This document shows positions 1 through 34,145 of a stretch of 34,145 bases of DNA, piece by piece. The notes below the pieces were generated by a model. It was not told where the DNA came from. It saw only the letters and a program-made list of their open reading frames with translations, and ran no database searches. Source of the stretch: Acholeplasmataceae bacterium (GTDB taxonomy: Bacteria; Bacillota_I; Bacilli_A; Acholeplasmatales; Acholeplasmataceae); NCBI GenBank assembly GCA_021736335.1, contig JAIPGC010000008.1, positions 1-34,145 on the forward strand. The letters run 5' to 3'. The number at the start of each line of letters is the position of its first letter. Within the stretch, counting starts at the first letter, position 1. Made by a program: the position numbers and the translations under genes.

Positions 1-342
1 GTTAGACTAGAGATCAGACGTTCCGAACAAATTAAAAATGCAACTGATATCATTGGTAATAAAGCTAACATTAAAGTTGTTAAGAACAAGGTAGCTCCAC
101 CATTTAAGACTGTAAGTGTGGATATCATCTATGGACAAGGTATTTCAAAGGTTGGCGAACTTGTTGATTTAGCATCTAATCTTGATATCATCCAAAAGAG
201 TGGCGCATGGTTTGCTTATAATGGCGAAAAAATTGGTCAAGGCAGAGAAAATGCAAAACAATATTTAGCAGATCACCAAGATGTTTATGATAAGATTTTT
301 AAACAAGTTTTGGATTACTACAAAATTTCATATAAGAAATAG
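1..342 (+). CDS. recA: RecA recombinase, C-terminal part (5' truncated by window edge)
   Basis: Open from base 1 in frame 1: [58 protein letters not shown], typical RecA C-terminal region; TAG stop at 340-342. Confidence 0.95.
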
Positions 343-345
343 AAG

Positions 346-370
346 AGAATACTTTGGTATTCTTTTTTTT
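346..370 (+). terminator. Rho-independent terminator after recA
   Basis: AGAATAC-TTTG-GTATTCT hairpin followed by a T run. Confidence 0.85.
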
Positions 371-404
371 GAGCAAAATTGCATAAAAAATATAAATAAA
401 CATA

Positions 405-410
405 TATAAT
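405..410 (+). promoter_or_regulatory. Possible -10 box (TATAAT) upstream of the B12-binding gene
   Basis: TATAAT about 38 bp before the start codon; nearest -35-like TTGCAT (379-384) is at a non-optimal 20-bp spacing. Confidence 0.4.
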
Positions 411-447
411 ATAGAAGGAATATAATTCTCTATGAGAGGTGATATCA

Positions 448-1095
448 ATGCATTTAAAGGCATATAATCAATTTTTAGAATATTTAAAGAAAGAACAAAA
501 GGATCAGGCTGTCATCTATGCAATGAGCTTGCTTGAAGAAAAAAAATTAACTATTGAAGAACTTTATCAAGAGCTTCTTGCTCCATCATTAACTACATTT
601 GAATGTGATGTAGAAGATCAAGAGGTATGTATTTGGAAAGAACATTTCAGAACATCAATTATTCGTACTATTTTAGAAAGCTGTTATTTATATATCATCA
701 AAAGAGTCGAAGATGTCAAAAAGACAGAAAAAAAGATTGTCGTTTTTACACCATCTTTTGAATATCACGAAATTGGTGCAATCATGGTTTCACACTTTTT
801 ATTACTAGAAGGATTTGATGCTTCATATATCGGAGCAAATACACCAAAAGATGATATTCTTTCAGCAATTAAAGCTTATCATCCTGATTTTGTAGCAATG
901 AGTGTTACGAATCCATATAACCTTGTTATAACAAAACAAATCAACGATGAGATTAAAAAACAATATCCGGATGTCAAAATCATTATAGGTGGTCAGGCAT
1001 TTGTTCATCAGAACGCCTTAGAATCCATCAAATACGATTATTTACTCCAAACCCTAGATGATATCAAGAACCTTAGAAAAGAGGTTCAGGTATGA
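448..1095 (+). CDS. Cobalamin (B12)-binding domain protein, CarH-like cap plus B12-binding fold without a DNA-binding domain
   Basis: N-terminal helical cap-like region ending in KEH, then FEYHEIGAIMVSHFLLLEGFDASYIGANTP (xxHxxG) and KIIIGGQAF motifs. ATG at 448 follows GAGAGGTGAT; the ORF track start at 439 is a GTG inside that RBS. Confidence 0.8.
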   Translation: MHLKAYNQFLEYLKKEQKDQAVIYAMSLLEEKKLTIEELYQELLAPSLTTFECDVEDQEVCIWKEHFRTSIIRTILESCYLYIIKRVEDVKKTEKKIVVFTPSFEYHEIGAIMVSHFLLLEGFDASYIGANTPKDDILSAIKAYHPDFVAMSVTNPYNLVITKQINDEIKKQYPDVKIIIGGQAFVHQNALESIKYDYLLQTLDDIKNLRKEVQV

Positions 1096-2249
1096 AATTA
1101 GCACTCCAAATTGCTTGGCGTTTCTTGTCATCTGCCAAAAGACAAACATTCATTATCATTTTAGGTATTGCTGTTGGTGTATCAGTTCAAGTCTTTATCG
1201 GATCACTAATTACTGGATTACAAAAAAGTCTTGTTGACACTACCATAGGTTCATCATCACATATTACTGTATTAGCTGCTGATGACACTTCATTTGTTGA
1301 TGATTACATGACAGTTGTAGATGACCTAGAGTCAGAAAGCAATCAAATAGAAGTACTCTCTCCAGTTGTTAATATCGGTGGTATTTTACAAAAAGGTACA
1401 GACAAAAATGAAATTTTATTTAGAGGATTTGATCTAGATCTTGCTAATGAGATTTATGGATTTGATTCAAAAATCACTGAAGGCAATCTTCCAACACAAC
1501 TCAATGACATTCTTTTAGGATTATCCCTCAAAGATGAATTAGATTTAAATGTTGGTGATTCTATTGAAATTGAAATACTAGGAAATATCAGAACATTAAA
1601 TGTTGTAGGGTTTTTTGATTTCAATGTTTCAGTGATTAATTCAACTTGGGGTATTGGCACACTTGCTACACTTCAAGATATCATAGGCAATACAAATCAA
1701 GTATCTGCCATTGAAATGCAAATCAAAGATGTTTTTGAGGCTGAAAATTTAGCACTCATACTAGATACTAATTTGAGTTCATCAGGATTAGTCACAGAAA
1801 ACTGGATGGCTCAAAATCAATCACTTCTAAGTGGTCTTCAGGGGCAAAGCACTTCATCTTTAATGATTCAAGTCTTTGTCATTATCTCTGTTGTCCTTGG
1901 CATTTCATCAGTATTAGCAATTACAGTCATGCAAAAATCAAAACAGATAGGTATTCTTAAAGCTATGGGGATACTTGATCAAGATGCATCGAAAGTTTTC
2001 TTATTTGAAGGATTCATTTTAGGTATCTTTGGGGCTATAGGTGGTGTGCTTTTAGGTTTAGGACTCACATTCTCATTTACCACATTTGCATTAAACCCTG
2101 ATGGAACACCTGTTGTTCCACTATTCATTGATCCTGGATTTATTTTATTATCAGCAGGCATTGCTTTGGTAGCATCAACCTTAGCATCACTCATCCCAGC
2201 CATCAAGTCATCCAAGATGACAGTCATCGAGGTGATCAGAAATGCCTAA
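1092..2249 (+). CDS. FtsX/MacB-like ABC transporter permease
   Basis: N-terminal TM, MacB-PCD-like extracellular region, three C-terminal TMs, closing LIPAIKSSKMTVIEVIRNA; overlaps both neighbours by a few bases. Confidence 0.88.
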   Translation: MKLALQIAWRFLSSAKRQTFIIILGIAVGVSVQVFIGSLITGLQKSLVDTTIGSSSHITVLAADDTSFVDDYMTVVDDLESESNQIEVLSPVVNIGGILQKGTDKNEILFRGFDLDLANEIYGFDSKITEGNLPTQLNDILLGLSLKDELDLNVGDSIEIEILGNIRTLNVVGFFDFNVSVINSTWGIGTLATLQDIIGNTNQVSAIEMQIKDVFEAENLALILDTNLSSSGLVTENWMAQNQSLLSGLQGQSTSSLMIQVFVIISVVLGISSVLAITVMQKSKQIGILKAMGILDQDASKVFLFEGFILGIFGAIGGVLLGLGLTFSFTTFALNPDGTPVVPLFIDPGFILLSAGIALVASTLASLIPAIKSSKMTVIEVIRNA

Positions 2250-2934
2250 TATCATTGAACTTAAAAATATCAATAAGATTTATGGTGAAAAAACACCAAA
2301 TCCAACCCAAGTCATTTTCGATTTAAACTTAAGTTTTGAAGCATCAACATTTAATTCAATTATTGGTCAATCAGGCAGTGGGAAATCGACATTACTTAAT
2401 ATTTTAGGTACCTTAGATAAAGCAACCTCAGGTGATGTCTTCATCAATCAAAAAGATACACAAAAGATGAGTAAAAATCAAGTTTCAAAATTAAGAAACG
2501 AAACCATTGGATTTATCTTTCAATTTCATTACTTACTCCCCGAATTTACAGCTTTAGAAAATGTATTATTACCATATAGAATATCAAAAAAACCCATCAC
2601 CAAAGAAGTGATGGATCGTGCTCTTGAATTACTTGAAATTGTTGGATTAACAAAAGTTAAAGATAATTTGGCAGTTAACATGTCCGGAGGACAGCAACAA
2701 CGCGTTGCGATTGCAAGAAGCTTAATCAACAATCCAAAAATCATATTAGCAGATGAGCCTACCGGTAACCTAGATAGTGATACAACTGAACAAGTCTATG
2801 AATTGCTTCGTAAAATTAATGAAACTTATAAAACGACATTCATCATTATTACACATGATAGACATATTGCTGAAAAGGCTGATCGTATTATTGAAATCAA
2901 AGATGGAAGAATCAATCTTGATATTAAAAAATAA
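2242..2934 (+). CDS. LolD/MacB-type ABC transporter ATP-binding protein
   Basis: Walker A GQSGSGKST, signature NMSGGQQQR, Walker B IILADEPTGNLDS, H-loop ITHD. Confidence 0.95.
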   Translation: MPNIIELKNINKIYGEKTPNPTQVIFDLNLSFEASTFNSIIGQSGSGKSTLLNILGTLDKATSGDVFINQKDTQKMSKNQVSKLRNETIGFIFQFHYLLPEFTALENVLLPYRISKKPITKEVMDRALELLEIVGLTKVKDNLAVNMSGGQQQRVAIARSLINNPKIILADEPTGNLDSDTTEQVYELLRKINETYKTTFIIITHDRHIAEKADRIIEIKDGRINLDIKK

Positions 2935-2957
2935 AAAAGTCCATTGGACTTTTTTTA
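2934..2957. terminator. Bidirectional intrinsic terminator between convergent genes
   Basis: AAAAAAGTCCA/TGGACTTTTTT inverted repeat with A and T tracts. Confidence 0.8.
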
Positions 2958-3575
2958 ACTTACAACGTTAATTGGATTTAAATCTTTTAAAGAGAATTGA
3001 ACATATTCAGTAAATTCAACATCTTGACCGCCTGTTGTCAAAACATATTCAACCATTAAATACAAGTGTGGTTCATTGACTGTTACAAATGGTAATGGAT
3101 TAAAAGGTAACTCATGATTAAATATTAACGTTACAGATCTTGCTACTGTGGTTATTGCTGTTGGTGTTCCAACTGATCTTAAATTTTTCCAATCAGTTTG
3201 TAGCAGTGGAATCACTGTTACGGTTTTGACTACGAAATTCTCATTTGCTTCATAATTGATACTGAATTTGTAATACCCACCAAAAAGATCTCCTGAATCT
3301 TGATCTAATACTGGATTCTTGAGTTCAGTCCAAACGATGTTAAGTGAGAAAGCATCGATTCCATCTGGTTCAAGAAATTTTTTAATCATTTCAGTCTCAC
3401 TGGTGATTTCATTATCGAAACCTACTTTGCGATTTGCAGTATAAGAACCTACATATGCAGTGACAATTAAAGCGAGTGGAACCAGTACTATAAAAGCTAA
3501 GACAGCAACCTTAATACGATTACGATGCAACCATGTCCAAAAGGTTGGTTTTTTATCAATTTTTGGGTTTTTCAT
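2955..3575 (-). CDS. Hypothetical single-pass membrane protein with extracytoplasmic domain
   Basis: Minus-strand ORF; MKNPKIDKKPTFWTWLHRNRIKVAVLAFIVLVPLALIVTAYVGSYTANRK reads as cytosolic tail plus one TM. Start chosen at 3575 because AAGGAG lies about 12 nt upstream; the longer ORF start is unsupported. Confidence 0.7.
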   Translation of the reverse strand: MKNPKIDKKPTFWTWLHRNRIKVAVLAFIVLVPLALIVTAYVGSYTANRKVGFDNEITSETEMIKKFLEPDGIDAFSLNIVWTELKNPVLDQDSGDLFGGYYKFSINYEANENFVVKTVTVIPLLQTDWKNLRSVGTPTAITTVARSVTLIFNHELPFNPLPFVTVNEPHLYLMVEYVLTTGGQDVEFTEYVQFSLKDLNPINVVS

Positions 3576-3671
3576 TTGGTTTAATAACTCCTTCATCAAG
3601 TGTTCATTTCTTATTATACATGAATATAAAAAAAAATAAAGACAAATCAAAAAATACCCATGGTTTCTTCA

Positions 3672-3701
3672 TTGACTTAAAAGTCTGAAATAGGGTATAA
3701 T
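3672..3701 (+). promoter_or_regulatory. Sigma70/A-type promoter for rny
   Basis: TTGACT (3672-3677), 18-bp spacer, TATAAT (3696-3701). Confidence 0.75.
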
Positions 3702-3773
3702 GATATAGTACATCATGTATAGGACAATTTGATTATATCGATTGTTTAAAATATTAATAATGGAGGTGTTAAA

Positions 3774-5351
3774 ATGTTCATTATAGCATTAGATGCTGTA
3801 ACGACAGCCATCTCCGTTTTGCTAGCCATCATCATAGGCTTTGCATTTGGATATTTCGTTCGTGTTTGGCACCGCGAAAAAAGTATCAATGCAAGCAAAG
3901 AGTTGGCTGAAAAAATTGTTGAAGACGGAAAAAAAGAAGCCGAAAAAGCAAAAAGAGAAAGTGTTTTAGAAGCCAAACAAGAGATTTTCGTGTTGCGCAA
4001 GGATTTTGATAATGACATGCGTGAACGCAGACAGGTCGTAGTGAATCTTGAAAACAAGGTTACTCAGCGCGAGGATACATTAAATCGCCGCGCTGTTCAT
4101 TTAGACAAGCGTGAAGAAACGCTTGCACTACGCGAAGAGAAACTTGATGAAAAGAAAGAACAACTTGAACAATTAAATAGCAAAGCGGAAGAAGTATTAA
4201 AACAGCAAGAGCAAAAATTGATTGAAATTTCTAGCCTTACAGTAGATGAGGCAAGAGAAATCATCATGGCCAGAGTCAGAGACGGTATGTCAGATGAAAT
4301 TGCTACATACATCCGCGACGAAGAAGAGAAAGCCAAAAATGAAGTGCAATCACGCTCCAAGCAACTATTGTCGCTTGCCATACAAAAGTATGCCAGTGAG
4401 ACCACTACAGAAAGAACTGTCTCTGTCGTTGATTTACCTAACGATGAAATGAAAGGCCGCATCATTGGACGCGAAGGTAGAAATATTCGCACCATAGAGG
4501 CATTAACAGGTGTTGATCTCATCATTGATGATACACCGGAAGCAGTGGTACTAAGTGGATTTGATCCGATAAGAAGAGAAATTGCCAAACGCGCTTTAAG
4601 CACGTTAGTCTCAGATGGTCGTATTCATCCAGGCCGTATCGAAGAAGTTGTTGAAAAAGCAAGAGTTGAAGTGGATATGTTCATTAGAGAAGCTGGTGAA
4701 GACGCAGTCTTTACAACAGGTATCGGTCGTATCCATCCCGATTTAGTTAAGTTATTAGGAAGACTAAGCTTTAGAACAAGCTATGGTCAAAATGTATTAA
4801 GACACTCCATCGAAGTTGCATTTCTAGCTGGTAAACTAGCTGTTGAAATCGGTGAAGATGAAATGCTCGCACGTCGCGCTGGATTACTTCATGATATCGG
4901 TAAAGCCGTGGATCATGAAATAGAAGGTGGACATGTTGAGATTGGTGTGAATATTGTTAATCGTTATAAAGAACCAAAAGAAGTTACTGATGCTATCGCA
5001 TCACACCATGGTGACAAAGAAGCAGAAAGCGTCATCGCCGTACTTGTTGCAGCTGCAGATACATTAAGTGCTGCACGTCCAGGTGCAAGAAGCGAATCCA
5101 TGGAAAACTACATTAAACGTTTGGAACAATTAGAAGCCATTTCCAACGAAATTCCTGGTGTTGAAAAATCATATGCAATTCAAGCTGGTCGTGAGATAAG
5201 AGTTATTGTCAAGGCTGATCAGATCGATGACTTATCAACATTTAAGGTCGCGCGTGAAATCAAGGAACAAATTGAAGAAAAGATGACTTATCCTGGTACA
5301 ATCAAGGTTACAGTAATCCGTGAAACACGAGCAACAGACATTGCAAAATAA
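3774..5351 (+). CDS. rny: Ribonuclease Y
   Basis: N-terminal TM, coiled coil, KH domain ([46 protein letters not shown]), HD domain ([11 protein letters not shown]...SHHGD); RBS GGAGGTG. Confidence 0.97.
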
Positions 5352-5370
5352 GAGGCTTAGGCCTCTTTTT
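5350..5370 (+). terminator. Intrinsic terminator after rny
   Basis: AGAGGC-TTAG-GCCTCTTTTT. Confidence 0.75.
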
Positions 5371-5389
5371 GTTAGAAAGAAGTGATTTG

Positions 5390-6151
5390 ATGAAAATTCT
5401 ATTTATCGGAGATATTTATGGAAGACCAGGATTGGATATGCTAGCTGAGCATCTTCCTGATCTTAAGAATACATATCGTCCCAATGTCATCATTGCTAAT
5501 GCTGAAAATGCAGCAAATGGTAGAGGCATTAATCTAAAAATTTATAAAGAATTAATGAGTCAGGGTATTCACGCAATTACCATGGGCAATTGGGTTTGGG
5601 GTAATCGTGAGCTATTTGAGTTTATTGAAGACTCTAATATTATTAGACCTATGAATTTTAGAAACGCACCAGGTAAAGGTTTTCTGACAGTGAATTATAA
5701 TGGGCAAAAACTGCTTGTCATCAATGCATTAGGTAGAACTTTTATGAACCCTAATATTGATGATCCGTTCACTGGAATTGATCGAATTATCGAGAATGAA
5801 AAAGCTGATTTTGTTTTTGTTGATATGCATGCAGAAGCAACAAGCGAAAAAGTAGCAATCGGACATTACCTTGATGGTAGAGTTGATGTAGTCGCAGGTA
5901 CGCACACCCATATCCCAACTGCAGATGAAAGAATGCTTCCAAATGGTACACTCTATATCACCGATGTAGGGATGACTGGTCCACTTAATGGTGTGATTGG
6001 TGTAGCAAAAGAGATTGTGTTAGATCGGTTTTTAAACGGTTTTTCAACTCCAAATGAGGTTGCTCCAGGTGCAAGACAACTGAATGCTATCATTTTAGAC
6101 TTAGTAAAAAAGACAATTCAAAGAATACACATTGAAAGCGAAACAGTATGA
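5390..6151 (+). CDS. ymdB: YmdB-family metallophosphoesterase (TIGR00282-like)
   Basis: MKILFIGDIYGRPGLDML, NAENAANGRGIN, GNWVWGN, VVAGTHTHIPTADERMLPNGTLYITDVGMTG; located after rny as in B. subtilis. Confidence 0.93.
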   Translation: MKILFIGDIYGRPGLDMLAEHLPDLKNTYRPNVIIANAENAANGRGINLKIYKELMSQGIHAITMGNWVWGNRELFEFIEDSNIIRPMNFRNAPGKGFLTVNYNGQKLLVINALGRTFMNPNIDDPFTGIDRIIENEKADFVFVDMHAEATSEKVAIGHYLDGRVDVVAGTHTHIPTADERMLPNGTLYITDVGMTGPLNGVIGVAKEIVLDRFLNGFSTPNEVAPGARQLNAIILDLVKKTIQRIHIESETV

Positions 6152-6166
6152 CCTATACTGTTTTTT
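6141..6166 (+). terminator. Intrinsic terminator overlapping the ymdB stop codon
   Basis: AAACAGTAT-GACCT-ATACTGTTT plus TTT; the TGA stop (6149-6151) lies in the stem/loop. Confidence 0.65.
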
Positions 6167-6170
6167 CATG

Positions 6171-6176
6171 TATAAT
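6171..6176 (+). promoter_or_regulatory. -10 box upstream of miaB
   Basis: TATAAT 18 bp before the miaB ATG; no convincing -35. Confidence 0.45.
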
Positions 6177-6193
6177 AGTCACAGGTGATTTGA

Positions 6194-7633
6194 ATGAGCA
6201 ATATTGATTTAGACAAATATTTCAAGCCCAATTTAAAAGAGGCAAGAAGACGCACAAAAGATGTAATTGAAGAACTTAAATTTGAACTTAGCGACGCTCA
6301 TCAAAAGATTGGCGTTAATAAAACATACATGATCCACACCTATGGATGCCAAGGTAATGAAGCCGATAGTGAATCCATTGCAGGTATTTTAGAATTGATG
6401 GGATTTACTCATGCAACTTCTGAGGCTCAAAGTGATGTTATCATTATGAACACTTGTGCAATCAGGGAGAATGCTGAAAATCGTGTTTGGGGTGAATTAG
6501 GCAGACTTAAAGCTTATAAAAAGCACAATCCTAATCTTATTCTTGGTTTAGCAGGATGTATGGCTCAAGAAGAAAATGTGATTGAACGCATCTTAAAGAA
6601 ATATCAACACGTTGATATTGTTTTTGGTACGCATAACATCTATAAACTACCTGAATATCTAGAAACTGCATTATTTTCAAAGGAACGTGTGATTGAAGTA
6701 TATTCTCAAGAAGGTGAAATTGTTGAGAATCTTCCAAAGGTAAGAAATCATAAATTTAAAGCATGGGTCAACATCATGTTTGGCTGTGATGAATTTTGTA
6801 CATACTGTATTGTTCCTTATACAAGAGGTAAGGAAAGATCAAGATCAAAAGATGAAATCATTGCTGAAGTTAATGAACTTGTAGAACAAGGATATAAGGA
6901 AATCACATTATTGGGTCAAAATGTTAATGCTTATGGAAAAGACTTGGATGACTCAAGTTATACATTTGGTGATTTACTTAAAGAGCTTGATGATTTAGGC
7001 ATTGAACGCATCCGCTTTACTACAAGTCATCCTCATGATTTAGATAAAAAAACGATGGAAGCCATGAGAGATTCAAAACATGTCATGCCATATTTTCATC
7101 TCCCTGTTCAGTCAGGAAGTAATACTGTATTAAAAAAGATGAACAGACAATATACAAAAGAATCGTACCTTAAAGTTCTTGATGAACTTAAAAATACAGT
7201 TCCTGGAATTGCAGTCACAACTGATATTATTGTTGGTTTTCCAGGTGAAACAGATACTGATTTTCTTGATACATTGGATCTAGTTGAAAAGGCTGAATTC
7301 GAAGGTGCATTTACATTTGTATTTTCAAAAAGAGAAGGTACTCCTGCTGCAAACTTCACAGATGACACTCCTATAGAAACTAAAAAGGAAAGGTTATATA
7401 TGCTTAATGATCGGACCAACGCAGGATATTTAAAAGGCAATCAAAGGTTTGTAGGAGAAACAGTAAAAGTACTTGTTGATGGCGTATCAAAAAACAATGA
7501 TCAGGTACTTGCTGGATATAGCGAGCATAATAAGTTAGTTAACTTTGCAGGTGATAAAAGTTTGATTGGACAAATTGTAAAAGTCAAGATAACAGTAGCA
7601 AAAACTTGGTTTTTATTAGGTGAACTTTTATGA
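6194..7633 (+). CDS. miaB: tRNA-2-methylthio-N6-dimethylallyladenosine synthase
   Basis: TYGCQGNEADSE, GCMAQEE, radical-SAM CDEFCTYCIVPYTRGKERSR, C-terminal TRAM-like region. Confidence 0.96.
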   Translation: MSNIDLDKYFKPNLKEARRRTKDVIEELKFELSDAHQKIGVNKTYMIHTYGCQGNEADSESIAGILELMGFTHATSEAQSDVIIMNTCAIRENAENRVWGELGRLKAYKKHNPNLILGLAGCMAQEENVIERILKKYQHVDIVFGTHNIYKLPEYLETALFSKERVIEVYSQEGEIVENLPKVRNHKFKAWVNIMFGCDEFCTYCIVPYTRGKERSRSKDEIIAEVNELVEQGYKEITLLGQNVNAYGKDLDDSSYTFGDLLKELDDLGIERIRFTTSHPHDLDKKTMEAMRDSKHVMPYFHLPVQSGSNTVLKKMNRQYTKESYLKVLDELKNTVPGIAVTTDIIVGFPGETDTDFLDTLDLVEKAEFEGAFTFVFSKREGTPAANFTDDTPIETKKERLYMLNDRTNAGYLKGNQRFVGETVKVLVDGVSKNNDQVLAGYSEHNKLVNFAGDKSLIGQIVKVKITVAKTWFLLGELL

Positions 7634-7959
7634 CAGAAAAGGAAAAATTGATTGAAATGATTCTTCAAAATGAAGATATTCAACGCTATAAAAGAATAGA
7701 ACAAATCATCAATAATAATAAAAAACTTAAGGCAAAAATCAATCAATTAAAGGTCCTCCAAAAGCAGTTAATCAATGCAAAACAAGTTGGAAAAACACAA
7801 GCAATCGCTGAGTTTGAAAGGCGATATCAGGTCCTTTATAATGAGATTGAAGAGTATCCATTGATGTCGGATTATTTGGCTTTACAAGGCGACATTAACG
7901 AAATGATACAATCTATCCAATCCATCATAGAAGAAGGCATAGAAAAAGATTTTGAATGA
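7630..7959 (+). CDS. ricA: YlbF/YmcA-family protein, RicA-like
   Basis: 109-aa all-helical protein of YlbF/YmcA character, overlapping the miaB end and in the same miaB-ymcA position as B. subtilis. Confidence 0.75.
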   Translation: MTEKEKLIEMILQNEDIQRYKRIEQIINNNKKLKAKINQLKVLQKQLINAKQVGKTQAIAEFERRYQVLYNEIEEYPLMSDYLALQGDINEMIQSIQSIIEEGIEKDFE

Positions 7960-7960
7960 G

Positions 7961-7984
7961 AACGGTCAATAATGGCCGTTTTTA
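7961..7984 (+). terminator. Intrinsic terminator after ricA-like gene
   Basis: AACGGTCA-ATAA-TGGCCGTT followed by TTTTAT. Confidence 0.75.
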
Positions 7985-8005
7985 TATAAAAAAAAGCCAA
8001 TTAAC

Positions 8006-8034
8006 TTGATAAAAACGGTAAAACATTGTATTAT
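8006..8034 (+). promoter_or_regulatory. Promoter upstream of the 8065 gene
   Basis: TTGATA (8006-8011), 17-bp spacer, TATTAT (8029-8034). Confidence 0.65.
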
Positions 8035-8064
8035 GAATACAAAGAGATTAGTAGGAGGACCGCT

Positions 8065-9729
8065 ATGGCTAGATTGACACGTGAAAGCAGCGTTACAGTT
8101 GGAACAAAGGACTATAAAATCGATGAATTGTTGAAAACTATCATTTATTTGCCTGCAGATCAAGTTAAGACTTTTTTCATTGAAATTGGGTTAAAGGTTC
8201 CACGTGAATTAAGAATGTTTGTCCTCAGAGAAACACTTAGAGAAAAAGTTATTGAGACTAGAAAATCAAGATTGACACTTGCTGATGAACTCAATTATCG
8301 TCTTTCTTGGTACACAGAATTTACTGAAACACAATTAGAAAATCTACTTGTCTTTTTTGAAGATCCAAAAATCGAAAGAGAGTTTTTAGAAGATTTTTGG
8401 ACTGATCTTGTTGCCTACTTAGTTGAAAAAGAAGTTTCACCAAAACATTTAAAAACATTACTTGATGATAGTATCACTTTTGTTAAAAAGCATGGACTTG
8501 AATTACCGGATATGAAGACATACAATCGTGATTTAAGAGAAATCTTTTTCGATAGCTTTGGACGCATTGATGGTTTAGCACCTGCTAAATTTAGACCAGT
8601 ACTCTTTAAGAGTTCCACGTTATCAGAGATTAGAGATTTAGGAACTAAATATGAAGTTGACGTTCCTAGAAGATTAAAGAAAACCGAATTAGCTGATATC
8701 ATCATCAAGGAACTTAAAGATCGTGGACAACATACAGAAAAATTAGAAGGTGAAATCAGAGGCATGTCTGTTTTAGTCATGCAACGTTTTGCTATTGATC
8801 ATGATATTAAAGCTTCAACAGAGTTAAAGAAAGAAGAAATTATTGAGTATATTTTAGCCAATGCTAAAGAAACCAAAGAAACATACTTTGTTCCTGAATC
8901 ACAGGCAGATTATGATAAAGAAGTCGAAGAAGTAGCTGAACATCTTGAAGAAATTCAAGAACCAGAACCTGTTTACGATGAAATAATTGAAGAGGAACAA
9001 GTCAACATACCAGTTGCTGAAACTATTGTTGAAGAAGAACAAATTGAAGAAGTTGTAGAAGAAAAACAGGTTGAAGAAGAACCTGTTGAAGAAGAGGAAG
9101 AACCTGTTGAAGTAAAGGAACCTGTGAAACCAGTTGAACAAAAACCTCAAGTTCAGGTTGTTCAAAGTTCTTTTGATATGAGTGAACTTGTCAATGAAAT
9201 TAAAAAATTAAGAGAAACATTTGAAGTTGCTTTATTATCTCAAAAGGTTTTAAGTGCAGAAAAAGAAGAAGAAAGATCAAATGCTATACAAGTTACTAAT
9301 CCTAGATCTGAGATACCTGAAGTAAAACCTGTAATCATCAATTCAGCAGAATTCTATGGTGATGTTAAATCATTAAAGAAAGTTATCAAAAACGATGAAG
9401 CAACTGAAAGAGAAAAGTTTATTGAAGAAAAGAAGGCTGAGTCTTCAATTGGCACAGGAAAATCAGATGATGACATCGATGAGACTCCAGGAGAAATTCG
9501 TTTCCTAGGCAAGGTTGGTAAATTCTTATGGAAGATTTTGAAGAAACTACTTAAGTTTGCATTGATTCTTGGTGCAATCGCTGCAGTTCTTGTACTTCTA
9601 TTTGCAGTATTGACCTATTATGTTCCATCACTTACATTCTTAGATGGTGTCAAAGCTTGGTTAGACCAATTATTTGGATTATGGATGATTACTTGGTTAC
9701 ATAACACAATGGCAAGTCTTGGTATGTAA
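8065..9729 (+). CDS. Unknown protein: helical N-terminus, two SAP/Rho-N-like helical repeats, Glu/Val-rich acidic linker, C-terminal TM region
   Basis: ATG at 8065 preceded by GTAGGAGGACC. SEIRDLGTKYEVDVPRRLKKTELADIIIKEL and VMQRFAIDHDIKASTELKKEEIIEYIL resemble each other; linker EEEQIEEVVEEKQVEEEPVEEEEEPVEVKEPVKPVEQKP; TM FALILGAIAAVLVLLFAVLTYYV. Confidence 0.8.
   Translation: MARLTRESSVTVGTKDYKIDELLKTIIYLPADQVKTFFIEIGLKVPRELRMFVLRETLREKVIETRKSRLTLADELNYRLSWYTEFTETQLENLLVFFEDPKIEREFLEDFWTDLVAYLVEKEVSPKHLKTLLDDSITFVKKHGLELPDMKTYNRDLREIFFDSFGRIDGLAPAKFRPVLFKSSTLSEIRDLGTKYEVDVPRRLKKTELADIIIKELKDRGQHTEKLEGEIRGMSVLVMQRFAIDHDIKASTELKKEEIIEYILANAKETKETYFVPESQADYDKEVEEVAEHLEEIQEPEPVYDEIIEEEQVNIPVAETIVEEEQIEEVVEEKQVEEEPVEEEEEPVEVKEPVKPVEQKPQVQVVQSSFDMSELVNEIKKLRETFEVALLSQKVLSAEKEEERSNAIQVTNPRSEIPEVKPVIINSAEFYGDVKSLKKVIKNDEATEREKFIEEKKAESSIGTGKSDDDIDETPGEIRFLGKVGKFLWKILKKLLKFALILGAIAAVLVLLFAVLTYYVPSLTFLDGVKAWLDQLFGLWMITWLHNTMASLGM
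8900..9150 (+). repeat. Low-complexity GAA/GTT-rich coding repeat (acidic linker)
   Basis: Repeated gttgaagaagaacctgttgaagaagaggaagaacctgttgaag-type units encoding VEEEPVEEEEEPVE. Confidence 0.75.
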
Positions 9730-9755
9730 TGATAAAAATAATTTAGGGGGCAACC

Positions 9756-12272
9756 ATGGATAAACTAAAATACACCCCAATGATGCAACAATATTTGGAA
9801 ATTAAAGAAGACTACGCAGATGCGATAGTCTTTTTTAGATTAGGTGATTTCTATGAAATGTTTTTTGATGATGCTATTTTAGCATCGAAAGTTTTAGAAA
9901 TCGCATTAACATCAAGAGATGCAGGGGCTAAGGTACCAATGTGTGGTGTTCCCTATCATGCTGTTAAACCATATGTTCAAAAGCTCATTGAAAAAGGATT
10001 TAAGATTGCAATTGTAGAGCAAACAACAGAACCTGGAAAAGGATTAGTTAAACGAGAAGTTATCAGATTGGTTACACCAGGAACTGTATTAGAAGATGGT
10101 ATTTTAGATGCTAGAACCAACAACTTTATTGCAAGTGTTCTTTTAACCGAAAAAGGATATGCACTCACTTATGTCGATATTTCGACAGGTGAATCCTTTA
10201 TGACTGATGGATTAGAAAAAAAACAAGTATTTGATTTGATTCAAAGTCTGGATATCAGAGAAGTTGTGTTGCCACTTCGATTCGATGAAGCATTTATTGA
10301 AAATCTTAAGGAAAATGATCGTTTGGTTTCATATAACGATGATTATCAGATTGTTGAGCAAAAATATACAAACCATTTAGAAAGAGATCAAAAGCGAGCA
10401 GCATCACATTTGCTCAATTATCTTGTTAATACACAAAAGCAAATGATTAATCATCTAATGCCTTTTAGAATCGTTGAGCGTATTGGCCATATGCATATTG
10501 ATTATCGTGTTAAAAAGCATTTGGAAATCGATGAATCACTTGTCAACCAATCACAAACAACACTGATTCACTGGATCAATGATTGTCAAACAGCGATGGG
10601 ATCTCGTATGCTTAAAGCGATGCTCAATCATCCATTATATGATGTCAAAGCTTTAAACGAACGCTATGATTTGATTGAAGCATTTAAACCTTATCAACCA
10701 AGAGAAAGAGTCATTGACCACTTAAGATATATCTATGATATTAATCGAATTGTAGGTCGAGTCGCTTTTAATACTGTCAATGCCAGAGATTTATATCAAT
10801 TAAAAGAAACTTTAAAGCAAATACCTGATTTGAAAGAAGCATTGAAGCTATATCAAAATCCAAAATTGAATGAAATGATAGAAAACATGAATGATCATCA
10901 TGAACTCTATCAACATTTGGAATCAGCTATTCATCCTGAGCCTCCGATTACTTTGAAAGACGGAGGTATCATCAAAGAAGGATTTGATGAAAAACTAGAT
11001 GAGCTTAGAAATATTGATTTACACGGACAACAATGGTTGACAGAGTTTGAATTATCTGAAAGAGAAAAAACAGGTATTAGGAACTTGCGTGTCGGATATA
11101 ATCGTGTTTTCGGATATTATATTGAGGTATCTAAAGGTAATTCCTCTTTGGTTAAAGATGAATTTCAATATGAAAGAAAACAAACTTTAGCTAATAGCGA
11201 ACGATATATCACACCATCTCTCAAAGCAAAAGAAGATGATTTGCTTCATGCTAAAGAAAGAAGCATGACCTTAGAATATGAACTATTCAAAGAGATCAGA
11301 ACAACCACTGAAGCATATACCTTCTCTTTGCAGGAATTATCAACTCAGATTGCTCAAATTGACGTTTTTCTTAATTTAGCAATCATCTCAGAAAAATATA
11401 ATTTCATTAGACCTGAGCTTCACAACAATAGAAATGTAGAAATATTAAAAGGTAGACACCCAGTAGTTGAACGATTCACAAAATTTGTAGCAAACGATGT
11501 CATCATGGATGAGGGTGAAATCTTTCTTATCACAGGACCTAATATGAGTGGTAAATCCACCTATATGCGGATGTTTGCTATTATAGTATATATGGCTCAA
11601 ATAGGTTGTTTTGTACCCGCTGAAAAAGCAGTTCTTCCAATATATGATGCTATATTTACTAGAATTGGTTCCTCAGATGATCTTAGTGGTGGAAAATCAA
11701 CCTTCATGGTTGAAATGGTTGAATCTAATGAAGCTCTGACAAAAGCAACTTCCAAAAGCTTAATCTTATTTGATGAAATTGGTAGAGGAACTGCTACATA
11801 TGATGGTATGGCGCTTGCTCAAGGTATGATTGAATACATTCATGAAAAAATTAAGGCACAAACGCTTTTTTCGACTCATTATCATGAGCTTACAGTATTA
11901 GAAAACAGTCTTCAAAGACTCACAAATTTGTGTGTTAAAGCCAAAGAAGAACATGATACGATGGTTTTTCTTCACCATGTTGAACGCGGAACAACAGATA
12001 AATCTTATGGTATCCAAGTTGCTTCTTTAGCTCATCTACCAAAAAGTTTGATCATTAGAAGCAAACAAATATTGGAAAAACTTGAACAAAAAGAAAATAA
12101 AGTCGTACTAGATTTGTTTAATTATGAAAAGTTTGAAGAAGAACACGATACAATGATTGATGCTGACAAAGTCGCTGTCTTAGATGAATTGGAAAAGATT
12201 AATCCGGACAACATGACACCAATTGAAGCATTATTACTCATCAAGCATTTACAATCCATTATTAAGAAATAG
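9756..12272 (+). CDS. mutS: DNA mismatch repair protein MutS
   Basis: FFRLGDFYEMFFDDA mismatch-binding motif, TGPNMSGKSTYMR Walker A, LILFDEIGRGTATYDGMALAQ, STHYHELT. Confidence 0.98.
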   Translation: MDKLKYTPMMQQYLEIKEDYADAIVFFRLGDFYEMFFDDAILASKVLEIALTSRDAGAKVPMCGVPYHAVKPYVQKLIEKGFKIAIVEQTTEPGKGLVKREVIRLVTPGTVLEDGILDARTNNFIASVLLTEKGYALTYVDISTGESFMTDGLEKKQVFDLIQSLDIREVVLPLRFDEAFIENLKENDRLVSYNDDYQIVEQKYTNHLERDQKRAASHLLNYLVNTQKQMINHLMPFRIVERIGHMHIDYRVKKHLEIDESLVNQSQTTLIHWINDCQTAMGSRMLKAMLNHPLYDVKALNERYDLIEAFKPYQPRERVIDHLRYIYDINRIVGRVAFNTVNARDLYQLKETLKQIPDLKEALKLYQNPKLNEMIENMNDHHELYQHLESAIHPEPPITLKDGGIIKEGFDEKLDELRNIDLHGQQWLTEFELSEREKTGIRNLRVGYNRVFGYYIEVSKGNSSLVKDEFQYERKQTLANSERYITPSLKAKEDDLLHAKERSMTLEYELFKEIRTTTEAYTFSLQELSTQIAQIDVFLNLAIISEKYNFIRPELHNNRNVEILKGRHPVVERFTKFVANDVIMDEGEIFLITGPNMSGKSTYMRMFAIIVYMAQIGCFVPAEKAVLPIYDAIFTRIGSSDDLSGGKSTFMVEMVESNEALTKATSKSLILFDEIGRGTATYDGMALAQGMIEYIHEKIKAQTLFSTHYHELTVLENSLQRLTNLCVKAKEEHDTMVFLHHVERGTTDKSYGIQVASLAHLPKSLIIRSKQILEKLEQKENKVVLDLFNYEKFEEEHDTMIDADKVAVLDELEKINPDNMTPIEALLLIKHLQSIIKK

Positions 12273-12281
12273 GTATAAATA

Positions 12282-13976
12282 ATGTCTATTATTCAACAGA
12301 TGAATAGCAAATTAGCCAATATGATTGCTGCAGGTGAAGTCGTAGATCGTCCTGCATCAGTGGTTAAAGAGCTCGTAGAAAATTCAATCGATGCCAAAGC
12401 AAGTATCATAACTGTTGAAGTTGTGGACATGGGCATGAAATCGATTATCATCACTGATAATGGTGTGGGTATGGATTTTTTGGATGCACATTTAGCATTT
12501 GATAGACATGCAACCAGTAAGATTATGAATGAAAGTGACTTAGGACACATAATGACACTTGGATTTAGAGGTGAAGCACTTGCTGCTATAGCATCAGTTT
12601 CCAAAGTCATTTTAAAAACAAGACAAAAGGATCAAGAAGGTATTGAGGTAACTTATCATGGTGGTGTTTTTGTCAAAGATGGGACATCTACTTTGAATCA
12701 AGGAACCATTGTTGAGGTCTACGACTTGTTTTACAATACACCAGCACGATTCAAATATATCAAATCAGATTTAGCTGAAAGACAGGCTATTATTGATATT
12801 TTTGATCGATTGGCACTGGCACATCCAGATATTAGATTTAATCTCATCATCGATAATAAAACCATCAAGTCAACCTATGGAACCAATGATTTTTTCAGTT
12901 TAATCGATCAAATCTATGGATCAAAAATGACTCATGGCATGACTGTATTTGAAGAAACCGTTCAAAAGGTACGAATCACAGGCTATCTTTTAAATCCTCA
13001 AATTTCAAGATCCAGAAAGAAAGATATATCTATTTTTGTCAATGGCAGATACATCAGAAACTATAAACTCATTCAAGCGGTCATTGATGGGTATCATAGC
13101 TTTATGATGGTGGGAAAATATCCGATTGCTCTCATTCATCTTGAGATTGATCCTTCTTTATTAGATGTCAATGTTCATCCACAAAAGTACGAAGTCAAAT
13201 TCGTTAATGAATCCATTTTAGCTTATTACATTGAAACTTATGTTAAGCAAGCATTATTAAAAAAGACACATCCGATACCAGAAACTTTAAATACAATTCG
13301 AAAAGAAGAAAAAGATATCTACACACCACTCAATATCAATTTTGGTGAAAAGATAATTAATGAACCTGAATCACTTAATCATTTAGAAAATAATCTAAAA
13401 GCAGAAAAACTCCCTGATTTGGAATATGTCGGTATTTTCTCAGGAACCTATATCCTATTTCAAAATCAAGATGGTCTTTATTTAATGGATCAACATGCAG
13501 CAGCAGAAAGAATAAGATATGAGCATTATTTTAAATCGCTTGCAAATCCTAATAAAGCTGTGAAACATCTCCTTTTTGCTCATCATCTTGAACTGACATC
13601 TGATGATCTTTTAGTCATTCAAAATCATCTTGAAAAACTCAATCATCTTGGTTTCTATTTCAATGAACAAAATGAGCTTGTGGGCTTACCTGTTTGGTTA
13701 AATGATTCAGAAATTGAATTGGCCATTGAAGCAATGGTTTCTATGCTCGTGGAAAAAGAAGCAATTGATTTATCCATATTAAGAGATAAACTTGCCAAAG
13801 ACATAAGCTGCAAAGGTGCAATCAAAGCGAATAAGTCATTAAGTTTGAGTGAAATCAATGCAATTGTAAAAAATCTTAGAACTTGTGAAAATCCATACAC
13901 ATGTCCTCATGGTAGACCAACTTTCATCAAACTATCACATTATGAGATTGAACGCATGTTTAAGCGGGTGGTTTAA
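12282..13976 (+). CDS. mutL: DNA mismatch repair protein MutL
   Basis: NKIAAGEV-like ANMIAAGEVVDRPASVVKELVENSIDA, DNGVGM, TLGFRGEALAAIASVS; C-terminal DQHAAAERIRYE and CPHGRPT. Confidence 0.98.
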   Translation: MSIIQQMNSKLANMIAAGEVVDRPASVVKELVENSIDAKASIITVEVVDMGMKSIIITDNGVGMDFLDAHLAFDRHATSKIMNESDLGHIMTLGFRGEALAAIASVSKVILKTRQKDQEGIEVTYHGGVFVKDGTSTLNQGTIVEVYDLFYNTPARFKYIKSDLAERQAIIDIFDRLALAHPDIRFNLIIDNKTIKSTYGTNDFFSLIDQIYGSKMTHGMTVFEETVQKVRITGYLLNPQISRSRKKDISIFVNGRYIRNYKLIQAVIDGYHSFMMVGKYPIALIHLEIDPSLLDVNVHPQKYEVKFVNESILAYYIETYVKQALLKKTHPIPETLNTIRKEEKDIYTPLNINFGEKIINEPESLNHLENNLKAEKLPDLEYVGIFSGTYILFQNQDGLYLMDQHAAAERIRYEHYFKSLANPNKAVKHLLFAHHLELTSDDLLVIQNHLEKLNHLGFYFNEQNELVGLPVWLNDSEIELAIEAMVSMLVEKEAIDLSILRDKLAKDISCKGAIKANKSLSLSEINAIVKNLRTCENPYTCPHGRPTFIKLSHYEIERMFKRVV

Positions 13977-14848
13977 TGAAAAAAGTGATTGTGATTGTTG
14001 GACCCACTGGATCTGGAAAAACAAGTTTATCGATTAAATTAGCAAAACAATTTAATGCGGAAATCATCAATGCCGATTCGGTTCAGGTTTATCAAGGATT
14101 AAATATTGGTTCGGCTAAAATCAAAGAGGAAGAAAAACAAAACATCAAACATCATCTATTGGATGTTGTATCTTTAGAAGATGAGTACACAGTTTATCAC
14201 TTTCAAAAAGATGTAAGATCGTTAATTAATCAAATAGAAGTTCCTATGATTGTTGGGGGAACCGGATTATATATTCAAGCTGCCCTTTATGATTATGAAT
14301 TTATAGAAGCTAAAAGAGATGTTGATTTCGAGCAAAAACATGAGCATGAATCAAACGAATTAATTCATCAAAGACTCATTGAGCTAGACCCTGATATTAA
14401 GATTGACTTACAAAACAGAAGAAGACTTCTTAGAGCATATGAACAAGCACTTTTGGGAGAAAAGAGATCTGAAAAGAAGAAAAAAGATCAAATTTTATAT
14501 GATGCGTTAATCATATATTTAGATTTGGATAGAACAGTATTAGAAACTAAATTAATAGAAAGACTTGAAAGACAATTAAATGATGGATTTATCGATGAAG
14601 TAAAAAAACTAAAGGAACAAAACATTCATGTTCATGCGATTGGATATAAAGAGTTAAATCAATATTTAGAAGGTGATTATACGCTTCTTGAAGCTAAAGA
14701 GGCGATTATAAAATCTTCAAAAAGATTGGCAAAAAAACAAAAAACATGGTTTAAAAACCAAATGCACCCTTTAATGCTTGATGCATTAAGTGAAACATTG
14801 TATGAGGAGGCACAACTTGCCATTCAATCATTTCTAAAGGAGAAATAA
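13976..14848 (+). CDS. miaA: tRNA dimethylallyltransferase
   Basis: VGPTGSGKTSLSIKLAKQFNAEIINADSVQVYQGLNIGSAK; VGGTGLYIQA; stop/start TAATG overlap with mutL. Confidence 0.96.
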   Translation: MKKVIVIVGPTGSGKTSLSIKLAKQFNAEIINADSVQVYQGLNIGSAKIKEEEKQNIKHHLLDVVSLEDEYTVYHFQKDVRSLINQIEVPMIVGGTGLYIQAALYDYEFIEAKRDVDFEQKHEHESNELIHQRLIELDPDIKIDLQNRRRLLRAYEQALLGEKRSEKKKKDQILYDALIIYLDLDRTVLETKLIERLERQLNDGFIDEVKKLKEQNIHVHAIGYKELNQYLEGDYTLLEAKEAIIKSSKRLAKKQKTWFKNQMHPLMLDALSETLYEEAQLAIQSFLKEK

Positions 14849-14849
14849 A

Positions 14850-15341
14850 ATGAGAATATTCTTAATTGGTATGCCTGGTTCAGGCAAAACAACCATTGCT
14901 AATCAATTAGCTAAAAAAATTGGATATACCTATGTCGATTTAGATGGTATGATTGAAAAGGATGCACATATGTTCATTGAGGAAATATTTGAGCGTTATG
15001 GAGAAAAGAAATTTAGGCAATTAGAGACTGATGCCATCATGAAATTACCAAAGGGAAACCTTGTTGTTGCTTGTGGTGGTGGCATAGTAACAGTCAAAGA
15101 GAATAAAGAACTTATGGATGGTATTAAATTCTATTTGGATACCGACATTGAGGTTATTAAAAAACGCTTAGAAACTGACTATCAACGTCCACTACTTAAA
15201 AAAACAACATTAGAACAATTATTTGATGACAGATATTTTCAATATCAAGATTTTGCCGACGCTGTCATATCAAATAATTATGATATTGAAACAACAGTTA
15301 AGGTCATAGAAAATTATTTAAGACATGAGGTAAATCAATGA
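14850..15341 (+). CDS. aroK: Shikimate kinase
   Basis: IGMPGSGKTTIANQLAKKIGYTYVDLDGMIE; VVACGGGIV; YQRPLL. Confidence 0.9.
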   Translation: MRIFLIGMPGSGKTTIANQLAKKIGYTYVDLDGMIEKDAHMFIEEIFERYGEKKFRQLETDAIMKLPKGNLVVACGGGIVTVKENKELMDGIKFYLDTDIEVIKKRLETDYQRPLLKKTTLEQLFDDRYFQYQDFADAVISNNYDIETTVKVIENYLRHEVNQ

Positions 15342-15769
15342 ATATTTTAGTCATTCACGGACCCAATTTGAATATGCTTGGTAGGAGAAATCCTGAGTTA
15401 TACGGGTCAATGACTCAAGATGAGCTTTTTGATGCACTTGATAGTCATTTTGATGATGTTGATTTTGTATTTTATCAATCCAATTATGAGGGTGAGTTGA
15501 TAGGTGTCATTCATAGCGTCATGAATGAAGATTATAATGCCTTAATCATTAACCCAGGTGCGCTCACGCATACGAGTATTGCCCTAAGAGATGCTCTTGA
15601 AATGTTAGAAATACCAAAAGTCGAAGTCCACTTGTCTAATATTGATCAAAGAGAAGCATATAGAAAAGTAGATTATATCAAAGAAGTTGTTGATGCATGT
15701 TTCATGGGAAAGAAATTGGATAGCTATATTGATGCTGTAGAATTTTTGCTCAATAAAACCGTTGTTTAA
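15338..15769 (+). CDS. aroQ: 3-dehydroquinate dehydratase, type II
   Basis: IHGPNLNMLGRRNPELYG, YQSNYEGELIG, INPGALTHTSIALRDAL, VEVHLSNIDQREAYR. Confidence 0.95.
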   Translation: MNILVIHGPNLNMLGRRNPELYGSMTQDELFDALDSHFDDVDFVFYQSNYEGELIGVIHSVMNEDYNALIINPGALTHTSIALRDALEMLEIPKVEVHLSNIDQREAYRKVDYIKEVVDACFMGKKLDSYIDAVEFLLNKTVV

Positions 15770-15790
15770 TCCATTGGTTTCATGTATAAT
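15762..15790 (+). promoter_or_regulatory. Promoter for efp
   Basis: TTGTTT (15762-15767), 17-bp spacer, TATAAT (15785-15790); -35 overlaps the aroQ 3' end. Confidence 0.6.
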
Positions 15791-15824
15791 AGAAACGGCA
15801 AAAAACTTGAAGGAGTAAAAATAT

Positions 15825-16388
15825 ATGATTAGTACAAATGAATTTAAAACAGGACAAACAATTGTCTACGACGGAAACATCTATTCAGTCATAGAATTTA
15901 TGCATGTAAAACCTGGTAAAGGCGCAGCTTTCGTTAGAACAAAGCTGAGAAATCTTAGAACTGGGTCAGTCACAGATTATACATTCAATGCAGGCACAAA
16001 AGTTGAACGTGCTCAAATTGATAAAAACATGATGCAATATCTATATGCTGATGGTGATAGACATATTTTCATGAACAATGAAACATATGAACAAATTGAG
16101 ATTCCAGCCAATCAAATTCAAAATGAACTTAAGTACATTTATGAAGGTGAATCTGTTGAAGTCATGTTCTACAACAACACAGAAATTTTAGGTGTATCAT
16201 TAACAGACAAGGTCGTATTGACAGTCGTTGAAACAGTACCTGGTGTTAAAGGAGACACAAAGACCAATGCACTCAAGGATGCGATTATGCAGACAGGGTT
16301 ATTGGTTAAAGTACCAATGTTTATTGAAGAAGGCGAAAAAATCATTGTTAATACCAATGATGGATCATACGTTTCAAGAGATAAATAA
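15825..16388 (+). CDS. efp: Elongation factor P
   Basis: [42 protein letters not shown]-terminal [29 protein letters not shown]. Confidence 0.98.
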
Positions 16389-16418
16389 TGAAATCCGCGA
16401 GCAATCGTGGTTTTTTTA
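16389..16418 (+). terminator. Intrinsic terminator after efp
   Basis: Imperfect hairpin AATCCGCGA-GCAA-TCGTGGTTT followed by TTTTT. Confidence 0.6.
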
Positions 16419-16479
16419 TGAATAGATGATTTATATTCATTATCATATATGATATCAGGTCTTATTTTTTTAAAAAATA

Positions 16480-16488
16480 TGCTATAAT
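16480..16488 (+). promoter_or_regulatory. Extended -10 promoter for rluB
   Basis: TGC-TATAAT (16480-16488). Confidence 0.5.
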
Positions 16489-16504
16489 GTAACAGGTGAA
16501 GAAA

Positions 16505-17239
16505 ATGGAACGTTTGCAAAAAGTTTTGGCACATGCAAACATTGCTTCAAGACGCAAATCAGAGGAGATAATCCTTGAGGGACGTGTTAAAGTCAATGGG
16601 AATGTAGTGACCGAATTAGGATTTAAGGTTGAAAAAAACGACAAAATAGAAGTAGATGGAAAACCAATTGAGATGGCACAACATCTTTATTTTTTGTTAA
16701 ACAAACCTACAGGATACGTTTCAACAACATCTGATGATAAAAATAGAAAGACAGTTCTTGATTTATTGGATCCAGAATTGAAAGATATTCGCTTATATCC
16801 AGTTGGTAGACTTGATTTTGATACTGCAGGACTTTTACTACTTACCAATGATGGAGAATTTACGAATTTAATGACACATCCTGAGCATGAAATTGAAAAA
16901 GAATATCTTGTTCGTGTTGAAGGTATTGTCACTAGAAAAAAAATTGTTCAGCTTAGAAATGGTGTCGTGATTGATGATGGATACTTAGCAGTTCCAAAGG
17001 AAGTTCGCTTACTTGAGCTTGATAAAAACTTTAAAACAACATTGATTTCAATCACATTAGCTGAAGGTAAAAATAAGCAAGTTAGGAAAATGATGGATGC
17101 CATCGGACATCCAGTAAAAAAACTTACAAGAGTTAGATATGATTTTTTGACATTAGAAGGTGTGGAGAGAGGAACTTATCGGTTTCTTAAAATTCATGAA
17201 GTTAAAAAGTTATATGCACATTCACAGCCAAAAAAATAA
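16505..17239 (+). CDS. rluB: Ribosomal large subunit pseudouridine synthase, RsuA/RluB family
   Basis: MERLQKVLAHANIASRRKSEEIILEGRVKVNG (S4 domain), GRLDFDTAGLLLLTNDGEF catalytic region. ATG at 16505 preceded by AGGTGAAG. Confidence 0.92.
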   Translation: MERLQKVLAHANIASRRKSEEIILEGRVKVNGNVVTELGFKVEKNDKIEVDGKPIEMAQHLYFLLNKPTGYVSTTSDDKNRKTVLDLLDPELKDIRLYPVGRLDFDTAGLLLLTNDGEFTNLMTHPEHEIEKEYLVRVEGIVTRKKIVQLRNGVVIDDGYLAVPKEVRLLELDKNFKTTLISITLAEGKNKQVRKMMDAIGHPVKKLTRVRYDFLTLEGVERGTYRFLKIHEVKKLYAHSQPKK

Positions 17240-17266
17240 AATTTCACTATTTATAGTGTAAAAGCA

Positions 17267-17275
17267 TGGTATAAT
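17267..17275 (+). promoter_or_regulatory. Extended -10 promoter for cmk
   Basis: TGG-TATAAT before the cmk RBS. Confidence 0.5.
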
Positions 17276-17297
17276 TATTGTTGTACGGAGGAAAAAC

Positions 17298-17966
17298 ATG
17301 CCTGGATACAAATTAGCTATAGACGGACCAGCAGGATCAGGAAAAAGCACAATAAGTTCTCTAATCGCTAAAAAGTTGGGGTGGACGCACATTGATACGG
17401 GTGCGATGTATCGAGCAGTTACACTGCTTGCCATCGAACTCAAAATAGATTTACATGATGAAGCGTCATACCGTTTTTTAGAATCCGCACAAATCCATTA
17501 TGATTTTGATCGCATCTATATCAATGACAGAGATGTGACAGAAGCCATAAGAAGTGAGTCAGTAACTCAAAATGTTTCATTAGTATCAAGCTTTCCATAT
17601 GTTAGAAAACGTCTTGTTGAATTACAACAAAGCGCAGCTAAAAATGGGAATATTGTTATGGATGGAAGAGATATAGGGACTGTAGTATTACCCAATGCTG
17701 ATTTAAAAATATTCTTAACCGCCAATGTGGAAGAACGTGCAAAAAGACGGTATAAAGAAAATGTGAAAAAGGGCAAACAAGCTCAAATTTCACAAGTGAT
17801 AGAAGACATCGTCATAAGGGATCAGAAAGACTCAACACGAAAAGAATCACCTCTGCGTAAAGCAAGTGACGCTGTTGAATTAGATACGACTTTCTTAACC
17901 ATTGAAGAAGTGGTTAATAAAATTATAGAACTGACCGACAAAAAGGAGATCAATCATGGAGTTTAG
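17298..17966 (+). CDS. cmk: Cytidylate kinase
   Basis: LAIDGPAGSGKSTISSLIAKKLGWTHIDTGAMYRAVT; VMDGRDIGTVVLPNADLKIFLTA. Confidence 0.97.
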   Translation: MPGYKLAIDGPAGSGKSTISSLIAKKLGWTHIDTGAMYRAVTLLAIELKIDLHDEASYRFLESAQIHYDFDRIYINDRDVTEAIRSESVTQNVSLVSSFPYVRKRLVELQQSAAKNGNIVMDGRDIGTVVLPNADLKIFLTANVEERAKRRYKENVKKGKQAQISQVIEDIVIRDQKDSTRKESPLRKASDAVELDTTFLTIEEVVNKIIELTDKKEINHGV

Positions 17967-19362
17967 AATGTTGAAGGTGGGCCAAATCGTAGAAGGTACC
18001 GTCATCAAAGTAGAAGAAAACACAATTTATATCGACGTACAATACACCACAGAAGGTAAGATTCATCTGGACAATTACGATAAACCAGCACCTGAATCGT
18101 TTTTTGGCTTAGTCAAAGAAGGCCAAAAAGTTAAAGCAAGAGTTCAGAAAATAACTGATGATCCTGCTCAAATTCTATTATCTCGTTTACCTCTTTTGGT
18201 TGAAGAAAAGTTTGAAAAAATCCAAGCTTTAGTTGAATCAGGAGAAATTGTCAAAGCAAAAGTTAGACAAGTCCTTGAAAAAGGATTGGTCCTTTATTAT
18301 ATGGAAAATGAAGTGTTCTTGCCATATAGTCTTTTAGACTATGATTTGGTCAAAGATAAGGAATCTCTTAAGGGTAAAACTTTAGAAATTCAAATCATTG
18401 AAGCAACCATTAAAGGCAGAAGTAAACGTGTCGTAGCTTCAAGAAAAGCGATTTTTGAGAAAGAAAGACAAGAAGCATATGAACAACGTCTTCAAGCTAG
18501 ACAGATTGAACTTGACCAAATTAACACGGGTGATGTACTAAAAGGTGTTGTAGATAAGATTGAAGTTCACGCAGCTACAATTCGTTTTGATCATGTCGTT
18601 GGCTTACTCCGTATTTCTCAAGTTAGCCACTACCGTATTGATAAGATTGAAGATGTTTTGACATTAGGTCAGGAAATTGATGTCAAAGTCATTAAAAAAG
18701 AAGGTAATCGTCTTGATTTATCAATCAAAGCTTTACAAAAAACACCTTATGAAGAATTTTATGAAGCACATAAAGTCGGAGATCAAATTACCGGTACTGT
18801 TTTTCAAAAGCTTCCATTTGGTATTATTGTTGAAGTTGCTAAAGATGTTAGAGGATTACTCCATAAAAATGAATTTTCGTGGAATCCTAGTGACAACTAC
18901 GAGTCATATGTAAAAATTGGTGACGAAGTCACATTATCAATCATCCAATTAGATCCTAAAAAAGAACGTATTGCACTTTCTAAAAAAGCATCAGAAGATA
19001 ATCCATGGAAAAATGTTACCTTAAAACGTGGTGATGTTGTCGATGCAGTCGTACAAAGTGTTTCTAAAGAAGGTTTAGTTGTCATGGTTCAAGGTGTATT
19101 AGGTGACATTGAAGCTAAAGATTTATCCAATGAAAAAATTGGTAAACCTGAAGATTACTTTGCTGTCGGTGATACAGTAAATGCAGTCGTTACTGAAGCT
19201 AATAGAGACACATGGTCACTTAAGCTATCTATTCGCCGTGTGCTTGAAAAAGCTGAACGCGAATCGTTTGAACAATATTTAGAAGATGAAGATACAGAGA
19301 AGAATCCAACAATTGGAGACTTATTTGCTCACGACTTCAAAGAAAATAATAACAAAAAGTAG
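17956..19362 (+). CDS. rpsA: S1-domain protein, ribosomal protein S1-like (YpfD-like)
   Basis: Tandem S1 domains, e.g. [37 protein letters not shown] and [37 protein letters not shown]; located between cmk and der. Confidence 0.88.
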
Positions 19363-19370
19363 GTTTTATT

Positions 19371-20675
19371 ATGCCTTATAAAGTGGCAATTGTCGGCAGA
19401 CCAAATGTTGGGAAGTCTAGCCTGTTCAACCGACTTGTTGGAGCTAGATTATCGATTACCGATGATGAAGCAGGTGTGACGAGAGATCGTCTCTATGCAC
19501 AAGCCGAATGGTTGACGAAGAACTTCAGAGTCATAGATACTGGGGGCATCGACATTGGCGATGCTCCTTTTTTAAACCAAATCAAAGCGCAAGCACAAAT
19601 AGCGATGGATGAAGCAGATGTCGTTGTTTTTGTCGTTGATGGAAAAACGGGACTTGTCGATGCTGATTATTATATTGCAAAATTATTGTATAAATCAGAT
19701 AAACCAGTTATACTTGCAGTAAATAAAATAGATGATGTCAATCAAATACAAAACATTTATGAGTTTTATGCTCTAGGATTGGGTGAACCAGTAGCTATTA
19801 GTAGTCATCATGGTATTGGCATCGGTGACTTATTGGATCAAATCATATCAAATTTCACTGAAGAAGATAAGCCCTATGATGAAGATGTGATTAATTTCTG
19901 TGTGGTCGGTAGACCAAATGTTGGCAAATCATCATTGGTCAACACAATTCTTGGAGAAGAACGTGTCATTGTATCAGAGATTTCAGGGACAACTAGAGAT
20001 GCAATCGATACACAATTTAAAAAAGATAAAAAACAATATGTTGTTATTGATACTGCTGGTATTAAAAAACGCGGGAAAATATATGAGAATACTGATAAAT
20101 ATAGTGTTTTAAGAGCACTTTCAGCGTTAGAAAGATCTGACGTTGCATTACTTGTTTTAGACGGTGAAGAGGGTTTTATCGAACAAGATAAGCATGTTGC
20201 AGGTTATATATCCGATTATAACAAAGCTGTGGTAATCGTCGTCAACAAATGGGATGCCATTGAAAAAGATGATAAAACCATGAAAAAAATGGAAGAAAAA
20301 ATTAGAGAAGAATTCAAGTTCTTAGATTATGCTCAAATCGTTTTTATTTCAGCAAAATATAATGAAAGAGTACATACCATTTTTCCAGCAATCAACCTGG
20401 CTTATGAAAACTATCATAAAGAAGTTCAAACAAGCATCATTAATGACTTGATTCAAGATGCGGTAGCAATGAATCCTACACCTATCTTTAATCATGGTAA
20501 AGCATCATTTAATTATGTCACTCAGGTTGCTATTAAACCACCTACATTTGCACTGTTTGTAAATAATCCTGATTTTGTGCATTTTAGTTATCTTAGATAT
20601 TTGAATAATCAAGTAAGAGAGGCCATTGATTTTACAGGAACACCTATTAAATTACTCTTAAGAAAGAAGGCATAA
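19371..20675 (+). CDS. der: GTPase Der (EngA), tandem G domains
   Basis: [20 protein letters not shown] and [42 protein letters not shown] and NKWD motifs. Confidence 0.98.
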
Positions 20676-20677
20676 TT

Positions 20678-21673
20678 ATGAAACTAGGTATCATTGGTGG
20701 AGGAGCGTGGGGAACGACACTCGGTCAAACACTGATTGATAATGGACATGAAGTATTAATTTATGATTTTAATATTCATGCTGTTAATAAAATCAATCAA
20801 CATTTACATCCTTTTTTTGATACAGTACTTCCTGAATCAGAAAAGGCTACAAGTAATTTAAAAGATGTCATTGACTTTGCTAATTATTATATTTTAAGTG
20901 TGCCAACTAAAGCAGTTCGCTCAGTTTTAAAAGAGATGAATGCACTCATCAATAAGAAATCAACTTTTATTAATGTATCAAAAGGTATTGAACCAGAAAC
21001 ATTAAAAAGAGTTAGTGAAATAGTAGAAGAAGAAATTTCTAAAGAACATTTGAACGGATTTGTTGTCTTAACTGGACCCTCACATGCTGAAGAAGTCATT
21101 ATTAGACAATTAACACTTCTTGTAAGTTCCAGCAAGGATCTTGGTCTCGCTCAGGAAGTTCAAAAGATATTTTCAAATGATCAATATCTGCGTGTTTATA
21201 CCTCAACTGATTTAATAGGATGTGAATTTGGTGGGGCAGTCAAAAATGCAATTGCTGTCATTTCTGGTGCTTGCACAGGTATGGGTCTAGGTGAAAACGC
21301 TAGAGCTGCAGTTATAACAAGAGGCATCATTGAAATCGTTCGTGTCGTTGAGATGATGGGTGGAAAAAGGGATACTGCATTTGGTTTAACTGGTATAGGT
21401 GACCTGATTGTAACGGCTTCTTCAGAGAATTCAAGAAACTTTAAAGCAGGTAAAAAAATAGGTCAAGGTATGCCTATTGATCAAATTTATGCTGAACAAA
21501 AACAAACTATTGAAGGTATCAGAACGATTGAAGCACTTCATCAATTATCCAAGGTTTATCATATTGATTTACCAATGATCAATGTCGCTTATGAGATCAT
21601 ACAAAATAAGTTAACTGTAGAAGAAGCACTCCCAAAATTGCTCTCTCGTGACCTAAAGAGCGAAGATTTTTAA
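20678..21673 (+). CDS. gpsA: NAD(P)H-dependent glycerol-3-phosphate dehydrogenase
   Basis: LGIIGGGAWGTTLGQTLIDNGHEV; EFGGAVKNAIAVISGACTGMGLGENARAAVITRG; GLTGIGDLIVT. Confidence 0.97.
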   Translation: MKLGIIGGGAWGTTLGQTLIDNGHEVLIYDFNIHAVNKINQHLHPFFDTVLPESEKATSNLKDVIDFANYYILSVPTKAVRSVLKEMNALINKKSTFINVSKGIEPETLKRVSEIVEEEISKEHLNGFVVLTGPSHAEEVIIRQLTLLVSSSKDLGLAQEVQKIFSNDQYLRVYTSTDLIGCEFGGAVKNAIAVISGACTGMGLGENARAAVITRGIIEIVRVVEMMGGKRDTAFGLTGIGDLIVTASSENSRNFKAGKKIGQGMPIDQIYAEQKQTIEGIRTIEALHQLSKVYHIDLPMINVAYEIIQNKLTVEEALPKLLSRDLKSEDF

Positions 21674-21722
21674 TAAAAATGCTTTATTAAGCCAACAAAT
21701 CATTATTTTATCGTCTAATTGA

Positions 21723-21751
21723 TTGATATAAATACATTTATTTGGTATAAT
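21723..21751 (+). promoter_or_regulatory. Promoter for hup
   Basis: TTGATA (21723-21728), 17-bp spacer, TG-G-TATAAT (21746-21751). Confidence 0.75.
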
Positions 21752-21775
21752 ATAATCACTTTAAGGAGGTAAAAA

Positions 21776-22051
21776 ATGAATAAAACAGAATTAATTGCAA
21801 TCATTGCAAACAGAGCTCAAGTTACTCAGAAAGTTGCAGAAGATGTCCTTAAATCATTTACGGACACTGTATCTGAAACATTAGGTAGACGTGGTGAAAA
21901 AGTTGTTGTTACTGGATTCGGCACATTTGAAGTCAGAAATCGTGTGAAGAGAACCGGAAAGAACCCAAGAACAGGTGAACTTATTACTGTCCCTGAACAA
22001 AAATCACCAGCATTTAGAGCAGGAAAATTACTCAAAGAAGCAGTAAAATAA
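21776..22051 (+). CDS. hup: HU-family DNA-binding protein
   Basis: MNKTELIAIIANRAQVTQKVAEDVLKSF... GFGTFEVRNRVKRTGKNPRTGE... PAFRAGKLLKEAV. Confidence 0.96.
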   Translation: MNKTELIAIIANRAQVTQKVAEDVLKSFTDTVSETLGRRGEKVVVTGFGTFEVRNRVKRTGKNPRTGELITVPEQKSPAFRAGKLLKEAVK

Positions 22052-22063
22052 TAAAAAAATTGA

Positions 22064-22092
22064 CACTTATCCACGGATAAGTGCTTTTTTTT
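22064..22092 (+). terminator. Intrinsic terminator after hup
   Basis: CACTTATC-CACG-GATAAGTG followed by a T run. Confidence 0.85.
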
Positions 22093-22163
22093 CCCACAAA
22101 TATTGTGGAAAAGTTATTATAATTCTTATGATAATATTAAGTTAGAAGGTGGTGATTGACGAG

Positions 22164-23126
22164 ATGAGCATTTTCTTGAAAGCTACTGAAAACGATATAG
22201 AATATGTAAAACTTCATTTTACCCATTTAGAAATGGTTGATGAAAAAAAGAAAAGTCTTCTCCATTATGCAGTACTCGGCAGTGCTATGGATGTAATCCA
22301 TTATTTATTAGATCAGGATATCAATGTCAACATGACAGACCAACACGGTGAAACGCCTCTTTTTGACTGTGCAAGAAAAGGGAAACTTGAAATCGCAAAA
22401 CTTCTTATTACGCGGTTTGCATCAGTCAATGTCGAAAATAGACAAGGTGAGCTTCCTATCCATTTTGCAGCCCATAAAGGTGATATGGATATGATTAAGC
22501 TTTTGATTGAATCTGGATCATACCTCAATAAAAAAACAGTAGAGGATAAACTTCCTGTTCATTATGCGATTGCAGGTGGGCGTGTGGATGTTATTTCATT
22601 CCTACTTAAAGAAAGTAAACAAAATTGGTTTATCAAGGATAGTTATGGCAACACTTTGATGCATCATGCAACAAAGACATCAAGCGTTCAGGTTCTAGAT
22701 TTATTGTTAAATCAGAATTTGGATCCAAATGCACTGAATGATCAATTTGAAACACCAATATTCAATGCAGTTAGATTTGGAACGATTGAAACCTTAAGAT
22801 TATTATTAGCAAGTGATGCATATATTGACATCCATAATCGTAGATTTGAATCTCCAATTGATACAGCGATGATTTTTGACAAAGAAGATATTTTGAAGTA
22901 TTTACAGGAGTATATGATTACGCCTAAATATGAAAGATTGGTTCAAAAACAAGCTTTAGCTTTAGCAGTTTTAAATAGGGATCATGTTTATCTTCGTAAA
23001 TTAATCGAAAGAGATATTCCAATGAAAAAGGATCGCTTGCAAAAGACAGCGATGGATTATGCAAAGGAATATAATTTAGCACTTTGTATTGGATTACTAA
23101 GAAATATTGAAGTTAACGGAAACTAA
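22164..23126 (+). CDS. Ankyrin-repeat protein
   Basis: Consecutive ankyrin units: KKSLLHYAVLGSAMDVIHYLLDQDINVNMTDQHGETPLFDCARKGKLEIAKLLITRFASVNVENRQGELPIHFAAHKGDMDMIKLLIESG. ATG at 22164 is the preferred start. Confidence 0.9.
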   Translation: MSIFLKATENDIEYVKLHFTHLEMVDEKKKSLLHYAVLGSAMDVIHYLLDQDINVNMTDQHGETPLFDCARKGKLEIAKLLITRFASVNVENRQGELPIHFAAHKGDMDMIKLLIESGSYLNKKTVEDKLPVHYAIAGGRVDVISFLLKESKQNWFIKDSYGNTLMHHATKTSSVQVLDLLLNQNLDPNALNDQFETPIFNAVRFGTIETLRLLLASDAYIDIHNRRFESPIDTAMIFDKEDILKYLQEYMITPKYERLVQKQALALAVLNRDHVYLRKLIERDIPMKKDRLQKTAMDYAKEYNLALCIGLLRNIEVNGN

Positions 23127-23149
23127 AAAAAAGATAAGTATAAAATGGA

Positions 23150-23180
23150 TGCACGCTATCAATTGATACGTGCATTTTTT
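23150..23180 (+). terminator. Intrinsic terminator after ankyrin gene
   Basis: TGCACG(C)TATCAATTGATACGTGCA followed by TTTTTT. Confidence 0.75.
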
Positions 23181-23209
23181 ATTTTCTACTATCATATGTT
23201 AACTTAATC

Positions 23210-23237
23210 TTGACACAATGTTATAATGTGATATAAT
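23210..23237 (+). promoter_or_regulatory. Consensus promoter for the membrane-HAD fusion gene
   Basis: TTGACA (23210-23215), 16-bp spacer, TATAAT (23232-23237). Confidence 0.8.
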
Positions 23238-23287
23238 TTTGTCGAACTGACATGATATCAAGGAATATATTAACAAAACTTTCCTTT

Positions 23288-23315
23288 AGACAAGCATTTT
23301 ATGTTTGTCTTTTTC
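23288..23315 (+). promoter_or_regulatory. Terminator-like hairpin in the 5' leader (possible attenuator)
   Basis: AGACAA-GCATTTTATGT-TTGTCT followed by TTTTT, between promoter and start codon. Confidence 0.45.
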
Positions 23316-23336
23316 ATTGGTTAAAGGAGTGCTCAC

Positions 23337-24737
23337 ATGCCTAAAATCGGACTTAGAAATATTAAAACAGCGATAGCTTTGGCAATTGTAATGCTTATCA
23401 ATTTATTACTGACCATCATTAATCCTGAATTTGCTAATTCCTGGTATTCACCATTTTTTGCAGGGATTGCTGCTGCATACTCGATGCAGAGCAAGCAATC
23501 ATCTAGTTTTAAATTAGCTCAAATACGTTCATTTGGATCTTTGATAGGTGGAACTACAGGTATGATTCTCATTTTGCTATATGAGGCATTTTTAAGTGAA
23601 ATCCTCATTGCATCATATGGTGAAATTTGGAATTTGGCAATATTATATGCAATCGTTGGTTTACTTGTCATTCCCCTGATATACTTTTTAGTAACAACTC
23701 AAAAAACTGATTTTATCTTTGTTGCTCTTCTAACTTATTTGAGTGTGACAATTAGCTCTAGAAATTTTTTACCAGTCACTGTATTTGCAGTTAATAGAAT
23801 GGCATCAACAATCATTGGTGTATTGATTACACTATTTGTAAATCATTTTGATCTAAGATTTCATAAGAATAAAAACATATTGTTTGTCACAGGACTTGAT
23901 GGAACCATTTTAAATCACCAAAAACAATTGACGAGTTTCACAAAGTACAAACTAAATCAGTTAATTGAAAAAGGAGCCAATATTACCATTTCAACAACGA
24001 GAACCCCAGCATCACTGACACAAATATTAAAAGATGTTGAATTCACTTTACCGTTAATGATTATGAATGGATCAGTTGTATTTGATTTAAACAATGAATC
24101 TTATCATCATATTAAGACCATATCCAAACATGCACGACAAGGACTAGATACATTGTTAGAAAAAGAAGATAAGAATGCATTTGTCTATAATATCACTGAG
24201 GGTATGCTATCCATATATCACCACCCATTTAAAAATGAGGGTGAGAAGAAATTCTTTGATGAAAGAAAACACGATTATTTTCAAAATCATATCAAAGGAA
24301 AACTTTCTCAGGACGATGATGCAGTCTTTTATATCATCATTGATAGAATTGATGAAATCAAAAGAATGGAAAGCAAAATCAAAAACTCCACATTTTATAA
24401 AGATATAACCATCAATATCTATCCTTATGATTTATTACCACGCTATTACTTCCTAAAAATAAACAGTATTAATGCATCAAAAGCTATTGCACTCAAAGAG
24501 TTTTTATCCACCCATCAAGAAGACACAGTCATTTCTGTGGGCAGCAAATCATTTGATATTCCGATGATGAAATCATCTGATTTTGCTTATGCTACTGCAA
24601 GTGCTGATGAAGAAGTCAAAGCAATAGCTCATCATGTTTTTGAGGTTGATGATCCGGATGTCATCATGAAAGAGTTTCAAAAATTGTTCTATCATAAGAA
24701 TGTAAAACAATATTTAGAAAAGAAAAAAGTCGTTTAG
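23337..24737 (+). CDS. Fusion of N-terminal ArAE/FUSC-like membrane domain and C-terminal Cof-type HAD domain with altered catalytic motifs
   Basis: N-terminal multi-TM region (IKTAIALAIVMLINLLLTIINPEFANSWYSPFFAGIAAAYSMQSKQSSSFKLAQIRSFGSLIGGTTGMILI) then NILFVTGLDGTILNHQKQL and VISVGSKSFDIPMMKSSDFAYAT. Confidence 0.85.
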   Translation: MPKIGLRNIKTAIALAIVMLINLLLTIINPEFANSWYSPFFAGIAAAYSMQSKQSSSFKLAQIRSFGSLIGGTTGMILILLYEAFLSEILIASYGEIWNLAILYAIVGLLVIPLIYFLVTTQKTDFIFVALLTYLSVTISSRNFLPVTVFAVNRMASTIIGVLITLFVNHFDLRFHKNKNILFVTGLDGTILNHQKQLTSFTKYKLNQLIEKGANITISTTRTPASLTQILKDVEFTLPLMIMNGSVVFDLNNESYHHIKTISKHARQGLDTLLEKEDKNAFVYNITEGMLSIYHHPFKNEGEKKFFDERKHDYFQNHIKGKLSQDDDAVFYIIIDRIDEIKRMESKIKNSTFYKDITINIYPYDLLPRYYFLKINSINASKAIALKEFLSTHQEDTVISVGSKSFDIPMMKSSDFAYATASADEEVKAIAHHVFEVDDPDVIMKEFQKLFYHKNVKQYLEKKKVV

Positions 24738-24750
24738 ACTTTTTTATTTT
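24722..24750. terminator. Bidirectional intrinsic terminator between convergent genes
   Basis: AAAAAAGTC-GTTTA-GACTTTTTT. Confidence 0.75.
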
Positions 24751-25657
24751 TTTCTGAGATGTAGTTTTTAAAAAATAACTTTGGTTGTCTCTTAACATCC
24801 ATAATCCCCCAATGTTTTTCAGGTTCATTTGGATTGCTTGAGCCCTTCCAGGGTTCATCAAAAGCTTCAAAGACGAACATAGTGATTTTATTTTTGTTAC
24901 TCCAGTCAAAAACTTGTGTCAAATACTCTTTTTGACCAGCTTCATTTGCTTCAGCTTGATTCATTTTATCATCTGCACATGTCGTCCAACCATATTCAGT
25001 AAAAATGATTTGTTTATTTGGATATGCCTTCTGATTTTTTTCATAATCAGAAACTGTTGCTTCAAATGCCTTGTCTAGTGGAACTCTAATCCAAAGAGGA
25101 TAAGAGTGAATACTAATAAAATCAACTTCTTTTGCTATTTCTTTTCCATTTTTTAACCAATAGAAAGCTCCTTCACAAAAAGTGACAGGACAATTTAACT
25201 TTGACTTTAAATATTTAGCATGAGCCGCAATTGTCTCTGGAGCAACAAGATTATGATGCCATTCAGAAGTGCACTCATTACCCACAGCTGCTGCAAGAAC
25301 TATCTTAGGATATTTATTAACTAAAGACGCTAAAAGATCTAATTGCTCATAATTTTTGACTTTATTAACAGCAATTTCCTCATCAGAATGCAATCCGCCC
25401 CAAGAGCAATTTGGATTAGAAATTTCTCCTCCTGGTTCTACACCTATCATAACTTTAAGAGGTATATGGTTTTCTTCAATGACCTGAAGCACTGTTTGTG
25501 CATGTTGATATGGATCATACATTCTAATATAATCAAAATGCTTAGATAGTAATTTTAAATCAAATAAAACTTCTTCATAGCTAGGATAAACATGTGAACC
25601 AGGGCTTTGGTTTTCCCTATAGCCAGAATAACAAACTGCTTTACCAAATGGTATCAT
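24734..25657 (-). CDS. GH17-like glycoside hydrolase, no signal peptide
   Basis: KAVCYSGYRENQSPG, FDYIRMYDP, LAAAVGNEC (acid/base region), IIFTEYGWTT (nucleophile region), FVFEAFDEPWKG...EKHWGIMD; RBS GAGGAG upstream. Confidence 0.82.
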   Translation of the reverse strand: MIPFGKAVCYSGYRENQSPGSHVYPSYEEVLFDLKLLSKHFDYIRMYDPYQHAQTVLQVIEENHIPLKVMIGVEPGGEISNPNCSWGGLHSDEEIAVNKVKNYEQLDLLASLVNKYPKIVLAAAVGNECTSEWHHNLVAPETIAAHAKYLKSKLNCPVTFCEGAFYWLKNGKEIAKEVDFISIHSYPLWIRVPLDKAFEATVSDYEKNQKAYPNKQIIFTEYGWTTCADDKMNQAEANEAGQKEYLTQVFDWSNKNKITMFVFEAFDEPWKGSSNPNEPEKHWGIMDVKRQPKLFFKNYISEKNKKV

Positions 25658-25672
25658 ATAAAAATCTCCTCG

Positions 25673-26830
25673 TTAGAAAAAGTATAGTAGTGCGACAATT
25701 GATATCAGATTTGAAAGAATATGAACACTGATTGGAGCGATAATATTCTTGTTGTTTTGTAGATAAATGAACCCAAAGACAAATCCCATTGTGAAATAGG
25801 ATAAACCATTAACAAGCGCTTCTAATATTGAAGCTTCGCCAATCAAATGGATAGAGCCGAAAATGATGGATGAAACAACTAATGCAAATTTATCATTTTT
25901 AAACAATCCGAATATGGACTTTCTAAAAATGAGTTCTTCAACGATTGGACCCATCACAACTGCTGATAGTATCATAAAGATAGCACCAGAAGAATTAAGA
26001 GATCTCATAATCGTTATTTGGTTAACTGCTTCAGATTGAGCAATACCAAATATATTGGATAAGAAATTCGAAGCATAATTTGAAAATACATTCCCAATAA
26101 TAATATAAACATATCCAATAGCAATCATTGGAATCCAGCGAATACCTCTGACCTTAAATTCATTAAAGTCACCAACAAAATCAATCTTAAGCATAAAGAA
26201 AATTGTTGGAAGTAATATGAGATAGACCGAGAAATTTAAAATCGAATAACCTAAATCTGAAAATTCTGTTACTGGTCCTTCAATTTCATAATAATCAGCA
26301 CCAAAGAAATAGGGTAATGTTTGATTTTTACCTGCATAAATATTAATGAGTCTTTCTCCACCATCCCAAGTTAATATTGTCATATCTTGAATGATTTCCA
26401 AGAACACTTCAGTTTTTAAAGTGATAACTCCTGTAACCTGATCAACATTAAGCATGAGCTCTTCATAATATGGATTTGCAGTATTAACCAAAACTGCATA
26501 TCCAATATAAGTATCGATGCTACGAACGTAGCCATCATAGGGTTCATGATACTCTTGATAGATAGCCTCAGACATAATTGCAATACCATCAACATCATAG
26601 GCAATTTGTTCAAGTATCAGTTCTGACTCGGTGTAAGTAACTTGAAGTTCAGGTACATTTTGGATTGCTGCATACAAGACCCCAACAATAACAAACATGA
26701 CAATGAAGTATATAAAAATGGCAGACAAGTATATTCCTTTACGATCGGGTTTATATTTATCTGGCTTTTTTGGTTTTAATTCGTCCTTAAATAAATCTTC
26801 AAATTGGATAATTTCTTTTTCTTCGTCCAT
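25673..26830 (-). CDS. CPBP-family intramembrane protease with N-terminal TM and inserted extracytoplasmic region
   Basis: GPIVEELIFRKSIFGLF (EExxxR), IIFGSIHLIGE (FxxxH), VHILSNLIS (HxxxN). ATG at 26830 preceded by AAGGTG. Confidence 0.85.
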   Translation of the reverse strand: MDEEKEIIQFEDLFKDELKPKKPDKYKPDRKGIYLSAIFIYFIVMFVIVGVLYAAIQNVPELQVTYTESELILEQIAYDVDGIAIMSEAIYQEYHEPYDGYVRSIDTYIGYAVLVNTANPYYEELMLNVDQVTGVITLKTEVFLEIIQDMTILTWDGGERLINIYAGKNQTLPYFFGADYYEIEGPVTEFSDLGYSILNFSVYLILLPTIFFMLKIDFVGDFNEFKVRGIRWIPMIAIGYVYIIIGNVFSNYASNFLSNIFGIAQSEAVNQITIMRSLNSSGAIFMILSAVVMGPIVEELIFRKSIFGLFKNDKFALVVSSIIFGSIHLIGEASILEALVNGLSYFTMGFVFGFIYLQNNKNIIAPISVHILSNLISIVALLYFF

Positions 26831-26941
26831 ATTAATCACCTTGTTTTATTATAACGTAATTCACTGTGAATTGATACATATGTTTGTAAAAATGTGATAA
26901 TATAGAATAGAAAATACTATCAATAAAAAAAGGATATTATA

Positions 26942-27532
26942 ATGACTGATCTAATCATAGCAAGCCAAAATGTCCATAAGATTAGAGAACTAAGTGCTAT
27001 TTTTAATCACAAAGGCATCCATTTGATTTCCTTAAAAGAGTTAAATGACAACGATGATGTGATTGAAGATGGTCATTCTTTTTTGGAAAATGCAATAATA
27101 AAGGCAAGCTACTTCGCAAAAAAATATCAAAAGCCTGTCATTGCTGATGATTCAGGATTAGTAATTCATGCACTAGATGGCAGACCTGGTATCTATTCTG
27201 CAAGGTATTCTGGTGGTGATGACCATCAAAATAACCTCAAAGTCTTGAAAGAGATGCAGGATAAAGAAAACAGAGATGCTTACTTCGTATCTGTGATTGT
27301 TTTATGTTATCCTAATGGTGTATACAAAAGCTATGAGGGAAAAGTATTTGGAATAATTGCTATAGAAGAAAAAGGGAAAAATGGATTTGGTTATGATTCC
27401 ATCTTTTACTATCCTGATTTAGATAAAAATTTTGCAGAGCTAGATTCAGAAATAAAAAACCAAATTTCACATCGTGCTAATGCATTGAAACAGCTTAAGG
27501 AGGACATCGATGAAATTATTAATTACAAGTGA
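26942..27532 (+). CDS. rdgB: XTP/dITP diphosphatase (RdgB/HAM1 family)
   Basis: IIASQNVHKIRELSAIF, VIADDSGLVIHALDGRPGIYSARYSG, GKNGFGYDSIFYYPDLDKNFAEL, ISHRANAL. Confidence 0.96.
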   Translation: MTDLIIASQNVHKIRELSAIFNHKGIHLISLKELNDNDDVIEDGHSFLENAIIKASYFAKKYQKPVIADDSGLVIHALDGRPGIYSARYSGGDDHQNNLKVLKEMQDKENRDAYFVSVIVLCYPNGVYKSYEGKVFGIIAIEEKGKNGFGYDSIFYYPDLDKNFAELDSEIKNQISHRANALKQLKEDIDEIINYK

Positions 27533-27953
27533 TGTTCATGGTGATGAAAAAAGACTTCTTGAAGTCATTAAAAAACATAAAGATGTTGACTATCATCTGA
27601 ATGCTGGAGATATGTGTCTTGATCCAAAGATTTGGGAAAAACATCACATCATTGCTGTAAAAGGCAACAACGATTTTGGCAGTGACCTACCTTATATGCG
27701 GTTATTAGATTTCGATGGATTACATATTCTTTTAACTCATGGTCACATTGAACATGTGAAATTCGGAATGGATAGAATTAGATTAAAAGCTAAAGTTAAT
27801 GAAGTACAAATTGTTATATTTGGCCATACTCATGAAAGATATTTAATGTCTGATGAAGGTATATTATTCATCAATCCAGGTGCATTAGGTGGGTATCATA
27901 GAAGCTATGCAATTTATGAGAATCAACAGGTTACATTTTATAATAGCGATTGA
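27510..27953 (+). CDS. YfcE/MJ0936-family metallophosphoesterase (YsnB-like)
   Basis: MKLLITSDVHGDEKRLLEVIKKH, NAGD, VKGNNDFG, LTHGHI, VIFGHTHERYL, INPGALGG; overlaps rdgB. Confidence 0.92.
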   Translation: MKLLITSDVHGDEKRLLEVIKKHKDVDYHLNAGDMCLDPKIWEKHHIIAVKGNNDFGSDLPYMRLLDFDGLHILLTHGHIEHVKFGMDRIRLKAKVNEVQIVIFGHTHERYLMSDEGILFINPGALGGYHRSYAIYENQQVTFYNSD

Positions 27954-27978
27954 AAAACAGTTAAAAAAGGATGGAATT

Positions 27979-30966
27979 ATGCGATTAAGCGATGTCTTAA
28001 AATTACCAAAACAACCTCATAGTCTATCAATTATCAAGGATTTTCTAGAACAACCGCTGAGTCATTTAGACTATCAAGCGGCTTTTAGCTATTACTTTGA
28101 AATTGCTATTGAACTTCAATTATATAACTTGGTATTTGAAGAAGGAGACAAGGTTTTAAAAGAAATTGAAGTGCAAGCTGATTCTCCATATTATGAAAAA
28201 ATACTGAGAGAGCTTATACAGGCTTCACTTCATTTAGAGCATTTTGAAAAAGCTAAACAGTACATTGATCAAAGAAGACAGGTTCTTCCGATTCTGAAAC
28301 AATATTTAGCTGTCCTAGATGAAATTGATTATAAGAAGGCATTAGGATTACCTTATCTAGAAGACTTGATGAAGGTATTAAAAGATGTGATTCCAGATCC
28401 AGTAAAGATTTACTGTCTTGAGGAAATGTTTAAGATTTATCGAGATGATCATCAATATGAAATGGCTTTAAATAGCCTTTATGAGCTATATGAGTTTGAT
28501 CTTGAGAATAAGTATTTTATTGAAGAACTCAAACTTTTAGTTCAACTCAAGAAGTATGATGATGTCATCATGAAATCGATGAAAGCATTAAGACTTAACA
28601 GGGAAAATGCTTTAGTGGTTTTAGTTTTACTTGAAGTATATATTGTAAAAGAAGATTACCATAAAGCATCAACTCTTGAAGCTGAATATGAAGAATTAAT
28701 TGACAAGCAAGATGATATATATAAGAAGAAAGCCTATGAGCTCATCATTGTGTTATATAAAAAAATGGACAATAAGCCATCGCTTGATTTATATCAAAAG
28801 AAAAATAAGAGTCTTTTACGTGTATTAGATAAAAAGACTAAAGTTGTTGAGGAAGAAAAACCAGAAATTGTTGTCATTGAGAAAGCTGCGGCTAAAACTG
28901 TTAAACATGGTAATATTCTTGAACATTTGGAGTTCAGCCATGATTTGATTCAATTTTCACATTTGATCGATGACAAGCTTATGCTAAGAGATTACTTACG
29001 CGTCTTTTTCATGCATGTTGATTCGTTTATAAAAACCAAAGAGTTTATCATCTATCTTCAAGGTGAATCACCTAATCTGTTTCATTATAAAAAAGAGCGT
29101 CTTTACGATAAGACCATTATTGAAAGCTTTGTTGAAGAAACAGTTGTTGGTCGAGTATTAAATACTGGTGAAGAAATCTTCGAAGAAACAAAAACAATGA
29201 GATGGCCAAAAAATATCATCACCCAAAAGGATTATGAAGAAGATATTAAATTTATTTATACTTACCCACTAGGTGATGAGGGAACTTTCTCAATTTATTT
29301 AGATGAAGAAATCAATGATCCCGGAAAGTATTATGATTTATTTAAATTAATGAGTGCCATTTTATATGCTCATATTTTAGATGAAAAGAAATTGAGTAAG
29401 CTAAAGAAGGAAAATAGATTTTACAGCAATGTTCTTAATAGTCCAATTCTTGCTTATAGAGAGCATAGCGAACATCGTTCAACCTATAATGATGCAGCAC
29501 AAGCATTGTTTCATATTGATAAGCATCACCATATGGAATTATTTTTAAGAGACGTTTCCTATGAGCATGTACACATATATAAGGATACAATTCAAAAATT
29601 ACTTAACAAACCTGGTGAGATTAAAGAAATTTATTACCGGTACCAAGAGAAGCACATCCTAGAAAAGCTATATAGTTTAAAAATAGGAGATGAACATATT
29701 ATTATGAGTATATTCTTTGACCAGACAAAAGAAGTTGATCAAGCAAAGGAACTTGTCGATAAAGCAACGCTTGACCATGAGACAGGATTATCCAATGATT
29801 ATGCATTATCTTTAGAAATTGAGGATTTGCTTAAAGATAAGGCAAGTCTTATCTTGATTGAACTCGATCAGAATCTCAAACACATCTATGGTAGTGAGAA
29901 AATGGGTCAGTATTTTAAGGAGTTTGCACAGCATACAAAGAAGTTCTTTAATGATGGAAGAACTTACCGATATGACTTTAATCAGATTTTTGTATGTATT
30001 CCTTATAATGACATTAGAAGTGTGACTAAAACTGTCAAGGACTATATCAAATACTTAGAGATTTATGAGTCTAAGATTCTCAAATTTGAAAAATTCAATG
30101 TCAATATGGGTATCTTAAGATATCCAGTGGTAACTGTTGAAAAACAAATGGATAAGATTTTAAGATATTTAGATATTGCCTTAGAGAAGGCAAAAAGAGA
30201 ACGCGAAGAAAAATATGAGTTTTTTGTTTTTCGTGATTATGAGGATGAGTTATTTGAACAACAGGTTATTGATCATCTTAATGTTGCTATTGAGACACAA
30301 AACTTAGGTTTAATCTTTAATCAAATTACAGATATCAAGAAAAATAGAGTTTGGCAGTATGAAAGCGAACTTGTCATGTTTAACTTAGCAATCGACAATA
30401 AATATTTACTTACGATTGCAAAGAAGCGAAACAGATTGGCTGATTTGGAAAGATTCCATATCAAAAAAGTTTGTGAATTTTTGGTTGAATTGGAAAAACA
30501 AACTGAAAGACTGATCAAACTTACGATTCCAATCTCTAGAGAAACATTTTTAGATCCAACATTCAATCCTTATGTTCTAGGATTATTTAAACAATATGGT
30601 ATTCCTTATGAATTTGTGAGATTGAAATGTGATATGGAACTTAGAGCCAATCATTATGCGAATCAGATTCAGGAATTAATTGATCACGGTATTTCTTTAG
30701 ATACAACTTCTTTGGAAATGGCATTATCTTATCCTTTCAATGCTTTGCATGTGGATTTAAAGAAAGAAAATATCAAATGGAACAGTTATCTTCACAAGAT
30801 GAAAGAACTTCTTGAGGGGTTTCAAATGGCATTAGTTATCCGTGGTGTAAAGACTAAGGATCAAAAAGAAGCATTGGAACGGCTAGGTGTGATGTACATG
30901 GAAGGTAGCATTTATAAACAGTTGCCAGCACCTACATTGATTCAAAAGATTAAGGAGTCATTATGA
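27979..30966 (+). CDS. Multidomain cytosolic protein: TPR-like N-terminus, GAF/PAS-like middle, degenerate GGDEF-like and EAL-like C-terminal regions
   Basis: ATG at 27979 preceded by AAAGGATGG. GGDEF-type entry DHETGLSNDYAL but RYDFNQIFVCIP in place of RxGGDEF; EAL-type NLGLIFNQITDIKKNRVWQYESEL..., ALHVDLKKENIKW, RGVKTKDQKEALERLGVMYMEGSIYKQLPAP. Confidence 0.8.
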   Translation: MRLSDVLKLPKQPHSLSIIKDFLEQPLSHLDYQAAFSYYFEIAIELQLYNLVFEEGDKVLKEIEVQADSPYYEKILRELIQASLHLEHFEKAKQYIDQRRQVLPILKQYLAVLDEIDYKKALGLPYLEDLMKVLKDVIPDPVKIYCLEEMFKIYRDDHQYEMALNSLYELYEFDLENKYFIEELKLLVQLKKYDDVIMKSMKALRLNRENALVVLVLLEVYIVKEDYHKASTLEAEYEELIDKQDDIYKKKAYELIIVLYKKMDNKPSLDLYQKKNKSLLRVLDKKTKVVEEEKPEIVVIEKAAAKTVKHGNILEHLEFSHDLIQFSHLIDDKLMLRDYLRVFFMHVDSFIKTKEFIIYLQGESPNLFHYKKERLYDKTIIESFVEETVVGRVLNTGEEIFEETKTMRWPKNIITQKDYEEDIKFIYTYPLGDEGTFSIYLDEEINDPGKYYDLFKLMSAILYAHILDEKKLSKLKKENRFYSNVLNSPILAYREHSEHRSTYNDAAQALFHIDKHHHMELFLRDVSYEHVHIYKDTIQKLLNKPGEIKEIYYRYQEKHILEKLYSLKIGDEHIIMSIFFDQTKEVDQAKELVDKATLDHETGLSNDYALSLEIEDLLKDKASLILIELDQNLKHIYGSEKMGQYFKEFAQHTKKFFNDGRTYRYDFNQIFVCIPYNDIRSVTKTVKDYIKYLEIYESKILKFEKFNVNMGILRYPVVTVEKQMDKILRYLDIALEKAKREREEKYEFFVFRDYEDELFEQQVIDHLNVAIETQNLGLIFNQITDIKKNRVWQYESELVMFNLAIDNKYLLTIAKKRNRLADLERFHIKKVCEFLVELEKQTERLIKLTIPISRETFLDPTFNPYVLGLFKQYGIPYEFVRLKCDMELRANHYANQIQELIDHGISLDTTSLEMALSYPFNALHVDLKKENIKWNSYLHKMKELLEGFQMALVIRGVKTKDQKEALERLGVMYMEGSIYKQLPAPTLIQKIKESL

Positions 30967-32027
30967 GTTTAGCGCAGTTGAAGCAATATGTTTCAGCAAG
31001 TGAAAAAGATGAGAAAAGCAGTAACGGATATCGCGCGACTGCAGCTTTTATGATGCTGGAAAATGTTGATTTGATGATTGAACGGTACTCAAAAGAAAAG
31101 CAAACAGAACAAGGAGCTATCCTTCTTGATGTTTTTGGATTACTTCAAGGTTTTTTTGTAGCAATAGACGCCTTATATGATTTAGCAATAGGATTAACTC
31201 AGTACAAATATCATATTAATGTCAATTCCAATGAAACGCTTCGTGAACTCAAGTTCATTAGAAATGATATCGTTGGACATCCTACACACCGGACTTATGA
31301 AGATGGTGGTACAGGTTTTTCTATTCTATCACCTGAAAATTTCTCAAAAGATGGCATATCCTATAAAACGTATATCTATGAGAAAAATAAATTTGAAGTG
31401 ATAACTAAGGACGTCAAATTCGCGCCATTAATTGATGCTTATCATATCGAAAAAGATAAAATCTTATCGGATATTTATGCATTTTTACAAAGAGAAGAAA
31501 CAAAAACAAATATTCCCGAAAAGATTTATGCTTTGTTTGAAACAGTAAACGATGAAGTGCTAGAAGAAATTAGACAAATGTTCATCAGTGAATATCAACT
31601 TGAGGAAGATTCAAATCACCGGTTTTTATGGCGTCTAAAATTAGTTGAGGTTTTGATTCATTGGGAGGAAACAGATCCAGAACTTCAAGAACTCATTTTA
31701 TACATGAGCAAAATCCAATCAGCTAAGCTATATGCGATAGCTATGGATTTAGAAAAAAGAAAATATAAGGAACTATTTTTTAGCATCCCTCCCATTTTGA
31801 CAGCCTTTTATAAGTTTGTTAGAAAGCATGAAAAAATAGCATATCCTATACTTAAAAATTTAAATGATCCTAAACATCCATATTTTCAAAGAGATTTGAT
31901 TGCTTTAATGTCTATGAACCCCAACAAGCAAGTTATGAAATTATTAAGATTGTTCAAAGACACAAAGGATGAATCAAAAATCTATCTCATAGGTTCTATG
32001 ATGAAGGCATACCGTCCAAGAAATTAG
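30963..32027 (+). CDS. Unknown helical protein with HEPN-like RNDIVGH motif and C-terminal helical (HEAT-like) region
   Basis: Start overlaps the upstream stop by 4 nt; helical N-terminus with LRELKFIRNDIVGHPTHRTYEDGG (R-x5-H). Confidence 0.75.
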   Translation: MSLAQLKQYVSASEKDEKSSNGYRATAAFMMLENVDLMIERYSKEKQTEQGAILLDVFGLLQGFFVAIDALYDLAIGLTQYKYHINVNSNETLRELKFIRNDIVGHPTHRTYEDGGTGFSILSPENFSKDGISYKTYIYEKNKFEVITKDVKFAPLIDAYHIEKDKILSDIYAFLQREETKTNIPEKIYALFETVNDEVLEEIRQMFISEYQLEEDSNHRFLWRLKLVEVLIHWEETDPELQELILYMSKIQSAKLYAIAMDLEKRKYKELFFSIPPILTAFYKFVRKHEKIAYPILKNLNDPKHPYFQRDLIALMSMNPNKQVMKLLRLFKDTKDESKIYLIGSMMKAYRPRN

Positions 32028-32083
32028 TAATATGAAAATAATTTTTCATTTCCGATAAAACAGATACTTATTTTCTATTTATA

Positions 32084-32112
32084 TTGCAAATATCATCTAA
32101 TCAAAGTATGAT
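32084..32112 (+). promoter_or_regulatory. Promoter for the ROK/PIG-L genes
   Basis: TTGCAA (32084-32089), 17-bp spacer, TATGAT (32107-32112). Confidence 0.6.
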
Positions 32113-32153
32113 ATGAGTGGACTTAAATCCCAATAGACTAAAAAGGAAATGCA

Positions 32154-32174
32154 TTTGATTTCGATCAAATCAAA
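32154..32174. promoter_or_regulatory. Inverted repeat (candidate operator or RNA hairpin) just before the ROK start codon
   Basis: TTTGATTT-CGATC-AAATCAAA, perfect 8-bp arms. Confidence 0.6.
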
Positions 32175-32180
32175 CACGAA

Positions 32181-33593
32181 ATGGACAATATTTTCACATA
32201 CTATAGAAAACCGAATATCATATCAGAACTAGATCCTGATTTTGTACCTTCAATATTAGGGCACTTAGGATTTATTGATGCTGTAAAGAAATCCAATCAC
32301 AGTGTTGATGTGAAAATATCAATTGAACGAACACAAGGTCAAAAATCAACCTACCAAACAATTGTGTTTGATGATAGTCAAAATCAATATGAAGCAAATT
32401 GCTTTTATATAGAGAGATTAATCAAATCTTTACTATGGATCAAAGGTGGATGGAAAATCATTTATGGTGGCCCTCTTTCTTTAGGAAATTATATTAAAGA
32501 AACTTTCTCAAAAAATGGTCTACGAGCATTTGATGTTGCATTTATGAGTCGCATCTATGAAAAAGAATTCATTGTTGAGATTAAAGATATCAAAGATGTT
32601 CCAATGACAGAAGAATCTACAAAATCATTAGGAAGACATTTAAATGGATGTCGCATTGGATTTGATGCAGGTGGATCTGATAGAAAAGTATCAGCAGTCA
32701 TTGATGGTATAGCTATCTATAGTGAAGAAGTTGTTTGGCACCCCAAATTAGAAAGCGATCCTGCATATCATTATCAAGGCATTTTGGAGTCCATGAAAAA
32801 CGCAGCTTCAAAAATGCCAAGAGTTGATGGTATTGGTGTCAGCGCTGCAGGGGTTTATATTGATAATAAAGCCATGGCAGCATCATTATTTATTAAAGTT
32901 CCAATCGATTTATTTAATCAGCAGGTTAAGAATATATTCATCAACGCAGCCAAAGAAATAGGCGATGTACCTATTGAAGTCGCTAACGATGGTGATGTCA
33001 CAGCACTCGCTGGAGCGATGAGCCTAGAAGCAAATCAAGTCTTAGGGATTGCTATGGGAACCTCTGAAGCTGCTGGATATGTAGATAAAGAAGGCAACAT
33101 AACAGGTTGGTTGAATGAATTAGCTTTTGTTCCTGCAGATTTCAATAAAGATGCAATGATTGATGAGTGGTCATTAGATTATGGTTGCGGGGTTAAATAT
33201 TTTTCACAAGATGCAGTCATCAAATTAGCTCCACGTGCAGGTATTAATCTAGATCAAAATCTATCACCTGCGGATCAACTTAAAATCGTTCAAAATCTCG
33301 TTGAACAAAATGATGAGAAAGCGATACGTATCTTTGATACGATAGGGATCTATTTGGGTTATAATATTGCCTATTATGCTGAATTTTATGATATCAAACA
33401 TGTCTTAATTTTGGGGCGAGTCACATCTGGAAAAGGTGGAGATGCCATCTTGAGATATGCAACTAAAGTTTTAGAAACTGAATTTAAAGAATTAGCTCAA
33501 AAAATAAAAATATCACTACCGGATGAGAAAAATAAACGTGTTGGTCAATCGATTGCTGCAGCAAGTCTTCCGGAAGTTAAATCAATTAAGTAA
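32181..33593 (+). CDS. Divergent ROK-family (sugar kinase fold) protein with ~150-aa N-terminal extension
   Basis: CRIGFDAGGSDRKVSAVIDG phosphate-1-like motif, VDGIGVSAAG, VEVANDGDVTALAGA, LGIAMGTSEAAGYVDKEGNITGWLNELA. Confidence 0.82.
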   Translation: MDNIFTYYRKPNIISELDPDFVPSILGHLGFIDAVKKSNHSVDVKISIERTQGQKSTYQTIVFDDSQNQYEANCFYIERLIKSLLWIKGGWKIIYGGPLSLGNYIKETFSKNGLRAFDVAFMSRIYEKEFIVEIKDIKDVPMTEESTKSLGRHLNGCRIGFDAGGSDRKVSAVIDGIAIYSEEVVWHPKLESDPAYHYQGILESMKNAASKMPRVDGIGVSAAGVYIDNKAMAASLFIKVPIDLFNQQVKNIFINAAKEIGDVPIEVANDGDVTALAGAMSLEANQVLGIAMGTSEAAGYVDKEGNITGWLNELAFVPADFNKDAMIDEWSLDYGCGVKYFSQDAVIKLAPRAGINLDQNLSPADQLKIVQNLVEQNDEKAIRIFDTIGIYLGYNIAYYAEFYDIKHVLILGRVTSGKGGDAILRYATKVLETEFKELAQKIKISLPDEKNKRVGQSIAAASLPEVKSIK

Positions 33594-33604
33594 AGAGGTG
33601 TATT

Positions 33605-34145
33605 ATGAAATTAAACAAACCAACAGCACAATTTTACATTCCTGATCAAGTACCTATTAAAGAAGCTCTTTTTCGAACAACACATATGTCAATTGCAGCA
33701 CATCAAGATGATTTGGAAATCATGGCTTACGATGGTATCTTGAAATGTTTTGCTCAAGAAAACTTATGGTTTACAGGTGTAGTAGTGACCAATGGATCAG
33801 GCTCTGCACGAGATGGCATCTATAAAAACTACACCGATAGCCAAATGATGGAAGTCAGAAAGCTTGAGCAAAAAAAGGCTGCTTATATTGGTGAATTTGG
33901 TGCACTTGCTCTTTTGGATTATTCTAGTTCTGAAACCAAAGATCCAAACAATGACCAATTAATCTTAGAGCTCAAGGCATTATTAGAATTAGCACAACCT
34001 GGAATTCTATATACGCACAATTTAGCAGACAAACATGATACACATATTGGTGTTACAACAAAAGTCATTCGTGCCATTCGATTAATGGATAAGAAGATAA
34101 GACCAAAAGCTGTTTATGGATGTGAAGTTTGGAGAGACTTAGATT
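33605..34145 (+). CDS. PIG-L family deacetylase (3' truncated by window edge)
   Basis: MKLNKPTAQFYIPDQVPIKEALFRTTHMSIAAHQDDLEIMAYDGI (AHxDDxE), later YTHNLADKHDTHIG; open to the window end; RBS AAAGAGGTG. Confidence 0.85.
   Translation, partial: MKLNKPTAQFYIPDQVPIKEALFRTTHMSIAAHQDDLEIMAYDGILKCFAQENLWFTGVVVTNGSGSARDGIYKNYTDSQMMEVRKLEQKKAAYIGEFGALALLDYSSSETKDPNNDQLILELKALLELAQPGILYTHNLADKHDTHIGVTTKVIRAIRLMDKKIRPKAVYGCEVWRDLD

Follow-up and report, generated by a model that had tools for sequence, protein, structure and literature searches.

A degenerate GGDEF-EAL protein conserved across the Acholeplasmatales and retained in genomes without a detectable diguanylate cyclase

DosP, the oxygen-sensing PAS-GGDEF-EAL phosphodiesterase of Escherichia coli, combines a haem PAS domain with an intact catalytic EAL domain. 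Proteins in which the GGDEF and/or EAL domain is degenerate, such as CsrD, CdgI, RflP and BluF of E. coli, are commonly interpreted as receptors for c-di-GMP or as regulators acting within a c-di-GMP network, and those of E. coli have been studied for their protein-protein contacts (PMC5635695). LapD and FimX also carry inactive GGDEF-EAL tandems; FimX contacts c-di-GMP via five of ten key positions, including Arg479 (PMC3527489). For A. laidlawii, a member of the Acholeplasmatales, a 2008 paper noted 14 GGDEF/EAL proteins, which it counted as carrying domains of diguanylate cyclases and/or phosphodiesterases (PMC2408644). A 2024 paper stated that among mollicutes none except A. laidlawii is known to use c-di-GMP, and read an EAL-like domain as c-di-GMP use in a deep-sea coral symbiont (PMC11535214).

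Here we analyze a 995-aa protein with degenerate GGDEF and EAL domains encoded in the window, by which we mean the whole 34,145-nt stretch of Acholeplasmataceae DNA under study (Table 1). Orthologues of 995-999 aa begin at the same residue, which backs the start and the coordinates given for this open reading frame in an earlier sequence-only reading; orthologues do not share the upstream GTG at 27889. The peptides quoted in that reading are all present in the protein.

Table 1. Features of the 995-aa gene and its neighbours (positions in the window)
Feature	Position	Strand	Residues	Basis or remark
RdgB/HAM1 XTP/dITP diphosphatase, conserved upstream neighbour	26942..27532	+		Pfam, synteny
YfcE-type phosphoesterase, conserved upstream neighbour	27510..27953	+		Pfam, synteny
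995-aa TPR-GAF-PAS-pseudoGGDEF-pseudoEAL protein	27979..30966	+	1-995	ORF, Pfam, profile, AlphaFold model, Foldseek
TPR-type alpha-solenoid	27979..28836	+	1-286	all-helical in model; TPR profile match
Flexible linker	28837..28914	+	287-312	pLDDT <50 over 287-307
GAF-like alpha/beta domain	28915..29331	+	~313-451	model secondary structure only
Long signalling helix and PAS-like domain	29332..29724	+	~452-582	model; Foldseek
Pseudo-GGDEF domain	29770..30228	+	~598-750	profile, Pfam in relatives, Foldseek
GGDEF signature position, DFNQI	29974..29988	+	666-670	alignment
NDIR motif, just past the GGDEF hairpin	30007..30018	+	677-680	D and R invariant in 51/51 tabulated Acholeplasmatales members
Pseudo-EAL domain	30274..30963	+	766-995	Pfam 1.2e-11; lowest dN among domains
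EAL motif position, E-S-E	30361..30369	+	795-797	Glu kept in 32/32 close members
354-aa partner gene	30963..32027	+		motif RNDIVGHP at its residues 100-107; ATGA overlap with stop of the 995-aa gene (30963-30966)

The similarity to GGDEF and EAL domains proposed in the sequence-only reading exceeds chance. Pfam EAL matches residues 766-979 with 44.9 bits (curated cut-off 31.3), and the same domain is detected in 26 of the 28 members of the family. GGDEF falls below the Pfam threshold in the protein's own sequence, and PF00990 was matched in 12 of the 28 members, at best with 2.3e-9. With a profile of the 28-member family, residues 593-990 align without a break to both domains, GGDEF and EAL, of the PDB entry for E. 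coli DosP (E ~5e-7). An AlphaFold2 model has a mean pLDDT of 86.9 and a pTM of 0.38, a low value, so that its single domains are reliable and their arrangement is not. Both folds are present in the model: a Foldseek search against the PDB returned DosP at 7e-21, the PAS-GGDEF-EAL protein PA0861 at 6e-20 and both MorA and LapD at 2e-13 or better, with PA0575 also matched. By fold and homology, the family belongs to the GGDEF superfamily and the protein to the EAL superfamily. DosP is the best match by profile and by fold, with the same domain order, and its own GGDEF motif is also deviant, reading EGTQF in the aligned chain. Unlike DosP, the 995-aa protein has a very probably dead EAL domain and, ahead of the tandem, a TPR solenoid and a GAF-like domain.

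The front end had been described as TPR-, GAF- and PAS-like, and each part of this description held at its own level. By its N-terminal solenoid the protein is a TPR protein: the N-terminal family profile matches consensus TPR proteins with E=3e-8, and Pfam TPR matches in relatives reach 7e-9 (TPR_19, in a distant member). The putative GAF and PAS domains are seen at the fold level only. The GAF-like region has no Pfam match, and the PAS-like region is suggested by the model and by the PAS-GGDEF-EAL fold matches, with Foldseek alignments to PA0861 spanning 568 columns; the boundaries of both domains are model-based.

A GGDEF-type motif is intact in 0 of 93 aligned family members. In the window protein the signature is DFNQI, and Glu (E628) stands in place of the metal Asp, so that the GG(D/E)EF A-site and the metal Asp of an active diguanylate cyclase are both missing. 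In the EAL domain the substitutions are YQP-Q to N, N to P, E to K, DD-D2 to T, K to H and Q to E; two later Glu residues are R and K, and the Arg of EALxR is V799, at a position that varies among members. Among the tested metal and catalytic residues of an active EAL phosphodiesterase only E795 (the EAL Glu) and D908 (the first Asp of DDFG) are retained. The earlier statement that the EAL and DDFG catalytic residues are missing is therefore right for most positions and wrong for these two. It is very improbable that the protein is still an active cyclase or phosphodiesterase working through unusual residues: E795 and D908 are kept in close members, but other residues stand in place of the GGDEF motif and at most of the remaining catalytic positions, and within the core group these replacements are conserved in turn (P851 in 31/32, K883 in 28/32, H924 and R955 each in 30/32). 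Among the 93 sequences there was no member with intact sites that could represent the active ancestor; the DDFG string of one sequence (L156), at residue 19, is not part of the EAL domain.

In every group of the family examined, the catalytic residues and most of those for ligand binding are missing, and both active sites were lost long ago. Judged from these alignments, the GGDEF and EAL domains are very probably homologous to their active counterparts but inactive, as the sequence-only reading had supposed, and a sensor or scaffold is a sensible reading of such a protein. Given the retained E795 and D908, weak ligand binding might still occur in close relatives. Both domains being degenerate, the protein resembles an inactive regulator of the CsrD type. 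It differs from CsrD, CdgI, RflP and BluF in that their host has a full c-di-GMP network and their N-terminal domains are of other kinds.

The sequence-only reading had also held that c-di-GMP proteins are unusual in such reduced, wall-less bacteria. This premise was mistaken. In addition to the 995-aa gene, 12 strong GGDEF matches and one intact EAL domain (in a GGDEF-EAL protein on C4) occur in the genome of the window, GGDEF was detected in 92 of 101 relatives, and the A. laidlawii set comes from a host in the same order (PMC2408644). With 12 GGDEF matches and an intact EAL domain in the same genome, the idea of a solitary relic in a bacterium that lacks c-di-GMP signalling was rejected. 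A PilZ protein as output receptor was rejected, being found in only 1 of 101 relatives. The 995-aa family itself resembles neither of the enzymes as which the A. laidlawii proteins were counted.

The presence of these other GGDEF and EAL domains speaks for a receptor of the LapD/FimX type, that is, an enzyme-dead protein whose EAL-like domain binds c-di-GMP from other cyclases. The architecture class is the same, and the EAL Glu and one Asp are kept in the family core. LapD and FimX, however, keep c-di-GMP-binding residues, whereas in the 995-aa family these are mostly replaced: the equivalent of FimX Arg479 is the variable V799, and YQP-Q, DD-D2, K and AEG-E are N, T, H and R. As the family also survives where no cyclase is detectable, we consider this reading unlikely.

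The 995-aa protein was found in 91 of the 101 relatives, mostly in single copy (in the single-contig genome G055 the orthologue lies at C1:894933-897929), and is absent from genus g7, whose members have genomes of 0.6-0.9 Mb and are probably phytoplasmas. The N-terminal profile reaches family f19 of the same class, where members are of similar length and more degenerate. With regard to INDEPENDENCE from c-di-GMP, at least 16 genomes keep the 995-aa protein without a canonical cyclase or an intact EAL domain, as searched with PF00990 and PF00563. Eight of these are at least 90% complete (G023, G024, G037, G066, G073, G077, G091 and G094); the others are G027, G036, G040, G049, G054, G058, G063 and G080. 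The GGDEF/EAL matches that remain in the 16 genomes are the 995-aa protein and weak or partial ones, mostly to a second pseudo-GGDEF protein, with one weak or partial match in addition in G036 and in G063. The same search yields up to 30 GGDEFs in other relatives and is thus sensitive; most genomes are draft assemblies, and the absence of a cyclase rests on the sensitivity of PF00990 and PF00563 and on completeness. In these lineages the 995-aa protein would be unable to sense home-made c-di-GMP, unless a cyclase is unassembled or too divergent for the Pfam model. The repurposed role suggested in the sequence-only reading gains support from this retention.

The second pseudo-GGDEF protein (~525 aa, TM-PAS-PAS-pseudoGGDEF, with the motif GSTFA, GLVFA or GLDFA; L104-L111, L116-L125) occurs order-wide in 87 of 101 relatives, mostly once, and in nearly all of the cyclase-free genomes. 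In the draft genome to which the window belongs, no such protein was found. Most of the weak GGDEF matches in cyclase-poor genomes belong to this family and were rejected as real cyclases; GdpP was likewise discarded as their identity, as the members scanned have no DHH domain. One relative, G059, has an extra short TM protein in which GGDEF- and EAL-like domains are both weak or degenerate (L115 350-1705).

Compared with a 91% identical orthologue (L012), the 995-aa gene has a dN of 0.066 with synonymous sites near saturation. Where computable, dN/dS of the domains is 0.03-0.05, and the pseudo-EAL domain is the slowest (dN 0.022). The gene is under strong purifying selection and is not decaying. 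A leftover without function might be suspected from the lost active sites and from broken ORFs in three relatives (G007, G008 and G074), but the gene is full-length in nearly all relatives in several families, dN is low against saturated synonymous sites with the dead EAL domain the slowest, and the operon is conserved. Contradicted by both selection and conservation, decay is the least credible of the explanations and can be regarded as extremely improbable. In the single-contig genome G074 (L101 5950-9032), the homologues of the 995-aa and 354-aa genes are each split into two ORFs, which are pseudogenes or sequencing errors.

In most Acholeplasmataceae and f5 relatives the gene order is rdgB, yfcE, a choline-kinase-like gene, the 995-aa gene and the 354-aa gene. 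The choline/ethanolamine-kinase-like gene (~288 aa) lies between yfcE and the 995-aa gene in most relatives, including the closest (L012); the window is cleanly without it (27951-27978), and no copy turned up elsewhere when the draft genome was searched. The 354-aa gene is directly downstream of the 995-aa gene in families f1, f2 and f5, and its homologue is again next in four f19 loci, where the upstream genes are rel-dtd and not rdgB-yfcE (by Pfam in L160, by equal gene sizes in the others). Since the two genes adjoin despite the changed f19 surroundings, the pair travels together. The partner is not universal: no such gene could be recognised in f3, in g9 or in some of the f5 genomes. We know of no such partner gene for CsrD and the other degenerate GGDEF/EAL proteins of E. 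coli. Elsewhere in the window, a 466-aa protein (23337-24737) combines a membrane region of the ArAE/FUSC type with a HAD phosphatase of the Cof type, and a 470-aa protein (32181-33593) has weak ROK similarity (Pfam E 2e-4), its first 158 residues being without assignment.

All 61 partner homologues of at least 250 aa have an RND[IV]VGHP-type motif, which conforms to Rx4-6H, the motif of HEPN RNases. No HEPN profile or fold match was found for the 354-aa protein with Pfam, PADLOC, PDB sequence or Foldseek searches, and neither Pfam nor the PDB offers a convincing relative of the family. An assignment to a known HEPN or defence protein was rejected, the motif having no profile or fold support, and the possible resemblance to HEPN is a lead only.

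As a variant of the sensor reading, the pseudo-GGDEF domain might sense another nucleotide (GTP, ppGpp, c-di-AMP or, in view of the neighbouring rdgB, ITP/XTP) and gate the module. Degenerate GGDEF domains that bind GTP as allosteric sensors are known, and GTP complexes of PA0575 and PA0861 are among the fold matches. A new conserved signature, with ND-R (N677, D678, R680) and RYP, surrounds the lost active site, where R714 is also conserved, and the gene lies downstream of rel-dtd in f19 and of rdgB in the Acholeplasmatales. However, the domain has lost both its metal Asp and its GGDEF loop, and the rel-dtd and rdgB-yfcE adjacencies may be mere housekeeping synteny. This variant is possible, though we hold it only tentatively.

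We consider it likely that the 995-aa protein is a GGDEF-EAL pseudoenzyme of ancient origin, without catalytic activity, that acts as a c-di-GMP-independent sensor or scaffold through a partner. A signal would be received by the GAF and PAS domains, perhaps together with the altered pocket of the pseudo-GGDEF domain. The pseudo-GGDEF/EAL module would relay the signal through a change of conformation or through dimerisation, as known degenerate GGDEF-EAL proteins do, and the TPR solenoid and/or the surface of the pseudo-EAL domain would bind and regulate the 354-aa protein. In a narrower version, the two would form a c-di-GMP-free signalling pair in which the 995-aa sensor holds in check a translationally coupled, divergent HEPN-like RNase, the RND[IV]VGHP protein, and which was retained in the Acholeplasmatales after c-di-GMP synthesis was lost; this we regard as decidedly unlikely.

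Degenerate GGDEF/EAL proteins with protein contacts are a kind already known from E. coli; new here are the family itself, the partner gene that accompanies it and the family's persistence in genomes where no cyclase is detected. No active member of the 995-aa family was found, yet it is strongly constrained across the order and present where no cyclase is detectable, outside the c-di-GMP setting in which such proteins are usually explained. The family offers a natural setting in which to test what the GGDEF-EAL fold does independently of c-di-GMP. It also serves as a warning that an EAL-like domain in a mollicute is not by itself evidence of c-di-GMP use (compare PMC11535214).
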